Shown: piece after piece, positions 1 through 64,000 of the stretch | Layout: each line of letters starts with the position of its first letter | How positions within the stretch are numbered: position 1 is the first letter of the stretch | NCBI GenBank assembly: GCA_020347565.1 | Contig: CP070732.1 | Coordinates: 1,535,508-1,599,507, forward strand | Direction: 5' to 3' | Length of the DNA stretch: 64,000 bases | DNA from: Methanobacteriota archaeon | GTDB lineage: Archaea > Thermoplasmatota > Thermoplasmata > UBA10834 | Notes under the pieces: generated by a model | Database searches by the model: none | What the model saw: the letters and a program-made list of their open reading frames with translations, nothing else | Told to the model about the DNA's origin: nothing | Translations under genes and position numbers: made by a program

Positions 1-66
1 GCTCATCATCGCGGTGGTGACTGAGAGGGCTCTCTCCAGAGAATTCTCGTGCACATCGTAGTCCAT
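1..66 (-). CDS. partial CDS, N-terminus only, unknown
   Basis: The minus strand opens with ATG at 66 and stays open to the window edge, giving 22 residues beginning MDYDVHENSLER. I do not recognise it. An AT-rich stretch lies just upstream (about 75-105), compatible with a promoter for a leaderless or short-leader mRNA. The rest of the gene lies outside the window, so it may be a chance ORF. Confidence 0.35.
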   Translation of the reverse strand, partial: MDYDVHENSLERALSVTTAMMS

Positions 67-225
67 GATTAGAGTCCTATTTCTGGTTTTTGAATTCACG
101 ACGACATGGTGGTTTCGTACTGACCTAGCATCCGTCTGCTCCGAGGGGGTGGCCGGAGCGGTATTGCGCCGGCGTCGCACAGGCGCGAGGGACGCCCCTG
201 CCGCCGTCCTCGGGGGCCGCCGCGC

Positions 226-636
226 TCATGTCTTCATCCAGAAGAGTCCGCAGTGGCATCTGCCGTCCCTCTCGACGTCGCCTCCCCGGGTGGGCCTGCA
301 TGGACACTGGTGTTCGCCGTCATGCCTGAGTCTGCACGGGCAGTAGAAGTCGCCGAACTTGCGTCTCTTGTCAATCAGCCCTTCGATGATCTCCGCCTTC
401 ATCTCGTTGAACACATAGCCCCTGATGCGGGCGAACGCATCTATCCTGTCCAGGATCTCCTGGTCCGAGTACTTGCCGACGCGGTCGCCGGTCCATCCGT
501 CCGCTGATGCCCTAATCAAGAGCTTCTGCCCGCATACAGGGCACATGACCTCCTCTCCGTCTCCGACGCCCTTCGGCGGTGGGAATCGAACGGAGCAAAC
601 CGGGCAGAACACCCTGCCCTCTCCTGAGGGTGTCAT
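226..636 (-). CDS. ferredoxin:thioredoxin reductase catalytic-chain family protein with N-terminal zinc ribbon
   Basis: A 136-residue protein. The C-terminal half has the three paired-cysteine motifs of the ferredoxin:thioredoxin reductase catalytic subunit: CPC at 99-101, CPC at 111-113 and CHC at 127-129, ending GLFW. In the family these hold a 4Fe-4S cluster next to a redox-active disulfide that passes electrons from ferredoxin to a thioredoxin-like protein. The gaps between motifs (9 and 13 residues) differ from the plant enzyme (16 and 8). Residues 11-35 add a zinc ribbon (C11, C14, C32, C35). Its ATG overlaps the stop of the upstream glutaredoxin gene by 4 nt, so the two are translationally coupled and the glutaredoxin is the likely partner. 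Family is clear; the physiological partner is inferred. Confidence 0.85.
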   Translation of the reverse strand: MTPSGEGRVFCPVCSVRFPPPKGVGDGEEVMCPVCGQKLLIRASADGWTGDRVGKYSDQEILDRIDAFARIRGYVFNEMKAEIIEGLIDKRRKFGDFYCPCRLRHDGEHQCPCRPTRGGDVERDGRCHCGLFWMKT

Positions 637-884
637 AGCCCGAGTGCCTTCCTCAGCTTCTCCTCGTTGTGGCCGACAATGACCTCGGAGCCGATCAGCA
701 CGACCGGGAACGACTGCTTTCCGGTGATCCTCTCGATCTCGTCCAGCAGGTCGTCCTGCTCCTTACCCTCGAGGAGGTCCACGTCGACAATGTCGCAATC
801 TATTCCGTTGTCCTTCAGGAACTGCTTCGTCCTCCTGCAGTACGGGCATGTGCTCAGGGCATAGACCTTGATGTTGTCCGTCAT
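633..884 (-). CDS. glutaredoxin/thioredoxin-like small redox protein
   Basis: An 83-residue glutaredoxin-fold protein with the redox motif CPYC at residues 13-16 and the later SFPVVLIG segment carrying the cis-proline. I chose ATG 884 over ATG 896 because GGTGA sits 5 nt before it. It overlaps the downstream FTR-like gene by ATGA, which suggests a ferredoxin-to-FTR-to-glutaredoxin chain for reducing protein disulfides in the cytoplasm. Target proteins cannot be told from sequence. Confidence 0.9.
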   Translation of the reverse strand: MTDNIKVYALSTCPYCRRTKQFLKDNGIDCDIVDVDLLEGKEQDDLLDEIERITGKQSFPVVLIGSEVIVGHNEEKLRKALGL

Positions 885-1047
885 ATGCTTCACCATCGGT
901 CGGGCGTCTGACCCCAGTTCAGACGCCGCCTGAGAGATGTACAGAGGGCCTTTCCGATATTATACTTGTCCAGAACCCGGGCGGGAGCGCTCGTTCCGCG
1001 TGACAAGCTTTTTGCCGCGCACGACCATTGAGTGCTCCGGTGTGACC

Positions 1048-2019
1048 ATGTCCGGCGAGTTACTATACCTTTCGGCCGAGGACGTCCAGCGCGTGGGCCT
1101 GCCCATAGTCGACGTGATCGACGCTGTCGAGGCGGCATTTGCGGAGAAGGGGAAGGGCGGCGCCGAGATGCCTCCGAAGCCCGGGATACACCCGATGCCT
1201 GACTCATTCATACACGCCATGCCAGCTTACTTGAAGTCGATGAATGTCGCGGGCATGAAGTGGGTCAGCGGATTCCCCGGCAACAGGAAGCGGGGACTGC
1301 CCTACATAACTGGCCTCATAGTCCTGAACGACCACGAGACGGGCCTCCCTACGTGCGTGATGGACGCTTCGTGGGTGACGGCCAAGAGGACGGCGGCGGC
1401 GACCGCCGTCGCGGCGAAGCACCTCGCCTCCCCGTCTTCGGCTGTCTTCGGCATACTCGGATGCGGCGTCCAGGGGAGGACCAACCTCGAGGCGAACGAT
1501 GCGATGTTCGACCTGGAGCGCGTCCTCGCGTACGACTTGGACAGGGACGTCGCGACGAAGTACGCGAGCGACATGAAGATGGCGTACGGCCTCGAGGTGA
1601 AGGTCGCCTCTGGGCCGAAGGAGGTGGTCGAGGGCTCGGACATCGTGGTTACGGCAGGGCCAATACTGAAGCACCCTACGCCGGTGATCGAGGCGGGGTG
1701 GCTGAGGAAGGGATGCTTCGCCTGTCCCTTAGACTTCGACTCCTACTGGAAGCCGGAGGCGATGCACGATATGGACAAGTTCTGCACCGACGACGTGGGG
1801 CAGCTCGAGTACTACCGCACCGTCGGCTATTTTTCCGACATCCCAGCTGTCTACGCCGACATGGCCGAAATCGTCATCGGCGAGAGGCCTGGCAGAGAGT
1901 CCCCTGAGGAGAGGATCATGTCGATGAACCTCGGAGTGGCTGTGGAGGACATGGTGACCGCAGCGAGGGTCGTGGAAGCGGCGAAGAGGAAGGGCGTCGG
2001 CACGTGGCTCCCGCTGTAA
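1048..2019 (+). CDS. ornithine cyclodeaminase / alanine dehydrogenase family protein (mu-crystallin family)
   Basis: A 323-residue NAD(P)-dependent enzyme of the ornithine cyclodeaminase/mu-crystallin family. The N-terminal part has the substrate-binding KWVSGFPGN region; the Rossmann domain carries GILGCGVQG near residue 135. Family members cyclise ornithine to proline with loss of ammonia, act as archaeal alanine dehydrogenases, or reduce cyclic imines. The sequence alone does not decide among these. ATG 1048 follows GGTGTG and begins in register with family starts; the longer reading frame back to 937 runs through a TATA-like stretch (about 957-965) and was rejected. Monocistronic, followed by a minus-strand tRNA. 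Confidence 0.85.
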   Translation: MSGELLYLSAEDVQRVGLPIVDVIDAVEAAFAEKGKGGAEMPPKPGIHPMPDSFIHAMPAYLKSMNVAGMKWVSGFPGNRKRGLPYITGLIVLNDHETGLPTCVMDASWVTAKRTAAATAVAAKHLASPSSAVFGILGCGVQGRTNLEANDAMFDLERVLAYDLDRDVATKYASDMKMAYGLEVKVASGPKEVVEGSDIVVTAGPILKHPTPVIEAGWLRKGCFACPLDFDSYWKPEAMHDMDKFCTDDVGQLEYYRTVGYFSDIPAVYADMAEIVIGERPGRESPEERIMSMNLGVAVEDMVTAARVVEAAKRKGVGTWLPL

Positions 2020-2060
2020 GCGAGAATCTCTCCAGTGGCGGCGCATCGGTCGGAAAGGGA

Positions 2061-2136
2061 TGGCGCCCCGGTCGGGATTCGGACCCGAGTCCCGAGCTCG
2101 ACAGGCTCGGATGATAGGCCGCTACACTACCGGGGC
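2061..2136 (-). tRNA. tRNA-Asp(GTC)
   Basis: Full cloverleaf on the minus strand: 7-bp acceptor (2130-2136 with 2065-2071), anticodon stem CGAGC/GCTCG around loop CTGTCGA giving anticodon GTC, T stem TCGGG/CCCGA with loop TCCGAAT, and discriminator G73 as expected for Asp. The 3' CCA is encoded (2061-2063). No intron. Confidence 0.96.
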
Positions 2137-2202
2137 CGTGTGTTGTCGGAGCCACTGGCAAGCCACGCTGTCGGACGTGGTGTCTGAGGCAAAAGCTCAC
2201 TG

Positions 2203-2212
2203 CGTATATAAG
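2203..2212 (-). promoter_or_regulatory. TATA box, probably for tRNA-Asp
   Basis: CTTATATACG on the minus strand, about 70 nt upstream of the tRNA 5' end. That allows a short 5' leader to be removed by RNase P. Confidence 0.5.
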
Positions 2213-2260
2213 CGTTGGCGGCTGCGCAGATGCTGGCTCGACCCGCTGTCGCCAGCCGCC

Positions 2261-2455
2261 TCAGCTGCCAGCTTCGTCTTTCGGAGCTGCCCCGCTCGCC
2301 GGCTCCTCCGGCTCGTCCTTGAAATCCTCGATTGGCTTGGTCGTGTACACGCCGCATTTCATGCAATAGAACGTGACGAACATGTCGTCCATGTCGTCCG
2401 CCTTGAGTTCCTTGTCGCAGACCCTGCAGTTGGCTCTCATTTGATGGAGTTTCAT
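2261..2455 (-). CDS. small zinc-ribbon protein
   Basis: A 64-residue protein with two CxxC knuckles (CRVC and CMKC) about 20 residues apart, forming a probable zinc ribbon, followed by an acidic, alanine-rich tail. The start may be M1 or the Met of MRANCRVC (M6). Small archaeal zinc ribbons of this type are common and mostly uncharacterised; no function is assigned. It lies downstream of the NAC gene on the same strand, 66 nt away, and may be co-transcribed. Confidence 0.7.
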   Translation of the reverse strand: MKLHQMRANCRVCDKELKADDMDDMFVTFYCMKCGVYTTKPIEDFKDEPEEPASGAAPKDEAGS

Positions 2456-2521
2456 GTACCCTCAACCTGCAAGGCAGCGGACAACGGGTGACGTGCTATA
2501 ATTCTTTCCCGAGCGACAGCC

Positions 2522-2902
2522 TCATCTCGAGGCCATGATCTTCAGTATCGCTTCTGCGGGTGCGCCGTCGCACTCCTCAAGGGCCTTCCGGGCCTCCTCC
2601 TCCGAGCAGCCAGCCTGTGACATGACCAGCTCGACGTCCTCCGTGGGCACGCCCCCCTTCTCCTCAGCCCTTCCGCGTTCGGACAGCTCGCGCTCCTCGG
2701 GGCTTCCCACTACCTGATACGTCGTCTGGCCCTGCATGGTGACCGCCGTGACTGCGGCGTCCCTGAACACGATCTCCTTCTTCTTCGTCCTTATGACGAC
2801 CTCTTCGACTCCGTCCACTTCTTCCTGAGTGATGCCCATCCTTCGCATCGCAGCCTTCATCTGCTTCGGATTCATTCTGCCGCCGGGAAACATACCTGGC
2901 AC
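2522..2902 (-). CDS. nac: nascent polypeptide-associated complex protein (archaeal NAC)
   Basis: A 126-residue archaeal NAC homologue. The glycine/methionine-rich N-terminus followed by MNPKQMKAAMRRMGI is the family signature for ribosome contact. The NAC beta-barrel follows (about 35-70), and a C-terminal UBA domain (about 86-126) ends in EAILKIMASR. It forms a homodimer that binds nascent chains at the ribosomal exit. Length and domain order are normal. A second possible start lies at the internal MFPGG methionine. Confidence 0.95.
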   Translation of the reverse strand: MPGMFPGGRMNPKQMKAAMRRMGITQEEVDGVEEVVIRTKKKEIVFRDAAVTAVTMQGQTTYQVVGSPEERELSERGRAEEKGGVPTEDVELVMSQAGCSEEEARKALEECDGAPAEAILKIMASR

Positions 2903-3060
2903 CTGACCGTGTCGCGTTGGCCTAGAGAACCTCCGCTACCGATAAAAGCGTTTCCCAACCAGCGCGCCCAGGGCATCACAGATGATTACAGGAGGCGAAC
3001 GTTTTAAACCCCCCCGGTCGATAGATACCCCCGTCTCCGGAATAGGGATCGGTGGCGATG

Positions 3061-3549
3061 ATGGCGATTGACAAGGACCTCGCAGATGCCCAGGACGCCC
3101 TGGCGAACGGCGACTTCGACAAGGCGGTAACGAAGTTCAACAAGATCATCAAGGCGGATTCCAAGTGCGCGGACGCCTACTTCGGCAAGGCGGAGGCATC
3201 CGTGGGCGTCCCCAAAATGTCCGTCGAGGATGTCCAGGAGCTGTACAAGAAGGCAGTAGACCTCGACCCTAAGAATCCGGTATTCCAGTCGTCGTATGCG
3301 TCGTACCTGGTCGAGGTCGGCCGGTTCAAAGAGGCCGAGGCTGCATACAACAAGGCTGCCGAGCTGGACCCAGACAACGCGAAGTACTACTACTCCGAGT
3401 TCGGCATGGAGTACGTCCTTAGGGCGCCCGTGGTCATGGAGAAGTTCTTGGACGAGAAGACGAAGGACATGATCATCCAGAAGGGCTTGAAGTACCTGCT
3501 CAAGGCGGTCGGCATGACGGAGGAGGACGCGAAGCGGCTCCTAGCGTAG
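3061..3549 (+). CDS. tetratricopeptide repeat (TPR) protein
   Basis: About 162 residues, built of TPR helices: the repeat ending NKIIKADSK, one ending KKAVDLDPKNP and one ending NKAAELDPDN have the canonical spacing. TPRs are protein-binding scaffolds; the partner is unknown. Start alternatives are GTG 3052, ATG 3058 and ATG 3061; GGTGG at 3051-3055 favours the last. A TATA-like TTTTAAA at 3002-3008 would give a leader of about 25 nt. Its 3' end overlaps the convergent zinc-finger gene by 9 nt. Confidence 0.88.
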   Translation: MAIDKDLADAQDALANGDFDKAVTKFNKIIKADSKCADAYFGKAEASVGVPKMSVEDVQELYKKAVDLDPKNPVFQSSYASYLVEVGRFKEAEAAYNKAAELDPDNAKYYYSEFGMEYVLRAPVVMEKFLDEKTKDMIIQKGLKYLLKAVGMTEEDAKRLLA

Positions 3550-3717
3550 AACCCTGCCCCCGCTCACATCCGGATGGGCCTCGCCGCCCTTTCTGAAACA
3601 CGCCAGGCATATGCCTGTCCGTGGCTCGACGCATCTGTCGCACGCCAGTCTCCCGCACAGCTTGCACGTGTTCATTGCTGGCTCTCCGCACAAGCTGCAG
3701 ACGCCCGCCATCGTCAT
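3541..3717 (-). CDS. small B-box/HIT-type zinc finger protein
   Basis: A 58-residue protein dense in cysteine pairs: CSLC, CKLC, CDRC and CLAC, arranged like a cross-brace two-zinc module of the B-box or zf-HIT kind. No catalytic residues are seen, so an RNA- or protein-binding role is inferred. ATG 3717 is chosen because a TTTTATG element lies about 30 nt upstream, fitting a leaderless mRNA. The larger ORF extension would run through that promoter. Confidence 0.7.
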   Translation of the reverse strand: MTMAGVCSLCGEPAMNTCKLCGRLACDRCVEPRTGICLACFRKGGEAHPDVSGGRVLR

Positions 3718-3766
3718 TGTGCTCCAATCAAGGACGGCCGTTGCACATAAAACCTTGCGTCGACGT

Positions 3767-4471
3767 TCACAGCAGCCTGAGCCAACGCAGCGCCTCGACG
3801 ACGCCATCCCCGCTCTCGCTGGCGACGACATGGGCAGCGGAGCGCTTGGTCTTCTCGGGCGCGTTGCCCACGGACACCCCCCATCCGCACTCTCGCAGCA
3901 TCCTCTCGTCGTTCTCCGAGTCGCCTATGGCCGCCACGTCGCGGACATCGAGGCCAGAGATCTCGCAGGCCTTGCGCACGCCGGTCATCTTATCCATGCC
4001 CTTGCGCATGATGTGGATCGCCCATCCCGTGCTCTGGACATCCACCTCAAATCCCTCTACGAGCCGTCGTACCTCGTCCAAGGCGTGGTCCTGCTTGATG
4101 CCGACCTCGGTCTCGCGCCACCTGTCCGTGAAGAGCCTCTCGACGCGCATCGACCCCGCGAGGTGCTCGAACGCCCTCAGCGGTTCGTCCGGCTCCGCCA
4201 GCCTCCACACCTCCTGCCCGCGGGAGACAATGCCGCCGTTCTCCGCGATTATCGGGCCTTCGAAGCCGCAGTAGACGGCGAGAGAGTACGCCACCGGGAG
4301 CACGTTGCCGCTCGCGAGCATGACCACAGCACCGGAGTCGTTGACCTCGCGCAGGGCGGCGACGGCCTCAAGGCCTATCCTGCGGTTCTTCCCGGACAGA
4401 GTGCCGTCGATGTCGACCACGACGCCTTTGACATCGCCTTGCCCAGGCCGCCGGCCGTCGTCACTGGTCAT
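3767..4471 (-). CDS. phosphoglycolate phosphatase, archaeal HAD-IIB type
   Basis: A 234-residue HAD-superfamily phosphatase. Motif I is VVVDIDGT with the nucleophile D20 and D22, and motif IV is GDSENDERM. The cap and overall length match the archaeal phosphoglycolate phosphatase family (Thermoplasma acidophilum TA0175 type, EC 3.1.3.18), which converts 2-phosphoglycolate to glycolate and is related to sucrose-phosphatase-like enzymes. It overlaps the end of the upstream mptA by 11 nt, so the two form an operon. Substrate is assigned by family, not proven. Confidence 0.88.
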   Translation of the reverse strand: MTSDDGRRPGQGDVKGVVVDIDGTLSGKNRRIGLEAVAALREVNDSGAVVMLASGNVLPVAYSLAVYCGFEGPIIAENGGIVSRGQEVWRLAEPDEPLRAFEHLAGSMRVERLFTDRWRETEVGIKQDHALDEVRRLVEGFEVDVQSTGWAIHIMRKGMDKMTGVRKACEISGLDVRDVAAIGDSENDERMLRECGWGVSVGNAPEKTKRSAAHVVASESGDGVVEALRWLRLL

Positions 4472-5357
4472 CTGATGCCCTCAACTCTCCAAGCGTGGTG
4501 ATCCTCTCTGCGAATGCGTTGTGCTTGTGGATGGACTCCTCGCTTTCGCTCCTGACCGTCACGTGCACCGAATCGTCGAGGTCCTCGTATCGGTGGAGTA
4601 TCTTGCCGAGGATGTCCCTCACGACGTCTTCCACGAACTTCGGGTTCTCATGGGCGTTCATCACGACCTTCGCCTCGTCGTCCCTCTTGAGAATGCCGTA
4701 TGTCGGACTGCTCAGCGAGCTCTCGACGATGGCGATCAGGTCGTCCGCCTCGATGTCCACGTGCTCGGGAACCTCCATCATGAGCGTCGTACGGTTCCTC
4801 TGATTGTGCGTTATCACGGGCAAGCTGCGAGCCTGTTCAGAGAGCCCGGGTGACCTCTGCTCCAGCTGCTCGCGAACGCTCTCCATCGCGCACGGACACG
4901 CCGTCATGCCTTCGACCTCTACTCCCACCAGCTTCATCAGGCCGTTCCCGCGCTTCGCGGTCGCCCTCGCCATCAGCTTGTAGGGTTCCATGATCCGCCT
5001 TCCCGTCCCGGTCACGCGTTCGAGAAAGTAGTCCGCCACCATGTTGACCTCCCCGTAGCTGGCGTACTCGTGCCTGTCGAGCAACTCCCTGCAGACCTTG
5101 CCCGACAGCTCCTCCAGGCTCGAGACCTTCTCCCGCACGCTCTCGTCTATCATCTCGGTGATGATCTCGACGTTCCTCGACATGTGCGAGCCCTTCTGCG
5201 TAGATGGCAGGTCGACGAACACGTCGATCAGGGCCGTCACGTGGTTGTGTCTTCCGTTGCGCTGGACCACGACTGGCTTCCGCACTCCCGTGACGCCGAC
5301 ACGTGTAAGCCTAAACCCGTTCTCGACCCTGCGATTCTGCACGTCCAGATGATTCAC
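4461..5357 (-). CDS. mptA: GTP cyclohydrolase MptA (type IV, methanopterin pathway)
   Basis: A 298-residue GTP cyclohydrolase of the FolE2/MptA family. The N-terminal LTRVGVTGVRKPV and the internal GVEVEGMTACPCAM segment with its metal-binding cysteine are signatures of MptA, the Fe(II)-dependent enzyme that makes 7,8-dihydroneopterin 2',3'-cyclic phosphate, the first step toward tetrahydromethanopterin-type pterins. The start is GTG 5357, in register with family N-termini (VQ..R..); a GGATTATTATCC element about 33 nt upstream is a plausible TATA region. It is followed by the overlapping HAD phosphatase. Confidence 0.93.
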   Translation of the reverse strand: MNHLDVQNRRVENGFRLTRVGVTGVRKPVVVQRNGRHNHVTALIDVFVDLPSTQKGSHMSRNVEIITEMIDESVREKVSSLEELSGKVCRELLDRHEYASYGEVNMVADYFLERVTGTGRRIMEPYKLMARATAKRGNGLMKLVGVEVEGMTACPCAMESVREQLEQRSPGLSEQARSLPVITHNQRNRTTLMMEVPEHVDIEADDLIAIVESSLSSPTYGILKRDDEAKVVMNAHENPKFVEDVVRDILGKILHRYEDLDDSVHVTVRSESEESIHKHNAFAERITTLGELRASDDQ

Positions 5358-5444
5358 CCTGCACCGATTCCAACTGTAATCATGGGCGGATAATAATCCA
5401 TGACTGTTTTACCATCCGGACGGTAGCAGGGTGGCGTATATTAT

Positions 5445-6152
5445 CTACTCGTAGCGCTGGCAGCGGTAGCAGTAGTACCTGTTGTACTCGGGGACGTACT
5501 CCAGAGGTCCGCCGCATGTCGGGCAAGCCCTCCCAGGCATCATCGGCGCTGCCGGTCCACCAGCGGCTGCGGACGCGCTGACAGTCGCCCTCCGCCGCTC
5601 CTCCCCCTTGTCGCTGATCGCGGTCAGCTGGACCGCCGCACCGAAGACCATCACCGCGAGCATCACGATGACGACCATAGTCATGTCTATCCACTCCAGC
5701 CAGAGAGCGCCCAGGCCGACGAGCAGACCGCCGATCACGGCTGTCACGACGCCGAGCGCCTGCTCTATGAACACGATCGTGAGGGCCAGCGCCATCGCGG
5801 CCAGTATGAGCGCAACGATCTCGCTCTCGACGAGGCCCAGGACGACGAAGTAGGTGAACAGGCCGGCGACGACGCCGAGGCCGATCTCAGCCAGGAACAC
5901 GAACACGAAGCTTCCTATGATTGCGCAGAGCATGGACGCGAACAGGCCTATGAGCACGCCTCCGACCGCAGTGCCTATTACGAACCCAAGGATCCCGCCT
6001 ATTAGGGCGCCTATGAAAGACATCAGGTGTCTCCATACGACTCTCCCCGCGAAGGCGATGAGCAGCCCTATGACAAGTATGAGCATGTAGACAAGAACGC
6101 TGACATCGCTCGAGATCCCATCCTCGAATCCTTGGGGCGGGCCTAGCGCCAT
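5445..6152 (-). CDS. multi-pass membrane protein with C-terminal zinc ribbon
   Basis: 235 residues. Residues 18-175 form about seven hydrophobic glycine-rich helices (for example VLVYMLILVIGLLIAFAG and FIGALIGGILGFVIG), reminiscent of the DUF4203/TMEM198 family. A cytoplasmic alanine/proline linker then leads to a zinc ribbon, CPTCGG...CYRCQRYE, at the C-terminus. GAGGAG upstream of ATG 6152 is a good ribosome site. Function is unknown; the membrane-plus-zinc-ribbon design recurs at 14031-14672. Confidence 0.75.
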   Translation of the reverse strand: MALGPPQGFEDGISSDVSVLVYMLILVIGLLIAFAGRVVWRHLMSFIGALIGGILGFVIGTAVGGVLIGLFASMLCAIIGSFVFVFLAEIGLGVVAGLFTYFVVLGLVESEIVALILAAMALALTIVFIEQALGVVTAVIGGLLVGLGALWLEWIDMTMVVIVMLAVMVFGAAVQLTAISDKGEERRRATVSASAAAGGPAAPMMPGRACPTCGGPLEYVPEYNRYYCYRCQRYE

Positions 6153-6267
6153 ATGATCCGCTCCTCGCAGTGCAAGTAACTACGCACCCTCCCTTTAATC
6201 CTTCGCAGCCTCCGAGGGACGCCGTCGGGAGACCAAATTCTATCTACCATCCAGCGCTATCCCGTGC

Positions 6268-6921
6268 GTGGAAATGATATGCGGCGTGGATGAGGCGGGG
6301 AGAGGTCCCGTGATGGGGCCGCTGGTGGTCTGCGGAGTCTCGGTCGAGGACGAGGCACCCCTCGTGGGACTGGGCGTCAGAGACTCGAAGAAGCTGACGA
6401 GGAGCAGGAGAGACGAACTCGCTCCCAGGATCATAGAGGTGTCGCAGGTGGAGGTCGTCGAGGTCTCAGCAGAAGAGATAGACGCCTTGAGGGAGAGGAT
6501 GACGATTAACCAGCTGGAGGCGATGCTGTTCGCCAGGGTGATCGACAGGCTCTCGCCCACGATCGCCTATCTGGACGCGGCCGACGTCAGCGAGGAGCGG
6601 TTCTGCGAGATGACGCGGTCGCACATGAGTTGTGGCGCTTCGACGGTGGCGAAGCACAGGGCGGACGACGCGTATCCTGTAGTCTCAGCAGCGTCCATCA
6701 TCGCGAAAGTCACAAGAGACCGCCGCGTAGGCCTCATCGAGCGTGAGCTGGGCACCAGCCTAGGCTCCGGCTACGCATCTGATCCCGTCACGAGGGCGTT
6801 CCTACAGAACTGGATAGCCGAGAAGGGCTCGCTCCCGCCGCACACCCGGCGGTCATGGGAGACCTCCCAAAAGCTAATGAACCTCAAGGGGATGCGGACG
6901 CTCGAATCGTTCGAGGGATAG
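6268..6921 (+). CDS. rnhB: ribonuclease HII
   Basis: A 217-residue RNase HII, which cleaves RNA in RNA-DNA hybrids and single ribonucleotides in DNA. The first catalytic pair is in GVDEAGRG (residues 6-13), a further acidic site lies in YLDAADV, and SAASIIAKVTRD is the conserved C-terminal motif. Length is normal for archaea. GTG 6268 and ATG 6274 are both possible; an AT-rich TTCTATCTA about 30 nt upstream suits a leaderless start. It is followed 3 nt later by the SCP2 gene. Confidence 0.96.
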   Translation: MEMICGVDEAGRGPVMGPLVVCGVSVEDEAPLVGLGVRDSKKLTRSRRDELAPRIIEVSQVEVVEVSAEEIDALRERMTINQLEAMLFARVIDRLSPTIAYLDAADVSEERFCEMTRSHMSCGASTVAKHRADDAYPVVSAASIIAKVTRDRRVGLIERELGTSLGSGYASDPVTRAFLQNWIAEKGSLPPHTRRSWETSQKLMNLKGMRTLESFEG

Positions 6922-6924
6922 ATA

Positions 6925-7257
6925 TTGGTCGAAGAGTTGCTCAGGACGGCTATCGACAAGTTCAACGGCAAGGTGGCGGAGGACCCGGCGCTCGCGAAGG
7001 AGCTCGAGGGCGTGTCAAAGACGATTCAGCTCGAGGTGGAAGATGGCGAATGGTATCACTTTCGCCTGCAGGACGGCAGAGTCGACGGACCACACGGCGG
7101 CGCCGCGGAGAGCCCAGACATAAGGATCATCGCTAGCGCCGACACCCTGACGCGCCTGTGGAGCAGGAAGCTACGCGTCATGAAAGCGTTGGCCACGAGA
7201 AAGCTCCAGGTCAAGGGCTCCATTGAGGATCTCCTGAGGTTGAGGCGATTCTTCTGA
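6925..7257 (+). CDS. SCP2 sterol-binding-domain protein
   Basis: A 110-residue single SCP2-fold protein: the ELEGVSKTIQLEV strand, a glycine-rich hairpin, then the helix with LTRLWSRKLRVMKAL and the terminal VKGSIEDLLRLRRFF. SCP2 domains bind lipids or other hydrophobic ligands; the archaeal ligand is unknown. The start is TTG 6925, only 3 nt after the rnhB stop, with GAGGGA at 6913-6918 as ribosome site inside the rnhB end. The two are co-transcribed. Confidence 0.85.
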   Translation: MVEELLRTAIDKFNGKVAEDPALAKELEGVSKTIQLEVEDGEWYHFRLQDGRVDGPHGGAAESPDIRIIASADTLTRLWSRKLRVMKALATRKLQVKGSIEDLLRLRRFF

Positions 7258-7282
7258 CCCAGCAGTCCCGTGACGAACGGAT

Positions 7283-7291
7283 ACTTTTAAC
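7283..7291 (+). promoter_or_regulatory. TATA box of tRNA-Met
   Basis: ACTTTTAAC centred about 30 nt before the 5' end of the tRNA, the expected archaeal TATA position for a transcript starting within a few nucleotides of the mature end. Confidence 0.6.
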
Positions 7292-7316
7292 TACATAGTC
7301 AACATTAGTCGCCATC

Positions 7317-7391
7317 AGCGGGGTGGGGTAGCTTGGAAATCCCATCAGGCTCATAACCTGAAGATCGTTGGTTCAAATCCAACCCCCGCTA
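7317..7391 (+). tRNA. tRNA-Met(CAT), probably initiator
   Basis: Cloverleaf with acceptor AGCGGGG/CCCCGCT, anticodon stem TCAGG/CCTGA around loop CTCATAA (anticodon CAT), T stem GTTGG/CCAAC and discriminator A. The A1:T72 pair is typical of archaeal initiators. Only two of the three usual G:C pairs flank the loop (the third is A:T). CCA is not encoded. Confidence 0.93.
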
Positions 7392-7435
7392 TCCGCTTCT
7401 CGCCGAGCCCGTCCCACCGATTCGGCAGAAATCCT

Positions 7436-7443
7436 GATATATC
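7436..7443 (+). promoter_or_regulatory. TATA box for leaderless gene at 7467
   Basis: GATATATC centred 27 nt before the GTG at 7467. No ribosome site lies between them, so the mRNA is probably leaderless. Confidence 0.6.
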
Positions 7444-7466
7444 GCGGAAGACTGATAACCCGGATT

Positions 7467-7718
7467 GTGACAGACCACAGCACGTGCAAGGGTTCGAAGG
7501 CGGCTCGTCGCCTGTGCCCTATCTGCCTGCATTGGGACGCGAGGCCTGAGGACGGGTCCGGACCGGGTATCGGATACTGTTCAGAGAGGGACATAATCAC
7601 CTTGGCGAGATGCGAGTGTGAGTACTTCGAGGAGCTCACCGAGGAGAAGGTCGAGGCGAGGAACAGGGCGTTGTACGGGGGGTACAAGGACGAGTCCGAG
7701 GACGAAGAGGAGGAGTGA
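7467..7718 (+). CDS. small cysteine-containing protein with acidic C-terminus
   Basis: An 83-residue protein beginning GTG ACA GAC. It holds CPIC, a later CSE and CECEYF, so a zinc site is plausible, and ends in a run of Asp/Glu. I do not recognise a family. The reading frame is open further upstream, but that would run into the tRNA; the TATA box 27 nt before GTG 7467 sets the start. A 70-nt gap separates it from the next gene. Confidence 0.65.
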   Translation: MTDHSTCKGSKAARRLCPICLHWDARPEDGSGPGIGYCSERDIITLARCECEYFEELTEEKVEARNRALYGGYKDESEDEEEE

Positions 7719-7788
7719 GTCCGTCCAGCCCGTGCAAAACGCTTAAGTCGCCCCTAACCTTGTCACTCTGTGTCTGGTGGGATTTCTG

Positions 7789-8979
7789 ATGAAGGCTGTC
7801 ATATTGGCTGCTGGCGAGGGCAAGAGGCTGAGGCCCCTGACCGTTTCGGAGCCCAAGGTGATGATACCTGTCGCCAACCGTCCGATCCTGGAGTACGTCA
7901 TCGAGGCGCTGGTCCAGAACGACCTTCACGACATCGTCATGGTCGTCGGCTATCACAAGGAGCGCATAATGTCTCACTTCGAGGACGGCAGGAAGTTCGG
8001 TGCGAGGATAGAGTATGTCGTCCAGGACAAGCAGCTCGGTAACGAGCACGCGCTGTCGTGTGCGAGGGAGAGGATAGACGAGGACTTCCTCGTGTTGGCG
8101 GGCGACAACGTCGTAGACGCGCAGGCCGTGGGCGACCTTATCAGGTCCGGTCTGTGCCCGAGCGCGCTCGTCGTCGAGAGCGAGAACCCGTCCAAGTACG
8201 GCGTCGTCACGATAGACAAGGGGACTATAGGCGAGATAGCTGAGAAGCCCCAGGAGGCCATGTCGAACATCATCCTCACAGGTCTGTATTGCATGAAGCG
8301 GTCCGTGTTCGACCTCGTAGACCAGTGCATCAGGTCAGGAGAGTACGGCCTGAGCCACGCGCTTCGGGCGGCGATAAGCGAGGACTCGGTATCGCCGGTC
8401 TTCTCCGACGGCCTGTGGATCGACGCAGTCTACCCCTGGGACCTGCTCGAGCTCAATGCGGCGGCGCTGGAGAAGGCGCATGCGAACACGGCGGGGAGGA
8501 TCGAGAAGAACGTGACGATGGCTGGGCCGGTGGGCATAGGTGAGGAGACGGTCATCCGTGCCGGTACCACGATATACGGGCCGGTGCTGATAGGCGAGGG
8601 GTGCGAGATAGGTCCCAACGTCACGATATTCCCATCCACGAGCATAGGCGACAGCGTTGCGATAGAGCCATATACGACCATCAAGAACAGCATATTGATG
8701 AGCAACTGCTCCATCGCCGCCCACTCGTATGTCTCCCACTGCGTGTTCGGCTACGGCGTGAAGGGCAAGTCGCACCTGATGGCGCCGGGGGCCGAGTCGT
8801 TCGTGAACGTCGGAGACGAGTTCTTCAAGCTGCCCCACATAGGGTCGATAGTCGGTGAGGACACTGGTTTCGGCACCGGCGTGATCGTCGAGCCGGGCAC
8901 CATCGTAGGCTCCGGGTGCAAGGTGTCGAGCGGCGCGAAGGTGACTCGCAACCTGCCGAACAGGGCGCTCGTGACTTAA
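7789..8979 (+). CDS. bifunctional sugar-1-phosphate nucleotidylyltransferase / acetyltransferase (archaeal GlmU type)
   Basis: 396 residues. The N-terminal domain (about 1-225) is a nucleotidyltransferase with MKAVILAAGEGKRLRPLT, a metal-site LAGDNVV and the EKP motif. The C-terminal domain is a left-handed beta-helix of hexapeptide repeats (for example IGEETVIRAG, IGEGCEIGPN). This is the arrangement of archaeal enzymes that acetylate glucosamine-1-phosphate and transfer UMP to give UDP-GlcNAc. GGTGGG at 7777-7782 fixes ATG 7789. GlmS follows 14 nt downstream, which strongly supports a role in UDP-GlcNAc synthesis for glycans or protein N-glycosylation. Glucose-1-phosphate thymidylyltransferase activity is a known side activity in the family. 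Confidence 0.9.
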   Translation: MKAVILAAGEGKRLRPLTVSEPKVMIPVANRPILEYVIEALVQNDLHDIVMVVGYHKERIMSHFEDGRKFGARIEYVVQDKQLGNEHALSCARERIDEDFLVLAGDNVVDAQAVGDLIRSGLCPSALVVESENPSKYGVVTIDKGTIGEIAEKPQEAMSNIILTGLYCMKRSVFDLVDQCIRSGEYGLSHALRAAISEDSVSPVFSDGLWIDAVYPWDLLELNAAALEKAHANTAGRIEKNVTMAGPVGIGEETVIRAGTTIYGPVLIGEGCEIGPNVTIFPSTSIGDSVAIEPYTTIKNSILMSNCSIAAHSYVSHCVFGYGVKGKSHLMAPGAESFVNVGDEFFKLPHIGSIVGEDTGFGTGVIVEPGTIVGSGCKVSSGAKVTRNLPNRALVT

Positions 8980-8993
8980 GCCTGGTATTTCAG

Positions 8994-10790
8994 ATGTGCG
9001 GCATCGTTGGATACGCGGGCAGGAAGTCGGCGCAGCCCATCCTGCTGGACTGCCTCAAGCGGCTCGAGTACAGGGGCTACGATTCAGCGGGCATGGCCGT
9101 CGTCGGGGACGGCGTGCGCGTATACAAGACGAAGGGCGAGATAGCCGCGCTCGAGTCCGAGATGCCGGCGATCGAAGGGACCGTCGGCGTCGCGCACACG
9201 AGGTGGGCGACGCAGGGCAGGCCGACTTCGGACAACGCCCATCCGTTCGACGGCTGCAGGAACCAGGTGGCGGTGGTGCACAACGGCATCATAAGCAACT
9301 TCGTAGAGCTCCGGGACGCCCTCGTCGCCGGCGGCCACGAGTTCTCCTCGGACACCGACACGGAGGTCTTCGCACATCTCGTTGAGGAGGAGCTCGGAGA
9401 CGACGAGCTGCTGGACGCGGTCGGTCGCGCGCTTAAGCGCGTGAGCGGTACCTACGCGTTCGCCGTAGTCTCGAGCGGCAGGGACGAAGTGGTCGGCGCG
9501 AGGAAGGAGAGCCCGCTGGTTGTCGGTGTGGGCAGTGGCGAGAACTTCCTCGCCAGCGACGTGACCGCCTTGCTGAAGTACACGGACCGCGTGATATACG
9601 TCCAGGACGGCGAGCTCGTCAGGGTCACCCCGGACTCGGTCACCATAGTCGACGCCGACGGGAACGAGGTGGAGCGCGAGGCCGAGCGCGTGGCGTGGTC
9701 CCTCGAGGACGCTGAGAAGGGCGGATACCCTCACTTCATGCTTAAGGAGATATTCGAGCAACCCAGTGCGATACACGAGTCGTTGCTGGGCAGAATAGAC
9801 GCCGTCGAGGCTGAGTCTTCTTTCCTGAACGGCAGCCCGTTCTCGAGCGTCAAGATCGTGGCGTGTGGGACGTCGTACAACGCCGGCCTGGTCGGCAAGT
9901 ACCTGATCGAGGAGTTCGCCAAGATGCCTGTGACGACGCAGATATCTTCAGAATACAGATACTCCGCGCCCGCGCGCGAGAACCCCCTCGTGGTCCTTGT
10001 GACGCAGAGCGGGGAGACGCTGGACACGATCGCTGCGGCGCGGGAGGCCAGGAGGCGCGGCAACAGGACAGTGGCCATAGTGAACGTCGTCGGATCTGCC
10101 ATCACAAGGGAGGTCGACCACGTCATCTACACGCGTGCGGGACCGGAGATAGGCGTCGCCGCGACGAAGACCTTCGTGACGCAGCTCATAGCCCTCTACC
10201 TCTTGGCGATCGAGCTCGGCTCCCAGGGAAAGGCCATAACTGCGCATGCTAAGCGCTCTATCATAAGCCAGCTGCGCAACCTCCCCCGCGCCGTCCAGGA
10301 CGTGCTGAACCAGGCGGACGCGATCGAGGCCCTCGCAGGCAAGTACAGCGGTTCGAGGGATATGTTCTTCATCGGACGCAACATCCACTACCCGATAGCC
10401 CTCGAGGGCGCCCTGAAGACGAAGGAGATATCGTACATACACGGCGAGGGATACCCGGCGGGCGAGCTCAAGCATGGCCCGCTCGCGCTTCTGTCCGAGG
10501 AGTCTCCGGTCGTGGCAGTCGTCGCGAAGGACCACACGTACGAGAAGATAATCGGCAACATCAGCGAGGTGTCGGCGAGAGGCAGCCCGGTCATCGCGGT
10601 TGCCACGGAGGACGACACCGAGATAGAGAAGTTCGCGGACGACGTCATCTACCTGCGCGAGACATCCCCTCTGTTCTCGCCTGTCCCCGCAATAGTCGCC
10701 CTGCAGCTCTGGGCGTACTACCTGGCGAGGGCGAGGGGTTGCCCAATCGACAAACCAAGGAACATAGCGAAGACCGTGACCGTCGAATGA
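8994..10790 (+). CDS. glmS: glutamine--fructose-6-phosphate aminotransferase (isomerizing)
   Basis: 598 residues. The mature N-terminus CGIVGYAG puts the catalytic cysteine of the class II glutamine amidotransferase at position 2, followed by HTRWATQG. Two SIS sugar-isomerase domains follow, with SQSGETLDT and the C-terminal KPRNIAKTVTVE. It makes glucosamine-6-phosphate from fructose-6-phosphate and glutamine. ATG 8994 must be the start because Cys2 has to become the N-terminus; the longer frame is spurious. It forms an operon with the upstream GlmU-like gene. Confidence 0.97.
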   Translation: MCGIVGYAGRKSAQPILLDCLKRLEYRGYDSAGMAVVGDGVRVYKTKGEIAALESEMPAIEGTVGVAHTRWATQGRPTSDNAHPFDGCRNQVAVVHNGIISNFVELRDALVAGGHEFSSDTDTEVFAHLVEEELGDDELLDAVGRALKRVSGTYAFAVVSSGRDEVVGARKESPLVVGVGSGENFLASDVTALLKYTDRVIYVQDGELVRVTPDSVTIVDADGNEVEREAERVAWSLEDAEKGGYPHFMLKEIFEQPSAIHESLLGRIDAVEAESSFLNGSPFSSVKIVACGTSYNAGLVGKYLIEEFAKMPVTTQISSEYRYSAPARENPLVVLVTQSGETLDTIAAAREARRRGNRTVAIVNVVGSAITREVDHVIYTRAGPEIGVAATKTFVTQLIALYLLAIELGSQGKAITAHAKRSIISQLRNLPRAVQDVLNQADAIEALAGKYSGSRDMFFIGRNIHYPIALEGALKTKEISYIHGEGYPAGELKHGPLALLSEESPVVAVVAKDHTYEKIIGNISEVSARGSPVIAVATEDDTEIEKFADDVIYLRETSPLFSPVPAIVALQLWAYYLARARGCPIDKPRNIAKTVTVE

Positions 10791-10809
10791 CGCCAGGAAG
10801 CCGAAGCGC

Positions 10810-11805
10810 TCAGACGAGCCTCTCAGGACAGCCGCTCCTGCGCGAGCACGACTTGCACTTGCCAGGCCTCTTGTGGTTCCTGTGGGCGTCCCCGGTCGCG
10901 AGCGTCGCGCGAACCTCCGCTATCTTCTGCAGGAGCACCTTCTTCATGTCGGCGTTGTACTCCAGCTCGTGTTCCTGCTCTGGATACTTCACTATTCCAT
11001 AGGGCGGCGCTTGACCAGATGATTCCTCTATGAGCAGGCAATAGGCCGCCACCTGTACGATGTGTGAGAAGAGAGGTCCCTGGGGCGTCCTCCCTTTCTT
11101 GACCTCGACCGGTATCAGGTGCTCTCCCACCCTGATCACGTAGTCAGGCCTGCCCGATATGCCGTACCTCTTTGACTTGAAGACCTTCGAGTCGTCGATG
11201 TCGATGTACTCAATCTTGCCCTTGACCTCGAACTCGTCCCTCAGCAGCCGGGCGATGTCCGTCGACTTTAGCGACCTGTACAGGAAGTACGAGGCGGCGA
11301 TGAGCCAGACGAGCGACACGGTCTCGAGCGCAAACGCCAGATCGTCGTTCTTGACGAGAATGCCCACTGAGTTGACGGCTATGATGACCGCAGCTATGGC
11401 GAATATGAGGATGATCTTCTCGTAGTCCATGATCTTGCTCTTGATGGTCGACTTCGAGGCCTTGTACAGGAAAAAGGCGGCCGCGAGCGTCCATATGAGC
11501 GCGACGACCACAGTGATTTCGCTCAGCGGCAGGGTCTCGTCCCCGTGGACAAGCTCCAGCCCGAGCACCGAGATCACCGTCGCCGTGACGGCGTACCAGA
11601 AGACGAGAGTCTCCGACTGGCTGGCCTTCCTCTCCTCAGAATCTATCTCCCACAGGGACTTGCCCAGCTTGTCATGCTCCTCGATACCCTTCCGCAGCTC
11701 CCGATGCTCGGGATCGTGCGTCCTGCTCAGCCACCAGCTCAACGGACAGTAGCTGAACTTCTCCAGCTCCCCCGCAGAAATGTACGCGTCGGTAGCCTCG
11801 GCCAT
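10810..11805 (-). CDS. Cas4-like PD-(D/E)XK nuclease with four inserted membrane helices
   Basis: 331 residues. C20 in FSYCPLSWWL and the C-terminal trio C317, C320, C326 match the four cysteines that hold the 4Fe-4S cluster in Cas4/AddB-type nucleases. The nuclease core has GRPD (D221), PVEVKK (E234, K236) and the QVAAY helix (Q251-Y255), that is, the RecB motifs. Between the first cysteine and the core, residues 65-176 hold four hydrophobic helices (about 65-87, 97-114, 130-151, 156-176), so the protein should be membrane-bound. There are no cas genes or CRISPR array nearby. It lies 60 nt downstream of a second predicted nuclease on the same strand. Function is unknown; DNA-end processing at the membrane is a guess. 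Confidence 0.8.
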   Translation of the reverse strand: MAEATDAYISAGELEKFSYCPLSWWLSRTHDPEHRELRKGIEEHDKLGKSLWEIDSEERKASQSETLVFWYAVTATVISVLGLELVHGDETLPLSEITVVVALIWTLAAAFFLYKASKSTIKSKIMDYEKIILIFAIAAVIIAVNSVGILVKNDDLAFALETVSLVWLIAASYFLYRSLKSTDIARLLRDEFEVKGKIEYIDIDDSKVFKSKRYGISGRPDYVIRVGEHLIPVEVKKGRTPQGPLFSHIVQVAAYCLLIEESSGQAPPYGIVKYPEQEHELEYNADMKKVLLQKIAEVRATLATGDAHRNHKRPGKCKSCSRRSGCPERLV

Positions 11806-11865
11806 CGAGCACGATTATCCCTTTACGGTTTCAATAACCTTTGCCAACGGCTCTCGGCCGCGTCC

Positions 11866-12615
11866 TCATATCTTCGTGCCGAAGTAGCCGCCATCGAGAA
11901 GGGTGATGCCTTCGGGAGGTTCGATTCCCTCGATGAAGCCGAACCAGTAGACCACAGCGCCCGCGCCGAACACCTCTGTGTACGGCTTGAGCTGGCGACG
12001 CACGTTCTTCTTGAGCTCCACCTCGTCGCCGAACGACGCCTTTGACTCTATCCAATACACGTCCGATCCGTTGATCTTCATCGGCTTGTCCAGCAGGATG
12101 TCCGGGGTCTTCTTGTGGGTGGACCTGAGGTCTTCCTCCGTCCTGTAGCAGAGATCTCTTTTGTCGAGCCACTTGTGCAACAGCCCCTCGCCCCACTTGC
12201 CACGGTCTGTCTGCACCTGGGAGCCTTTGGGAGAGTATATGATGTCCGCTTCGGCTACATGCTTGAGCTCCTTCTTGAGGCGCTTGTTCTTGCACGTGCT
12301 TGGGTCGCGTATGTACTTCCAGTATTCCTTCCTCGTCAGGTTGATCTCGGGAGAGAGAAGCAAGCCCAGCAGGACTGGCGGGAAGTTGATCCTCCTCGCC
12401 AACCTGACTATGCTCTGCCCCTTCTTCCAGTCGCGGGCTATCTTCTTGATGTCCTTCTTCACGATGTAGTATCTCCTCGTCGCGTCCCTTACGGTCCTCT
12501 GTGTGTATATGACGAGGAGGAGCTCCTTGTTGACCTTCATCTCCTCGGCGAGTTGGTCTATGTCCTTGGGAACCTTCAGCCGGGAGTATATGCTCTTGTA
12601 ATGCTCGTATTTCAT
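11866..12615 (-). CDS. CDIN1/C15orf41-type TPD-domain nuclease
   Basis: 249 residues from ATG 12615. The C-terminal half carries KKTPD (169-172) followed by YWIESKASFGDE (E190, K192), the TPD-type PD-(D/E)XK signature shared with human C15orf41 (CDIN1), whose loss-of-function mutations cause a congenital anaemia. The N-terminal helical half resembles the HTH-like region of that family. A start at 12681 (MASGQR) is possible, but the nearest TATA-like TAATAAGT (12697-12704) is too close to it, favouring GTG 12624 or ATG 12615. It lies upstream of the Cas4-like gene and divergent from the glycerol dehydrogenase gene. The substrate in archaea is unknown. Confidence 0.85.
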   Translation of the reverse strand: MKYEHYKSIYSRLKVPKDIDQLAEEMKVNKELLLVIYTQRTVRDATRRYYIVKKDIKKIARDWKKGQSIVRLARRINFPPVLLGLLLSPEINLTRKEYWKYIRDPSTCKNKRLKKELKHVAEADIIYSPKGSQVQTDRGKWGEGLLHKWLDKRDLCYRTEEDLRSTHKKTPDILLDKPMKINGSDVYWIESKASFGDEVELKKNVRRQLKPYTEVFGAGAVVYWFGFIEGIEPPEGITLLDGGYFGTKI

Positions 12616-12819
12616 TCGTTTCACTGTCCAGCAGGCGAGGGCTGAACGGATTGTCAGTCTCGCTCGTTGTCCGGAGGCCATTATCTCTGAGTCTCTACTT
12701 ATTACTTTGCGGGGGTCCAACGCCGTAGCCAGTACCTCGCTCACGAGGCCGTCGCAAGATTGATGCCGGACCACGCCATCGCGCCCTGGGGCGAGAGCCG
12801 TCCGAGAGAGGGATGTCCC

Positions 12820-13911
12820 GTGCCGTCGAAGGGATTCAGGAAGGTCGTGTTGCCGTCCAGGTACGTCCAGGGCAGGAGGGCGATCGATTCGATAGGCTCG
12901 TACGCTGCCGACCTGGGCTCAAGGCCTTTTGTCGTGGCCGGTCGGAGGGCGTTCGCCGCCGTAGGGTCGAGAATGGGGGCCAGCCTCGAAGCGGCAGGAG
13001 TGCCGATGGTGGGCCATGACGACTCAGTCACTGAGTGCACGCATGCCAAGATCGATTCCGTGCGCTCAAGGGCGGAGGAGCTGAAAGCCGGGCTCGTGAT
13101 AGGCGCAGGCGGCGGCAAGGCAGTGGACACGGCCAAGGCGGCTGCGGACAGGGCTAGCCTGCCGGTCATCACAGTCCCGACGCAGTGCGCGACGAACGCA
13201 GATCAGATGGCGGATGCTGTCATATTCACCGAAGAACACCAGTTCGTGAAGGACCACTACCTGGAGCGTCCGCCCGCCCTGGTGCTCGTGGACACCGAGG
13301 TGGTCGGCCTGGCACCGGTCAAGTACCTCGTCCAGGGTATGGGAGACGCCGTCGCCAGCGGTGTTGAGAAGCCGGCCTATGCGGCGGCGATGAGAGCGAG
13401 AGGCGCCGACCAGCTGGCGGCGACGGCGGCCCTCGAGATCAACATGAAGTGCTACGACATCCTGATGGCTCACGGCGCGGAGGCGAAGCGCGACTCGCAG
13501 AGGAGAGAGATAACGGAGGCGCTCGAAGCGGTCATCGAGGCGATAAAGCTGATGAGCGGATTCGGTTTCGGAGGCGGTGGATGCGCTCCTGCTCATGCGA
13601 TCCACAACGGCCTCATAACGATGCCAGGCGTGAAGAAGAAGCACGGGGAGATCGTCGCCTATGGCACCTTGGTGCAGATGGCACTGGAGGACAGGTCGGA
13701 CGGGGAGATCCTACGGCTGATGCAGTGGTGTTATGAGATAGGCCTTCCGACGTCGACGGCCGACCTGGGCGACATCGAAGCATCGGAGCTGCCCTCTGCC
13801 GCAGAAAGGGCGTGCAACCCCTCCGACACGATGTCGAATATGCCGTTCTCCGTGACGCCTGAGATGGTCATGAATGCCGTTGCAAGAGTGGATGGCCTGT
13901 CTCACGGATGA
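12820..13911 (+). CDS. glycerol dehydrogenase family (iron/zinc-dependent alcohol dehydrogenase)
   Basis: 363 residues. GAGGGKAVDTAKA is the NAD-binding glycine motif, GMGDAVAS holds the first metal-ligand Asp, and the two metal-ligand histidines appear in PAHAIHNGL and KKHGEIVAYG, as in bacterial GldA. It would oxidise glycerol to dihydroxyacetone with NAD+. The Asp of the GldA ASTDAP motif is replaced in CATNAD, so the substrate could differ. Archaeal sn-glycerol-1-phosphate dehydrogenase is related, but the spacing fits GldA better. GTG 12820 is chosen because GAGGGAT precedes it; ATG 12763 would add an unmatched 19-residue extension. Confidence 0.82.
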   Translation: MPSKGFRKVVLPSRYVQGRRAIDSIGSYAADLGSRPFVVAGRRAFAAVGSRMGASLEAAGVPMVGHDDSVTECTHAKIDSVRSRAEELKAGLVIGAGGGKAVDTAKAAADRASLPVITVPTQCATNADQMADAVIFTEEHQFVKDHYLERPPALVLVDTEVVGLAPVKYLVQGMGDAVASGVEKPAYAAAMRARGADQLAATAALEINMKCYDILMAHGAEAKRDSQRREITEALEAVIEAIKLMSGFGFGGGGCAPAHAIHNGLITMPGVKKKHGEIVAYGTLVQMALEDRSDGEILRLMQWCYEIGLPTSTADLGDIEASELPSAAERACNPSDTMSNMPFSVTPEMVMNAVARVDGLSHG

Positions 13912-13956
13912 GCCGATGGACGTTCGCTGCTGGCTCCTGTGCTTCTGTCGGAAACG

Positions 13957-13964
13957 CTATATAC
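13957..13964 (+). promoter_or_regulatory. TATA box for gene at 14031
   Basis: CTATATAC, predicting transcription from about 13987 and a leader of about 44 nt that contains GGAGG before ATG 14031. Confidence 0.55.
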
Positions 13965-14030
13965 GCCCACCACGATTCTAATCCGTCGTCTACGAGCGGC
14001 AAGAAGGGATGACTAGAGGAGGCATTCGAT

Positions 14031-14672
14031 ATGAGTAGTGCTTTGGGGTCGATCATTGCGTCAGGGTCCTCTCCGCCTTGGCTTCCAAGGGACGTCGCGG
14101 AGGGTCGCCGGTTCGCCTGGTGGGGAGAGCTGATGTTCCTGCTGTGGGTACTGGGCTGGTTCATAATATCCATCGTGGCGTTGACGCTCTACGCCGTAGG
14201 TAACGGCGGCGTCGGCATGCTCCTGTTGGGACTGATCGGCCTGATAGCCATGGTGATATGTTTCATGTCGGCGGTGTTCATGAAGAGGACCGTCATCGAC
14301 GCAATCGACCAGGGCAAGTTCCACGAGGCGAAGAACGACACAATCATCTGGATCATGTTCGGGTTCGCCGGGTTCGCGTTGCCGTCGATACTCCTGATAC
14401 TCACTTACGTCAAGCTCGGGGACGCTATAGGCTCGCAGACACCGGTTGGGTATATGCCCTATTCACCCGGCACAGTGGCAGTACAGCAGCCGCAGGCGCA
14501 TCAGCACACCGCTCCACCAGCCCCCGCGCCTGTCCAGGCTCCGCCGCAGGCCGCGCCGCCGGCTCACCACCAGTACCACCCGGCCACACCCATGGTACGC
14601 TGCAAGAACTGCAGTGTTCAGTTCCCGACCTTCATGCACACCTGTCCGAACTGCGGTGCGCCAAAAGAATAA
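14031..14672 (+). CDS. membrane protein with proline-rich linker and zinc ribbon
   Basis: 213 residues. Three membrane helices are visible: about 33-57 (LMFLLWVLGWFIISIVALTL), 61-83 and 108-127. A Pro/Ala/Gln/His-rich linker (about 143-190) follows, then a zinc ribbon with CKNC and CPNCG at the C-terminus. GGAGG before ATG 14031 supports the start. No known function. The layout parallels the protein at 5445-6152, though the sequences are unrelated as far as I can see. Confidence 0.75.
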   Translation: MSSALGSIIASGSSPPWLPRDVAEGRRFAWWGELMFLLWVLGWFIISIVALTLYAVGNGGVGMLLLGLIGLIAMVICFMSAVFMKRTVIDAIDQGKFHEAKNDTIIWIMFGFAGFALPSILLILTYVKLGDAIGSQTPVGYMPYSPGTVAVQQPQAHQHTAPPAPAPVQAPPQAAPPAHHQYHPATPMVRCKNCSVQFPTFMHTCPNCGAPKE

Positions 14673-14720
14673 ACTACTTCCCCCCTCTCTGTTTTACAGC
14701 CTTAAGGAACAGTGTGAGCC

Positions 14721-15437
14721 ATGACAGAGATACTCTACATGAAGGACATCGACTCGAACTACACGCGCGAGTTCGATGCGAAGATCGTCGAGCACGGGTT
14801 CGATTACGTCGTCCTCGACCGTACGGCGTTCTACGCCGTCGGTGGCGGGCAGCCTTCGGATACGGGCAGGCTCGTGTGGGACGGCGGCAGCGCGCAGGTG
14901 AGGGAAGTCACGAAGAAGGACGGCCCGAAGCACCACCTCGTGCAGAATCCCGACAACGTCCCAGACGCGGTGAAGGGAGTCCTGGACTGGGACAGGAGAT
15001 ATGCTCATATGCGCATGCATACTGCGCAGCACATAATCTCCGGCGTCGTCTACGACTCGTTCCGCGCGAGAACTGTCGGCAATCAGATATACCACGATCG
15101 CTCGAGGATAGACTTCGCCCCCGTCACGTTCTCGGATGAGATGCTAGCAGAGGTCGAGGCGAAATGCAACGAGATCTTCTCCAGGGGAACGCCGGTGAAC
15201 ATATCCACGATCTCCAGGGACGTGCTGGAGCGCGAAGTCGACGCTCAGAGGGCCAACCTCGACCTCCTGCCGAAATCGGTGAGGGAGCTCCGGGTGGTGA
15301 CGATTGGCGATTTCGACGTCTGCCCTTGCGCCGGGACCCATGTGCGCTCTCTGTCCGAGGTTGGCAAGCTGAGGATCACCAAACGGGACCGAAAGGGGAA
15401 GGACAAGGAACGGGTCACGTACGAGCTCGATATCTGA
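14721..15437 (+). CDS. alaX: alanyl-tRNA editing protein AlaX
   Basis: 238 residues of the AlaX family, free-standing relatives of the AlaRS editing domain that hydrolyse Ser-tRNA(Ala) or Gly-tRNA(Ala). AVGGGQPSDTG is the N-terminal signature; the zinc ligands are the HTAQH pair and the cysteine and histidine of CPCAGTHV. Length fits the medium AlaX-M type. GTGAG lies just before the ATG. Confidence 0.94.
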   Translation: MTEILYMKDIDSNYTREFDAKIVEHGFDYVVLDRTAFYAVGGGQPSDTGRLVWDGGSAQVREVTKKDGPKHHLVQNPDNVPDAVKGVLDWDRRYAHMRMHTAQHIISGVVYDSFRARTVGNQIYHDRSRIDFAPVTFSDEMLAEVEAKCNEIFSRGTPVNISTISRDVLEREVDAQRANLDLLPKSVRELRVVTIGDFDVCPCAGTHVRSLSEVGKLRITKRDRKGKDKERVTYELDI

Positions 15438-15513
15438 AGCTGCCAGACGGCCGTTGGAACTCCCTGCCAAGGCTTAAGTACGTCCGTCCCCGATATTCGA
15501 GCGAGGGGAGATT

Positions 15514-15756
15514 ATGGTCGAAGCAGGAACCGTTGCGGAACTATCGAGAGTATCGATCAGGATCAGCGCAGTCTTCGCCGTGATAGGCGTGGGACTGCTC
15601 TACCTCTACATCGGCGTCTCGGACGCCGCGACGCCCATCAAGGTTCTATGGTCGGCGGCCCTTTCGCTCGGGGTGGCCATCGTCTTCCTGGTCGCCTGGA
15701 CGATGGCCAGAGATGCGCTGAAGACCCACGCGCGCGAGGCCTTGCGCAAGAAGTGA
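15514..15756 (+). CDS. small two-helix membrane protein
   Basis: 80 residues with two hydrophobic helices (about 17-35, 43-64) and a basic C-terminal tail ending LRKK. GGGAG precedes the ATG, and a CTTAAGTA element about 40 nt upstream is a possible TATA box. Not recognised. Confidence 0.65.
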   Translation: MVEAGTVAELSRVSIRISAVFAVIGVGLLYLYIGVSDAATPIKVLWSAALSLGVAIVFLVAWTMARDALKTHAREALRKK

Positions 15757-15779
15757 GCCCGGTCAGTGCGCGAAGACGC

Positions 15780-16904
15780 CTATCCTCCGTTCGAAGAAGC
15801 CTCCAGTAGAAGCTCCATGAGGTCGGTCACGTTGATGCCAGGGACGGTCCTCAGCTGTGTCTCGCAGAACGGACAGCAGGTGACAAGCGTCGTCGCACCT
15901 GTGCCCTTTGCCTCCTCGATCCTTCTTGTCGCGAGCTCGCGTGACAGCTTCGGAAACGCTGACTGAAGTCCCGCCCCCGCTCCGCAGCACCTCGACTCGT
16001 AGCAGTTGTTGCCCATCTCCACGAACTCGGACACCGCCTTCATGATGTCCCGCGGCTCGTCGAATATGCCTCCGAGCCTGCCCAAGTGGCACGGATCGTG
16101 GTATGTCATCTTCTCGCTCGACCTCTGGACTTTGAGGTCGCCGGAACGTATCAGGTCTGCCACTTCCTGCGTTATGTGCACCACCTCGATATCCTCTCCG
16201 AGCCTCTCGGCGGACCTCCTGAGGGTGGTGTAGCAGCCGGGACAGGATGTGACGATCTTCTTGATGCCCAGCGCCTTGAACTTGTCGAAGTTGTCCTTTT
16301 CGAGCTTCTCGAACTCGTCCGTCTGTCCGACCCTTAGAAGAGTGGAGCCGCAGCACGGCTCATCCTGCGCCATCACGGCGAAGTCGACCCCCGCTCTCTT
16401 CAGCAGCTTGGCGCTCGCAACGAGTGAAGGTACCAGCGGTTTCATGACCGCCGACGTGCACCCAGCGAAGAACAGCACCTCCTGCTTCCCCGGAGAAGCC
16501 CTTGGTATGTCGAGTCCGCGCATCCACTTGCTGCGTGCGCTTCTTGGCTGGAACCAGGGGTTGCCGTAGTTCTTGAGGCTCGCGAGAAGGGACGAGTGCT
16601 CCTTCATCGGCTCGACCCCGTGCTTGAGAAGGTGCTCCCTCAACGCCATCGTGTGGTCCGTGTTCTTCAGGGCGCACCATCTGTCGCAGTTGCCGCAAAG
16701 CGTGCATTCGAACGCCGCCTCGATCACCGATGGTGTGATGTCGAACTTGCCCTTCAGCAGGCCCAGCATGGTCCTGTTCCTGCCCTTCATCGACAGGGTC
16801 CTCGTGTAAAGGGTCTGGTATACTGGGCATCCGCGCTCGCACAGTCCGCATGAAGTGCCGAAGCAGGTCTCAAGCTCGTCCTCGAACTCGTCAAGCCCGG
16901 ACAT
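15780..16904 (-). CDS. Fe-S/CCG-domain subunit of a D-2-hydroxyacid (glycolate or D-lactate) dehydrogenase
   Basis: 374 residues. The N-terminus carries two 4Fe-4S ferredoxin-type motifs (CGLCERGCP and CTLCGNCDRWC). Two CCG domains follow: FFAGCTS with DEPCCGS, and HDPCHLGR with SRCCGAG. This is the architecture of GlcF/GlpC and the HdrD-type Fe-S subunits that pass electrons from a flavin to a membrane carrier or disulfide. The gene begins 2 nt after the FAD-subunit stop, so the two form one enzyme. The long in-frame upstream extension overlaps that gene and is spurious. Confidence 0.9.
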   Translation of the reverse strand: MSGLDEFEDELETCFGTSCGLCERGCPVYQTLYTRTLSMKGRNRTMLGLLKGKFDITPSVIEAAFECTLCGNCDRWCALKNTDHTMALREHLLKHGVEPMKEHSSLLASLKNYGNPWFQPRSARSKWMRGLDIPRASPGKQEVLFFAGCTSAVMKPLVPSLVASAKLLKRAGVDFAVMAQDEPCCGSTLLRVGQTDEFEKLEKDNFDKFKALGIKKIVTSCPGCYTTLRRSAERLGEDIEVVHITQEVADLIRSGDLKVQRSSEKMTYHDPCHLGRLGGIFDEPRDIMKAVSEFVEMGNNCYESRCCGAGAGLQSAFPKLSRELATRRIEEAKGTGATTLVTCCPFCETQLRTVPGINVTDLMELLLEASSNGG

Positions 16905-16906
16905 GT

Positions 16907-18349
16907 CTATCTGCCCTCTCGGATGAACTTCTTCCCAGGGTTCAATATCCCCTTTGGGTCGAACAGTCTCTTTATCTCGCGCATATAGGCCAGCGAAGGT
17001 CCGTGCTCGGCTTCCATGTACGGGGCCTTCTGGTGCGTGTCGCTCATGAAAGTGCTCATGGTGCCCTCGAACGCGATGGCCAGCTTGCTCAGCTCGTCGT
17101 GGAATTCCCTGAAGCGCCCGATCTCCTCTGCGTTCCTGTAGTCCACGAAGACGGCGCACGATAGCGAGAAGCCTATGCTGTTCGGGTGCTCGAGATACGC
17201 GTTCATCCCTATGATCTCCAGCCCGTGCTTCTCCGCCACCTCGACGAACTTGTGATAGAACTCCTCCAGCCTGCCTACGGGCACGCCAGGGTCGGCAGCT
17301 CCGAACTTCTTCGTCCTCTGGGAGTCCGGCCACTTCTGTTTGAAAGGCTCGAAATCGAGGGTGTACTTAGAGGCCCACCAGCTATCGACGATTTCCCTCT
17401 CCTGGACGGCCTCCGCTTCGAACTCCTCCTCGGCTATCTTCAGCGCGTAGCTCCTCTGTATGTCCACGAATCTCTCGTCGCCTGCGAACGCGATTGCGAG
17501 AAGGGCCTCCGCCCATTGAGGGATCTCGGCGTCTCTTCCGTGCTTCCTGCTGTACGCGTGGGTGTAGAACTTCAGCCGTCGCTTGCAGTTGATGTGCGCG
17601 GCCTCTATGCACAGGCCGGCTTTCAGCAGCCTGCTCAGGTAGTCGACTGCGCTGCCCATCCTGTGGAACACGAGCATGTCCACCGTCCTCGCCTCCGGGA
17701 TCGGCTCGAGCTTGAGCGTCGCCTCAGTTATCACGCCGAGCGTTCCCTCGCTCCCCGCGAGCAGGTCCTTCAGCTTGTATCCCGAGGACGTGAAGTGCGC
17801 CTTTCTGTGGCCGAGTTCGAGCACCTCGCCCGTGCCCGTCACGACCTGGGCGCTGAGGAGACAGTTGAGTATCTTACCGTACCTGACGCCGAAGGTCGAG
17901 TCGTTGTCGCAGGCTATCGCGGCGCCGACGGTGGCGACCCACTTCGATTCCGGCTGGTGCGGTAGCCACAGCCCGTAGAGATTCACTTCGTCGTTGACCT
18001 TCTGGAGGGTCGCGCCCGCCTGCACTCTGACAGTCTGGTTCTTCGGGTCGATCTCTATGATCGAATTCATCGTCGTGCTGTCGATGTAGATCCCGCCATA
18101 CATCGCCACGGCGCCGCCGAGCATGCCGGTCAGTCCTCCGCCGGCGGTGACCGGTACCTCATGCTTGTGGGCCACCTTCACCGTCCGCTGCACGTCGCGG
18201 GTCGTCTTAGGCTGGACGACCACTTCCGGTGGCATGATCTCGTCGGATGTGCGAGGGCTCCAGTCAGCGCCGTAAACATACAACTCAGCCGGATCGGTCA
18301 AGACCTTCTCGTCGCCGATGGTCGACTTGAGTTCGGAGATGAACGACAT
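16907..18349 (-). CDS. FAD-linked oxidase subunit (glycolate oxidase GlcD / D-lactate dehydrogenase type)
   Basis: 480 residues of the VAO/PCMH flavoprotein family. The FAD domain shows PVTAGGGLTGMLGGAV and LLAGSEGTLGVITEATLKL, and the C-terminus has LFDPKGILNPGKKF. It oxidises a 2-hydroxyacid such as glycolate or D-lactate. Phosphoglycolate phosphatase is encoded elsewhere in the window, making glycolate a reasonable but unproven substrate. The start at 18349 is supported by TTTATACA at 18371-18378, 26 nt upstream, indicating a leaderless mRNA; the longer ORF would read through this promoter. Confidence 0.9.
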   Translation of the reverse strand: MSFISELKSTIGDEKVLTDPAELYVYGADWSPRTSDEIMPPEVVVQPKTTRDVQRTVKVAHKHEVPVTAGGGLTGMLGGAVAMYGGIYIDSTTMNSIIEIDPKNQTVRVQAGATLQKVNDEVNLYGLWLPHQPESKWVATVGAAIACDNDSTFGVRYGKILNCLLSAQVVTGTGEVLELGHRKAHFTSSGYKLKDLLAGSEGTLGVITEATLKLEPIPEARTVDMLVFHRMGSAVDYLSRLLKAGLCIEAAHINCKRRLKFYTHAYSRKHGRDAEIPQWAEALLAIAFAGDERFVDIQRSYALKIAEEEFEAEAVQEREIVDSWWASKYTLDFEPFKQKWPDSQRTKKFGAADPGVPVGRLEEFYHKFVEVAEKHGLEIIGMNAYLEHPNSIGFSLSCAVFVDYRNAEEIGRFREFHDELSKLAIAFEGTMSTFMSDTHQKAPYMEAEHGPSLAYMREIKRLFDPKGILNPGKKFIREGR

Positions 18350-18370
18350 CAGGATGGAGTTAGGGGGATG

Positions 18371-18378
18371 TTTATACA
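18371..18378 (-). promoter_or_regulatory. TATA box for FAD/Fe-S dehydrogenase operon
   Basis: TGTATAAA on the minus strand, centred 26 nt before ATG 18349, giving a leaderless transcript. Confidence 0.65.
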
Positions 18379-18472
18379 AAAGCTTGTTTCCGCACACGGC
18401 TGGCGTTGAGTCGGAAAGTCAATAGTCCCGTAAGGCATCATGGTGTTGCGCGGAGACGGATTGGGTGAGACG

Positions 18473-19369
18473 ATGACGGAGAAAATGCTTGAGGACGGCC
18501 TCCTCTACGGGCTGAGGATGCCCGGCTCATACAAGTCACTGGAAGAGGAATCCATCAGAACGATCGAAGACGGCCTGAAACGGTTCCCGAAGGCGATGGA
18601 GTTGTTCAGGGTACTTCAGTCTGATGCTGAGACGAACACGCTTCTCAATCTCGCCAATTTCCTTGCGGTTCGGAAGTTGGGCTACAACGACCACGGGCCG
18701 ATTCATGCCAAGATATGCGCTGCGAACGGGATCCGCATATTGCAGGTTCTGCTCGAGGCTGGAGACGTGAAGCTGGATTCGATCGACGGCCTTGGCATGT
18801 CGGAGGAGGACGCTCATCTGATCGTGATGGCTGCTTGTCTCCTGCACGACATAGGAAACGCGGTACACAGAGACCTGCATGAGATATTCAGCGTCATGTA
18901 TGCCAACGCACTCCTCAATCGTCTTCTGGCTGACATATACTCAGATGAGTCTCGGAGGACCGAGGTCATATCTCAGATACTGCACGCGCTCTACGCCCAC
19001 GACAAAGGCGAGAACGCTCTGACGATGGAGGCGGCGATAGTCGTCGTGGCGGACGGCGCGGACATAACGAAGGGAAGGGGGAGGCTTTCGTTCGACCTGG
19101 GCAAACACGACATCCACTCGATATCCGCGTTGTCCATCGAGTCCGTCGACATCAGGAAGGGCGAGACGAAGCCGATAGAGATACATGTAACGATGTCCAG
19201 CTCGGCCGGCATCTACCAGGTGCAGGAGACGCTGGGTAAGAAGGTTATGACCAGCCCGCTGAAGGATCATGTCGAGATAGTGGCCGACCTCGTGCCCTCG
19301 GAGAAGAGGGCCGAGCGGAGGATACTTGACCGTATGGTGTTCTCCGACGGCAAGTACACGAGCACCTAG
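18473..19369 (+). CDS. HD-domain phosphohydrolase
   Basis: 298 residues. The HD motif appears as CLLHDIGN, preceded by an upstream His in YNDHGPIHA and followed by further metal-site candidates (HDKGE, ADGADIT). This fits metal-dependent phosphohydrolases acting on nucleotides or nucleic acids. A C-terminal domain of about 100 residues is not recognised. ATG 18473 is chosen for GGTGAG 6 nt upstream. The 3' end overlaps the convergent EamA gene by 4 nt. Confidence 0.82.
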   Translation: MTEKMLEDGLLYGLRMPGSYKSLEEESIRTIEDGLKRFPKAMELFRVLQSDAETNTLLNLANFLAVRKLGYNDHGPIHAKICAANGIRILQVLLEAGDVKLDSIDGLGMSEEDAHLIVMAACLLHDIGNAVHRDLHEIFSVMYANALLNRLLADIYSDESRRTEVISQILHALYAHDKGENALTMEAAIVVVADGADITKGRGRLSFDLGKHDIHSISALSIESVDIRKGETKPIEIHVTMSSSAGIYQVQETLGKKVMTSPLKDHVEIVADLVPSEKRAERRILDRMVFSDGKYTST

Positions 19370-20220
19370 AGTGAAAAGAGCGGCGCGGCAGCGACCAGCG
19401 TCGCGAGCGCCCCGTATTGCCTAAGTGTGAGGCTCTCTCCGAGCCTGAACCTCGCGACGGCGATGGTGACCATCGGGTAGAGGTTGGTGATTGGTGAGAC
19501 GATGGACACGTTGCCGTTGGCGAACGCCGCATACATCGTGATCCCTCCTGCTGCGAGGAAAAGCATCGTAAGGGCCAGCGTGCGCCTATCCCCGGTCGGC
19601 TTCTCGAGCCTCCCCTTCGTCGCCGCGAGCCAGTAGATGACCCACATGAGCGGGCAGACGACAGCGAACACGCCTATGAAGTCCGTTTGTCCGATCTCCG
19701 TGATCGCATCCTTGGACAACGCGGCCGATGTGCCCCAGAGGAAGAACGTGCCAAGCGCGAAGATGATGCCGAGCCGCTCGGTTCTGCCGTTTTCGTCGTT
19801 GCCAGAAGGGTATGTGAACACAAGCATTCCCGCTACGACCAACGCCACGCCTATCCCTTCGCCGAGCGACAGCGCCTCTCCGAGGAACACCAATGCGAGC
19901 ACTACGGTCCAAGGGGCATATGCACCCACCACGGTCCCCACGATGCTTACCTTGCCGTGCTTGATCGCCTCGAAGTACGTTATGTACGCTCCACCAGACA
20001 GCGCGGCAGCGACGCACGCCTTGGCCCAAGAGGATGTCTCATGCGGAACGGGTTCTCTGAGAGCTATCCAGTAGAGCCCCCATATGGCGAACACGGTGAC
20101 GCCGAACAGGAGCATGTAGTTGGCCGATGACAAACTCGCCCTGCTCTTCTTGGCAAGCACCTGTCCGACGCCGTAGAAGAAGATCGTCGCGACGGAGAAG
20201 GGAAGCCAAATCAGGTCCAT
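19366..20220 (-). CDS. EamA/DMT-superfamily transporter
   Basis: 284 residues with ten hydrophobic helices in two repeats, the pattern of the drug/metabolite transporter superfamily. Both repeats show the typical GTVVGAYAPWTVVLALVFLGE and ITNLYPMVTIAVARFRLGE segments near their ends. Substrate unknown. It is preceded by a TATA box placed for a leaderless start. Confidence 0.88.
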   Translation of the reverse strand: MDLIWLPFSVATIFFYGVGQVLAKKSRASLSSANYMLLFGVTVFAIWGLYWIALREPVPHETSSWAKACVAAALSGGAYITYFEAIKHGKVSIVGTVVGAYAPWTVVLALVFLGEALSLGEGIGVALVVAGMLVFTYPSGNDENGRTERLGIIFALGTFFLWGTSAALSKDAITEIGQTDFIGVFAVVCPLMWVIYWLAATKGRLEKPTGDRRTLALTMLFLAAGGITMYAAFANGNVSIVSPITNLYPMVTIAVARFRLGESLTLRQYGALATLVAAAPLFSL

Positions 20221-20246
20221 CGAATCGCCAGGAAGCCAACTGGATA

Positions 20247-20253
20247 GATATAC
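20247..20253 (-). promoter_or_regulatory. TATA box for EamA transporter
   Basis: GTATATC on the minus strand, about 29 nt before ATG 20220. Confidence 0.55.
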
Positions 20254-20284
20254 GTTTGGCTGGGACGGACGGCCGCTTCGAGCG

Positions 20285-20563
20285 TTACTCGGTCGTACCG
20301 TCCTCTTTCACAGCCCCCTTGTGCCTCTCGACCTCCTTGTCGAAGACGACCTTGCCGCGATACTCGATCCTCGTGACTCGGTGATACGGAATGAACGCCC
20401 CCTCCACCTCCATGAAGCTTCTGCCCAGTGACACGACGTCTGAGCCGGACACGTTTGCGACGCCTCCTGGAGCGCCTCTGTGCACAAACCAGATCGTGGC
20501 CTCAGAGAGGTCCTCGCCCTCCTGCCATCTGAGACGATTCAACACTTCCCTTGGATAGACCAT
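20285..20563 (-). CDS. DUF504 (UPF0248) family protein
   Basis: A 92-residue archaeal DUF504 protein. The signature parts are PREVLNRLRW, VHRGAPGG and FIPYHRVTRIEY. The same domain is found alone in archaea and fused to or beside RNA-modifying or poly(A)-polymerase-like domains elsewhere, so an RNA-linked role is suspected. The start lies near that of the divergent DUF169 gene and their promoters must share the 20564-20679 stretch. Confidence 0.85.
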   Translation of the reverse strand: MVYPREVLNRLRWQEGEDLSEATIWFVHRGAPGGVANVSGSDVVSLGRSFMEVEGAFIPYHRVTRIEYRGKVVFDKEVERHKGAVKEDGTTE

Positions 20564-20650
20564 CTCGAAACGTAGCGCTCTACCGCAGATTTCATAGTTT
20601 CCAACACGGGGCGAGGACCCGCGTCCGTGTCATTGGGACGAGGGACAAAC

Positions 20651-20658
20651 AGATATGT
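20651..20658 (+). promoter_or_regulatory. TATA box for DUF169 gene
   Basis: AGATATGT centred about 25 nt before ATG 20680. Confidence 0.45.
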
Positions 20659-20679
20659 CCATTGACAACGATTACATGC

Positions 20680-21456
20680 ATGAGGGGGAAGCGTTTCTTG
20701 AAGCCAGGGTTGAAAGATGAGTTCATATCGAAGTGGAATAGACACTTCGGCGACTCCGAGCTGCCTCTCGCCGTATTCTACTCAGACGATTACGAAGTCG
20801 AACTCGAGGACGGCGAGACCCGGAGCCATTCCTGTGTGATCGAGGAGCTCTCTGAAGCGCGCAGGGGAGAGACGCTTGCGTTGAATGCTGGCAACATAGG
20901 CTGCAGGGGCGGCAAGAGGTACCTGGGGTTCAGCCAGGATATAGGAGGCGAGGACTTCGAGCATTTCCTGTCCTACGGAATACCAGGAAAGGTCGATGGA
21001 GAACGATACAAGAAGTCGCCAGAGCTCGTCAGAAAGAGTATGGGATTCGCCCCGCCTCTTGTCGCGCCGAAGAGCGCGATAGTGTTCAAGCGCTGGGACA
21101 AGCTGTCTTCTCGCGACGATCCTGAGGTGGTCGTCTTCTTCGCGACGGCGGACGTACTCTCGGGTTTGTTCACGCTCGCCAACTTCGACGAGGCTGAACC
21201 GGACGGGGTCATTTGCCCGTTCGGCTCGGGCTGCTCGTCGATCGTGTACCATCCATACGCCGAACACGGATCGAGCAGGCCGAGGTGCGTCATCGGGATG
21301 TTTGACATCTCAGCGCGACCTTATGTCGACGAGGGAGTGCTCACGTTCGCCGCCCCGATGAGCAAGTTCGAGCGAATGGTGGACAACATGGACGAGAGCT
21401 TCTTGATCACAGACTCATGGAGCGTGCTCCGGAAGACCCGCGACAAGAGCCTATGA
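20680..21456 (+). CDS. DUF169 family protein
   Basis: 258 residues of the DUF169 family, common in archaea and anaerobic bacteria. The conserved GNIGCRGGKRYLGF cysteine motif and a second cysteine region (GVICPFGSGCSS) are present and may bind metal or an Fe-S cluster. Function is unknown. ATG 20680 sits about 25 nt after a TATA-like element; TTG 20698 is an alternative. The ORF continues upstream over the DUF504 start, which was rejected. Confidence 0.8.
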   Translation: MRGKRFLKPGLKDEFISKWNRHFGDSELPLAVFYSDDYEVELEDGETRSHSCVIEELSEARRGETLALNAGNIGCRGGKRYLGFSQDIGGEDFEHFLSYGIPGKVDGERYKKSPELVRKSMGFAPPLVAPKSAIVFKRWDKLSSRDDPEVVVFFATADVLSGLFTLANFDEAEPDGVICPFGSGCSSIVYHPYAEHGSSRPRCVIGMFDISARPYVDEGVLTFAAPMSKFERMVDNMDESFLITDSWSVLRKTRDKSL

Positions 21457-21473
21457 CCGGCGGGCACCCAATC

Positions 21474-22676
21474 TCACGACAGCTCGTTCAGCTTCTTCTC
21501 GATGTCGTCGGCCAGCTGGAGCACCTTGCTGATGTCATCGTCGCTCGCGGGCCCCTTGGCATCAACGACTCCGAGCATCTCGATCTTCGTGCCGCCGAGT
21601 ATCTCTCCAAGTTGCCTGACCGCTCCGCCGGACCAGCCGTGGGACGAGAGTACCGCAGCATACTTGGTCGGCGCCCTGAGCGTCTTCGTCAACAGCGCAG
21701 CGTAGGCAGCAACGGGATGCACGCCCCCGAGTACCGTCGGAGCACCGATTACCACGACGGGCGAGTCGATGAGCTGCTTCGCTACCTCTCCTATGCCCGT
21801 CACGGTGAGGTCGAAGACCTGAGTCTCGATGCCCTTGTGCACTAGCGCTTCTCTCAGCGCTTTCACCATGTGCTCCGTTCTGCCCCACATTGAGACGTAC
21901 GCGATGAGCACCTTCTTCCTCATCTTCTCGCCGGCCCAATCCGTGTATGCGTCGACGATCAGCTCGGGCCTGCGGTACATCACACCGTGCGACGGCGCGA
22001 TGACCTTCGGATTCAGCTGTTTCGTCTTCTCTATTGCCTTCATCGCAGGCTTTCGGAAGGGCATCATGATCTCGGCGAAGTACAGCTTCGCCAGCTCAAG
22101 CGTGTGGCCCTCGCCGAATTCGTCAGCGAAAAACTCTCCGTACGCGATGTGCGAGCCGTAGAAGTCGCACGGGAACAGAACGCCGTCCTCCTGAAGATAG
22201 GTGAACATCGTCTCGGGCCAGTGCAGCCACGGCGCGTCGACGAACTTGAGCGTCTTGCCGCCGAGATTTATGGTCGAGCCCTCGTCCACAACCATGATCC
22301 TGTCTTCGGGCACATGGAAATACATCATCGCGGCCTCCTTCCCCTTCGCGCTCGTCACGAGTTTCGCTCCCTTCGCCAGCGAAAGCATGTGCATCAAGGC
22401 GCTCGCGTGGTCGGGTTCCGCGTGGTTCATCACGATGTAGTCGATCTTGCCCGGGTCTGCGTGCTGTGAGATCTTGTCGACAAGCTCGTCCTCGAATCCT
22501 GGGTTCACCGAGTCTATCAGCACGGTCTTCTCAGAGCCGATGATCAGATACGCGTTGTAGCTCGTTCCGTGGGGCAGCGGGATAAGCCCGTCAAAAAGCC
22601 TCCTGTTCGGGTCCTTGGCGCCGACCCAGAACACGTTCGGGGCGATTTCGACAGTGCCCATAGGCGTCTCGGACAT
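21474..22676 (-). CDS. fprA: A-type flavoprotein, F420H2 oxidase (FprA) family
   Basis: 400 residues. The N-terminal metallo-beta-lactamase domain has the di-iron site HAEPDH plus later ligands (DFYGSH, PSHG). The C-terminal flavodoxin domain (about 250-400) has YVSMWGRTEHM for FMN. In methanogens such proteins reduce O2 to water with F420H2, an oxygen-detoxifying reaction; in bacteria relatives act on NO or O2. Together with MptA this suggests C1/F420-type cofactor biology. ATG 22676 is chosen for AGGTGAT about 7 nt upstream; three earlier starts exist within 12 nt. Confidence 0.9.
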   Translation of the reverse strand: MSETPMGTVEIAPNVFWVGAKDPNRRLFDGLIPLPHGTSYNAYLIIGSEKTVLIDSVNPGFEDELVDKISQHADPGKIDYIVMNHAEPDHASALMHMLSLAKGAKLVTSAKGKEAAMMYFHVPEDRIMVVDEGSTINLGGKTLKFVDAPWLHWPETMFTYLQEDGVLFPCDFYGSHIAYGEFFADEFGEGHTLELAKLYFAEIMMPFRKPAMKAIEKTKQLNPKVIAPSHGVMYRRPELIVDAYTDWAGEKMRKKVLIAYVSMWGRTEHMVKALREALVHKGIETQVFDLTVTGIGEVAKQLIDSPVVVIGAPTVLGGVHPVAAYAALLTKTLRAPTKYAAVLSSHGWSGGAVRQLGEILGGTKIEMLGVVDAKGPASDDDISKVLQLADDIEKKLNELS

Positions 22677-22891
22677 TTCCATCATCACCTTTGCTGCAAA
22701 TGTCCTGAAGGTTCATATGTTTGGCGCCGTTCAGCTTCGCCCTCACGGCCCGAGGCGCCCTGTTCCTTGCGGCGTCTGACATAAGATTGAAATCGAAGGA
22801 ACGCTTTGGATGGAGCGGCGTCTGGGCCTGGACGAGCCTCCGGATGCCGTACCGCGCAGAGGACGGCGGAGGTTTCCAAGGTGGCCGTACA

Positions 22892-23464
22892 ATGGATCTG
22901 AGGTCTAAGATCAAACGCGTGCCCGAGTTCAAGGGCGTGGTGTTCTGGGACATCACGCCGCTGCTGAAGGACAAGGTCGCCTTCGGACAGTGCATAACTG
23001 ACCTGGCAGACCATTTCAGGGACGATGATGTCAAAGTCGTCGCATCGAACGAGGCGAGAGGGTTCATCGTGGGAGCACCCGTCGCGCACGAGCTGGGCGT
23101 CGGATTTGTGCCTATAAGGAAGCAGGGCAAGCTGCCTCCGGTGGTCCACAGCCTGAGCTATGCCAAGGAGTACGAGTCGGACGTGATCGAGGTAAGGGAC
23201 GACGGCATCGAGCCCGGAGACAAGGTCCTGCTCGTCGACGATCTGCTGGCCACCGGCGGCACGATCAAGGCCAACGCCGACCTGGTGGAGAAGCTCGGAG
23301 GCAGGGTCGTGGGTATGGGATTCCTGGTCGAGCTGGAGTACCTCAACCCGAGGAAGCGCATCGGCGGCAGGTACCATATCCATTCGCTGATAACGCTCAA
23401 GTCCACCGACGCGTCTGAGGTCGAGCCGGGATGCTGCGCCACCGATGCTGAAGCCGAAGGTTAA
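22892..23464 (+). CDS. apt: adenine phosphoribosyltransferase
   Basis: 190 residues. FKGVVFWDITPLLKD is the Apt N-terminal signature; the PRPP loop is VLLVDDLLATGGT, and NEARGFIVGAPVA is also conserved. It salvages adenine to AMP. AGGTGG lies 7 nt before ATG 22892. The 215-nt gap before it (22677-22891) contains the promoters of this gene and of the divergent fprA; no RNA gene is seen there. The C-terminus is slightly extended and acidic. Confidence 0.92.
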   Translation: MDLRSKIKRVPEFKGVVFWDITPLLKDKVAFGQCITDLADHFRDDDVKVVASNEARGFIVGAPVAHELGVGFVPIRKQGKLPPVVHSLSYAKEYESDVIEVRDDGIEPGDKVLLVDDLLATGGTIKANADLVEKLGGRVVGMGFLVELEYLNPRKRIGGRYHIHSLITLKSTDASEVEPGCCATDAEAEG

Positions 23465-23467
23465 TTA
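23461..23467 (+). promoter_or_regulatory. TATA box for hpt
   Basis: TTAATTA centred 27 nt before ATG 23491, overlapping the apt stop codon; a leaderless mRNA is expected. Confidence 0.6.
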
Positions 23468-23490
23468 CCAGTCAATCCGTTTTGGATTCC

Positions 23491-24048
23491 ATGGTGTTCG
23501 AAGCTCTCAAAGCATCGCTCGTCGAGTCGGCTGTGGTGGAGCGCGGAGACTACGAGTACATCGTCAACCCGATAACGGACGGCGTCCCCCGGCTGGATCC
23601 TCGCGTCCTGACGGAAGTGGTCGACGCGATGGCTGAGATCAGCAACTTCGACTGCGACGTCATACTAACCGTGGAGGCGCTCGGCATACCGCTCGCTACA
23701 GCGCTTTCGCTCAAGACGGGCAAGCCGCTCAGCATCGTAAGGAAGAAGATGTACGGCCTTCCGGGAGAGGTCAACCTCGCACAGGTCACGGGATACTCCA
23801 AGGCGACATTGTTCGTGAACGGCCTCAGGCCTGGGGACCGGGTCGTGATCGTGGACGACGTCGTGAGCACCGGTGGGACTCTGTGGGCCCTTGTTGACGC
23901 TCTGAAGAAGATTCCCGTGCAGATCACAGACATAATCGTCGCGATAGAGAAGACTGAGAAGAAGGCCGAGATAGAGAGGAAGATCGGACTGCAGATCAAG
24001 ACATTGGTCAAGGTAGAGGTGGTGGACGGAAAGGTCGCGGTCGTGTGA
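23491..24048 (+). CDS. hpt: hypoxanthine/guanine phosphoribosyltransferase, archaeal type
   Basis: 185 residues of the archaeal Hpt family, which is closer to Apt than to bacterial Hpt. SAVVERGDYEYIVNPITDGVP matches the family N-terminus, and VVIVDDVVSTGGT is the PRPP loop. It salvages hypoxanthine and guanine. The start follows a TATA box at the leaderless distance. Placed directly after apt, it forms a purine-salvage pair. Confidence 0.9.
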   Translation: MVFEALKASLVESAVVERGDYEYIVNPITDGVPRLDPRVLTEVVDAMAEISNFDCDVILTVEALGIPLATALSLKTGKPLSIVRKKMYGLPGEVNLAQVTGYSKATLFVNGLRPGDRVVIVDDVVSTGGTLWALVDALKKIPVQITDIIVAIEKTEKKAEIERKIGLQIKTLVKVEVVDGKVAVV

Positions 24049-24107
24049 GATCATCGTTTGGAGCACAAAAGGACGTAAGACTGCTGCATTTCTCCTTCAG
24101 TTGAACC

Positions 24108-24113
24108 AAAAAA
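24108..24113 (-). terminator. possible T-run terminator for catalase
   Basis: Six T residues on the minus strand about 30 nt after the catalase stop, in the convergent space with hpt. Archaeal terminators are U-runs; this one is short. Confidence 0.3.
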
Positions 24114-24143
24114 GAATATCGGACGACACTCCCGAAGCGACTG

Positions 24144-25673
24144 TTATCGTACTTCTCTGCTGTACTTCGTGGCTTCGACTCGTTCTTCCTGCGACATCTT
24201 CGCCAGACGCTCGACCTCCTTGCCGCCAAGGCCGAGCCCATTGGCCACGCGCAACCCGTAGTCTGGCTCGGCTTTGAAGAACAGTGCCGTCTGCCTGAGC
24301 TGTATGTTCTTCTCCGCCCCGGCCAGGTGGCTCACGATGTTGCCGACGAGATGATCCCGGTCCCGGTCGTTCATGATATCTCTGTAGAGGTTGCCTGGCT
24401 GTACGAAATCGTCGTTAGGGTGCGAGTATGCATGGCGTCCAGCGTCCCCACGGACTTCAAACCGAGGCTCTGCTGCAGAAGCATCTGGCTCCGGCCCGCC
24501 GAAGCTGTTCGGCCAGTAGTTCGGGCCCCCGCCGCCGTCCGCGTCGGTGCGCATGAACCCATCCCGCTGGTAACTGTGTTCAGGCGCGTTCTTTGGCGCG
24601 TTGACTGGTATCAGGTGGTAGTTCGGGCCCAGCCGGTGAATGTGCGTATCATGGTACGAGAAGAGCCTCGCCTGGAGCATCTTGTCCGGCGAAGGCCCGA
24701 TGCCGGGTACGAAGCTGCTTGGCGAGAAAGCCGCCTGCTCCACCTCTGCGAAGTAGTTCACGGGGTTCCTGTTCAGCACCAGCTTGCCAATCTTCGTCGG
24801 TGGAAAGTCAGCGTGAGGCCAGACCTTGGTGATGTCCAGAATATCGAAACGGTACTCGTCCGCCTGCTCCGGCGTCATGATCTGCACCTCCAGAGTCCAC
24901 GAAGGGAACTCTCCCCTCGCAATGGCGTCGTGGAGGTCCCTGGTCGCGTGGTCCGGGTCCCTGCCGCGCATCTCCTCGGCCTCTTCCCTCGTCAGATTTC
25001 TTATGCCCTGATCGGTCTTGAAGTGGTATTGGACCCAGTAGTACTCCCCCTTGTCGTTGTACCACTTGTATGTGTGGCTGCTGTACCCGTTCATGTGCCT
25101 GTATGTGGCTGGAATGCCCCTGTCGGAGAACAGTATCGTCACCTGATGGATGGATTCCGGCGTGAGCGACAGGAAATCCCAGAACATGTTGGGATCCTTG
25201 AGATTGGTCGCGGGGTTTCGCTTCTGAGTGTGTATGAAGTCCGGGAACTTCAACGGGTCGCGTATGAAGAACACCGGCGTGTTGTTGCCCACAAGGTCGT
25301 AGTTGCCTTCCTCTGTGTAGAGCTTGACTGCGAAGCCACGGGGATCCCGCTCCGAATCCGCCGAGCCCTTCTCCCCGCCCACGGTTGAGAACCGCGCGAA
25401 GACTTCGGTCCGCTTGCCGACCTCGGACAGGAACTTCGCTTTCGTATACTTCGTGACATCTGCCGTCGCCTCGAAATATCCGCCAGCACCTGCACCTTTG
25501 GCGTGAACGACGCGCTCGGGGATGCGTTCGCGATCGAAGTGCCCGAGCTTCTCGAGTAGATGCACGTCCTGCATGAGGACAGGTCCTCGGTCTCCAGCAG
25601 TCTCGCTGTTCTGGTCATCTCCCACTGGCATTCCGAAAGCCCTTGTCAGCTTCTTCTTCTCTCCGCCACCCAT
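24144..25673 (-). CDS. monofunctional heme catalase (clade 3-like)
   Basis: 509 residues. The distal heme side is seen in [16 protein letters not shown] with the catalytic His, [14 protein letters not shown], and [13 protein letters not shown] with the catalytic Asn. The proximal heme ligand Tyr is in [15 protein letters not shown]. It removes hydrogen peroxide. Length and motifs match small-subunit catalases. Heme catalases are patchy in archaea and often acquired from bacteria, so horizontal origin is plausible. The ATG at 25673 follows a G-rich ribosome site; CCTAATATGG about 40 nt upstream is a likely TATA box. Confidence 0.95.
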
Positions 25674-25807
25674 GGCTCTGCCCCCCAAGGCTGAAAGGAG
25701 AGCGTGAAGTCCATATTAGGAGGTTGTGGCATACATGTTCGTGACCGAATCCACACGCTAACTGTAGCCCCAAACGGCAGAGGGTCTCACCGTCCTTTGA
25801 GCAGCCC

Positions 25808-27202
25808 ATGGAAGCGTATTCTCTCCTGTTTGCCGTGCTGGCATCCTCCCTCGCCGGCGCTGGTGTTGGCCTTTGCACTGGCCTTGTGCCAGGGCTCCAT
25901 GTCAACAACGTGGCAGCGGTCGTCGTGGCGGGTTCGGCATCCGCTGTATCGGCCTTTGGCGCCCTCGGCTCTCTATTCGGCTGCGTCGACGCCGCCGTGT
26001 TGATATCGAGCTTCCTCGTCGCAGCCCTGGTCGCGCACATGTTCTCCGAATCAATAGTCGCGACATATCTCGGCATACCATCGGGCGACACGGTCTCGCT
26101 GTTGCCCGCTCATCGGCTTGCGAGGATGGGCCTCGGAGGCGCCGCCGTGCGCGCCTCTGCGGACGGCTCCCTCTCAGGGGCGGCGCTGGGCTTGCTGCTC
26201 CTACCTTCCGTCTGCTTGATACTCGGTCCACCGGTGGACGCGTACTCGTCCATCAGGCAGGTGATGGGCATCGTCGTCGCGCTGATGTCCGCGGCACTCG
26301 TTGTGTCCGACGGTCTGGGACATGGGGACCCGGTGCGGCGAGCTGTGCTCGCTTCCACGTTCTTCCTCGTCTCGGGCCTTCTCGGATTCATCGTTTTGGA
26401 CACCAACTACTATGCGTGCGAGGTACCAGATTTTCCATGGATCCACGGAGGCTTCGTTCGAGCGTCGTCGTTGCTGCTGCCTCTCTTCGCAGGGCTGTTC
26501 GGCGTTCCGACGCTGTTGCTGAGCCTCGGCTCGCGTGGAGAGGTGAAAGGAGACGCCGACGAAGGATCGCCCAGGCGTTATCGCATCGATACGGACCTGC
26601 GTCCGAAGGAGGTCGTGCTCTCGTCGCTAGGCGGCCTGCTCGTCGGCTGGATACCAGGCATGACTTCGGGCTCATCGGCGACGATGTGCGCGAGCATATC
26701 GAAGGATGCGGCCCCGGAGGGCGGCGGCCCAGAGGAGGCCGCCCGGTTCATATGGCTCTACTCCGCCATATCTTCGTGCGGCGCCGTCCTGTCGGTCGGC
26801 GCTCTCTTCGTCATTTCCAGGGCAAGGAGTGGCATCATGCAGGCGGTCGTCCATTTCCTCGGCGATAAGACGCTGCATATGGATGGTCTCTGGTCGGTCA
26901 CGCCTATGGCGGCGATGCTGATGTCGATGCTGCTATCGGCCGCGGTATGCCACAGGCTCATATGCGGCATGTCCGCGACGACGATATCCAGGCTGCAGCG
27001 AATGCTCTGCTCGGATAACGCGGCCGTGCTCTCGCTCGCCTTCGTCACCTCGCTCGTCCTTTGCCTTACCGGCGTAAGGGGAGCGCTGTTGTTCGTCGCG
27101 GCGGGCAGCCTCGGCCTGCTGCCTCCCATGTCGGGCGTTCGCAGAATCAACCTCATGGGCTGCCTTCTCGTGCCGATATGCGTCACGTTTCTGTTCGGGT
27201 GA
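25808..27202 (+). CDS. TctA-like integral membrane protein (archaeal COG1784/DUF112 family)
   Basis: 464 residues with about ten or more hydrophobic helices. GLCTGLVPGLHVNN near the N-terminus and GWIPGMTSGSSAT mid-protein are the paired PG motifs of the TctA permease family. Bacterial TctA imports tricarboxylates with a binding protein and TctB; the archaeal branch stands alone, as here, and its substrate is unknown. The gap after it (27203-27390) shows only an imperfect hairpin and an unused AAGGAGGT-like sequence at about 27350. Confidence 0.85.
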   Translation: MEAYSLLFAVLASSLAGAGVGLCTGLVPGLHVNNVAAVVVAGSASAVSAFGALGSLFGCVDAAVLISSFLVAALVAHMFSESIVATYLGIPSGDTVSLLPAHRLARMGLGGAAVRASADGSLSGAALGLLLLPSVCLILGPPVDAYSSIRQVMGIVVALMSAALVVSDGLGHGDPVRRAVLASTFFLVSGLLGFIVLDTNYYACEVPDFPWIHGGFVRASSLLLPLFAGLFGVPTLLLSLGSRGEVKGDADEGSPRRYRIDTDLRPKEVVLSSLGGLLVGWIPGMTSGSSATMCASISKDAAPEGGGPEEAARFIWLYSAISSCGAVLSVGALFVISRARSGIMQAVVHFLGDKTLHMDGLWSVTPMAAMLMSMLLSAAVCHRLICGMSATTISRLQRMLCSDNAAVLSLAFVTSLVLCLTGVRGALLFVAAGSLGLLPPMSGVRRINLMGCLLVPICVTFLFG

Positions 27203-27390
27203 GTGGACGGGGCGCGTGAAGGTCATGTGCCTGAAGAGCAGGAAGTGAGAAAAGGTGTAGGTAGAGAGGGGTATCGCCTTTCTCCCCCCGTTAAAATGAC
27301 AGGGACCCCTTGGATCGTGAAGAGCCTGTTGACCTATCCTATGTTGGAAGGAGGTAAACGCTCAACATCCATCTCCTCCGGGTCGCCTGC

Positions 27391-27573
27391 TTAAGGCGAA
27401 CACCACTCTACCTTTATCGTTACTTCTTCACCTTTCTCTTCATCGACGGCCTCTGAGGCCTTCGCATTGGAAACCGGCGACAGTTGCTCCGCGAGGGCAG
27501 TTATTGCGGGCACGGTATACCTCGACACGAACACGGCCGACTCCCCCTTGCCTGCAACCCTGTTCGTCATCAC
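27391..27573 (-). CDS. small hypothetical protein
   Basis: 60 residues; codon use (mostly G/C in third position) resembles neighbouring genes. The N-terminal half is mildly hydrophobic (FVSRYTVPAITALAEQL), the C-terminal half acidic, ending TIKVEWCSP. No family recognised. AT-rich sequence precedes the ATG. It lies 61 nt downstream of the PolB2 gene and could be the last gene of that operon. Confidence 0.5.
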   Translation of the reverse strand: MMTNRVAGKGESAVFVSRYTVPAITALAEQLSPVSNAKASEAVDEEKGEEVTIKVEWCSP

Positions 27574-27634
27574 GCTATTTAGTTTTTTTCATTACTGACT
27601 ACATTTCTCGAAGCATTATTGAGATTGATAATTT

Positions 27635-30322
27635 TCAGCTGCGCGAAAAGGTACATTTCCGGTGGAGATCCACCCTCTTGTGCCCGAACGGGAGCAGCAT
27701 CGTTTCCGCCGCGCGGACCAGCAGGTCCACGTATGCTTCGTCGTCGTACTCCTCGTCGCCGATCAGCAACGGTTCCACCCTCACGCGCGCTCGGTCGTCC
27801 CGGCTCCCGCCGTCCGTTATGACGTACCTCACAGTCTCTCCGGGCTTGACCTCCGCGCCCTCTCGCCGCAGCTGCATGAGCACCGCAAGGCCGTCGTTGA
27901 ACTGCTCGTAGTCGTCCGCGCTCTTCGATACCCTCCTCCTGATAAGGAGCTTCTCAAGGGGCACCGATCGCCCTCGAACGGAGTCAACGTAATCTGACAT
28001 CACCTCGAGCGCCTCGGGAACGGCCTCAAGGAACTCCGTGGCGTCGGACGCCTTCGCGAGCGCCGAGAGCATATCGGACTGCATGTCCCTGACGACGCCC
28101 GGCGAGTCGCTCCTCCTCAGCTCTATGCCACGTACCTTGAGCTCGCCCCCCTCGAATAAGCCGTAGTACCTGTTCAGGACGCCCACGCCGCTGACCCTCG
28201 ATGGCAGGAACACTATCCACCTGTACACCCCCTCGGCGTCGAGGGGTATGCCTATGTGGCCAGACGCGTGCTCGCAGAGCCTCTCGGCGTCGCCGTCACC
28301 CTTCAACCAGAGGGAATCGACTATGCCGTGGAGTATCTCGAAGCCGTGCGCCTCGGCGATCTCGGAAGTCTGGAGCATTATCTCCCGCCCGTAAGCGTTG
28401 ATCGCTTCATGGCACTCTATCCGCCCGAACCTCGCGTTCCTGTAGCCGGTGTATCCGAAGCAGTTGTGCACGAGCACGCCGTTCGCCAGCGCGAACCCGT
28501 GTAGCGGACTGGCCACGGACAGGCAGCAGACGTGGTCGCAGGAGGGAGGGCGCCTCCGGGTGGAGCGCACGGCTACGCTCCCGGCGCACTTCTCGCCGTC
28601 CCATGTCCCACGGTAAAGGGGCGGGATCGTCGGCAGGACGTCCCCTTCTGTCAGGTCTTCCGCCCTGCTCAGGCGCAGCCTGTAATCGTCGACGACATAG
28701 CACGGGTGGTCGGGGGTCAACGAGGTAACGCCACAATCCATGCCGAGTTCTATCATCTCGCAGGGCGCCGGGAACGACATGACGCTCGATACGCGCTTCA
28801 CTGCGGGTATCATGTGCTCGTCCGCGCCGAACACGCGGAGGTCGCCGTGCACCGCGTGCTCCCCGAGGCGGCCCCCTGAGCACCTCTCGACTATGTCGCC
28901 TATGGGGGCGATGTCGAACCTGCCATCGAGGCGGTGAGGCACCTCCGTGCGCTCGTCCAGGCATGTCACGAGGAGCCATTTGAGTATGTCCGAGCGCTCC
29001 TTGTACAGCGACACGTCGCCGACGCCGTCCTTGACGAGCCTCTTGAGCCGCGTCCTGCGTTCAATCACGGGCTTGAGCACGCGTGGTATCAGCCCCAAGT
29101 TCCTGTCGCATATGCCGTATCCCAGCACGGGCACAGTCCTCGCAGGCTGCGGGCAGCAATCGCACATTATGGTCTCTGGCGATATGTTGAATCTGGTCAT
29201 TATGTTCGGATAGAGCGATGTGAAGTCCACCTCGAGCACGCGGTCGAATACGCCCACGCGTGGCTCGTAGATGAACCCGCCTCTGTCGGCGATGATCAGC
29301 TCCCTCGCGGTCTTGAACTTCTCCGGGAGGTTCTTCTTCCACATGACCGCACAGCCGTCCATGAGCGCTTGGTTTACCTCCATGGCGCTTATGGCGCTCC
29401 CCGGGGAGAGCCTGGCGAGCTCCTGGACCGGCGTGCGCGATATGCGCGCTAGGTCTATCAGGCCGCCCAGGCCGCTCTCCTCCAGCATGAACGAGTTCTC
29501 GCGGTCGAGGTGCAGTCTTCCACAGAGCTTGTGCGAGGGGGGCTTGTAGAGTATCCGCCCGTACGTGAAATACGATTTGCCCTTGGTGCTCGCCCGGCTA
29601 GACCGGTCTCTTCCGAGCTGCGGCTCGTCGATGCATAGCAGCCTCGCGCGATGGTAGAGGAACGGTATGAGGAACGAGTCCCCGCCGTTCGTGTATATTA
29701 TGTCCGGGTCCCGGCGCGCGATGACCTTCTCCGCCTCTCGTATGACGTCCTCCTCGTCGTCTTCTATGGTCTCTTGGTCCACGGTCAGGCTGATGAGCCT
29801 GTCCTCGAACGATTCCAAGCCTCGCCTCCCGCTGGTGGCTGCCCGTAGTTCTTCGGACGATATAGGCGGCAGCTCGTAGTCCATCTCGAAGGGGTCGTCA
29901 AGCATCTTCGGCTTGGGCGACAGCTCCAGGAGGCCCATGGGGAAGACATCCTTGTCCACGAAGTACCGTTGGCTGAACCTGAGGTCGACGTTGAAGAGGG
30001 TGTACTCGCGATACCTTCCGCGGTTGTCTATCGTCCTCGCGACCTCCTCGACCCTCGAGTAGTCGTTCACCGTGACGCCTAGCACTATCCGCGGCTCCTC
30101 CGCAAGCCAGATGCGCTTTCTATCGCTCTCCACCTCTCCCACGGCGTCCAGTATCGGCAGCGCGCGCTCCAGTTTCCCGAGCTCCTCTTCGGAGGCGTGG
30201 ACGAATATCGTGGGTAGGAAATCCCTGTCGACGACCTTGTGAATGCCTTTCCTGGTCCTGAGCCAATAGACGATCGAGTTCGAGGCATAGTCGGGGTAGA
30301 TGTCGATTATCCATCCCCTCAT
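27635..30322 (-). CDS. family B DNA polymerase, PolB2 (divergent, 'inactivated' clade), intein-containing
   Basis: 895 codons; 728 residues remain after removal of a 167-residue intein (residues 454-620). Motif A is DFTSLYPN (D366 kept). Motif B keeps the Lys (K448) but has LLVT in place of LANS and continues CFGYTGYRNARFG. Motif C reads HGIVDSLW: the first Asp of YxDTDS is Ile667, while the second is kept (D669). The exonuclease I motif is missing, and the exonuclease II region DIIYTNGGDSFLIPFL lacks its Asp. These changes match the archaeal PolB2 family, first described as inactivated (Rogozin and colleagues) and later linked to damage response in Sulfolobales. Both metal-binding carboxylates of motifs A and C survive, so weak polymerase activity is possible. 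Its ATG overlaps the previous gene's stop by 4 nt. Confidence 0.9.
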   Translation of the reverse strand: MRGWIIDIYPDYASNSIVYWLRTRKGIHKVVDRDFLPTIFVHASEEELGKLERALPILDAVGEVESDRKRIWLAEEPRIVLGVTVNDYSRVEEVARTIDNRGRYREYTLFNVDLRFSQRYFVDKDVFPMGLLELSPKPKMLDDPFEMDYELPPISSEELRAATSGRRGLESFEDRLISLTVDQETIEDDEEDVIREAEKVIARRDPDIIYTNGGDSFLIPFLYHRARLLCIDEPQLGRDRSSRASTKGKSYFTYGRILYKPPSHKLCGRLHLDRENSFMLEESGLGGLIDLARISRTPVQELARLSPGSAISAMEVNQALMDGCAVMWKKNLPEKFKTARELIIADRGGFIYEPRVGVFDRVLEVDFTSLYPNIMTRFNISPETIMCDCCPQPARTVPVLGYGICDRNLGLIPRVLKPVIERRTRLKRLVKDGVGDVSLYKERSDILKWLLVTCLDERTEVPHRLDGRFDIAPIGDIVERCSGGRLGEHAVHGDLRVFGADEHMIPAVKRVSSVMSFPAPCEMIELGMDCGVTSLTPDHPCYVVDDYRLRLSRAEDLTEGDVLPTIPPLYRGTWDGEKCAGSVAVRSTRRRPPSCDHVCCLSVASPLHGFALANGVLVHNCFGYTGYRNARFGRIECHEAINAYGREIMLQTSEIAEAHGFEILHGIVDSLWLKGDGDAERLCEHASGHIGIPLDAEGVYRWIVFLPSRVSGVGVLNRYYGLFEGGELKVRGIELRRSDSPGVVRDMQSDMLSALAKASDATEFLEAVPEALEVMSDYVDSVRGRSVPLEKLLIRRRVSKSADDYEQFNDGLAVLMQLRREGAEVKPGETVRYVITDGGSRDDRARVRVEPLLIGDEEYDDEAYVDLLVRAAETMLLPFGHKRVDLHRKCTFSRS
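28463..28963 (-). mobile_element. mini-intein within PolB2
   Basis: A 167-residue in-frame insert. It begins with Cys1 (CLDERTEVP, block A) and has the block B motif GVTSLTPDHPCYV with the T-x-x-H pair. It ends with block F (CCLSVASPLHGFALANG) and block G VLVHN, with Cys as the +1 extein residue. About 75 residues separate blocks B and F, and no LAGLIDADG or HNH endonuclease motif is seen, so it is a mini-intein. All splicing residues are present (Cys1, block B His, penultimate His, terminal Asn, Cys+1). Removing it joins KWLLVT to CFGYTGY across polymerase motif B. Confidence 0.92.
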
Positions 30323-30621
30323 CCGGGCCGCCCACCGTCCCCTTCATCACACTCATCCCGGTCGTTGCGCTTGCCGCCGCCGTCCAGCGCCTCCCTGAGA
30401 CGTATCAGCTCCTTCTCGTGCTCCAGCAGCATCGACAGAAGCGCCGACTCCGTGGGGTCGAGGCTGACGGCGTAGGTCGCGGCCGACGCGTGCATCCTCG
30501 CGCTCCTTATGAGCGACTCGAATGCCTCTCTGTCGCCCTTCCTAAGCGCCCTACGGAAGTCGCTCCACTGCTGTGCCATCCGCTCAAGGGCGACGCGGTA
30601 TGTTGGTACGGTCCTCCCCAT
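30319..30621 (-). CDS. small conserved protein of the PolB2 cassette
   Basis: 100 residues beginning MGRTVPTYRVALERM. Mostly helical, with Arg-rich stretches (WSDFRRALRKGDREAFESL), and an acidic, glycine-rich C-terminus. I recognise it only as a small archaeal protein found beside PolB2-type genes; function unknown. ATG 30621 lies inside the end of the RecA-fold gene (38-nt overlap), and its stop overlaps the PolB2 start by ATGA, so all three are translationally coupled. It may bridge the RecA-like protein and the polymerase. Confidence 0.78.
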   Translation of the reverse strand: MGRTVPTYRVALERMAQQWSDFRRALRKGDREAFESLIRSARMHASAATYAVSLDPTESALLSMLLEHEKELIRLREALDGGGKRNDRDECDEGDGGRPG

Positions 30622-31375
30622 GGAATCCCCCCGTGAAATCGTCGAGAACCATCTGGTTCCAGGGGACGGGCAAGAAGTAGGCAGAGCGCCCCTCCCTCGA
30701 CGAACGAACTGATATGCCATTCCTGCTGGCGCGGATTCTCACCGACCGGTCGAAGGCACCGTGCAGCAGGGACATCACCTTCGGCTCCGGACGCACACGA
30801 CCCGGCGTGTGGGACGAGACCACGGTGATCGTGTCGCGCTCCTTGGTCACCCTCGCTACCTCGTCCGCACACCTGCGCAGCAGCTGATACGATTCATACC
30901 GTCTCATGTCCTTGTCCATGAACATGTCCGAGATGGACGAGACTATTATCGTAGACGGGGCGCATCTCTCCGCCTCCGTCTCGAGGCCATCGTCTACAAG
31001 GGAGACTAGCTGGTATGCTGTGAACGCACGCGCAACGTTCACCATGGACAGCATGGCGTGCTTGTCATGGCCGAGGCGTTTGCACAACGCGGACAGCGTA
31101 TATGGGTCGATGACGTTGCCTCCGTCTATCCATATCACCTCCTCCCCGAACTCCGCGAGCGAGCGGACGCACAGGATGTGCATCAGCTCCGAAGCGTACC
31201 CGGTATCCGAATCAAGCAGTGTCGCTTGGGATGATTTGAGCCCGCGTATGACGTCATCGAGCGGCGGGATCGCCGTGTTGAGGGTTCTCTCTCTCCCGAG
31301 CTGTGAGAGCCCTTCTTCGCTGCTGAGCGGGTCGTCGAAAGGACCTATGATATGGGCGTTTGTGGGAGCCGTCAT
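30584..31375 (-). CDS. RecA/RadA-fold protein lacking a P-loop (PolB2 partner)
   Basis: 263 residues. The layout follows RadA/RecA: TAIPPLDDVIRGLKSSQ is the start of the core, but the Walker A position reads LLDSDTGYASEL with no GK[T/S]. The Walker B strand (STIIVSSISDMF) lacks its Asp. Later strands (DTITVVSSHTPG) follow the same fold. It is therefore probably an ATPase-dead RecA paralogue, as known beside PolB2 in other archaea. A TTTAA element about 30 nt before ATG 31375 suits a leaderless transcript for the three-gene operon. The family assignment comes from pattern rather than alignment. Confidence 0.75.
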   Translation of the reverse strand: MTAPTNAHIIGPFDDPLSSEEGLSQLGRERTLNTAIPPLDDVIRGLKSSQATLLDSDTGYASELMHILCVRSLAEFGEEVIWIDGGNVIDPYTLSALCKRLGHDKHAMLSMVNVARAFTAYQLVSLVDDGLETEAERCAPSTIIVSSISDMFMDKDMRRYESYQLLRRCADEVARVTKERDTITVVSSHTPGRVRPEPKVMSLLHGAFDRSVRIRASRNGISVRSSREGRSAYFLPVPWNQMVLDDFTGGFHGEDRTNIPRRP

Positions 31376-31400
31376 CCGAGCTGATTATCTCCCACGTCGC

Positions 31401-31408
31401 GGTTAAAT
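31401..31408 (-). promoter_or_regulatory. TATA-like box of the PolB2 operon
   Basis: ATTTAACC on the minus strand, about 30 nt before ATG 31375, with no ribosome site after it. Confidence 0.45.
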
Positions 31409-31450
31409 CGGTGCTGGGGGGAGTCGGGTGAATCTAGTCTACATGTATAA

Positions 31451-32271
31451 AATCCGACGCAGGTAGTCTTCGGCTCACTGGCAAGCGCCGAAGCGAAGCG
31501 CTGGCCCAGCCAGGAGGGGGGATACAGGTATACAGACTCCTCGCCCGACGTCAGAGTATGCACGGCTGACAGTGACGCCGTGAAGCTGGAGCTGGTTCAG
31601 GAAGGCACGCCGTTAGAGTTCGCGCTCGTAGTGCGGGACGACCGTGCCGTTGATAAGGAGATCGCGGGGTTCCTCCGCTCCCAATGGGAGGAAATCGGAG
31701 TAGACGCGGATCTCCTGATAATGACCGAACCTAGGTGGTGGGGAAACTGGATGGGCCCCTATCTGTACTCCTCCGGCGAATGGGACCTGTCGATATATCA
31801 CTCGCGTAGCTCTATCGACCCCATATCACAACTCTTCCATCATACGAACACCGCTATTGACTACGACTACAACTACGCGGTTAGCGATTGCCGCTACTGC
31901 TCAGCTTCCTACGACGAGAATTTCACGCTCTCGGCAACGGAACTCGACGCGGACATCGCTGGTGAATACGCGGATAACTCCAACGGATCATATACAGAGA
32001 CTCATGCTGCATTGCCCTTGCGTATGTGGATCAGACATACGCTTGGAGAACGGACAACTTCACGGGCTGGGGCGACTGGGGTGCGGACCCAGAAAGGAGC
32101 ATAGACGCGCATTGGGGCGCGAACCCACTGTACTTCGACCTCGAACCGGCAGATGCTGGGACCAGCGGGCAGGCGCCGCTCATCATAGGTCTGGCCATCG
32201 CCGTGACCGTTGCCTCGCTGGTCATACTGTCTCTGATGCGCAAGAGGCCGCGAGGCAAGGTTCCGAAATGA
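31451..32271 (+). pseudogene. decayed ABC-transporter peptide-binding protein (SBP family 5), 3' remnant
   Basis: Reading in one frame from 31451 gives the C-terminal lobe of an oligopeptide-binding protein, including RAVDKEIAGFLRSQWEEIGV and EWDLSIYHSRSSIDPISQLF. Near 32011-32018 the frame must shift by one base to continue as AYVDQTYAWRTDNFTGWG through to 32271, ending in a membrane anchor (LIIGLAIAVTVASLVILSLM) and a basic tail, typical of archaeal lipid-free binding proteins. The N-terminal two thirds, signal peptide and start codon are missing; a stop lies at 31448-31450. So it is both truncated and frameshifted. No permease or ATPase genes remain nearby. Confidence 0.82.
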
Positions 32272-32324
32272 GCTGCAGGTCAGTCGGGTGACGCTTGCCA
32301 TCACGTCAATCCCACACCGTCCGA

Positions 32325-32432
32325 TCACTCGCGCCTGTGCGTGAGAAGACGTATCAGCACGTATATCAGGAAGAACAAGACCAGGGCTATGCCGAAATAC
32401 CCGACGTCGGTGTCGACAACGAACCCGGACAT
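32325..32432 (-). CDS. 35-residue single-helix membrane protein
   Basis: ATG 32432 to TGA 32325 encodes MSGFVVDTDVGYFGIALVLF followed by FLIYVLIRLLTHRRE. There is one clear membrane helix (about 12-30) and a positively charged end, so the C-terminus would face the cytoplasm. There is no homologue I recognise. It sits opposite the remnant binding-protein gene and after the glycosylase gene, 49 nt downstream on the same strand. No strong ribosome site is visible. Confidence 0.5.
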   Translation of the reverse strand: MSGFVVDTDVGYFGIALVLFFLIYVLIRLLTHRRE

Positions 32433-32481
32433 GCAGATACATCATTGGATCAGCCGGGCAAAAGGATTGAGCCGTTCTAGT

Positions 32482-32853
32482 TCAGGTCCTGTTCGGGGGA
32501 CTCTGCGGCGTAGCTCCGGTATCGCAGGCGCACCCCTTGCGGCTGAGCCTCCGAAGCTGTTCGGAAGGCGTCTCCAGGTAGCACGGGTTACCATCTCCCA
32601 CAAGCTCCTTCGGTACGTCTCCGATGTGCAGCGGCGAATCGTGCTCGAAGCCTCTTCGGATCATCTCCTTCCTCTGCTCCTCGTGTCTGAGCCAAAGCGT
32701 TCCGAGCTTACCGTCCCACCGCAGCACCTCCGGATGCCTCGAATATCCCTTCTTGCCGTTCAGGATGATGCTCCATATCGCGTGCAGCTCGCGATGCTCG
32801 GCCAGCAGATGGCTACGGCAGAGACGCCTCGCCGGTATGTCCCAGATACGCAT
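32482..32853 (-). CDS. pyrimidine dimer DNA glycosylase, T4 endonuclease V-like
   Basis: 123 residues. MRIWDIPARRLCRSHLLAEH followed by REL aligns with the N-terminus of T4 endonuclease V (…LADQHLMAEYREL), placing E22 at the catalytic Glu23 and R2 at Arg3. RHEEQRKEMIRRGF matches the later helix. The family excises UV-induced pyrimidine dimers and nicks the site through an N-terminal alpha-amine. Here Met1 falls at the position of T4 Thr2, so the retained methionine amine would have to serve. GAGGGG lies 5 nt before the ATG. The MsrB gene ends 20 nt upstream on the same strand. Confidence 0.82.
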   Translation of the reverse strand: MRIWDIPARRLCRSHLLAEHRELHAIWSIILNGKKGYSRHPEVLRWDGKLGTLWLRHEEQRKEMIRRGFEHDSPLHIGDVPKELVGDGNPCYLETPSEQLRRLSRKGCACDTGATPQSPPNRT

Positions 32854-32873
32854 ATGTTCCCCTCACAGATGAC

Positions 32874-33269
32874 CTACGGGTCCTTCTTGAAGTCCAGCGA
32901 CAGCGAGTTGACGCAGTATCTCCTCCCCGTCGGGGCTGGCCCGTCCTCGAACACATGTCCGAGGTGTCCGCCGCACCTTGCGCAGACGATCTCCGTCCTC
33001 GTCGTGAAGAGCGAACGGTCGGGCCGCTCCTCTATGCTTTCCTCCGACACGGGGGCGAAGAAGCTGGGCCATCCGCTGCCAGAATCGAATTTCTCTCCCG
33101 ACCTGAACAGCTCGGCACCGCATCCACCGCAGGCATACACGCCCTTGTCCTTGTTGTACAGAAGGTCCCCGGTGAACGCCTTCTCCGTGCCCTTCATCCT
33201 CAGTATGTGGTATCTCTCGGGGGACAGAGCCTTCCTCCACTCATCATCCGTCTTCGAAATCGCGTTCAT
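32874..33269 (-). CDS. msrB: peptide methionine-(R)-S-oxide reductase
   Basis: 131 residues. Zinc cysteines C47, C50, C96 and C99 and the catalytic C119 in RYCVNSLSLDF are all present, with GSGWPSFF in the substrate pocket. It repairs the R-epimer of oxidised methionine using thioredoxin-type donors, possibly the FTR/glutaredoxin pair at the left end. ATG 33269 matches family length; an AAATATCC element about 35 nt upstream may be its TATA box. The upstream gap (33270-33478, 209 nt) is shared with the divergent large gene and holds a tandem 11-bp repeat. Confidence 0.95.
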   Translation of the reverse strand: MNAISKTDDEWRKALSPERYHILRMKGTEKAFTGDLLYNKDKGVYACGGCGAELFRSGEKFDSGSGWPSFFAPVSEESIEERPDRSLFTTRTEIVCARCGGHLGHVFEDGPAPTGRRYCVNSLSLDFKKDP

Positions 33270-33478
33270 GCGCGTCCGTCGGCATTGACGTCGCGGCGAG
33301 GGATATTTGTTGTCCCGATTGGGCGCCGATTGGGCGCGCTCCACACAGACGAAGGCTGGAGTCGTGAATCGAGGGCGGAGGCCGAGGGCCAGCAATCGGG
33401 CGAAAGACCGGTAACAGCGAGTCAATGTTTAAGTATCCATAGGGTCTTTTTTGGCCGAGGCCTGAAAGGGCCGCACCT

Positions 33479-36364
33479 ATGGTTTATCCGGAAGGGATCG
33501 GGGACATGGCGCCGAGAAAGACGAAGACAAAATCTCCAGCGCCCGAGCACAGAGAAGAGGCTAAGGCTCCTGAGGACTTCAACAGGAGGCTGGAGCGAGC
33601 CGAAGCCCCAAGGGCTCGAAAGGCTGCGATGCTGCAGCTGAGGATGGGCAGGGTCGCCCACGTGCTTGGCTTAGCCTCCGGCCTGGCCCTCGCTGCGACG
33701 GCGGTCCTCGCGTATCTGCTCGAGAACTGGGAACTGCTTATAGACGCCCCAGAGTACGTCACTGTCCTGAAGTGGATTGTCCCTCTGATGGCTGGAGTCA
33801 TCGCCGCTTTGGTCGCGCTCGGCGTCAAATGGGAGCCATACTTCGCCGATAGACGAGAGCCGCATTTCGCTCTCAACGTCGCCGCCTTCATCGTGCCGGC
33901 GGTCTTCATCGCGCTGATCGCGCTCGACGAGATGGGCGAGGTCGCCCTGGGACGGCCCGATTGGCTGTACCCGGCGTCTCTTCTCGGAATAACGCTGACG
34001 ATGATATCACTCGCGCTCACATGGGAGGGCAGGGGCAGGAGAAAGGCCATCAGCATCGCCGCCGCGATGTTCCCGCCATCCCTCCTGGTGTTCCCCATGG
34101 TCTTTCACTTCGCACCGATCGACCTCGCGAGCATCCTGCCGATGGCATACCTTGGCAGCGCCGTCGCGGTGCAGCTGAGCGGTTCGATGCTGCACATTAT
34201 CGCCAGCTCGACCTCCATCCAAGAGCGGGAGGTGCTGAAGGCGAGCGACGGCAAGCTGAGGGAGCAGATAAAGGAGCTGGAGAGAAGGGCTGTTGCGCTC
34301 GATTACAGGGAGGAGGCCTTCAGGACGAAGGAGTCCGACCTCGAGGCCTACGAGAGACGGCTATCTGAGGAGCTGGAAGTCATCGACGACCGGAAGATGC
34401 ACATAGAGAAGATGGAGTCCGAGCTCGAGCTGCGCGCCCAGGATGCGAAGAGCGCCCGCCAGGAGCTGACCAAGAAGGAGGTCGAGATAGAGACGCAACT
34501 GGACACGCTACGGCTCAAGGAAACGGACACAGAAACACAGAAGCGCGAGGTCGACAAGCGTGTCAAGAGCGTGACCTCCAAGGAGATGAAGCTGGCGAAG
34601 AAGGGATCCGAGCTCGAGCAGAAGCTGCTCGAGGCCACGGCGAAGGAGCGCGACCTGAAGCGTCAGATTGCAGATATCGCGGAGGAGCGGAAGTCCTTCG
34701 AGTCTGTCAGGGCGGAGCTCGAAACGCTCCAGGCAGAGCTGGCGGAGAAGGAGAAGCAGCTTGCGAAGCGCGAAACGACCGTCGACGTGGGCATGCTGCA
34801 GAGCTTGGCCGCGAAGAAGGGAGCTGGCAAGGGCGATGAGGCGACAGCTGTCGAGAGTCTGCGGCAGCAGCTTCTCATCAGCAAGGAAGCCGTCGCCGAG
34901 AAGGAGATAGCTCTCAGGACGCGCGAGGAGGAGATCCGCAAGAAGGCGCAGAAAGCAGAGAGGCTGGTAGCCCGAGCGGACAAGCAGATGAACGATCTCG
35001 TCGAGAAGGAATCGCAGCTTCTAGAGCGGGAGAAGGAGATCGCGCAGACGGAGGCCGGCCTGCGGACCGCGATGGACAGCCTCGAGGCGCAGGGCGAGGA
35101 GATCCGCCTCACGAAGGAGGACGCGATGGAGGCGGAGAAGCAGTACGCTGCTCTCGCGAAGTCGCTGAGGGACAAGCTCGGGGAGGCCAACGAGCAGAAG
35201 GAGGAGCTCAGCAGGAAGCGCATGTCACTCGAGAGGCGCGAGGGCATCGTCAAGGAACTCGAGGCGCGTCTTAAGGCGGAGCACGAGCGCGCCAACGCGA
35301 AGGTCCGTGAGCTCATAGCCAAGGACAAGTCGCTCAACGCAAAGGAGACAGAGCTGGGGCTCAAGCTGGCCGAGCTGAAGTCCAAGGAGCGCAGCCTGTT
35401 CAAGAGCGTGACGGATTTCGATAGCGCACGGTCAGGCGTCGTGGAGGCGGACGCCGAAGGGATGAAGGCGCTTGACGTTAGAGAGCGTCGGCTCAAGGAT
35501 AAGGAGCGGGAGATGAAGGCTCGGCTGTACCAGCGTGAGAAAGAGCTGGAGAAGCGCGAGCGGGCGCTGCAGACGCAGCTGAAGAAGGACATCGACGATC
35601 TCGGAGCGGAAGTCGAGACGGAGTACGCCGACAAGAAGGTGAAGACTGGCATCGAGCGCCTGGACGACCTGCTGCTCGGCGGCATGCCCTTCGCTGCGAA
35701 CGTACTCTACGTCGGCCCGCCGTTCATAGGCAAGGAGACGGCGACGATGTTGTTCGTCGCCGAGGGGCTCAAGAAGGGCGTGCCCGCGGTCATCGTGACG
35801 ACCTCTCACCCGCCGGTGGAGGTCGCGAGGATGATGGCGCCGATAATGCCGACGTTCGTCGAGTTCGAGCAGCTTGGACTCGTACGATGGATCGACGCCA
35901 CGGGCTCTCCGGATGAGTCGCGCAGCGGCGACGGGACCGGGAACGTGACGAAGGTCGACGGGCCGGACGACTACAAGGGCATAGGCTCAGCGATGGACGA
36001 CATCGCATCGTCCCTGAGCGGCGATGGCCACCCCTACTTCAGGGTCGTCTATCTGTCGCTATCGATGAGCGTTCCCGAAGCGGACAACAAGGCGGCGTAC
36101 AGGTTCGTGCAGGCCTTCGCCACCAGGGTGAGGCAGTCAAACGCCGTCGGCGTGTACACGCTCGAGAAGGGCATGCACTCAGAACAGCAGATAGAGTCGA
36201 TCCAGCATCAGATGACCGGCGCGGTGGAGTTCAAGACCGACAAGAAGAAGACTCTGCTCTCCGTCCAGGGCATATGCGACGCCCAAACGCGTGACTGGGT
36301 GGAGTACAGGCACACGAACAAGTCGCTGACGATAGGAGCATTTTCGCTCGAGCGGATAAGATAG
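33479..36364 (+). CDS. membrane-anchored coiled-coil protein with degenerate KaiC/RecA-like domain
   Basis: 961 residues in three parts. Residues 55-235 hold about six membrane helices (for example GLASGLALAATAVLAYLL and WIVPLMAGVIAALVALGV). Residues about 240-705 are one long, highly charged coiled coil with repeating heptads (such as ELEKRERALQTQLKK). Residues about 715-961 resemble a KaiC/RadA ATPase: VKTGIERLDDLLLGGMPF, then a Walker A-like GPPFIGKET (G746-K752), in which the usual T/S after GK is Glu. The Walker B strand (FRVVYLSLS) lacks its Asp. It may be an SMC-like or receptor-like scaffold tied to the membrane; function unknown. ATG 33506 is an alternative start. A GTTTAAGTATCC TATA region lies at about 33425-33436. 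Confidence 0.85.
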   Translation: MVYPEGIGDMAPRKTKTKSPAPEHREEAKAPEDFNRRLERAEAPRARKAAMLQLRMGRVAHVLGLASGLALAATAVLAYLLENWELLIDAPEYVTVLKWIVPLMAGVIAALVALGVKWEPYFADRREPHFALNVAAFIVPAVFIALIALDEMGEVALGRPDWLYPASLLGITLTMISLALTWEGRGRRKAISIAAAMFPPSLLVFPMVFHFAPIDLASILPMAYLGSAVAVQLSGSMLHIIASSTSIQEREVLKASDGKLREQIKELERRAVALDYREEAFRTKESDLEAYERRLSEELEVIDDRKMHIEKMESELELRAQDAKSARQELTKKEVEIETQLDTLRLKETDTETQKREVDKRVKSVTSKEMKLAKKGSELEQKLLEATAKERDLKRQIADIAEERKSFESVRAELETLQAELAEKEKQLAKRETTVDVGMLQSLAAKKGAGKGDEATAVESLRQQLLISKEAVAEKEIALRTREEEIRKKAQKAERLVARADKQMNDLVEKESQLLEREKEIAQTEAGLRTAMDSLEAQGEEIRLTKEDAMEAEKQYAALAKSLRDKLGEANEQKEELSRKRMSLERREGIVKELEARLKAEHERANAKVRELIAKDKSLNAKETELGLKLAELKSKERSLFKSVTDFDSARSGVVEADAEGMKALDVRERRLKDKEREMKARLYQREKELEKRERALQTQLKKDIDDLGAEVETEYADKKVKTGIERLDDLLLGGMPFAANVLYVGPPFIGKETATMLFVAEGLKKGVPAVIVTTSHPPVEVARMMAPIMPTFVEFEQLGLVRWIDATGSPDESRSGDGTGNVTKVDGPDDYKGIGSAMDDIASSLSGDGHPYFRVVYLSLSMSVPEADNKAAYRFVQAFATRVRQSNAVGVYTLEKGMHSEQQIESIQHQMTGAVEFKTDKKKTLLSVQGICDAQTRDWVEYRHTNKSLTIGAFSLERIR

Positions 36365-36422
36365 TGAAATAGGTCGCGGCAAATCGGATATCCCGCTTCT
36401 GCGAAGCGGCAGGAGGCGCTGC

Positions 36423-37400
36423 GTGCCCTCAGCGATCTACGACACGGGAAACGGCATCGTTCTGAAAGCGGACGACGTGAGGTATCGGCTCGATCCGCCG
36501 CGCCCTGTAGCCAATGACCGGAACGTCGTGTCGCACGCGCACTCGGACCACGCTCCGCTCCGCTTCCGCGACGTCCCGATTCTGTGTTCGGATGCTACGT
36601 ACGACCTTCTCCGATTGCGCCGGAAGGGCCTGCGCCGGACCAGCTGCGACAATGTAGAGTTGCTGGATGCGGGGCACATCCCTGGGTCCAGGATGATCGC
36701 CTTGGAGTGCTGCGATATCAGGATGCTGTACACCGGCGACTTCTGTACGAGGAGAAAGAACCACCTGAGCCCCGCAAGACCGGCGCCGTGCGACGTGCTC
36801 GTCACGGAGACGACTTACGGCAAGGAGGGCTACGAGTTCCCCGACCACGAGGAAACCGTGGGTGCCATCTCTGATTGGGTGGATTCCAACCTCGCGTCAG
36901 ACCGAAGCGTCGTGCTGCTCGCTTATCCTCTGGGCAAAGCCCAGGAGCTGGCGTACGAGCTGGGCGGCAGGCCGGTCAGGGTGCAAAGGGGCATAGGTGA
37001 CAACCACCGTGTGCTTCGCGCGCACGGGTTCACACTGCCGACGGAAGGCCTCGGGAACGCTCTGCCGACGCAGCCAGTCGTCTACATCACATCCGGGCTC
37101 GGGAGGGAGTCGGCCCGTGTCGACAGGCTGGTCAAGGACGGCGCGAAGACGGCGTCTTTCTCGGGGTGGTCCGCGAACGGTTCCGGCTGGCGGCCAGCGC
37201 ACCGAACGGACGAGGAGTTCCCGCTCTCGGACCACTGCGACTACAACGAACTCATGGAGTTCGTAAGGCTTTGTGGTCCGGAGCGCGTGCTCGCGACGCA
37301 TGGCTTCGCCCGCGAGTTCTCCGAGTCCGTGAAGAACGAGCTTGGGATCGACGCGGGCCCGCTGCAGAGAGGTCAAAGCGTTCTCGGCTCATTTGTCTGA
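36423..37400 (+). CDS. metallo-beta-lactamase-fold exonuclease, mRNA 3'-end processing factor family
   Basis: 325 residues. The zinc motif HAHSDH (H38, H40, D42, H43) is followed by DAGHIPGS, YTGDF and the C-terminal SDHCDYNELMEF and ATHGF. This is the beta-CASP-like arrangement of COG1236, related to CPSF73 and Artemis, acting on RNA or DNA ends. The start is GTG 36423, preceded by AGGAGG at 7 nt. It lies 58 nt after the membrane coiled-coil gene and convergent with cbf5. Confidence 0.86.
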   Translation: MPSAIYDTGNGIVLKADDVRYRLDPPRPVANDRNVVSHAHSDHAPLRFRDVPILCSDATYDLLRLRRKGLRRTSCDNVELLDAGHIPGSRMIALECCDIRMLYTGDFCTRRKNHLSPARPAPCDVLVTETTYGKEGYEFPDHEETVGAISDWVDSNLASDRSVVLLAYPLGKAQELAYELGGRPVRVQRGIGDNHRVLRAHGFTLPTEGLGNALPTQPVVYITSGLGRESARVDRLVKDGAKTASFSGWSANGSGWRPAHRTDEEFPLSDHCDYNELMEFVRLCGPERVLATHGFAREFSESVKNELGIDAGPLQRGQSVLGSFV

Positions 37401-37402
37401 GC

Positions 37403-38362
37403 CTACCGGCTGGTCCAGCCCTTGTCGTAGGTCCCCGTGGGCATGAAGACCCTGGTCGTCTTGGCGGCGATGCCTTCGGATCGCGCGACGATTTCCTGCG
37501 TGTCCATGAGGGCCTTCCCGAGGCCGACGCCCTCTCCGCTCAACGAACGTATCGCCACCACGTCGTCCTTCTCGATGTCGTCGTTCAGAGACACGATCCC
37601 GGGTATCGCGAGGTCAGCACCGTGACATACCGCGTCAACGGCGGAGTCCTTAATCTCCACCGTCTTCATGTGTTCGAGGACCGTCTCCATCGGGTGGAGC
37701 ATCTTCCGCAGCGCGTCGCTCTCGCCGCCTCGATGATAGTGGAGGGCGTCCTTGAGGTCGTGCAGCGTGACGGCGCTGGCCTCTGTCATCGTCGCCGCCC
37801 TGGTTCGTCTCAGGTCCTGCAGGTGTGCTCCTATACCGAGCGCATCGCCGATGTCCACGCACAGGCTCCGTATGTATGTCCCGGCATCGCAGTCCACCCT
37901 GAACAACACGTTCCTGTCGGAGACCTCCGTGAGCTCAAGCGAATGTACGATCCTCGTCCGAGGAGCGCGCCGCACCGCGGACCTCACGGGCGGAGTCTGG
38001 ATGACTTCCCCGACGAACTCCCCGAATACCTCCTTCAGCCTCTTGCCGTCGACATCGCCGTGCATCTTCATCACGCCGACATATTCCTTCGTGCCGTGGT
38101 GAAGCGAATCCATTGCACGGACGGAAATCCCGACGCCGATCGGCAGCACGCCCGTCGCCCTCGGGTCGAGCGTCCCCCCGTGCGCGGCCTTGGCGGCGTC
38201 CAGCATGTCCCGCACCCAACTCGTTACCTGGTGCGAGGTCGGTCCCATGGGCTTGTCGAGAACGACGACGCCGTCCTTCAGCAGATCGTCGACGGTGCGC
38301 GCGCTGGGCGAGCGTCCCTCGTCTGGCTCACGCCTGACCTTCGCCTTCTGGACCTTCATCAT
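37403..38362 (-). CDS. cbf5: tRNA/rRNA pseudouridine synthase Cbf5
   Basis: 319 residues. The TruB-type catalytic region GGTLDPRATGVL holds the nucleophile D66, and a C-terminal PUA domain (about 235-310) has DSAVDAVCHGADLAIPGI. In archaea it is the catalytic subunit of H/ACA RNPs and also makes Psi55 in tRNA. The start overlaps the end of cmk by 35 nt; no later start is in a good position. It is the last gene of the ribosomal-protein run. Confidence 0.95.
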   Translation of the reverse strand: MMKVQKAKVRREPDEGRSPSARTVDDLLKDGVVVLDKPMGPTSHQVTSWVRDMLDAAKAAHGGTLDPRATGVLPIGVGISVRAMDSLHHGTKEYVGVMKMHGDVDGKRLKEVFGEFVGEVIQTPPVRSAVRRAPRTRIVHSLELTEVSDRNVLFRVDCDAGTYIRSLCVDIGDALGIGAHLQDLRRTRAATMTEASAVTLHDLKDALHYHRGGESDALRKMLHPMETVLEHMKTVEIKDSAVDAVCHGADLAIPGIVSLNDDIEKDDVVAIRSLSGEGVGLGKALMDTQEIVARSEGIAAKTTRVFMPTGTYDKGWTSR

Positions 38363-38894
38363 CCAACCTCTTGCGGACCTCGTCGACGATAGCGTCCGCG
38401 ACCTCTTCGGCCGACCTGCCCGACGAGTCTATCCACAGGTCGTAGATCATCTTGTTGGAGACGTCGATGCCGTAGTAGGCGATGTACCGCTTGTTCTCCG
38501 ACCGTTCCCGGACACGTATCTCCCTCTGCACCTGGTCGACCGGCTTGTTCTCGCGCTTCGCTATCCTAAGGCAGCGCACATCCTCCGCGGCGTCGACATT
38601 GACGGTGAACGCTTCGATGTCGCCCCGCCGCATGAGCGCGCCGGCGAGTCTCCCCTCGATGACGATGTCGTCTTCACCTCGCGCGATGGCAATCATCCTG
38701 GAGTCCAGTTCCTTGTCGATGGTCTCGTCCTCCTCCGCGTATCTCCCGAAGGTGTCCAGGGAGACCTTGCGCTCCTCGGCCATCTGCCTGAATACCTGCC
38801 CAACGAGCACCAGCTTGTACCCCAGGCGGTTCGCTACGATCTCGCTCACCGTCGTCTTGCCACTCCCTGGGGGCCCGGACACCGCTATCCTCAT
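38328..38894 (-). CDS. cmk: cytidylate kinase (archaeal CMP kinase)
   Basis: 188 residues. The P-loop GPPGSGKTT is at residues 7-15, with VIEGRLAG and REIRVRERSENKRY as CMP-kinase lid and substrate regions. It phosphorylates CMP and dCMP. Location between the EMC3-like gene and cbf5 is common in archaea. It starts 5 nt after the upstream stop. Confidence 0.93.
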   Translation of the reverse strand: MRIAVSGPPGSGKTTVSEIVANRLGYKLVLVGQVFRQMAEERKVSLDTFGRYAEEDETIDKELDSRMIAIARGEDDIVIEGRLAGALMRRGDIEAFTVNVDAAEDVRCLRIAKRENKPVDQVQREIRVRERSENKRYIAYYGIDVSNKMIYDLWIDSSGRSAEEVADAIVDEVRKRLDDEGPEGEGQA

Positions 38895-38899
38895 CAGCG

Positions 38900-39595
38900 T
38901 CACCCCTCGGCGCCGGCCTCTTTCGAGCCGTCGCCCGACCGGCGATTGAGGTCGTGCAGTTTCCGGCTGAAGCTGTAGTACTTGAGTACCCTCTGCAGGA
39001 TCTGCCCGAAGGGTAGCGTCACCAGGGAATACAGCAACACCCAGTTGGGAAGCAAGTTCGAATGTCTCATATTTGCGTTGAACTCCCACGGTACCGAGAA
39101 CACCGTCGACGACAGGTCGAGGTAGACGAAGTTGGCGAGCCACGCGAAGATCGGTATGATGACTATCATCGTCACCGGCATCAGCTTGAACTGTGCCTGC
39201 GTTGACTTCAGCGACTGCGCGGTCATCTGCGGCTGCAGCTCCGTCAGTTTCTTGAGCTTGTACGTGTTGTTGCTCGACCTGGCCTCCCTCATCTCCTTCT
39301 GGAAGGCAGACATGATCCTCTGGTTGCGCGCCATCGATATCCAGTCTATGAACAGGTGGCGCACGGACACGCTGAATAGCGTCATGATAAGACCGGTGCA
39401 CGCGAGGGTGATGACGGGGTACCCGCCGTCGAAGCCCACGAGCGGCATGAGCGCCACACCGACGGCCTTGCCCAGTCCCTGCCTTATGTCGTTGTCGAAC
39501 AGGACGAACAGTGCGACCATGAACGCCAGCAGCATGATCAGCTGGTTTCCGAACCCCGGCTTACCTCCTCCTTGCCCGGTGCTGGCCAAGCTCAT
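38900..39595 (-). CDS. EMC3/TMCO1-family membrane insertase (DUF106)
   Basis: 231 residues with three core membrane helices (about 18-36, 60-82, 140-160) and a cytoplasmic coiled coil between (MARNQRIMSAFQKEMREARS). It belongs to the archaeal DUF106 group, related to YidC, Get1 and eukaryotic EMC3, which insert membrane proteins. The start overlaps the secY stop by ATGA, in keeping with a joint role at the translocon. Confidence 0.92.
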   Translation of the reverse strand: MSLASTGQGGGKPGFGNQLIMLLAFMVALFVLFDNDIRQGLGKAVGVALMPLVGFDGGYPVITLACTGLIMTLFSVSVRHLFIDWISMARNQRIMSAFQKEMREARSSNNTYKLKKLTELQPQMTAQSLKSTQAQFKLMPVTMIVIIPIFAWLANFVYLDLSSTVFSVPWEFNANMRHSNLLPNWVLLYSLVTLPFGQILQRVLKYYSFSRKLHDLNRRSGDGSKEAGAEG

Positions 39596-41178
39596 TCGCC
39601 TCCGAAGAACCCTCTGAGTACGGGATGCATCTCCATCATCTGCTCTCGCCCGATGGCGTCATACAGTTGTATCATGATGCCTACGGCTAGCAACACCCCC
39701 GTCCCTGAGGCGTTTCCCACCGTTCCTATCAGGTCGGCCCCTGCGGCGAGCGCGCCGACGACCGCTCCTGATATGATCGTGACGACAGGGATATACCGCT
39801 CCAGCACCCGTTTGAGTACCCTGGGGTCCCGCCTGAACCCTGGTACCTGCATCCCGCTCGATTCGATCTGGGACGCCACGGCCTCGGGGCCCATGTTCGT
39901 CGTCTCGATCCAGAACTTGGCGAACAGTATCGAGCCTATGACCATTACGCTGAAGTAGACGATGACGTGGATGCCTATCTGCATGCGCGACTTGAAGTCG
40001 CCTATGCCGCCGATATACGAATTATGATACTCCGGACTGAGCAGCGGCAACAGCCAATCACCCACGCCGTTGACGGTCGACAGGTAGTAGGCGAGCCCTC
40101 CGGCTGGGACGGTGTTTCCCTCCGCATAGTATCCCACCATCCAGTTATCGCCCAGCAAGGGCATGTTGACGAACGATGGGTGGCTGGCGAACAGCATCGA
40201 GAACATGCTGACGTTGGCCAGCAGCGCCGCCATGAGTATGACGGGGATGTTCGACGCGTAGATGAGCTTGATCGGGTATCGGCCCCTAGCGCCCCTCGCG
40301 CCTCCGTGCGCCAGCGGCAGCTCTATCCTGCTCGATTCGGTGTACGCAACGAATAGGAATATGATTATCGTGCCTATGAGCGCTACCATCGGGTTCGGCT
40401 GCGCCAGGAATATCTGCTCGTATCCGTTGCTGGACAGCTCGGGCGCGGACATGTGGTGGAATATGTATATCGTCTTCGGTATCGTCCCCGCGGGCGGGTT
40501 GGACAGGCTCATCGCCGCAGAGGGCGAAGCGGGGTGCCAGTTGAGCGACCCGGTGAATATCTGCTGCGACACGCCCGCGGCGATGAACAGCGATATGCCG
40601 CTTCCTATGCCCCATTTCGAGACCACCTCGTCCATAAGGAACACGAGATATGAGCCGACAATCAGCTGCAGCACTATGAAAGTCCGTGCCAGGGACAGCC
40701 CGCTCCCTGGCCAGAGCGAGTCCGAGATGTCTATGAACTTCGAGGACGGCTCCATGAAGCCGTACACCTGCGGCGCGGCCTCGACGACTATCATGACGAG
40801 CACGAGCAGTTTCTGGGTGCTCTGGTAAATCGCCTTGTCCTCAGCGTTCTTCAGGTCGAGTTTGATGATCTTCGCGCCGGTGAAGAGCTGCATGATGATG
40901 GAGCCCGTGACGATGGGGCCTATGCCCAGGTGCATCAGCGAGAACTGGGCGCCTGCGAGGATCGCCCTGTACTGCGCGAACAGGTCTATCCTCTGCTCCG
41001 CGTCAAGACCGTATATGACCACGTTCGTCATGGCGAAGTAGAGTACGAGGATCAGGATGACCCAGGACATCTTCGTCCTGAAGTGGACGTGTCCTTCGGG
41101 CTTCGTGACCGCGGGCAGCCTGTCTGTGACGGGCTTGAGCTTGTACAACAGACTCTTCTTCTTCTCCCCCTCGGCCAT
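39592..41178 (-). CDS. secY: preprotein translocase subunit SecY
   Basis: 528 residues with ten membrane helices. LMHLGIGPIVTGSIIMQLF, SKWGIGSGISLFIAAGV and the C-terminal GTGVLLAVGIMIQLYD are conserved SecY segments. It forms the channel with SecE and SecG. Slightly longer than bacterial SecY because of extended loops (residues about 215-270, 365-400), as in other euryarchaea. An 81-nt gap separates it from L15. Confidence 0.97.
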   Translation of the reverse strand: MAEGEKKKSLLYKLKPVTDRLPAVTKPEGHVHFRTKMSWVILILVLYFAMTNVVIYGLDAEQRIDLFAQYRAILAGAQFSLMHLGIGPIVTGSIIMQLFTGAKIIKLDLKNAEDKAIYQSTQKLLVLVMIVVEAAPQVYGFMEPSSKFIDISDSLWPGSGLSLARTFIVLQLIVGSYLVFLMDEVVSKWGIGSGISLFIAAGVSQQIFTGSLNWHPASPSAAMSLSNPPAGTIPKTIYIFHHMSAPELSSNGYEQIFLAQPNPMVALIGTIIIFLFVAYTESSRIELPLAHGGARGARGRYPIKLIYASNIPVILMAALLANVSMFSMLFASHPSFVNMPLLGDNWMVGYYAEGNTVPAGGLAYYLSTVNGVGDWLLPLLSPEYHNSYIGGIGDFKSRMQIGIHVIVYFSVMVIGSILFAKFWIETTNMGPEAVASQIESSGMQVPGFRRDPRVLKRVLERYIPVVTIISGAVVGALAAGADLIGTVGNASGTGVLLAVGIMIQLYDAIGREQMMEMHPVLRGFFGGE

Positions 41179-41259
41179 CAGATATCCTTCCTATCGTCCG
41201 GTCATTCGTTCGCCAGTCTTCGTTCGTCCCTGTCTTCGCGATCCCATGCGGACGTCCCA

Positions 41260-41685
41260 TCACTCCTCGAGCAGCTTTCCGCCTGCGCCCTCGAGTTTCT
41301 CCTTGGCCTTCGCCGACGTCTCTGCCACGCGGACGGCGACCGCGGTACCTATCCTGCCGGAGCCAAGCAGCTTGTCTATGCCGAGCCTGGTAAGGTCGAC
41401 AGTCCACACGCCGCCCTTCTCCTCCGCGAAACCGTCCTCGGCCAGTGCCGGCAAGGACTGCTCGAGGTCGGACAGGTTGATCGTTATCTTGTCGGCGACA
41501 ACGGACTGCGGCCTCTTGAAGCCGTGGCGGCCAAAATGCATGGGGGAGTACTTAACCGTAGCCATCCACTTGTGCTTGTGCAGGCCAGCGTTCCCCCTGC
41601 CGCCTCTGAGGCCCGCGCCTCTTCCGGCCTTCTTGCCGCGGCCATGGGTTCTGCTGCCCATGAACTTGCGCGTTCTGCTAACCAT
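41260..41685 (-). CDS. rpl15: ribosomal protein L15 (uL15)
   Basis: 141 residues. The basic glycine-rich N-terminus (SRTHGRGKKAGRGAGLRGG) threads into the large subunit, and GRHGFKRPQ is the archaeal/eukaryotic signature. Follows L30 by 4 nt in the run, as in other archaea. Confidence 0.96.
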   Translation of the reverse strand: MVSRTRKFMGSRTHGRGKKAGRGAGLRGGRGNAGLHKHKWMATVKYSPMHFGRHGFKRPQSVVADKITINLSDLEQSLPALAEDGFAEEKGGVWTVDLTRLGIDKLLGSGRIGTAVAVRVAETSAKAKEKLEGAGGKLLEE

Positions 41686-41689
41686 GTTG

Positions 41690-42175
41690 TCACGCCTCCT
41701 CCGAGTCCTTCAGCATCCTCTGCAACAGCCGCTCGATCTCTGCGCCCCGGTAGCCCACGGCGCCGCCGACCGAGTACGGCCTCTTGACTTTCGAATAGCC
41801 CTGCCTGGGAGGGTGCAGCCTCATCACGGGCTTCAGCCCCCTGACGTCCGTCATCCTCGCCTCGGCCTTCTCTATGGCCTGAGCGAGCTGCGAGACAGAC
41901 GCGAAGGACGAGTTGCCCTTGACGTACGAGTCGGTCAGCTTCGCACCGCCCGAGACCTCCCCCCTCTCCTTCAGCAGGTTGGCGATGGTCTCCTTGTTGA
42001 CCTCTCCCCAGGTGACGTAGTCCTTGACAACCTGGAGCATGCCTTTGGTCGTCGCGTTGTGCGGGAGTAGCACGCAGTGGTTCGGCCTTGTGAGCCTCAG
42101 CATCTCCATTGTCTCGACCGCGTCGCGCCGTATCTTGGCATGTCCGCGCACCCTGACGACTGCCACAGCCGACAC
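41690..42175 (-). CDS. rpl30: ribosomal protein L30 (uL30)
   Basis: 161 residues, with the archaeal/eukaryotic L7-type extension. VVRVRGHAKIRRDAVETMEM and LRLTRPNHCVLLP are the conserved N-terminal part; the C-terminus contains LHPPRQGYSKVKRPYSVGG. Starts 1 nt after the S5 stop. Confidence 0.96.
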   Translation of the reverse strand: MSAVAVVRVRGHAKIRRDAVETMEMLRLTRPNHCVLLPHNATTKGMLQVVKDYVTWGEVNKETIANLLKERGEVSGGAKLTDSYVKGNSSFASVSQLAQAIEKAEARMTDVRGLKPVMRLHPPRQGYSKVKRPYSVGGAVGYRGAEIERLLQRMLKDSEEA

Positions 42176-42176
42176 T

Positions 42177-42992
42177 TCACTCGCCCTCCTTCTTCTGCTC
42201 CGCTGCCTCCGGCGCCGGCCCTGGCGCCGGCTCGGGATCGGCCTCGGGTTCCTCGTCGGCGGCGGGCGCCACCTCCGACGCCTCCGCCTTCTCTTTCCCT
42301 TCGCCCTCCTCGGCGGACTCCTCGACGACTATCGGTGGAGCGACCTGTATTCTGACGGGCCCGCTGACGATCTTCAACCTCTCCTTTTGCTCCTCTGTCA
42401 CCCTCATCTGCGATGTGAGCCTGAGCGCCTCGAACGTCGCGACGGAATAGTTTATCGTGGTCTTCGTGTGGCCCTTGGTGAAGCCCCACGCGTCCTCGAT
42501 GCCCGCCATCTTCAGCACGCTCTTGGCGATGTCGCCTATCGCAAGGCCCGTGCCCCTCGGCGCGGGCTTGAGCTTCACGACGACCGAGCCAGAGTGTCCC
42601 TCCAGATCGAAAGGGAGCGAGTGCGGCGTAAGGCATCCGCACTCCCACGAGCCGCAGCCGCGCTTGACCTCGATGATGTTCAGCTTGGCGACGTCTATGG
42701 CTGCCCTTATCCCGGGGCCGACCTCCTTGCTCTTGAGCCTTCCGAGTCCGACGAATCCGTCCTGGTTGCCCACAACGACCGTTATTGCGAACTTGACTCT
42801 CCTGCCAGAATCAGTCATCCTCTGGACCATGTTGACGTCCAGCACCTCGTCCGCAAGCTCCGGGAGCAGTATGTCCACAATCTGCGGCTCCCTGAGCGGC
42901 AGCCCGGTACTCAGCGCCTCGCTCATGGTTGTGACCTTCCCGTCGACGACGAGCTTGCCCAGCCTCGTCTTGGGCGTCCAATCCGAAGACAT
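42177..42992 (-). CDS. rps5: ribosomal protein S5 (uS5) with acidic tail
   Basis: 271 residues. Core S5 (1-205) includes [20 protein letters not shown] and [12 protein letters not shown]. The last ~65 residues are a low-complexity Glu/Ala/Pro tail not usual for the family. Its start overlaps the L18 stop by one base (TGATG). Confidence 0.96.
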
Positions 42993-43495
42993 CACTCGGC
43001 ACCTCCCATCTTGCCCTTGACCTCGTCGAACTGCGCCTCCGTGCCTTCCCTCATGTGCCTGCCCTTTATCCTGTCGTCGGACGGGAGGACTGCACCGTCG
43101 TGCGGGACGTCCACGCCGGCGTCCAGGAGACCCTTCATAGCTGCGAAGAGGACGCACCCCTTCACCGGGTCCTTGAGTCCCATGTCCAGCACGGCATTGT
43201 CGACTCCCTTCTCGAGCGCCCTCTTGCCTGCGAGGTAGCCCGTCAGGTACGCCCCAGGGGTGCTCTTCCCCGAGTGCGTCCATCCGAGCTTCGCCAGCTC
43301 CGTCGACACCGCCGACGCAAGCACCTTGTCGCCGCCGTCCGCGTACTCGACGAGCTGTATTCTCGTGTGCTTGTTGGAGCTGCGCACGACCGCCCTGGCC
43401 TTCTCGCTCTTGACCAGTGCAAGCCTGCGCCTGTAATCCGTACGCCCTTCTCTCCTCCTCCGGAAGGGCACCTTGTATCTCGGTCCTGTGGCCAT
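42992..43495 (-). CDS. rpl18: ribosomal protein L18 (uL18)
   Basis: 167 residues binding 5S r[23 protein letters not shown] and [14 protein letters not shown] are conserved. ATG 43495 has GGAG about 8 nt upstream; ATG 43501 is an alternative. Stop overlaps S5 start. Confidence 0.95.
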
Positions 43496-43497
43496 GA

Positions 43498-43956
43498 TCA
43501 TCGCTCCTTCAGTATCCCCTCTGTCCTGAGGTGCGAGTCCAGGTGCGGCCTGCTCTTGAACACGCCTCCCTTCGCCCTCAAGTAGTACTTCCTGTAAGTC
43601 CTCGTGTCGATCACGCCATCGTCCCTCAGCTGCCTCAGCCTGTGTCGGATCGGCCTGATGGTCTGCTGCCATCTCTCCTTCGAGGGCTTGCGCGCGTGCT
43701 TTCCGCCCTTCCTGGAGCCGTGGCCGGTCCTCCTGCCCTTGCGCTTCTGCGTCTGCAGGTAGTTCGCCCTGCCTCTCGAGACGCCCCGCTTCTGCCTCGC
43801 CGCTACGGTGCCGGAGGAGATGAGCGTCCTCACGTCAGACCGGGTGATCGCGTCCGCCACATCCTCCGTCCTGTTCGGGTCTATCCATACCCTGGATTCC
43901 CCGCACTTGAGCATCTGGGCGGCCATCCTCCTCTGGTTCTTCAGGTCCATCGTCAT
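43498..43956 (-). CDS. rpl19e: ribosomal protein L19e (eL19)
   Basis: 152 residues, archaeal/eukaryotic only. [20 protein letters not shown] is the family N-terminus; the basic middle ([20 protein letters not shown]) contacts rRNA. Its start overlaps the L32e stop by ATGA; the second Met (43950) is an equal alternative. Confidence 0.96.
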
Positions 43957-44720
43957 CCGCTCCTATTGAGTATCCTTATCTTGAGCTCGTCGGCCTTCTC
44001 CTCTATCTCGGTCCTCTTCCTCATGCCGACGGTGTGCGCCACCCTCGCAGCCTGAGTTTTCGGGTCGATGTCCTCGAGGTCCTTGACGTTGTGCACCATG
44101 ACCTCCCTGAAGCCCGACGGGTGAAGGTGCTTCGCCGCGTTGGGGCTGCCGTAGCCGATCGAGACGACGTTAGTCCTGCGCGTCATATGCCTCCTCATCT
44201 TCGAGTGCAACCCCTTCGGCCTCCGCCAGCCGGTGGTCCGGAGCTGCTTGCGCCTGTGGTACTCCTGGCGCACGAATGTCGGGCGCTTCGAGGCGATGTT
44301 CCCGCGCTCCCTGAGCGCGGCGAGGACTTCCTTCGAGAGCTCGGGCTTCAGCTTGACACTGTACCCCTCCTCTTCCTCGATTTCGACCTCTTCCTCTTCC
44401 TCCTCCTCGTCGCCCTCTATCTCGACCTCTTCCTCGTCGTCGCCCTTCTCCTCGTCTTCGTCGCCTTCGGGCTCGAGGCGCTCTTCGGGAGACTCCTCGT
44501 CCTCGTAGCCCTCGAGGTCCTCCCTCCAGTGCTCGAGAGTTTTGGGCCCAACGCCCTTGAGGTGCTCGTGTATCTCATCGGTGCGCTCCTCGTCGGCCAA
44601 GGCCTCGGCGAGGTCCTCCCTGGTCTCTATGCCGAGCGCCTTCAGCTTCGGGACATACTCGTCCTTGAACATGCGGAGCTTCGCGAACTCTCCATCGTCC
44701 TCAGATCTATCATCGGCCAT
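43953..44720 (-). CDS. rpl32e: ribosomal protein L32e (eL32) with N-terminal helix-hairpin-helix and acidic linker
   Basis: 255 residues, about twice the core length. Residues 1-70 form a helix-hairpin-helix-like domain (LKGVGPKTLEHWREDL). Residues about 72-118 are almost all Glu/Asp. The L32e core starts near 140 (KRPTFVRQEYHRRKQL) and ends normally. Similar N-terminal extensions are known in some euryarchaea, notably haloarchaea. Function of the extension is unknown. Confidence 0.95.
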   Translation of the reverse strand: MADDRSEDDGEFAKLRMFKDEYVPKLKALGIETREDLAEALADEERTDEIHEHLKGVGPKTLEHWREDLEGYEDEESPEERLEPEGDEDEEKGDDEEEVEIEGDEEEEEEEVEIEEEEGYSVKLKPELSKEVLAALRERGNIASKRPTFVRQEYHRRKQLRTTGWRRPKGLHSKMRRHMTRRTNVVSIGYGSPNAAKHLHPSGFREVMVHNVKDLEDIDPKTQAARVAHTVGMRKRTEIEEKADELKIRILNRSG

Positions 44721-44726
44721 GGTGTA

Positions 44727-45272
44727 TCACCTCCCCGCCTTCTCAGTGATGTATATCCCGTCCTGGAATATCCTCGGGTCGTAGCCCTTAATCCTCGTCG
44801 CCCTCTCGATGTTCGCGGCCGTCTGGCCGACCTCCTCGATGTCTGAACCGGTTATCGTGACCTGGTCGCCCTTGACCGCCACCTTCACACCGCTCTGCAC
44901 CTTCGCCGTCCTCGGGTGCTTCTCCCCCAGGAAGTTCTCTATTACGAAGACCTCGCCCTTGGCCGCCGCCTTGATCGGGAAGTGGGCGTAGACAATCCTC
45001 ATCCTGCACTCGAACCCCTCGGTCACGCCGTGTATCATGTTGCGTATGTGCGACGCGAAAGTCCCCACGAGAGCCCTGTGCTTCGCCCTCTTCGTGTCGC
45101 CGATGACGACGACCGCATCGCCGTTCCTGACGATCCTCACGTACGGGCTCGACAGCTCGCGGGAGAGCTCCCCCAACGGTCCCTTCACCTTGACGACGGC
45201 ACCGTCGACCTCGACCTGGACCTTCTCGGGTATGTCGATCTCATCCGTGTGCAAACCCATCACTTCGCTCAT
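44727..45272 (-). CDS. rpl6: ribosomal protein L6 (uL6)
   Basis: 181 residues with two L6 repeats. IDIPEKVQVEVDGAVVKVKG and FPIKAAAKGEVFVIENFLGE are conserved. ATG 45272 has GGTGA 5 nt upstream, beyond the S8 stop. Confidence 0.95.
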   Translation of the reverse strand: MSEVMGLHTDEIDIPEKVQVEVDGAVVKVKGPLGELSRELSSPYVRIVRNGDAVVVIGDTKRAKHRALVGTFASHIRNMIHGVTEGFECRMRIVYAHFPIKAAAKGEVFVIENFLGEKHPRTAKVQSGVKVAVKGDQVTITGSDIEEVGQTAANIERATRIKGYDPRIFQDGIYITEKAGR

Positions 45273-45282
45273 CCAGATCACC

Positions 45283-45672
45283 TCAGTAGACGAACGCCAG
45301 GAGCTTCCCGCCCACGCCGCCCTGTTTGGCCTGCGTGTGCGTGAGGACTCCCCTCGTCGTCGTCAGTATCAGCACCCCGAAGTCCTGCGCGGGAAGGTAC
45401 CTTGCCTCGAACTTCTCGAGGTCTCCCTTCCTGACGGAGTACCGCGGCCTGATGACGCCGCAGTCGTTTATATGTCCTGCCAGGTTTACTCTGAACATGC
45501 CGCTCCGGCCGTCGTCCACGAGCTCGAACTGCCTGATGTACCCGGCATCCTGCATCACCTTGAGCACTCGGCCTATGAGCTTCGACGACGGCCTGATGAC
45601 GCACTCGCCCCTGCCCACGCGCTCGGCGTTCTTGATGACGGACATCGCATCGTTCAATGGGTCCTGTTGCAT
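45283..45672 (-). CDS. rps8: ribosomal protein S8 (uS8)
   Basis: 129 residues. [20 protein letters not shown] is the archaeal N-terminus, and the C-terminus has [20 protein letters not shown]. It binds helix 21 of 16S rRNA and in bacteria regulates this operon; whether that holds here is unknown. Confidence 0.96.
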
Positions 45673-45683
45673 CCGACATCACC

Positions 45684-45830
45684 TCATGAGTACTTCCTGA
45701 ACCCCAGCTCGGGGGCCATGTCCCTGAAGCACTGCCTGCAGAGCCGCATTCCATAGCGCCGTATGATGCCGCGCTTGCGGCCGCATCTGGTGCAGCCAGC
45801 CTTCCTGCCGAACAACTTCTTCGGCTTCAA
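45684..45830 (-). CDS. rps14: ribosomal protein S14 (uS14), zinc type
   Basis: 48 residues: C14 and C17 of CTRC and the CRQCF pair bind zinc, and the end GFRKYS is the family signature. The start is TTG 45830, overlapping the L5 stop TGA (ATTGA), with GAGGTGG 4 nt upstream inside L5. There is no ATG or GTG that would give the right length. Confidence 0.95.
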
Positions 45831-46339
45831 TCGACCACCTCTGCGCTGAACCTTGATCTGACGAACTCCATCCCCTCGTGCTTGGTTATCCTGTGATGGT
45901 GTGGAAGGCTCCTCCTCAGGATGTCCCTCCTTGCGATTCGCTTCCCTGGCCGTGTCAGCGCGACGCTGACGTCGAGCCCGAAGATGCCTATCTCGGGGTC
46001 GTACTTCATGCCGGGGAAGTCCGTGTAGTCCTGTATGCCGAAGGAGAAGTTGCCCTCGGGGTCGAACGAGTACTCGGCGACCCTGTTCTCCCTGATCCAC
46101 AGCGCCGTCTTGACGAACTCCTCGCCCTCCTTGCCGCGGAGCGTGACCTTGACACCTATCTGCATGCCGCGCCTGATGCCGAAGTCCCGGTTCGTCGTCC
46201 TGGCCAGCGTGCGTATCGGCTTCCTCTTGGTCACCATCTGCAGGACCTTCTCCGCCTTCAACAGCCGCTCGCCCGCGTCGCCCACGCCTATGTTGACGAC
46301 AGCCTTGTCGATCCTTATCTCGCGCATGGGGTTCGTCAT
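45827..46339 (-). CDS. rpl5: ribosomal protein L5 (uL5)
   Basis: 170 residues binding 5S r[23 protein letters not shown] and [20 protein letters not shown] are conserved. It overlaps S4e by ATGA at its start and S14 at its stop. Confidence 0.97.
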
Positions 46340-47055
46340 AGGGCCTTCGCCTCCGCCAACCTTATCTCGGGCGTCTTGTCGCCCACGACGAACACGTTCT
46401 CCTTGACCGTGCTGAAACCTTCCTTGAAAGTCACGGTGTTCGAGCCCGAGCCCCTTCGGAGCCTGTACTCCTCGATCGTCTGGATGGACCCGGGATGGGA
46501 GCCGCCGGTGAGCAGCGCGAGGCTGCCTTTGTCCAGCTTGAACGACTTGATTATGCGCTGGGACGGGAGTTCTATCTTGAGCACGTCACCCGTCCTGTAC
46601 TGGTCCTTCGGGAGCAGTATGCATCTCCCGTCGTGGAGGTTCAGCTGCACCTTGCCGCCGGCGACGACGCTCTTGTCGTCTATCCTCACGAGCTTCCACG
46701 AGCTCTCCTTCTCCTCGATGGGCACGAGCATCAGCCTGCCCTTGTAGTCGAGGAGCAGGCGATAGCTCTCCTTCGCCTCGACGAGCGTCACGACGTCCAT
46801 CAATCCCACGGGGTACTTGTCGTCCGTGACGACCCTGCCGTCCACCTTCACACCCCGCCCGCCGATGATGAACATCGCCTCGCGGAAGTTGTCGCACGCA
46901 CCGAGCATGTCCCTCAGCACCATCGCCAGTGGCATGGACTCCTCCTTCCTGTGCGGTCCCGCCCTGGGCTTCATGACCCATCGGCTGACCTTCCTGGGGA
47001 CGGGCCATCTTCTCGGAGCTGCCATCCTCTTCATGTGCTTCTTCAACGCTCTCAC
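46336..47055 (-). CDS. rps4e: ribosomal protein S4e (eS4)
   Basis: 239 residues, archaeal/eukaryotic. [16 protein letters not shown] is the N-terminal signature; an S4-like RNA-binding part and a KOW-like region follow ([12 protein letters not shown] at the end). The GTG start 47055 overlaps the L24 stop; AAGGAGGA precedes it. Confidence 0.96.
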
Positions 47056-47426
47056 GCTCCTCCTTTGAGATCCTCGAGCTTCTTCTTCCTCCAGCCGTCC
47101 GACACGTCGAGCTTGGTGATGATCACGTCCGACGGGTCTATGAGCCGCTCGGTCTGCGTGCCGTCCGCCTTCGCCACCGTCACGTTCTCTATGATTATCT
47201 TGTACTCTCCGAGGTCGACCGATGCGACCTTGTTCTCGGTCCCCTTGATGTCCCTGGAGCCGCGTATGATCTTGACCGTGTCGCCCTTCCGCACCGGGAG
47301 AGAGCGCACGTTGTACTCCCTGATGAGCGGCGAGTCCAGGTGCGCCGATACCATGCGTCGTCTCCTGTGGAACGGCGCGTCCATCTTCGCCCTCCTCTGC
47401 TTCCTTGCCTTGTGGCTCGTAGTCAT
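47052..47426 (-). CDS. rpl24: ribosomal protein L24 (uL24)
   Basis: 124 residues. HKARKQRRAKMDAPFHRRRR is the archaeal N-terminal extension, followed by the KOW motif VRKGDTVKIIRGSRDIKG. It initiates large-subunit assembly. Followed by S4e with overlap. Confidence 0.96.
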   Translation of the reverse strand: MTTSHKARKQRRAKMDAPFHRRRRMVSAHLDSPLIREYNVRSLPVRKGDTVKIIRGSRDIKGTENKVASVDLGEYKIIIENVTVAKADGTQTERLIDPSDVIITKLDVSDGWRKKKLEDLKGGA

Positions 47427-47436
47427 CCGATCGACC

Positions 47437-47835
47437 TCACACTATGACGGACGCGGTGGCCGCGATGCGGGGCCAGCGCTCGGCCGCCTCCCTCGCCACG
47501 GGGCCCTTTATGTCCGTCCCCTTCGTCTCGCCCGTTTCCGTCACCATGACGACCGCGTTGTCCTCGAACTGGATCATCGTCCCCTCGGGCCGTCTGAACG
47601 GCCTCCTCTGGCGGACGATCACCGCGCGCATGAGCTGCTTCCTCGTCTCGGGTGTACCCTTCTTAACCGTCACAACCAGCAGGTCTCCTACGGCCGCGCT
47701 CGGATACCTCCTGCTCGCCCCGTGGTACTTCGGCACGGAGACGACCTGGACGACCTTCGCGCCCGTGTTGTCTATGCAGTCGAGCCTCGCACCCGCGGGT
47801 ATGCCCCTCATCTGCCTGCCCGGTAGCCCCTTCAT
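47437..47835 (-). CDS. rpl14: ribosomal protein L14 (uL14)
   Basis: 132 residues. IPAGARLDCIDNTGAKVVQV and VIVRQRRPFRRPEGTMIQFE are conserved. ATG 47835 is preferred over GTG 47844 because AGGTG lies 6 nt before it. Confidence 0.96.
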   Translation of the reverse strand: MKGLPGRQMRGIPAGARLDCIDNTGAKVVQVVSVPKYHGASRRYPSAAVGDLLVVTVKKGTPETRKQLMRAVIVRQRRPFRRPEGTMIQFEDNAVVMVTETGETKGTDIKGPVAREAAERWPRIAATASVIV

Positions 47836-47844
47836 GTCGAACAC

Positions 47845-48183
47845 CTACGCCCTCTCGATGACGACGTACGAGACACGCTTGCTCAGCGGCCTGCATTCCA
47901 TAATGCTGACCCTGTCCCCCGCCTTCGCCTCAATGCACGGCGGCGAGTGGGCGAGGTACCTGCTGGTTCTCTTCTCGTACCTCTCGTACTTCGGAACGTA
48001 CTTGAGGTGTTCCCTCTCGACCGCGACCGTGCCCTGCATCTTTGTCGACACGACGGTCCCGTTCAGGACCGTGCCTCTGACAGGCAGCTCGCCGTGGAAC
48101 GGGCAGTTCCTGTCCGTGCAGGTGCCCTTCGGTGGCTCGACGTCGAGCCCTATGTTGGCTGCCGCCTCCTTCTTCCTCGCCAT
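47845..48183 (-). CDS. rps17: ribosomal protein S17 (uS17)
   Basis: 112 residues. The archaeal N-terminal extension has CTDRNCPFHG; the OB fold includes HLKYVPKYERYEKRTSRYLA. In the run between Rnp1 and L14, as in most archaea. Confidence 0.96.
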   Translation of the reverse strand: MARKKEAAANIGLDVEPPKGTCTDRNCPFHGELPVRGTVLNGTVVSTKMQGTVAVEREHLKYVPKYERYEKRTSRYLAHSPPCIEAKAGDRVSIMECRPLSKRVSYVVIERA

Positions 48184-48202
48184 GGTCACATCACCTTGCT
48201 GC

Positions 48203-48466
48203 TCATCGCACTCTCTTGATCCTGTCCTCAGGTCTGAATCTGATGTCGTCTCCGGAGACCACATGCGCCTGCGAGCCATCGTCGAACCTGAACTCGCACC
48301 CGGCCTTCGCCACCATCTTCTCGACGCCGTCCTGCTCGATCGTGATCGTGTTCTTCGTCTCGTCAACGACCCTTCCGTGCACGCCCACGATGGACGGGCA
48401 GGTCGACCCGATGACCTCGACGTCGAGCCCGATGAACTGGGTCCTCCGGAAGTCCTTTGATTTCAT
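48203..48466 (-). CDS. rnp1: RNase P protein component 1 (Rpp29/Pop4)
   Basis: 87 residues, an Sm-like beta-barrel. FIGLDVEVIGSTCPSIVGV and GRVVDETKNTI are the Rpp29 signature. It binds the RNase P RNA. Its place between SUI1 and S17 is conserved in archaea. Pop5, another subunit, lies at 63.3-63.6 kb. Confidence 0.95.
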   Translation of the reverse strand: MKSKDFRRTQFIGLDVEVIGSTCPSIVGVHGRVVDETKNTITIEQDGVEKMVAKAGCEFRFDDGSQAHVVSGDDIRFRPEDRIKRVR

Positions 48467-48474
48467 GCTCGGTC

Positions 48475-48774
48475 CTACCTCGAGTCCACGGAGAACCCGA
48501 GTTCTTCCAGTACCTCCTTCACCTTCCTCTTGTGGTCGCCCTGGAGCTCTATCTTGCTCTCCTTGTACGTGCCTCCTGCGGCGCATCTCGTCTTCAGCTT
48601 CCTCGCGAGCTCCTCCATGTCGATGTCACTTGAGTCGATCCCCTCGACGACGGTGACCACCTTGCCGTACCTTCTGGTGTCCGTGGTTATCTTTATCTGC
48701 TGCTGTTCCTTGGCAATCTGTTCGCAGATACACAACTCCTCTGGCAGTCCGCATACCGAGCAAATACCAGCCAT
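48475..48774 (-). CDS. translation initiation factor aIF1 (SUI1 family)
   Basis: 99 residues. An N-terminal zinc knuckle pair ([13 protein letters not shown]) precedes the SUI1 core with [20 protein letters not shown] and [15 protein letters not shown]. It promotes start-codon selection on the small subunit. Confidence 0.95.
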
Positions 48775-48798
48775 TACTTCTCTCTCCTCCTTTGGTTT

Positions 48799-49131
48799 CT
48801 ACTCCTCTTCCGTCTCCTCGTCCGCGGCCTCTTCCTCCAGCTCCTCCTCGGGGGGCTGGGGGACCTCCTCGACCTTGGACACCTTTCTCTCTCTCTTCCT
48901 CACCGCGGCAGACTCAGTCGGCCTCTCGAGGCCGAGTTCGTACTCCCGCTCTATCGTGACTATACGCGCGATATTCTTCCTGATCGCCTTCATCTTGCCT
49001 GGGCTCGCGGGCGCGCCGCCCATCGCGGCGACCCCGCGCTCGTGCATGAGCTCGTCGTTCAGCTCCTTCAGCTTGCTTCGCCTGTCCTCCGGTCGCATCG
49101 CCCTGATGTCGTCCGACCTCAGCAATGCCAT
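48799..49131 (-). CDS. rpl29: ribosomal protein L29 (uL29) with acidic tail
   Basis: 110 residues. The core helical hairpin (residues 1-65) has LRSDDIRAMRPEDRRSKLKE and PGKMKAIRKNIARI. Residues about 85-110 are nearly all Glu/Asp, an unusual tail. Starts 2 nt after the S3 stop. Confidence 0.94.
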   Translation of the reverse strand: MALLRSDDIRAMRPEDRRSKLKELNDELMHERGVAAMGGAPASPGKMKAIRKNIARIVTIEREYELGLERPTESAAVRKRERKVSKVEEVPQPPEEELEEEAADEETEEE

Positions 49132-49133
49132 CT

Positions 49134-50216
49134 CTAGCCCTCCTTCTCAGCCCCGTCGGCCTTGGTCTCTTTCGCCTTCGCCTCGGGCTTTCCTCCCACC
49201 CCATCCCCGCTCTTCGCAGTGGGCTCCGTCTCGGTTTCAGGCGGTGGTGGCTCATCCTCGGTCGTGGGCTCCGCGTCCTCGGGCTTGGGCGGTTCGGGCT
49301 GCGCCTCGTCCTTCGGCGGCGGCAGCTCGTTCTCCGCGTCCGCCTCCTTCGGAGCGCCTTTGGCTGGAGCCTCTGGCTTCTCCTCGGGTTTCGCCTCTCC
49401 TTCGTCCTTCTTCTTGCGCTTACGAGGCTTTTTCTCCTTCGCCTCGGCGCCCTCCTTCTTCTTCTCCTTCGGGGCGGACTTCTTCTTCTCCTTCTCCTCT
49501 GCATCCGTCGCCTTCTTCAGCTCCTCGACGGCCTCGCCCGCACGCTCCTCCTCGACCTTCTCGGCAGCCTCCTTCTCAGCCTCCGCGCTCGGCTCCGCCG
49601 CTGGCGGCGCCTCGGGCTCGGGCAGGGGAAGCACGTCGATCTCGTCCGGGAGCCTCGCATCCGGATGCATGATCTGTACCGTAACGCCTATGGTCCCTGG
49701 CTTCATCCTCGCATTGGCGAAACCCTTCTCCATGAAGTCCAGCTTGGCCTGGCCGCAGAACTTGATGTGGCCGGACTTGAACTTCTCCCTTCTGTGACGC
49801 TGTCCAGTGAGTTTGCCGGCCACTGTCACCTGGCAGCCCCTCGCGCCCGACTCCATGATTCTTCGCACCGTCGAGTGCCCCGCCCGCCTGAAGTGCCAGC
49901 CCCGCTCGAGCGCGCTTGCGAGCTTCTCGGCCATGATCTGCGCGTTCAGGTTCGGGTTCTCGACCTCCTGTACCTCTATCTGCGGGTTGCTGAAGCTGAA
50001 GTCGTCCTCTATCGCCCTCGTCAGCCCCTTGATTGCCTCTCCCCGCCTTCCGATGACGAGGCCGGGCCTCTCCGTTATGAGCGTCACCCTCGTTCCCATC
50101 GGCGTCCTCTGGACATCAAGGCCTCCGAACCCCGCGCGGCCGACACGGGACATGATGTACTCCCTCAGCAGCACCCGCCGGATCTTCTCCGTCACAAACT
50201 TCCTCTCGCTTGCCAT
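49134..50216 (-). CDS. rps3: ribosomal protein S3 (uS3) with ~160-residue low-complexity tail
   Basis: 360 residues; ordinary archaeal S3 is about 200-230. Core residues 1-200 include the KH domain with RPGLVIGRRGEAIKG and HFRRAGHSTVRRIMESGARG. The tail (about 200-360) is made of Lys/Glu/Ala/Pro repeats (KKKSAPKEKKKEGAEAKEKK), first basic then acidic-proline rich, likely disordered. Confidence 0.96.
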   Translation of the reverse strand: MASERKFVTEKIRRVLLREYIMSRVGRAGFGGLDVQRTPMGTRVTLITERPGLVIGRRGEAIKGLTRAIEDDFSFSNPQIEVQEVENPNLNAQIMAEKLASALERGWHFRRAGHSTVRRIMESGARGCQVTVAGKLTGQRHRREKFKSGHIKFCGQAKLDFMEKGFANARMKPGTIGVTVQIMHPDARLPDEIDVLPLPEPEAPPAAEPSAEAEKEAAEKVEEERAGEAVEELKKATDAEEKEKKKSAPKEKKKEGAEAKEKKPRKRKKKDEGEAKPEEKPEAPAKGAPKEADAENELPPPKDEAQPEPPKPEDAEPTTEDEPPPPETETEPTAKSGDGVGGKPEAKAKETKADGAEKEG

Positions 50217-50241
50217 GCAAATCCTCCGTCGGGCGCCATCC

Positions 50242-50694
50242 TCAGGATGACTTCTCGACCTCCTCCAACACGATCTCTACGCTCGTGGTCTGCTCGTTCC
50301 AGGGGGTGCTCCTGCCATGCGCTCTCGGCATGTACGCCTTCTGTATCCTGCCCCTGTGGGCGCAGGCCACCCTGATTCTCATGTTGTCCGCGTCCAGGCC
50401 CTTGTATTCCGCGTTGGAGTGGGCGCTGTTCACGACGCCCAGGATCGCCCTAGCCGCCTTCTGCGGGTACCTTCCCGGGCCGCTCCCAGCTTTGGGGCTT
50501 AGGAACATCTTGTATCGCGAGTAGGGCACGGCGGTCTTCATGTCGACAATCCCCGTGAGGTACTCCCTCGCCCTGTCGACCTTCATGCCCTTGAGCATCT
50601 TGCACACCTCCCTGCAGTGCTTCGGCGACACGCGCATCTCCTTGCCTATCGCCTTGGAGGTCGTCTCCGGGTCCGTCTGCTGTGTGTATCCCAT
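50242..50694 (-). CDS. rpl22: ribosomal protein L22 (uL22)
   Basis: 150 residues. KAIGKEMRVSPKHCREVCKM and the beta-hairpin end HAHGRSTPWNEQTTSVEIVL are conserved in archaeal L22, which lines the exit tunnel. Confidence 0.95.
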   Translation of the reverse strand: MGYTQQTDPETTSKAIGKEMRVSPKHCREVCKMLKGMKVDRAREYLTGIVDMKTAVPYSRYKMFLSPKAGSGPGRYPQKAARAILGVVNSAHSNAEYKGLDADNMRIRVACAHRGRIQKAYMPRAHGRSTPWNEQTTSVEIVLEEVEKSS

Positions 50695-50712
50695 TCCCCT
50701 CGACCTCCTCCA

Positions 50713-51276
50713 TCACTTCAGTGGCATGAACTTGGACGACCTCGTGGCGCCGACGCCGAGGCCCGAGTGTCTCACGCCCTTCCTGGTCAGCGCGAACTCG
50801 CCAAGCGAATGCCCTATCATCTCGGGCTTGATCTCCACTGGCTGGAACTCCTTGCCGTTGTGTATCATGACCGTCTTCCCGACGAACTCCGGGAGCACGT
50901 ATATCTCGCGCCTGTGCGTCCTCACGGGCTCGTCAGAGGTCCTCATCCTCGCGAGGAAGGCGTCCTGCTCGGGGTTGAGGCCGCGTATGAACGACCGCCT
51001 CGCCCTGGCCGGAAGGAGCTCGATGATGTCCGCGAGCGGCATCTTGAGCAGCTCCTCCATCGTGTACCCGCGGTACGTGAACTCCTTCTTCCTTCTCGCC
51101 TGTATCTGGCTCTTCTTCTTCCTCATCCTGCGTCGCGAGGCCTTCGCCGACCCTCCGTGCCTGGCAGAGGGCTTCGGCTTCTTCGCCTTCTCGGGCTTCG
51201 CCCCCGCAGCACCCGTCGTCTTGGCCACCGGGGCGGCGGCCGGCTCGGGCGTCTCGACCTTGACCGTCTCAGCCAT
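50713..51276 (-). CDS. rps19: ribosomal protein S19 (uS19) with N-terminal extension
   Basis: 187 residues. Residues 1-58 are an Ala/Pro/Lys-rich extension; the archaeal S19 core follows (EFTYRGYTMEELLKMPLADI and GHSLGEFALTRKGVRHSGLG). The ORF is continuous from ATG 51276, 3 nt after the L2 stop, so the extension is probably translated. Confidence 0.94.
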   Translation of the reverse strand: MAETVKVETPEPAAAPVAKTTGAAGAKPEKAKKPKPSARHGGSAKASRRRMRKKKSQIQARRKKEFTYRGYTMEELLKMPLADIIELLPARARRSFIRGLNPEQDAFLARMRTSDEPVRTHRREIYVLPEFVGKTVMIHNGKEFQPVEIKPEMIGHSLGEFALTRKGVRHSGLGVGATRSSKFMPLK

Positions 51277-51279
51277 TCA

Positions 51280-51993
51280 CTACACCTTCCTCGGCTTCTT
51301 GCGCGACTTCTTCTTGGGCGCTAGCCTGCCGACCTTCCTTCCCGGCGGAGCGTTCCTTCCCACGCTGGACTGCGTCCCGACGTGCGGGTGTCCGCCTCCG
51401 CCGTGTGGATGGTCGACGGGGTTTTTCGCAATGCCCTTCACCGTGAAGTACGCCTTTGACGTTGACCTGTAAGCGTGGAACTTCTTCCCCGACTTCGCGA
51501 AGGGCTTCTCCTTGTGCCCTCCACCGGCCACAAGGCCAACGGTCGCGAGGCATCGTCTGTCGACCTCCTTGAACCTGCCAGACGGGAGCAGCACGACCGT
51601 CTTGGCGCCGTGGCTGACAATCGTCGCGGCGTTGCCAGCGGTCCTGGCGAGCTTTCCGCCGTCTCCCGGCTGCAGCTCGACGTTGTACACGATCGTGCCT
51701 TCGGGCAGCTGCCCGACGGCGGCGGTGTTGCCCGCTGTAACGGAGCCGGACGCGCCCACCGTCACCTTCTGGCCGACGAAGGCGCCGTCCGGCGCGAGCA
51801 TCCAGAACTCCGTATCCCCTAGGTCCACCTTAGCCAGAGGTGCTATCCTGCCGGCTTCGTGTCGTATGTCGACGATGACGCCGCTGCCGCGTCTCACCTT
51901 CGGGTGCTTGGCATCCGTGAACTTGAGGTGCCTGGGAGACTTGTACCGACCGTACCCCCGACCCCTTCGCTGATTTATGAGGTTCTTTCCCAT
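51280..51993 (-). CDS. rpl2: ribosomal protein L2 (uL2)
   Basis: 237 residues. INQRRGRGYGRYKSPRHLKF is the N-terminus and NPVDHPHGGGGHPHVG holds the peptidyl-transferase-proximal His. Sits between L23 and S19 as usual. Confidence 0.97.
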   Translation of the reverse strand: MGKNLINQRRGRGYGRYKSPRHLKFTDAKHPKVRRGSGVIVDIRHEAGRIAPLAKVDLGDTEFWMLAPDGAFVGQKVTVGASGSVTAGNTAAVGQLPEGTIVYNVELQPGDGGKLARTAGNAATIVSHGAKTVVLLPSGRFKEVDRRCLATVGLVAGGGHKEKPFAKSGKKFHAYRSTSKAYFTVKGIAKNPVDHPHGGGGHPHVGTQSSVGRNAPPGRKVGRLAPKKKSRKKPRKV

Positions 51994-52005
51994 GTCCGTT
52001 CACCC

Positions 52006-52284
52006 CTAGAATATGCCGATCCTCATGCCGATCTCCTCGGCTGAGTAGCCCTCCTTCAGCTTGATGATCGCGTGCTTCCCGTTCTTCATCACCTTGATGT
52101 TGACGCTGTCGACCTTCGCCTCGAAACGCTCCTCAAAGGCGCGCTTGACCTCCGCTCGCGTGGCGTCTCTCCGCACGACGAACTCAAGGCGGTTGCCGTC
52201 CCTGAGGTTCTGCGGCGGCGTTCCGGACATGAAGTTCATGGTCTTCTCGGTCACATACGGGTGCAACAGCACAGTCCTGCTCAT
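52006..52284 (-). CDS. rpl23: ribosomal protein L23 (uL23)
   Basis: 92 residues. VLLHPYVTEKTMNFM and NRLEFVVRRDATRAEVKRAF are conserved. It frames the exit tunnel, the site for NAC and SRP. Overlaps L4 by ATGA. Confidence 0.95.
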   Translation of the reverse strand: MSRTVLLHPYVTEKTMNFMSGTPPQNLRDGNRLEFVVRRDATRAEVKRAFEERFEAKVDSVNIKVMKNGKHAIIKLKEGYSAEEIGMRIGIF

Positions 52285-53102
52285 CTGCTCCACCTGCCTA
52301 TCTCCGAGAGCGCTGACTCGCTGACCATCATCAGCCTGCCTGGGTCGCCCCCGGGCGCGAGTACGGACACGTTCAGCGTCTTGGGCGTAACCACCTCGAC
52401 ACCGGCGATGTTCCGCATGCTCCTGCCGCCTTCGCATTCGCCTGATAGCACGACCAGGAGACCGCGCGGTGCGCGGTGCTTCCGCCCCCTCATCTTGCCC
52501 CTTCCGGCACGTATCTTGCGGCCGTTCTTCGCCCTCTCGACGTCGTCGTAGACGCCTATCGATGACAGGGCGTCAATCGCATCCTTGGTCGTCTTGATCG
52601 ATTCGAGGTCGTCTCTGACGACCACAGGGACCGTGAGCTCCTCCTCGAACCTGTGGCCCCTCCCGCGGACCAGCTCGGGGACGCTGGTGGCGTGCAGCGC
52701 GGCCAGCTTGGCCTGCAGCAGTTCCTTCCGGTTGATCTTCTTGCCTCTGTCCTTTGCCACCCGAGGCGGATGCGCGCGTCTCCCACCGACGTTGTTCGGG
52801 GACTGCGCGGCGGTGGAGCTGCCCATGAGCCTCTGGACCCTGGACACTCCCCTGCCCTTCCCCCAGGTCTGCACCGAATGGCGCATGCCAGCGGTAGGCT
52901 TGGGGGCGTACGGCTGCCTCGCGTTCGCGGCCATCGCGTCGGTTGCCCTTCGTATGAGGTCCGGTCTGTAGTCCGCCGCGAAGACCTCCGGCAGCTCCGC
53001 CTCTCCGGCGACGTCGCCTTTGATGTCGTAGACATTGATCTTGTCGGGAGCGCGGGCGCCCTTCGAGGTCGCCTTTTTCTCCTTGACCTTCTTCTCAGCC
53101 AT
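52281..53102 (-). CDS. rpl4: ribosomal protein L4 (uL4)
   Basis: 273 residues. DYRPDLIRRATDAMAANARQ and GMRHSVQTWGKGRGVSRVQR match archaeal L4. The N-terminus has a short Lys-rich extension. Starts 4 nt after the L3 stop. Confidence 0.96.
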   Translation of the reverse strand: MAEKKVKEKKATSKGARAPDKINVYDIKGDVAGEAELPEVFAADYRPDLIRRATDAMAANARQPYAPKPTAGMRHSVQTWGKGRGVSRVQRLMGSSTAAQSPNNVGGRRAHPPRVAKDRGKKINRKELLQAKLAALHATSVPELVRGRGHRFEEELTVPVVVRDDLESIKTTKDAIDALSSIGVYDDVERAKNGRKIRAGRGKMRGRKHRAPRGLLVVLSGECEGGRSMRNIAGVEVVTPKTLNVSVLAPGGDPGRLMMVSESALSEIGRWSR

Positions 53103-53106
53103 TCAA

Positions 53107-54111
53107 TCACACTCCCTGTTTTGATTCAAGTGATACGAACGTGATCTCGGGCGCCTCGGACAGCTTGATGCCCGTGTCGCGTATGGGCTCCCTCATGCGC
53201 ACGAGCCGTTTCGACGGGCCCGGTACCGAGCCGTGCAGGAGCACGTACGGGCCTGCTATCTGCCCGTAGTTCAAGAAGCCCCCTCTCGGGGTCACTTCCT
53301 CCCCCTTGTCGCCTATCTTGAGTACGCGCTTGTTGACCTCCGTCCTCTGGTGGAACCCGACCTGGCCGCCCTGGGGCACAGTGTGCCTCACCAGGCCAGG
53401 CCTCTTGGGTCCGAGAGTGCCGATGAGCCTCCGATGCTTGCTGTTCTTGTGTATCAGCAGCTTCGTGCCCCACCTCTTGGTCACGCCCTGCCAGCCCTTG
53501 CCCTTGGTGATGGAGCTGACATCGACCATAGCCCCCTCGGAGGCGAAGTCCCTTATCGTGACGGTCTTGCCGAGAGCGCCCTTGGCGTACTGCAGCCGGT
53601 CGTCCAGCGTACCGCCGCCTACCCTGATCTCCATGAGCTCGGGCTTCTTCTTCGGGAGCCCAGCTACGAGGACAGGCTGCGTATGCGCAAGCACGCGTAT
53701 GTCGTCGTACTCGAGCTTCTCCGCCTTCGACCACGCGCTCTTCTCGTCGTACTCCTTCGGCACCGGGAGCCTCCGCGGAAGGTGCTTGTCGAGCTTGGCG
53801 CTCCATACCTCTCCCACGGCCTTCCTGCCGTACGACGAGGATTCGTAGAAGCGCACTCCGCAGATCTTCATCGGCGGCACTTCGAGCACCGTGACAGGCA
53901 CCTGGACCTCCTGGCCGGCGGTCGTGCTCTTCGGCCTGTAGTCGACCATGAACGCATGGGTCATCCCGGCCTTGTAACCAGCGAAGCCCTGCAGCCTCGT
54001 GCCGTTCCCCTCGGCGTCGGGCCAAGAGGATATCCTGGCGGTTATGCTCCTGGCTCTCTTCCTGGGCGAGTAGCCCATGGAGCCCTTCCTCGGACGTCTC
54101 CTTTGTGGCAT
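53107..54111 (-). CDS. rpl3: ribosomal protein L3 (uL3)
   Basis: 334 residues, the first gene of the run. RRPRKGSMGYSPRKRARS and GKGWQGVTKRWG with KNSKHRRLIGTLGPKRPGLV are conserved. The ATG follows GAGGGA. Its leader (54112 to about 54298) is long and structured, see the separate entry. Confidence 0.97.
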   Translation of the reverse strand: MPQRRRPRKGSMGYSPRKRARSITARISSWPDAEGNGTRLQGFAGYKAGMTHAFMVDYRPKSTTAGQEVQVPVTVLEVPPMKICGVRFYESSSYGRKAVGEVWSAKLDKHLPRRLPVPKEYDEKSAWSKAEKLEYDDIRVLAHTQPVLVAGLPKKKPELMEIRVGGGTLDDRLQYAKGALGKTVTIRDFASEGAMVDVSSITKGKGWQGVTKRWGTKLLIHKNSKHRRLIGTLGPKRPGLVRHTVPQGGQVGFHQRTEVNKRVLKIGDKGEEVTPRGGFLNYGQIAGPYVLLHGSVPGPSKRLVRMREPIRDTGIKLSEAPEITFVSLESKQGV

Positions 54112-54302
54112 GTGCTATCCCTCGTCTCGAAGCTGGATACTTCGATGTACTCGAATCGCCGTCGAGCACTTGAGTCGAGGCATTCGTTCTCGACCGTGAC
54201 GTCTCGTCCGCGCTTCAGAACATCGTCCCGCGCGGGTGTTGGGGTGCCTGCCAAGACATAGCCCACATGACGTCTGGTCGATACCGCCTCGGTATCGCAG
54301 GC
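54112..54302 (-). promoter_or_regulatory. structured 5' leader of the ribosomal-protein operon (candidate)
   Basis: From the predicted start near 54298 to the L3 ATG are about 187 untranslated nt. Visible helices: GCCTGC at 54302-54297 pairs with GCAGGC at 54251-54246, enclosing a perfect 7-bp hairpin (54279-54285 with 54291-54297) and an AGAC/GTCT stem. A second perfect hairpin (TCGAAG/CTTCGA, 54127-54145) lies 15 nt before the L3 start. A ligand, possibly a ribosomal protein, is conjecture. Confidence 0.45.
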
Positions 54303-54320
54303 TTGCTGAATGGGGTGCTC

Positions 54321-54330
54321 GTATATAAAC
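54321..54330 (-). promoter_or_regulatory. TATA box of the L3 ribosomal-protein operon
   Basis: GTTTATATAC, a near-perfect archaeal TATA box, on the minus strand 210 nt upstream of the L3 start. No other good box lies closer. Confidence 0.65.
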
Positions 54331-54358
54331 GTGACCGGCCCGGCCTGAGGCGTGGCTT

Positions 54359-54679
54359 CTACTTGCCTTCCTTCGCCTTCTTCTGGGCTCGCTTTCCGCG
54401 CTCCTTGGCGGTGTACCCAGTCGCCCTCTCGAGGAAGGTGTTGTACGCCTTGATGGTCCTCAGCGCGACCTCGTCGTCGACGCCTGGGTCCGTGTCCGTC
54501 TCGACGCACAGGATGTTCTTGCCACCCTGCCACGCCCGTAGCTCCCTCAGTGCGCCGAACGACGAGACGTACCTCTCTTCTTTCTCCTCGACGTTTCCGA
54601 AGACATCCCGCATGTGCGCCTTGAGCTTCTCAGGCGATATGTTCTCCTGATGCCCTCTTCTGACCTCGTACTCGCTCAT
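54359..54679 (-). CDS. DUF5611 family protein
   Basis: 106 residues, a small archaeal protein recognisable as DUF5611: VRRGHQENISPEKLKAHMRD, then an alpha/beta part ending in the strand ILCVETDTDPGV, and a basic C-terminal helix (GKRAQKKAKEGK). Function unknown. It starts 57 nt after the RaSEA stop. Confidence 0.8.
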   Translation of the reverse strand: MSEYEVRRGHQENISPEKLKAHMRDVFGNVEEKEERYVSSFGALRELRAWQGGKNILCVETDTDPGVDDEVALRTIKAYNTFLERATGYTAKERGKRAQKKAKEGK

Positions 54680-54736
54680 GTGTCCTCCCTTGCGTGACTC
54701 GAAGCTCTGTGCTCCCTGAAAAAGGTTGTTCCGGAA

Positions 54737-55774
54737 TCACGGTGCCCTGAAGAACCTCTGAAGGTCGCATGTGCCGCCGACGGTGAACCCTTCCAGCTCC
54801 ATCACCGTCTGCCAGAGGTCGTGGCAGTCGCATTCGGGCGTCTTCAACGCCGAGCGCGACTGCGCGAGCGAATGGTCCTTTATCGAATCGAGGATCGCGC
54901 CGTCGCAGCCCCCGCAGTTGTGCGCTCCACGCTCCTTTCCGCCGCCGGTCGGATCGCACACGACCTTGCGGTCGAGGCTCGCGCAGGCGTTGAGCACCTC
55001 GACGACGCTCCAGAGCCAAGGCGACCGGTACGCCCATACCTTCCAGAGCCGCTCCACCAGCGTGCCCTTCTGTATGTTGACCGGGTTCAGTGAGATGGTA
55101 TCGCTCTGCAGCGCGGCGTGTCTGGCAGCCGCGATGGCGTCCTCCACGGCCTCAGCTTCTGTCAGGAACGGCGGCTTGAGCAGGACATATGACCTGAGCT
55201 TCCCCCCGGAGCGCTTGACCGTGGAAGCCGCTCGGTCGTAATCGGCGACTGTCATGTTCTTGTTGATCGAGTACTTGAGGACCTTGTCGTTGGCGCTCTC
55301 CAGGCCGATGGCGACCTCTATGTCGTCGTGCACGCCCGTCAACGCCCCGACGGACTCCTCGGTGACGAACTCCGCCCTGGACTCCACCAACAGGCCCGTG
55401 CCGCGCTCCCTGCACCAGTCGAGGATCGTCCTGGCGGCCTCTGCCGGCACCTCGCGGTCGTCGAGGAACGACCCGGACGTATAGACCTTCAGAAGCTCCA
55501 CATCGCCCAGTCCCTCGACCGCCTTGGCGAACTGCGCCGATAGGTCGTCCGCTCCGGCGCCGCGCACGGATTCGATGTTGTATCCGCACATCGTGCACGC
55601 CCCTGAGGCTGCGTGCGCGCACCCGGAAGTCCTGAGGATCACAACGCCTGTTTCGGCGACCTTCCCCATGAGGTGTTCCTTCTCCGTCCACACGGCGACG
55701 GGCTCTTCAACGCGAGCACCGTGCTCGCGCCGCGCTCGTCCTCGGGCTGACAGTTCGCTCTCGTCTCCCGACAT
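54737..55774 (-). CDS. archaeosine biosynthesis radical SAM protein RaSEA
   Basis: 345 residues. The radical-SAM cysteines lie in TSGCAHAASGACTMCGY, spaced differently from the classic CxxxCxxC, as in the RaSEA/Elp3-like group. SAM-site features follow (YTSGSFLDDREV, VAIGLESAND). Late cysteines (GGCDGAILDSIKDH, CDCHDLW) are also family traits. With ArcS it converts preQ0-lysine-tRNA to archaeosine-15 in tRNA. I use ATG 55774; the reading frame runs on to 56845 but overlaps the DUF1931 and TyrS genes. Confidence 0.88.
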   Translation of the reverse strand: MSGDESELSARGRARREHGARVEEPVAVWTEKEHLMGKVAETGVVILRTSGCAHAASGACTMCGYNIESVRGAGADDLSAQFAKAVEGLGDVELLKVYTSGSFLDDREVPAEAARTILDWCRERGTGLLVESRAEFVTEESVGALTGVHDDIEVAIGLESANDKVLKYSINKNMTVADYDRAASTVKRSGGKLRSYVLLKPPFLTEAEAVEDAIAAARHAALQSDTISLNPVNIQKGTLVERLWKVWAYRSPWLWSVVEVLNACASLDRKVVCDPTGGGKERGAHNCGGCDGAILDSIKDHSLAQSRSALKTPECDCHDLWQTVMELEGFTVGGTCDLQRFFRAP

Positions 55775-55809
55775 AGCACCATCACATCGGCCGCTCGGCT
55801 TCCGCGCGT

Positions 55810-56004
55810 TCAGAGGTCGTACGGCTTCAGGGTCTTGCGGCCGTTCTTTTTGGCCCTCTTGGCCGCGTGCTCTATCATCTGGTGCACCTGGCGATCCAGC
55901 TCGTGGTAGAACTCCTCCGAGATTCTGAAGCCATCTCCTGCGACGTCCTTGACGTCGGAGACCTTGATGATCATCTTGCCGTTTCTGATGTTCGATATCG
56001 ACAT
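55810..56004 (-). CDS. histone-fold protein of the DUF1931 family
   Basis: 64 residues: a short strand region (GKMIIKVSDVKDVA) then a long helix (SEEFYHELDRQVHQMIEHAA) and KKNGRKTLKPYDL, the archaeal histone-fold ending. DUF1931 proteins resemble histones without forming classic nucleosomes. ATG 56004 has GGGGGA upstream; GTG 56016 is also in frame. Lies 35 nt before RaSEA. Confidence 0.8.
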   Translation of the reverse strand: MSISNIRNGKMIIKVSDVKDVAGDGFRISEEFYHELDRQVHQMIEHAAKRAKKNGRKTLKPYDL

Positions 56005-56131
56005 GTAGTCCCCCACAGCAGGTGTGACAAGGGATAGAAGCTAATGCAGGACCGCCTCTTAACCTTTCTGGGCCGTATCGCCCACAAAGCTTTTTCTCGC
56101 GCTCCCCTTTATCGGGACGGGGCACGGTAGC

Positions 56132-57175
56132 ATGGATCTCGAGGGCAGGCTTGAGCTCATCACGCGCGACGCGCTCGAGATAGTCACAGTGGACGAGCTC
56201 AAGGCGCTGCTCGAGACGAGGTCCGCACCGACGGCCTACATAGGTTACGAGCCGAGCGGATTCGTCCACGCAGGACAGATGATCACGGCTTCGAAGGTCG
56301 TGGACATGCAGAAGGCCGGTGTCGAAGTCACGGTATTCATGGCGGACTGGCATGCCATGATAAACGACAAGCTCGGGGCGGACATCGACAGCATACGCGC
56401 ATGCGGAGAGTACATGCACGACTGCTTCCTCGCACTCGGAGTCGATGACTCGGCGAAGTTCGTCTATGCCACCGACCTCATCAGCGGGCCGGAGTATTGG
56501 GAGAAGTTCATCAGGATATGCAAAGCGAGCTCGCTCACCCGCCTCAAGCGCGCGATGACCATAATGGGCCGCGCGGAGGACGAGGCGGACATAGACGCGT
56601 CCAAGATCATGTATCCACCGATGCAGGTCGCGGACATATTCCACCTCGACGTCGACATCGCCTATGCCGGCATGGACCAGCGGAGGGCGCACATGCTGGC
56701 GAGGGATGTCGCGGACAAGCTGCGATGGAAGAAGCCCGTCGCGCTCCATACGCCCCTGCTGATGAGCCTCGGCGGCGGCGCGCGCATGGATCCCGTCGAG
56801 GCGAAGATGTCCAAGAGCAGCCCGGACAGCGCCGTGTTCATGCACGACGGCCCGGAGGACGTGAAGAGGAAGTTGAAGAACGCCTTCTGCCCCCCGGAGA
56901 CGGAGGGCAACCCTGTCCTCGACACGATCCGCCTGCTGGTACTACCGCAGCTGGGCCGACTCAAGGTCGACCGGTCGGCGAAGTACGGCGGCCCCGTCGA
57001 GTTCGAGACGTTCGATGACGTCGTGGAAGCCTACTCGTCGAAGTCGCTCCATCCCATGGATCTCAAGAGCGGCGTCGCGGACGCCATCAACACGCTCCTC
57101 GAGCCGGTCAGAGCATATTTCGAGTCGCACCCGGGCAATCTGGAGAGGGTCAAGTCGCTATCGATCACCAGATGA
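56132..57175 (+). CDS. tyrS: tyrosyl-tRNA synthetase
   Basis: 347 residues, archaeal/eukaryotic TyrRS. The HIGH-like motif is PSGFVHAG (residues 42-49), the tyrosine pocket has YAGMDQRRAH, and KMSKSSPDS is the KMSKS loop. A TTTATC element lies about 22 nt before the ATG. The last 18 nt overlap the convergent DHH gene. Confidence 0.96.
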   Translation: MDLEGRLELITRDALEIVTVDELKALLETRSAPTAYIGYEPSGFVHAGQMITASKVVDMQKAGVEVTVFMADWHAMINDKLGADIDSIRACGEYMHDCFLALGVDDSAKFVYATDLISGPEYWEKFIRICKASSLTRLKRAMTIMGRAEDEADIDASKIMYPPMQVADIFHLDVDIAYAGMDQRRAHMLARDVADKLRWKKPVALHTPLLMSLGGGARMDPVEAKMSKSSPDSAVFMHDGPEDVKRKLKNAFCPPETEGNPVLDTIRLLVLPQLGRLKVDRSAKYGGPVEFETFDDVVEAYSSKSLHPMDLKSGVADAINTLLEPVRAYFESHPGNLERVKSLSITR

Positions 57176-58132
57176 CGATCCTTCCCGCCCGATCTTCCGC
57201 AGCCGCTTGATGGCGTTCTCAGCCGATATGTTCAGCATCGCCTCGACATCGCCGACGCCGGATATCCCAGCGGCGCCCGGATGACCGCCGCCGCCGTTGG
57301 AAGTCTCAGAGCCGACGCCGTTAAGCAGCCGTCCGAGGTGCACGCCCCTCCTGACGACGTCCTGAGTGGCACGCGCGCTTATGCGGAAGGTCTCGTCCCT
57401 CTGCGATCCAACGAACGCTATGTCCGCGCCGAGGTGGAGGAGCGCCTTGCACACGGACGCCTCGAAAGCGCTCCCCTGGGAGATGGCTACGATCCTGTCG
57501 CCGACTTTCCAGTACTTGAGCCTCTGGGCGCCCCTGAGCTGCGATATCTTCTCCGATGGGTCGACGTCCAGGGACACGAGCTCTATGGCCTCGTCCACAT
57601 GCGTCCCGTGCCTCTCCATGAGCTCGGCGAAGGCAATCAAGGACCCTGGCCGCGCGTACTTGAAACTGCCTGTGTCGGTGAGTATCCCCACCATCAGGGC
57701 CAACGCGACGTCCCTGTCTATGTCCTTTTGCGCGGCCTTCAGGAGTTCGTACACGATCTCCGCGCACGACGCCTTCGTGTCGTCGCACAGGTAGATCCTC
57801 GCGCCGTTCCAAGCGCTGTTCCGCGCATGATGGTCTATCACGATGGAGTCGGAGTAGTCCAGCTGGAGCGGTATCTGGTCAGGACCTGATGTGTCCAGGA
57901 CGAGCACCCGCTCGTCCTCGGGGTCGATGTCCCTCTCGCGCACCTCGATGTCCAGCCTCGATGCTAGGATCTTCGAAACCCTGTCGAGTCCTCCAGGGGC
58001 GCATATCTCGACATCGGGGAACGCGCGCGAGACCGCGAAGGCGCTGGAGAGCGCGTCCGGGTCCGCGTTGCCGTGTATGAGGACAAGAGTCCTCCCTCCA
58101 GACTCGAGTTCAGCTGCTATGTCCGACAGCAC
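57158..58132 (-). CDS. DHH/DHHA1 phosphoesterase (RecJ/NrnA-like)
   Basis: About 324 residues. Catalytic motifs: HGNADPDALSSA, LDTSGPDQ, VIDHHARN, GILTDTGSF, and C-terminal DHHA1 with SNGGGGHPGAAG. Archaeal relatives degrade short oligonucleotides or cyclic dinucleotide products, or act as RecJ-like nucleases. The frame is open to GTG 58174, but a consensus TATA box centred 27 nt before GTG 58132 points to that as a leaderless start. Located after prefoldin beta. Confidence 0.87.
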   Translation of the reverse strand: MLSDIAAELESGGRTLVLIHGNADPDALSSAFAVSRAFPDVEICAPGGLDRVSKILASRLDIEVRERDIDPEDERVLVLDTSGPDQIPLQLDYSDSIVIDHHARNSAWNGARIYLCDDTKASCAEIVYELLKAAQKDIDRDVALALMVGILTDTGSFKYARPGSLIAFAELMERHGTHVDEAIELVSLDVDPSEKISQLRGAQRLKYWKVGDRIVAISQGSAFEASVCKALLHLGADIAFVGSQRDETFRISARATQDVVRRGVHLGRLLNGVGSETSNGGGGHPGAAGISGVGDVEAMLNISAENAIKRLRKIGREGSSSGDR

Positions 58133-58153
58133 AGAAGCGTCAAGCGCCCAATC

Positions 58154-58164
58154 CTTATAAAATA
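58154..58164 (-). promoter_or_regulatory. TATA box internal to the pfdB-DHH junction
   Basis: TATTTTATAA on the minus strand, centred 27 nt before GTG 58132; suggests that the DHH gene has its own promoter. Confidence 0.6.
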
Positions 58165-58180
58165 GGTTCTGCACGCCGTC

Positions 58181-58567
58181 TCAGCCCGCCTTGGGCGCGT
58201 CGTCGGAGTCGCCTCCGCCGGAGCCCTGCAGCGCCTGCGTGATCTGGGCCTGTAGGTTCTGATGCCTCTCGCGCAGATGCTTGTCCTGCCGGTCGAGCGT
58301 CTTCACGCGCACGTCGAGAGAGTCCTTCCGCTCCTTCAGTTCCGTCAAGAGCCCGGCCCTGTCCTTGTTCTGTATCATCAGCGAGCCCACGCTCCTGTAC
58401 ACAAGCGCGTCGTCGGCCGCCTTCTCGAGCTCCTGGACGGCTTTGTCGAGCTCGCGCACCTGCGCCTCGAGCTGCATCTTCTGCGTCGCGATCATCTGTA
58501 TCTGCTGGGAGAGCTGCTGGAACTGGGCTATCTGGTTCTGGACCTTCGGTGGTAAGTTCTCGATCAT
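58181..58567 (-). CDS. pfdB: prefoldin beta subunit
   Basis: 128 residues. Two long coiled-coil helices flank a hairpin (YRSVGSLMIQ), the beta-prefoldin hallmark. It forms the hexameric chaperone with prefoldin alpha. A short Gly/Ser/Asp tail is added. Its ATG overlaps the Pcc1 stop by ATGA, with GGAAGGAG just upstream. Confidence 0.95.
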   Translation of the reverse strand: MIENLPPKVQNQIAQFQQLSQQIQMIATQKMQLEAQVRELDKAVQELEKAADDALVYRSVGSLMIQNKDRAGLLTELKERKDSLDVRVKTLDRQDKHLRERHQNLQAQITQALQGSGGGDSDDAPKAG

Positions 58568-58809
58568 CTCCTTCCTGCCTCCTGTGCCGTTTCCTCTGCT
58601 ACATCGCCCCATCTGATATATGAGTTGAGGGCCGCTCTCAGGGCCGTGAGGTCGTTCGCTTCGATCTCGATGACGACCTCGCCGTCGCGCCCCGTCACCG
58701 TCACGCTCGTCCGCGGTATCTTCTCCGCGAGTTCGGGCGACAGCGCCTGCCTGACGACGTCTGCATGTTCCGTCCGTATGGTCAGCTTCGCGCGGTTCGC
58801 CAACGTCAT
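58564..58809 (-). CDS. pcc1: KEOPS complex subunit Pcc1
   Basis: 81 residues with the Pcc1 fold: a strand (AKLTIRTEHADVV), the SVTVTGRDGEVVIEIEAND pair of strands, and the helix DLTALRAALNSYIRW. It is the dimerisation subunit of KEOPS, which makes t6A in tRNA. Overlaps RpoP and PfdB by 4 nt each. Confidence 0.93.
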   Translation of the reverse strand: MTLANRAKLTIRTEHADVVRQALSPELAEKIPRTSVTVTGRDGEVVIEIEANDLTALRAALNSYIRWGDVAEETAQEAGRR

Positions 58810-58940
58810 CTACCCTTGACAGCCTTCCTGACGTTCGGCCTCTCCTTGTAGAACACCTTCGACCCGCACCTCTCGCACTGCAGGCCCACCGTGTTCATGC
58901 CAGACCGGACGGGCTCCTTGCATCTCGAGCACTTGTACAT
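58806..58940 (-). CDS. rpoP: RNA polymerase subunit P (Rpb12)
   Basis: 44 residues: MYKCSRCKEPV then LQCERCGSKVFYKERP and a basic end. The two CxxC knuckles bind zinc. This is the archaeal RpoP, placed as usual between L37Ae and Pcc1. Overlaps Pcc1 start by ATGA. Confidence 0.95.
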   Translation of the reverse strand: MYKCSRCKEPVRSGMNTVGLQCERCGSKVFYKERPNVRKAVKGR

Positions 58941-58953
58941 GAACGCACACTCC

Positions 58954-59271
58954 TCACTGGGCCTCCCCCTCGGCCCCCTCACCCGCGGATGGCAGCTCCT
59001 CCTCGCCCTCCCCGGTCGGCACGTGCTTGACCTCCCGCTTCACCGATGCCGGGGCCGTGAGGCTGTAGGCGCTGCTCGCCATCTTCGAGCCGCAGTGCCT
59101 GCAAGTCCAAATGCCGGTCGAATCCCTCGTCACCGCCTTCGACCTGCACTTGGGGCAATCGTGCCGCTTCCTGCCCTGCGACTCGATATCGGCTATTCGC
59201 CTCCTTATCTTGACGCCGTATCTGGCCCCTAGCCTCCCAGCGGAGCCCACCTTCTTGGTTCTCTTGGCCAT
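58954..59271 (-). CDS. rpl37ae: ribosomal protein L37Ae (eL43)
   Basis: 105 residues. TKKVGSAGRLGARYGVKIRR is the N-terminus; zinc ribbon CPKC...CRHCGSKMA. A short acidic tail (about 88-105) is added. Between Rrp42 and RpoP, as in most archaea. Confidence 0.95.
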   Translation of the reverse strand: MAKRTKKVGSAGRLGARYGVKIRRRIADIESQGRKRHDCPKCRSKAVTRDSTGIWTCRHCGSKMASSAYSLTAPASVKREVKHVPTGEGEEELPSAGEGAEGEAQ

Positions 59272-59294
59272 GCGGATCAGCCACCCTCACATGT

Positions 59295-60065
59295 TCAGGT
59301 CTTCGCGCGCACCTCTGCGCCTATCGTTCTCGAAAGGTCGACTATCCTGAGCACCTCGTCGGCAGTGAGGCTCCCCTCGCCGCCCTTCTGCATCGCGCAC
59401 AGGTTGCCGTTCTCGTTCGTGGCGACGGTCAGCCTCGCCTCTGCGACGGACTGCTCGTCGTACGTCGGATCCACCAATACATGCTCGCCTATCTTAACTG
59501 CTGTGACCGAGATCGGCTCGTGGGCGACCGGAAGCGGGAAGTCCTCGCCCTTGTCCGCGCGCTTGGCCGGCACGACCGTGCTCTTCAGCGCCGACACCGC
59601 GGCGATGTTCGCGGCGTCGAACAGGTTGCCGTCGTAGTCGAGCGCGTGGATGTCGACGAACATTATCCAGACCTCCTTCTCCGGCTCGATGCACAGCTTC
59701 TCCATATCGACCGCCTGACCCTCTCTGATGCCCCTGTCCACGACGCGGGCTATCTCTATCGCCTCCCTGCCGGGCGGGCCGCTCTCGAAGGTCTCGCTCG
59801 CGAGTGGTATCAGCTCAGCGTTGGTCGTGAGCACGCCCTTGTTCGGCGTATCGGCGAACGGCTGGCCGACCATCATCTTGATTCCCACTATCACGTCCGT
59901 ATTGCCGAGGTGCACCCTGGCGGAGCCCTCGGCCGAGCGCACGTACTCCTTCTCTATCGTTATCGGGCGCATCTCCTCGAATCTGCGGCCGTCCTCCCTG
60001 ATGCCCTTGGACAGCATCTTGGCTATGTGGTCCCTCTTCAGGTCGGCCATGACATCCTTTGACAT
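59295..60065 (-). CDS. rrp42: exosome subunit Rrp42
   Basis: 256 residues, RNase PH fold but without the catalytic Asp pair; supports Rrp41. IREDGRRFEEMRPITIE and NTDVIVGIKMMVGQPFADTP are conserved. Starts 2 nt after the Rrp41 stop. Confidence 0.95.
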   Translation of the reverse strand: MSKDVMADLKRDHIAKMLSKGIREDGRRFEEMRPITIEKEYVRSAEGSARVHLGNTDVIVGIKMMVGQPFADTPNKGVLTTNAELIPLASETFESGPPGREAIEIARVVDRGIREGQAVDMEKLCIEPEKEVWIMFVDIHALDYDGNLFDAANIAAVSALKSTVVPAKRADKGEDFPLPVAHEPISVTAVKIGEHVLVDPTYDEQSVAEARLTVATNENGNLCAMQKGGEGSLTADEVLRIVDLSRTIGAEVRAKT

Positions 60066-60067
60066 GC

Positions 60068-60826
60068 CTACTTCACCCCCTCGCTGCCGCCGTCGTCTGC
60101 GACGACGTATCTGCGCCTGAGGGCGTCCCTCTGGACGTCGTATATCTTCTTGCACGCGTCCGCGGCCATGCCGAGGCCGGTCCTGAACTCGTCCGCCGTC
60201 AGGTCGCCGTCCATCTGGAGCAGAACGACCTCCTCAGTCCTCGGTATGTAGCCCAGCGGTATGTCCGCCTGGCCGAAGTTGTCCTCCTCCTTGCCGAGGT
60301 CGAGCACCATCGTGTTCGCCACCTTGCCGGCGGCGCACGACGCCACGAGGTCCCTCATCGGTATCCCGGCGTCGGCCAGCGCCACGGACGCCGCGGTCAG
60401 GCCGGCGCATCTGGTGCCCGCGTTGGCCTGGAGCACCTCTATGTACACGTCTATCGATGTGCGCGGGAAGTACTCCGTGAAGACCACGTGCGTGAGCGCC
60501 TCGGATATGATCTTGGATATCTCCTGCGAACGCCTGTCCGGCCCTGGCCTCTTCCTGTCGTCGACCGAGAACGACGCCATGTTGTAGTGGCACTGTACCA
60601 GAGCCCTCGTGGGGTCCTGCATGTGCCTCGGATGGCACTCGCGCGGGCCGTATACGGCCGCCATGACCTTGTTGTGCCCCATCTCGAGATACGCCGAACC
60701 GTCGGCCCGTCTGAGCACGCCCGCCTCGATCTTCAACGGTCTGAGTTCGCCAGGCAGCCGGCCGTCGATCCTCCTTCCCTGTTCGTCCATCAGCTTGATC
60801 CCGTCGGGTAACGGTGTTCCTCCCAT
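60068..60826 (-). CDS. rrp41: exosome catalytic subunit Rrp41
   Basis: 252 residues, RNase PH fold. [20 protein letters not shown], the RxxxR-type RNA motif, and [20 protein letters not shown] are conserved, as is the acidic [15 protein letters not shown] region that binds metal. It degrades RNA 3'-5' with phosphate. ATG 60826 overlaps no other gene; GTG 60835 is possible. Confidence 0.95.
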
Positions 60827-60831
60827 GTCCT

Positions 60832-61524
60832 TCACTCTCCCTTGCCCGTCCTCTTCTCGAGCAGGTCCTTGACCTTCTCCGTGAGGCCGCTGCTGTGCGC
60901 CTGATCCTCTATGAGCTTGATCGCCTCGACGGCCAACAGTATGTTGTCCATGTCGCCGTCTATCCATATGCGCCCGTTCTGGCCCACGTATATCCTGCAT
61001 CCTGTCAGGTTCTTGAGGACTTGGATCATGGAACCGTTCTTGCCTATGATCCGAGGGACCTTGGCAGGCGCCACATCAGCGACCATGCCCCCAGCCAGCT
61101 TCCTCAGCCCGTGCTCCTTCATCGATACCTGGACCTTCGCTAGCTCGTCGACCCCTATGACCTTGAGCAGCACGAGGTCGCCTATGGTCATGAACCTGCC
61201 GGTCTCGCCGAACTCGACCCTCCAAGGCACCTCGTTCACGTGCAACGGCGTCGGATGCGCCGCGTTTATGTCCACCAGCCAGTTCGACGCGCCCATGTCC
61301 ACTATCTTGCCTATGACGGTGTCTCCCCTCATGGGCACGTACTGTCCCGCGAGAGGCACCACGCCAACCGTGTTGGCGCGTACGCTCCTTATTCCCAGGA
61401 GGGCGGCGTAGACGCTCCCTCCGTCCACATACGTACCCGGTCCGGCCTTCATCCCCGATCCGGAGAGCAGGTCTCCAGGTACGACTATCTCTCTTGCAGT
61501 CTCTCTAGAACTCTCTCGCTGCAT
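60832..61524 (-). CDS. rrp4: exosome RNA-binding subunit Rrp4
   Basis: 230 residues: N-terminal domain, S1 domain ([20 protein letters not shown]) and KH domain ([17 protein letters not shown]). It caps the Rrp41/42 ring and selects RNA. ATG 61524 follows GTGA. The 213-nt gap upstream (61525-61737) has a CTTAAAG-type TATA region near 61665 and direct repeats of GGTCTTCT. Confidence 0.95.
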
Positions 61525-61737
61525 TCCATTCACTCGCTTCAAGTTGGTGATTCCGATAAACACTCTGCTCGCGTGACCCGAAGGCATAGAGGTCTTCTAG
61601 GTCTTCTCCGCGCAGCGCATTTACCCTCGTCTCTTACCGAAGGCCCAAGAACGCGTCCCCTGCTTTAAGTTTTTGGTCGTACGGACGCCCCCGACGGCCC
61701 TCAAGGCCGGCGGAGCCAGTCGTCCCGCCAGATGATG

Positions 61738-62442
61738 TCAGCCCTTCTTCTTCATGGGCTTGATCTCCGCCTCGCCGTGCGTCTTGCCGTTTATCCTCTC
61801 GACGAAGTCGTTCTGCATGCCCGCTGGCATCTCGACCAGGCCTATCCAGGAGCCGTCACTCTGCCACTCCTCTCGCAGTATCTTGCCGAACGCCTTGAAA
61901 TCCTCATAGCAGCGCCCGTAGTTCTCCCCCGAGAGCTTCACGGCCATCTGTATCTTGTCGAACCTTATGGGTATCAGCGGACGGATGGCGTCCATGATCG
62001 CGGGCACCTGCGCCTCCACAGGCTTGAACGCGTCGACGTGTATCTTGGCGTCCTCCATGGCCGTCTCGATCCTGGCAGACGGATGCGGCCCGCCCGTCTG
62101 CGGGTTCATCGCGTTCTTGGCTATGTACTCGACGATTCGCTTGCGCTTGTTCTCCTGCATTATTCTGCGCTGGTCCGTCGTGAGCTGGAACTCCCCCTTC
62201 AGGACTATGAACCTCGCCACCTCGATGGGGTCGTCCGTGCCGAAGGTCTTCTTGATCTTGTCCTCCGGCGCCCTCGTCCCCTTCTTCGCGTTCTTGAAGA
62301 TCGTGTCTATCACGAGGTGCTCTATAAGGTCGACCTCCTTGCCGTCCCTCATCTGCTGGACAACCTTTGGGTCGATAAGAACTTCGAAACTCTCGCCGTG
62401 TGACTCGTACCTCGCGACGATCGCGTCGTCCAGGTCTACCAT
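61738..62442 (-). CDS. ribosome maturation protein SBDS (Sdo1)
   Basis: 234 residues with three SBDS domains. YESHGESFEVLIDPKVVQQM and ILKGEFQ-like FIVLKGEFQLTTDQRR are conserved. It releases anti-association factors from the large subunit. Lies between PsmA and Rrp4, the standard order. Confidence 0.96.
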   Translation of the reverse strand: MVDLDDAIVARYESHGESFEVLIDPKVVQQMRDGKEVDLIEHLVIDTIFKNAKKGTRAPEDKIKKTFGTDDPIEVARFIVLKGEFQLTTDQRRIMQENKRKRIVEYIAKNAMNPQTGGPHPSARIETAMEDAKIHVDAFKPVEAQVPAIMDAIRPLIPIRFDKIQMAVKLSGENYGRCYEDFKAFGKILREEWQSDGSWIGLVEMPAGMQNDFVERINGKTHGEAEIKPMKKKG

Positions 62443-62452
62443 GGCTCCCCGC

Positions 62453-63169
62453 CTAGCTCTCCAACTTCTTCACGTAGGCCTCCACCTCGGCGTCCGAGAG
62501 CTTCCTGAAGCTCTCTCCCATCCTTACCAGGCCTATCTCCACCGCCTTGGTGCTCAGCTTGTCCTCGGTTGCCTTCGACAGCGCCTTGAGCCCAAGGCTG
62601 ACGGCCTCCTCCATGCTCATGTCGTCCTCGTATTCCTCCTCGAAGACGTCCATGATGGCGTTCTTGCCCGCGCCGATTGAGCCGGCCTTGTAGGCCACGA
62701 GGGCGCCGCTCGGGTCCGTCTCGAAGAGGTGCGCTCCCGTGTCATCCACGCCCGCCACCAAGAGGGCGGTTCCGAAGGGCCTGACGCCACCGTACTGGGT
62801 GTAGTTCTGCTTGAAGTCGCAGAGCCGTTTAACGAGGGTCTCTATGTCCATCTTCTCTGCGTAGGTGACCTTGTTGATCTGCGCGATGACCCTCGCGTGG
62901 TCCACGAGCACCCTCGCGTCCGCCACGAGGCCGGATGTGGCGCAGCCTATGTGCTCGTCTATCTGGAATATCTTCTCGATGGATGTCGATTCTATCAGCT
63001 TGCTCGCGATCCTCTTGTCCACGATGAGCGCCACTCCATCCCTGAACTTCAGGCCGACCGTTGTCGTGCCTCTCTTCACCGCTTCTCGAGCGTACTCCAC
63101 CTGGAACAACCTGCCGTCCGGTGAGAAAACCGTGATTGCCCTGTCATACGCCATCTGTCCTGGCTGCAT
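62453..63169 (-). CDS. psmA: proteasome subunit alpha
   Basis: 238 residues. MAYDRAITVFSPDGRLFQVE is the alpha-type gate region, and KNAIMDVFEEEYEDDMSMEE closes it. It forms the outer rings of the 20S proteasome. ATG 63169 has GGGGTG about 8 nt upstream; the in-frame extension to 63256 overlaps the promoter region. Confidence 0.97.
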   Translation of the reverse strand: MQPGQMAYDRAITVFSPDGRLFQVEYAREAVKRGTTTVGLKFRDGVALIVDKRIASKLIESTSIEKIFQIDEHIGCATSGLVADARVLVDHARVIAQINKVTYAEKMDIETLVKRLCDFKQNYTQYGGVRPFGTALLVAGVDDTGAHLFETDPSGALVAYKAGSIGAGKNAIMDVFEEEYEDDMSMEEAVSLGLKALSKATEDKLSTKAVEIGLVRMGESFRKLSDAEVEAYVKKLES

Positions 63170-63254
63170 CTTAAATGACACCCCTTTGCTCAACACCCAT
63201 TCAATAAGTCCAGCGCTTTCAGCTGGGGCCGGACGCGTCCTAACGTGGTAAATC

Positions 63255-63263
63255 AATATAAAG
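63255..63263 (-). promoter_or_regulatory. TATA box of the psmA superoperon
   Basis: CTTTATATT on the minus strand; predicts transcription from about 63232 and a leader of about 63 nt. Confidence 0.6.
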
Positions 63264-63299
63264 CTTTGCGGCGAATATTCTCGGGCTCCTGCGGCCTGG

Positions 63300-63638
63300 T
63301 TAGCCGTCCTCGTCGCGGAATTTCCTGTCGTCCCCCAGGTAGATGCCCTTGAGCTTCCGGATCGTGCCGGAGGTTTTCAGGGTTCGGAGATCGCAGCGCA
63401 TTCCCCTGACGGATGATATCGACCGTATGAGCGCGATAGCGTCGTCCTTCCGGATGTGGGGTACCCTGAGTATCCCTATGCCTCTCTCGAAGACCGTCAG
63501 CCGGAAGGAGTCGCCGACCGGCGAGCCGCGCCCTGCCTCCAGGAGCGCCCCGACGAGGTCTCGCCTCGTCACCGGCTCGTCGGCTTCGATGCTGAACGCT
63601 ATGTACCTCCACTTGCCGCGCGCGACCTTTCCTGACAT
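63300..63638 (-). CDS. rnp2: RNase P protein component 2 (Pop5)
   Basis: 112 residues. KWRYIAFSIEADEPVTRRDL is the Pop5/Rpp14 N-terminus, and GTIRKLKGIYLGDDR the C-terminus. It activates the catalytic domain of RNase P RNA. GTG 63653, overlapping the FtsZ stop, is a possible longer start. Confidence 0.9.
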   Translation of the reverse strand: MSGKVARGKWRYIAFSIEADEPVTRRDLVGALLEAGRGSPVGDSFRLTVFERGIGILRVPHIRKDDAIALIRSISSVRGMRCDLRTLKTSGTIRKLKGIYLGDDRKFRDEDG

Positions 63639-63649
63639 CTCGGGGTCGC

Positions 63650-64000
63650 TCACCGGACGAACTCTTCGGCTCTCCTCGGCCTGTCGTGGTCGTTGGCCTT
63701 CGGGGTCGGAGCCTTCACGCCTGTGAGGACCACCATGACCCTGACCATGCCTTCGCTCTGCGGGTCGACGCTGCATCGCCAGATGATTCTGGCGTTGGGG
63801 TTGATGCGGTCGTTGACCAGCTCCGCGGCTTTCTCCGCCTCCGTCACGGTCATGTCTGGGCCTCCGACGACCCTTATCAGCGCCCCTCTCGCCGTGGATA
63901 TGTCCACGTCTCCGAGCAGCGGGGACTGAAGCGCCTGATCGACCGCCGCGTCCACGCGTTCCTTCCGGGACGTGCGGTCGTCCGCCTCTCCCATCCCAAT
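63650..64000 (-). CDS. ftsZ: FtsZ cell division protein, C-terminal part (gene continues past the window)
   Basis: 117 codons, in frame to the window edge with no start. SPLLGDVDISTARGALIRVV and INPNARIIWRCSVDPQSEGM with VRVMVVLTGVK are the FtsZ C-terminal domain. The tail after LTGVK is basic. The GTPase domain is missing because it lies beyond 64000. Confidence 0.88.
   Translation of the reverse strand: MGMGEADDRTSRKERVDAAVDQALQSPLLGDVDISTARGALIRVVGGPDMTVTEAEKAAELVNDRINPNARIIWRCSVDPQSEGMVRVMVVLTGVKAPTPKANDHDRPRRAEEFVR

Follow-up and report, generated by a model that had tools for sequence, protein, structure and literature searches.

An anchored coiled-coil protein with an inactivated KaiC-like domain in Thermoplasmatota, a candidate membrane scaffold

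What might a protein do that carries membrane helices, a long coil and a KaiC-like domain in a single chain? Such a protein is encoded in the 64,000-nucleotide stretch of DNA analysed here (hereafter the window), which belongs to a genome of one contig of 1.97 Mb. KaiC-type proteins of archaea are proposed signalling hubs, while for the host archaeal group we know of almost no cell biology. An earlier note on this DNA described anchor, coil and degenerate KaiC domain in one chain, which is confirmed, and proposed roles for the protein; this interpretation is supported in part, as set out below.

Domain architecture and distribution

The open reading frame (ORF; window 33479-36364, plus strand) has 961 codons and is intact, with zero in-frame stops. 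Since homologues begin with MAPRK, the true start is most likely Met10, at base 33506 (Table 1). The N-terminal tail is poorly conserved until about residue 40 in the homologue alignment. One homologue (L007, G008:C105) has an in-frame TAG in this tail, ahead of the membrane domain, which may mean that translation starts at a later codon, or else that the sequence is faulty.

Table 1 Coordinates of the features discussed. Positions without a prefix are those of the window; residues are those of the listed ORF.
Feature	Position	Strand	Remarks
Whole gene	33506..36364	+	952 aa counted from Met10, the likely start; ORF intact
N-terminal tail, basic, residues 10-57, predicted cytoplasmic	33506..33649	+	13 K+R versus 7 D+E
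Six-helix membrane domain, residues 58-243, predicted N-in/C-in	33650..34207	+	Hydropathy, alignment, profile A2, low-confidence AlphaFold model
Coiled coil, residues 259-703	34253..35587	+	Heptad period 3.53; length 354-442 in 39 homologues
Gly-rich coil break, residues ~436-456	34784..34846	+	Seen in representatives of f1, f15, f62 and f10, at 41-43% of the coil
Second flexible point, residues ~648-660, ahead of the last coil segment	35420..35458	+	Gly/Pro-rich columns 655-657
Inactivated KaiC-like (iKaiC) domain, residues 704-961	35588..36361	+	Pfam PF06745, PF24336; profile A1; Foldseek top PH0284/2dr3
Degenerate Walker A GPPFIGKET, residues 746-754	35714..35740	+	Glu replaces Thr/Ser in all 40 members
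Degenerate Walker B region FRVVYLSLSMSV, residues ~854-865, Asp to Leu	36038..36073	+	Alignment with same-genome KaiC paralogues
C-terminal tail GAFSLERIR, conserved	36335..36361	+	Form common to the family and paralogues
Permease-linked copies of part of the membrane domain	L173:2205-3869 (own genome, around G000:C1:780059-780544)	-	Pfam BPD_transp_1 and OppC_N matched
Permease-linked copies of part of the membrane domain	L041:3233-5434	+	Pfam BPD_transp_1 and OppC_N matched
Permease-linked copies of part of the membrane domain	L042:5944-8148	+	
Permease-linked copies of part of the membrane domain	L043:192-1769	+	
KaiC-Ras/Arf GTPase fusion and Roadblock, then stand-alone iKaiC	L093:8163-14703	-	Also T2SSF, T2SSE
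KaiC-Ras/Arf GTPase fusion and Roadblock, then stand-alone iKaiC	L099:8905-11722	-	
Duplicated T2SSE/T2SSF and pilin-like gene adjoining HhH/coil/iKaiC paralogue	L115:10780-17382; L130:1876-8339		

Hydropathy places six membrane segments within residues 58-243, in agreement with the polytopic anchor that the earlier note had proposed, and the low-confidence AlphaFold model of this part (pTM 0.30) also contains six helices. From the loop charges, both ends of the membrane domain are predicted to be cytoplasmic, and the extracytoplasmic loops are short, at 6-14 residues. Mean conservation along residues 41-240 is 0.56-0.74. A sequence search of the PDB with this domain gave no convincing homologue, and its profile had 0 matches outside the class in a 293-genome sample of the phylum. 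Part of the same domain also lies inside or ahead of DppC/OppC-type peptide permeases of family f1, in one or two copies.

The coil was judged by its hydrophobic periodicity. Over residues 259-700 the period is 3.53 with a power of 3.04, which none of 1,000 shuffled sequences reached (maximum 2.19). The earlier note had read a coiled coil of about 450 residues; the length (about 440 residues) and the heptad period bear this out, but the coil is not an unbroken rod, since a Gly/Pro scan located Gly-rich breaks at residues ~436-456 and ~648-660. The break at about 42% is present in some representatives and not in all, and a late break at 86-94% of the coil length recurs in f2, f64, f65 and f10. 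A fully helical coil would extend about 65 nm (440 x 0.1485 nm), and because of the breaks this reach is an upper bound. Coil length is 417 ± 26 residues (range 354-442) in 39 homologues and 429-442 in f1, f2, f62 and f64-66. Between families, identity is 23-29% in the coil, 30-44% in the membrane domain and 41-53% in the iKaiC domain. The near-constant length despite such low identity fits a spacer as far as sequence comparison can tell, and a function of the coil as a ruler is hypothetical.

The order of anchor, coil and iKaiC domain holds in 39/39 distinct long homologues of the membrane domain read end to end, which span eight families (f1, f2, f10, f15, f62, f64, f65 and f66) of one Thermoplasmatota class. 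The same order in other Thermoplasmatota, which the earlier note had suggested looking for, is thus present. Homologues with the regions as separate genes would have spoken against a single protein; the two apparent splits, at L015/L037 (a run of N) and at L019 (overlapping frames), both look like assembly faults. The named relatives are uncultured Thermoplasmatota, and full-length relatives of the protein occur through the family and order of the window genome. The membrane-domain profile matched 80/250 genomes of the class, and the membrane form is counted in 79 after one genome with a permease-type match only was taken out; the genomes are mostly MAGs, so that absences are uncertain.

The KaiC-like domain and its gene neighbourhoods

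The C-terminal end matches the Pfam KaiC model PF06745 with 44.2 bits (cut-off 26.6) and the DUF7504 model PF24336 with 46.1 bits (cut-off 27). The KaiC-like identity that the earlier note gave to this end is therefore genuine, and a C-terminal domain unrelated to KaiC/RadA, which it named as a ground for rejection, was not found. Profile A1, built on this domain, matches KaiC chains in the PDB. The AlphaFold model of the domain has moderate confidence (pTM 0.60); the models of both the iKaiC and membrane parts are weak because their alignments are shallow, with 7-8 close sequences.

GPPFIGKET aligns with the canonical GxxGTGKTT of KaiC paralogues from the same genome and is, as first read, a degenerate Walker A. 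The family lacks the GxxxxGK[TS] pattern; its consensus is G-P-[PA]-F-x-G-K-E, with the Glu in 40/40 and the Lys in 39/40 members. The degeneracy goes beyond Walker A, which alone had been seen before: the Walker B Asp, replaced mostly by Leu or Met, and a second catalytic Glu, replaced mostly by Arg, Lys or His, are also lost. By these substitutions, the iKaiC domain of the membrane form is predicted to be dead as an ATPase in a conserved way. The constancy of the Walker A Lys and Glu suggests that this site may have been retained for a reason. The protein thus combines a KaiC fold that has lost its catalytic residues with further parts, and we use the term iKaiC as in PMC5847659, which describes inactivated KaiC domains in fusions with other modules.

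The domain is not confined to the membrane form. In a sample of the phylum, iKaiC genes occur in 121/390 genomes, as stand-alone forms (~240 and ~320 aa) and as forms of ~600, ~800 and ~950 aa. The window genome also encodes a paralogue with Zn-ribbon, helix-hairpin-helix (HhH), coiled-coil and iKaiC parts, in which HhH_5 (PF14520) is significant (E = 4.7e-13). In the tree, the membrane form is a single clade with support of 99/99, and the HhH/coil paralogues form a separate clade (89/85). The paralogues have the Walker A Glu in 42/46 cases and mostly Arg at the Walker B Asp, which 7/15 stand-alone forms keep; none of the three kinds (membrane form, paralogues and stand-alone forms) retains the second catalytic Glu. 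Inactivation thus seems to have begun before the membrane form arose.

Within f1, the membrane form lies upstream of a metallo-beta-lactamase (MBL)-fold gene and faces a secY cluster (secY-EMC3-cmk-truB). Beyond this family-level synteny there is no conserved neighbour and no cluster common to other families, and no pilus genes adjoin the membrane form itself. In the window, the MBL-fold protein (36423-37400, plus strand) has a weak RMMBL match, begins 58 bases downstream of the iKaiC gene and is kept throughout f1. Two other genes of the window, both on the minus strand, may be recorded here. A family B DNA polymerase (27635-30322) with HGIVDS as motif C carries an in-frame, mini-intein-like insertion from Cys to HN-Cys, for which no Pfam intein model was matched, and a small Rad51/RadB-like protein (30584-31375) scores 19.2 bits, under the Pfam cut-off of 22.

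The relatives have other neighbours. Paralogues in f1, f18, f20 and f21 are near pilin-like, T2SSE and T2SSF genes, and in many families the HhH/coil/iKaiC paralogue is followed by a small convergent gene of ~148 aa. The stand-alone iKaiC of f29 belongs to a single gene run that also holds T2SSE, T2SSF, Roadblock and a KaiC-Ras/Arf GTPase fusion. The same fusion and Roadblock precede the iKaiC relative in f43, and T2SSE/F genes lie beside the relative in f39. The arrangement in f1 and f18-f21 may go back to a single ancestral synteny, which leaves perhaps three independent cases. KaiC-family ATPases close to archaeal type IV pilus (T4P) loci have been published (PMC4858521).

Possible functions

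We favour, at about even confidence, a passive membrane tether and scaffold that would recruit or hold a signalling or T4P-like regulatory complex. The long signalling scaffold of the earlier note fits the combination of anchor, coil and degenerate KaiC domain and its repetition in relatives. The coil is predicted to pair chains of the membrane form and would hold the dead KaiC domain at most about 65 nm into the cytoplasm. Without ATP cycling but with the fold kept, the iKaiC domain would probably bind a RecA-fold partner, and candidates are the iKaiC domain of the soluble Zn-ribbon/HhH paralogue, KaiC, or a secretion ATPase, as ArlH pairs with ArlI. ArlH is KaiC-like, binds ATP without hydrolysis and stimulates the archaellum ATPase ArlI (PMC8978795); a similar contact may exist between the iKaiC end and a RecA-fold or secretion ATPase partner. 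A stronger version, modelled on chemoreceptor arrays, is a molecular ruler in which dead, oligomeric iKaiC heads at a near-fixed depth of 50-65 nm would form a subsurface docking platform for active KaiC, Roadblock/GTPase or pilus ATPases; we regard it as quite unlikely.

A sensor or transducer, in which the six helices would sense a membrane or extracellular cue and the coil would relay it to the iKaiC output as in chemoreceptors, is a tentative alternative that we doubt. The membrane domain is conserved perhaps beyond the needs of a bare anchor, part of it recurs in the f1 DppC-type permeases, and the coil breaks recur; however, its short extracytoplasmic loops leave no external sensor domain, and no HAMP, REC or kinase domain was matched by Pfam in the protein. 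Chromosome tethering, one of the roles first suggested, would have the iKaiC domains of the membrane form and of the Zn-ribbon/HhH paralogue bind each other while the HhH part grips DNA, linking nucleoid and membrane. A second iKaiC gene is present in 16 of the 18 membrane-form genomes that could be recognised among those with iKaiC genes, and the coil is spacer-like. But the sole pointer to DNA is the HhH domain of a paralogue, HhH domains bind proteins too, and the membrane form itself carries no indication of DNA binding. Moreover, the HhH paralogue is common in genomes without the membrane form, and in several families it adjoins pilus-like rather than DNA genes, which makes the tether to DNA unlikely.

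We also weighed roles in known machines. A part in the swimming motor, as a polar organiser or as a regulator akin to ArlH, would suit the KaiC-like, non-hydrolysing nature of ArlH (PMC8978795), and the window genome has archaellins. In the 250-genome class sample, however, the membrane form is slightly depleted where archaellin occurs (79 genomes with the membrane form, 43 with archaellin, 8 with both; odds ratio 0.44, Fisher p = 0.048, uncorrected for relatedness), and no archaellin was detected in 71/79 membrane-form genomes. The protein was also not among the matches of the NCBIfam ArlH model NF052589 at E ≤ 0.01, and we hold a part in the archaellum to be very improbable. Least credible is a membrane-bound SMC-like DNA machine, for which the chance seems slight indeed. 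The likeness to a membrane-tethered SMC that had been drawn at first stems from the combination of a long coil and a RecA-fold domain, and SMC models do match weakly, but at 15-17 bits against cut-offs of 567-729 and in every case within the coil; a split ABC head is absent and the catalytic residues are lost. Membership of the SMC proteins was rejected, the N-terminal end being membrane helices and the C-terminal end KaiC rather than ABC head halves. A search for defence systems gave only coil-level noise to JetC.

The tether and scaffold reading also draws on the gene neighbourhoods of the relatives and on the second iKaiC gene in 16 of those 18 genomes; that the membrane form has no conserved neighbour outside f1 and is not beside pilus genes counts against it. 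The L093 arrangement, like the proximity of the relatives to Roadblock, KaiC-GTPase and pilus genes in general, recalls the control of pili by MglA/MglB in Myxococcus, a parallel that can be tested. A membrane-anchored iKaiC domain with a spacer-like coil is a concrete candidate for the spatial placement of a KaiC signalling hub.

Comparison with known systems

We found no published description of the anchor-coil-iKaiC architecture in the searchable literature, which did not cover the main review (Makarova 2017). SMC proteins likewise have a long coiled coil that ends in a P-loop fold, whereas the window protein has a membrane anchor in place of the ABC head and split nucleotide-binding domain. 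PH0284 (PDB 2dr3), a KaiC-like ATPase of Pyrococcus, is the best Foldseek match of the modelled iKaiC domain (E = 1.2e-4) and matches the profile with E = 1.1e-19; it is a single-domain chain, and identity in the Foldseek alignments is 17-22%. ArlH (also FlaH) has neither a membrane domain nor a long coil. It shares with the window family a KaiC fold without ATP hydrolysis, predicted in the latter and reported for ArlH (PMC8978795), which regulates a T2SSE-type ATPase; ArlH is archaellum-specific, whereas the membrane-form family is mostly in genomes without detected archaellin. Closest are the KaiC-like/DUF7504 proteins of archaea, since the C-terminal domain exceeds both Pfam cut-offs. To the known iKaiC proteins, the window protein adds a six-helix domain and a coil of about 440 residues in front, together with a conserved Walker A Glu.

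Follow-up and report, generated by a model that had tools for sequence, protein, structure and literature searches.

In the L4 leader of the bacterial S10 operon, a ribosomal protein acts as the feedback ligand at the operon that corresponds to the one studied here. The S4 and S15 leaders of E. coli are pseudoknotted leaders of ribosomal-protein genes. To our knowledge, the balancing of ribosomal-protein synthesis in archaea is known for few operons. The available text of Eckert and Weinberg 2020 (PMC7247131) describes L4 as the ligand of an established bacterial ribosomal-protein leader (r-leader), and it gives a predicted L4 r-leader for Archaeoglobi that was rated borderline for covariation. 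In this study, we analysed the region 5' of the uL3 gene in a stretch of 64,000 nt of archaeal DNA (hereafter the window) and in related genomes. Judged from genomic sequences, a folded RNA seems to stand at this same place in most members of the phylum Thermoplasmatota.

The initial annotation of the window had placed a strong TATA box about 210 nt before L3, followed by a structured leader of about 187 nt. The box was found there, its centre lying about 214 nt from the A of the uL3 ATG. Archaeal transcription is expected to start about 25 nt 3' of a TATA box, and the predicted leader is thus about 190 nt long, close to the length first given (Table 1). Its fold had a free energy of -75.5 kcal/mol compared with -63.5 +/- 4.3 kcal/mol for shuffled sequences (z -2.77), and none of 200 shuffles was as good, so the proposed capacity to fold was borne out. 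The perfect hairpin of the initial annotation also exists (8 bp, 54279-54286 with 54290-54297), but it is promoter-proximal, at the 5' end of the predicted transcript, and not promoter-distal as had been stated. Two hairpins are predicted on the promoter-distal side; each contains one G-U pair, and both are absent from the family consensus structure. The conserved RNA occupies the 5' two thirds of the leader and consists of the hairpin P1, a three-way junction made of P3, P4 and the closing stem P2, and a tail. The P2 consensus is RCC-A-GACGC with GCGUC-AC-GGY, and that of P3 is GGG-CAA-UGC with GCA-W-CCC. A CCCATTC element between the TATA box and the predicted start is nearly invariant in the window's own family (f1), its CATTC part fully so; it could be a promoter element or the sign of an earlier start.

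Table 1. Features at the uL3 operon leader, in window positions
Feature	Position	Strand	Basis
Downstream uL4, uL23, uL2, uS19, uL22 and uS3 genes	49134..53102	minus	Pfam
uL3 gene, first in operon	53107..54111	minus	Pfam PF00297 (Ribosomal_L3), E 3.2e-86
Predicted untranslated leader of the uL3 operon, ~190 nt	54112..54301	minus	TATA box + ~25 nt; fold; family conservation
GAGG, likely Shine-Dalgarno of uL3	54120..54123	minus	GAGGGA invariant in 17 aligned family leaders
Pair of predicted hairpins 3' of the core and 5' of the ribosome-binding site (54147-54169, 54127-54145)	54127..54169	minus	single-sequence fold
GCCTC tail, can pair with P1 loop GAGGC (54286-54290) as pseudoknot	54177..54181	minus	complementarity
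P2 closing the three-way junction (54281-54269 with 54203-54190; A opposite AC internal loop)	54190..54281	minus	consensus, covariation
P4 hairpin, variable in sequence and length	54208..54235	minus	consensus structures
P3, GGG-internal loop-UGY / GCA-N-CCC arm	54240..54265	minus	family consensus, phylum alignment
P1 hairpin, family loop GAGGC	54279..54297	minus	sequence, family alignment
CCCATTC element, between TATA box and predicted start	54308..54314	minus	family f1 alignment
TATA box TTTATATA	54322..54329	minus	read from sequence
DUF5611 gene 5' of the leader	54359..54679	minus	Pfam PF18446, E 8.2e-31

Conservation was examined within the window's own family. The leader DNA matched 17 of the 18 other family genomes, the single miss (G017) having no uL3 match either, and it had no match among 41 more distant genomes searched. 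The family alignment held 17 leaders including that of the window; one further leader (L008) runs into N and was left out. Mean column identity was 79%, and RNAalifold predicted 36 pairs, seven of them changed on both sides. In 16 comparisons, identity to the window was 63-82% in the leader and 51-62% at third codon positions of uL3. The stretch 5' of the TATA box was 48-84% identical, in many rows equal to the leader. Since this spacer includes the end of the upstream coding sequence and is no clean control, conservation within the family on its own proves little.

The core (127 nt, 35 pairs) was then turned into a covariance model blind to gene context, which was searched against 300 genomes of the class and gave a match at E<=0.1 in 111 of them, one per genome. 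Of the 93 matches outside the family, all except that in G159 were fetched. uL3 lay just 3' on the same strand in 91 of these 92, with about 0-100 nt between core end and gene; the 92nd lies 72 nt from the end of its contig. A second model (R2), built from 100 sequences, matched 204 of 292 genomes of the phylum, gene context being read for those loci that other searches had fetched. Among the matches listed, G189 and G397 have two each, possibly from a duplicate assembly or a second copy. A DNA pattern scan of GTDB genomes gave at least 117 stretches, at least 29 of which are the same DNA as the 92 loci. Titles among the matches listed name Thermoplasmata, Poseidoniales, Methanomassiliicoccales and unspecific archaea, and the matches include Ferroplasma acidarmanus Fer1, Acidiplasma aeolicum and Thermogymnomonas acidicola. 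A same-strand uL3 gene was found 3' of the RNA in 107 of the 117 matches listed, within 200 nt in 105; the two others are a broken uL3 match right after the core (L201) and a gene 308 nt on (L181). Nine of the remaining stretches stop 14-146 nt past the match, and one (L233) enters a 100-N gap followed by other DNA.

Genomes that had lacked a genome-wide match were also examined. Of 28 chosen, 23 had a uL3 match, and a local search 5' of that gene detected the RNA in 18 (E 1.8e-14 to 1.7e-5). The five uL3 loci at which it was absent on local search (L304, L305, L306, L307 and L310) all belong to family f10. uL3 leaders in f10 are short: by eye, a TATA-like box stands about 35-60 nt 5' of the ATG. 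The RNA is thus absent together with the long leader, and this family serves as a natural control. Together, the uL3-uL4 leader RNA is probably ancestral in Thermoplasmatota.

Known RNA families were searched with cmscan using all Rfam 15 families. The window leader and 18 diverse relatives gave chance-level matches only, in a collection that may or may not include the Archaeoglobi L4 family. Archaeal RNase P RNA (RF00373) had no match at the leader and sits elsewhere (G000:C1:1640928-1641243). In the same genome, the 23S rRNA gene appears in two distant pieces (G000:C1:1770008-1770802, L026, and 817568-818509, L027); a run of 100 N adjoins each, so fragmented 23S rRNA was ruled out in favour of an assembly gap. 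The compact, highly conserved core, with its three-way junction and loop-tail pairing, is aptamer-like, as would be expected of a riboswitch that senses a metabolite or ion and thereby regulates the ribosomal-protein genes. This explanation is unlikely, since none of the 19 leaders matched an Rfam model of a known riboswitch class and every match with readable downstream sequence leads into uL3, with one assembly-gap exception.

The stems were next examined across lineages. A total of 213 leaders was collected from 91 + 105 + 17 loci, of which 208 had both anchors and 203 remained under stricter anchors; 119 were left after dereplication and were aligned with MAFFT, fitted to no structure. Mean pairing of P2 and P3 in these 119 leaders was 0.938, compared with 0.29-0.39 when the partners were slid by 1-3 columns. 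Covariation was assessed with a purpose-written, R-scape-like test, distinct from R-scape, in which substitutions are relocated on the tree to form the null. Over all 7381 pairs, E<0.05 was reached by two, which both belong to P2. Within the proposed set, five of the 16 P2/P3 pairs reached E<0.01, four in P2 and one in P3; for two of these, columns 32-98 and 47-54, the signal comes from one to three changes on each side. Of the 11 other proposed pairs, seven vary on neither or one side only, and four vary but fall short of significance. An alignment of L3 upstream regions in relatives had been proposed as the check on the leader, and in it the P2 and P3 stems are conserved and covarying by this test.

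The same 119 leaders were used to locate the promoter. TATA-like octamers peak 50-65 nt 5' of P2, with 64 matches in that range and 0-16 in other bins, and 85 leaders have one 25-75 nt 5' of P2. This position puts the expected start near P1. The initial annotation had named two refuting outcomes, a lack of conserved base pairs and a start close to the L3 ATG; the first did not occur. With TATA-like boxes holding their place in this way, a start close to the ATG is unlikely, except in the one family without the RNA.

The P1 loop can pair with the tail, and the letters of the two differ together by lineage: GAGGC/GCCUC (window), UGAGG/CCUCA, UAAU/AUUA, GAAGG/CCUUC and CCCGC/GCGGG. A P1-like hairpin is present in 99 of the 119 leaders, and in these the complementarity of the loop to its own tail was 9.09 compared with 7.87 +/- 0.17 for permuted tails, a value reached in 0 of 20,000 permutations; relatives share history here, so that the independent cases are nearer the handful of letter sets. 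Only 39 of the 99 had their own tail within the top tenth of tails, and the pseudoknot is therefore not evident in every lineage. In some predicted family folds, GCCUCG pairs with the Shine-Dalgarno (SD) sequence CGAGGG; a switch of this sequence between the P1 loop and the SD is not proposed here. Many long leaders, forming one large group, carry a further hairpin between core and SD, GCGAGG-UUAGCGAAGANAC-CCUCGC (e.g. L099, L101, L109 and L135). For this hairpin, the motif TTAGC was counted: 49 of the 119 tails have it, the chance for a shuffled long tail being 0.049. The arms of the hairpin are GCGAGG/CCUCGC in 30 dereplicated leaders, GCGAGA/UCUCGC in seven and UGUGAGA/UCUCACA in one, the stem being preserved.

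The relation of the core to the SD differs between short and long leaders. Short-tail leaders numbered 21, those of Ferroplasma, Acidiplasma and Thermogymnomonas among them. In 19 of the 21, the 3' strand of P2 stops 1-7 nt ahead of the SD, which thus starts within 8 nt of P2. Direct control is therefore possible in short leaders. Among 90 long leaders, accessibility of the SD fell below that obtained with shuffled linkers in 48 (p 0.26), and SD sequestration is unsupported there. The adjacency seen in the short leaders also bears on two other explanations. A separate small RNA, for example in rRNA processing or assembly, could have its own promoter and be cut from the mRNA or end before uL3. 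The promoter-like sequence directly 5', the self-contained fold and the single match per genome (111 of 111 genomes with the first model and, with two exceptions, the 204 matching genomes listed for R2) agree with this. However, the RNA is linked to uL3 over a short distance, and in those 19 short-tail leaders the 1-7 nt between the core and the uL3 SD could hardly accommodate a transcript end, which makes a small RNA improbable. An element with no protein ligand could constitutively set the stability of the mRNA or the efficiency of its transcription or translation, and SD adjacency alone could tune initiation. We give this little credence, because the strong conservation of bases that are unpaired or in internal loops (GGGCAAUGC, CCAGAC) suggests recognition rather than mere stability.

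The RNA has a conserved, covarying core and lies close to a ribosomal-protein operon on the same strand, the only position seen; these are the usual grounds for proposing an r-leader. We thus consider it likely that the RNA is a cis-acting r-leader of the uL3-uL4 operon in Thermoplasmatota, through which an operon product, uL4 or uL3, would exert translational feedback. Feedback by a bound operon product had already been raised in the initial annotation, and this interpretation is partly supported. uL4 follows uL3 in 73 of 75 testable loci, the remaining two being broken uL3 matches, and gene order therefore cannot tell L3 from L4 as the ligand. On the 5' side, a DUF5611 gene also precedes the leader in 39 of 75 uL3 loci (tblastn, among the pattern-scan matches listed with sufficient downstream sequence). 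uL4 is the first guess, because L4 is the ligand of the bacterial r-leader and the one proposed for Archaeoglobi in the available text of PMC7247131; uL3 is close behind. As for mimicry of rRNA, R2 had no match at E<=10 in the SSU and LSU loci of three genomes; mimicry may be too small for such a search, and short-motif look-ups in Ferroplasma and G046 gave scattered partial matches only.

Under this r-leader model, transcription would begin just 5' of P1, and the leader would fold into P1 and the three-way junction of P2, P3 and P4. The most conserved parts of the core, CCAGACGC, GGGCAAUGC, GCAWCCC and GCGUCACGG, would form the likely protein site. An operon product in excess of free rRNA, most likely uL4 and next uL3, would bind the leader and stabilise the junction and the loop-tail pairing, upon which initiation of uL3 translation, and with it expression of the whole operon, would fall. 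In short leaders of the Thermoplasmatales type, the effect would be direct, the ligand-held junction blocking the ribosome at the SD. In long leaders, including that of the window, the added 3' part would have to relay the signal. With somewhat less confidence, we lean towards one feedback RNA kept since the ancestor of the phylum, with its core conserved, its output part exchanged between lineages, and the RNA lost with the long leader in one family. The output would then range from direct SD occlusion in the Thermoplasmatales type to a remote pseudoknot with lineage-specific 3' hairpins.

No report of a Thermoplasmatota uL3 leader RNA was found in the available text of PMC7247131 and PMC2864571, subscription literature being thinly covered. 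The best reading is a new r-protein leader of Thermoplasmatota, the phylum of Thermoplasmata, within the known kind of r-leaders. If true, it is an r-leader of unusual breadth for archaea, a compact RNA with natural variants in acidophiles, methanogens and marine Poseidoniales. Its minimal form of about 100 nt in cultured Ferroplasma and Acidiplasma would make feedback on a large ribosomal-protein operon directly testable. Like the S4 and S15 leaders of E. coli, it has a loop-tail pairing as possible translational control, but it stands at another operon, the tail that pairs lies apart from the SD in its long leaders, and some lineages show no clear pairing. With the L4 leader of the bacterial S10 operon, it shares the corresponding operon, although that leader belongs to a different lineage and had no above-chance Rfam match to the leaders scanned. 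The L4 r-leader of Archaeoglobi was compared by description only; it is reported for Archaeoglobi, and "Thermoplasma" is absent from the main text of PMC7247131. In the description given there, the Archaeoglobi leader lies, as in the window, 5' of the same archaeal operon (rplC, rplD, rplW, rplB), with L4 as its proposed ligand. It is possible that the leaders of Thermoplasmatota and Archaeoglobi form one older family.
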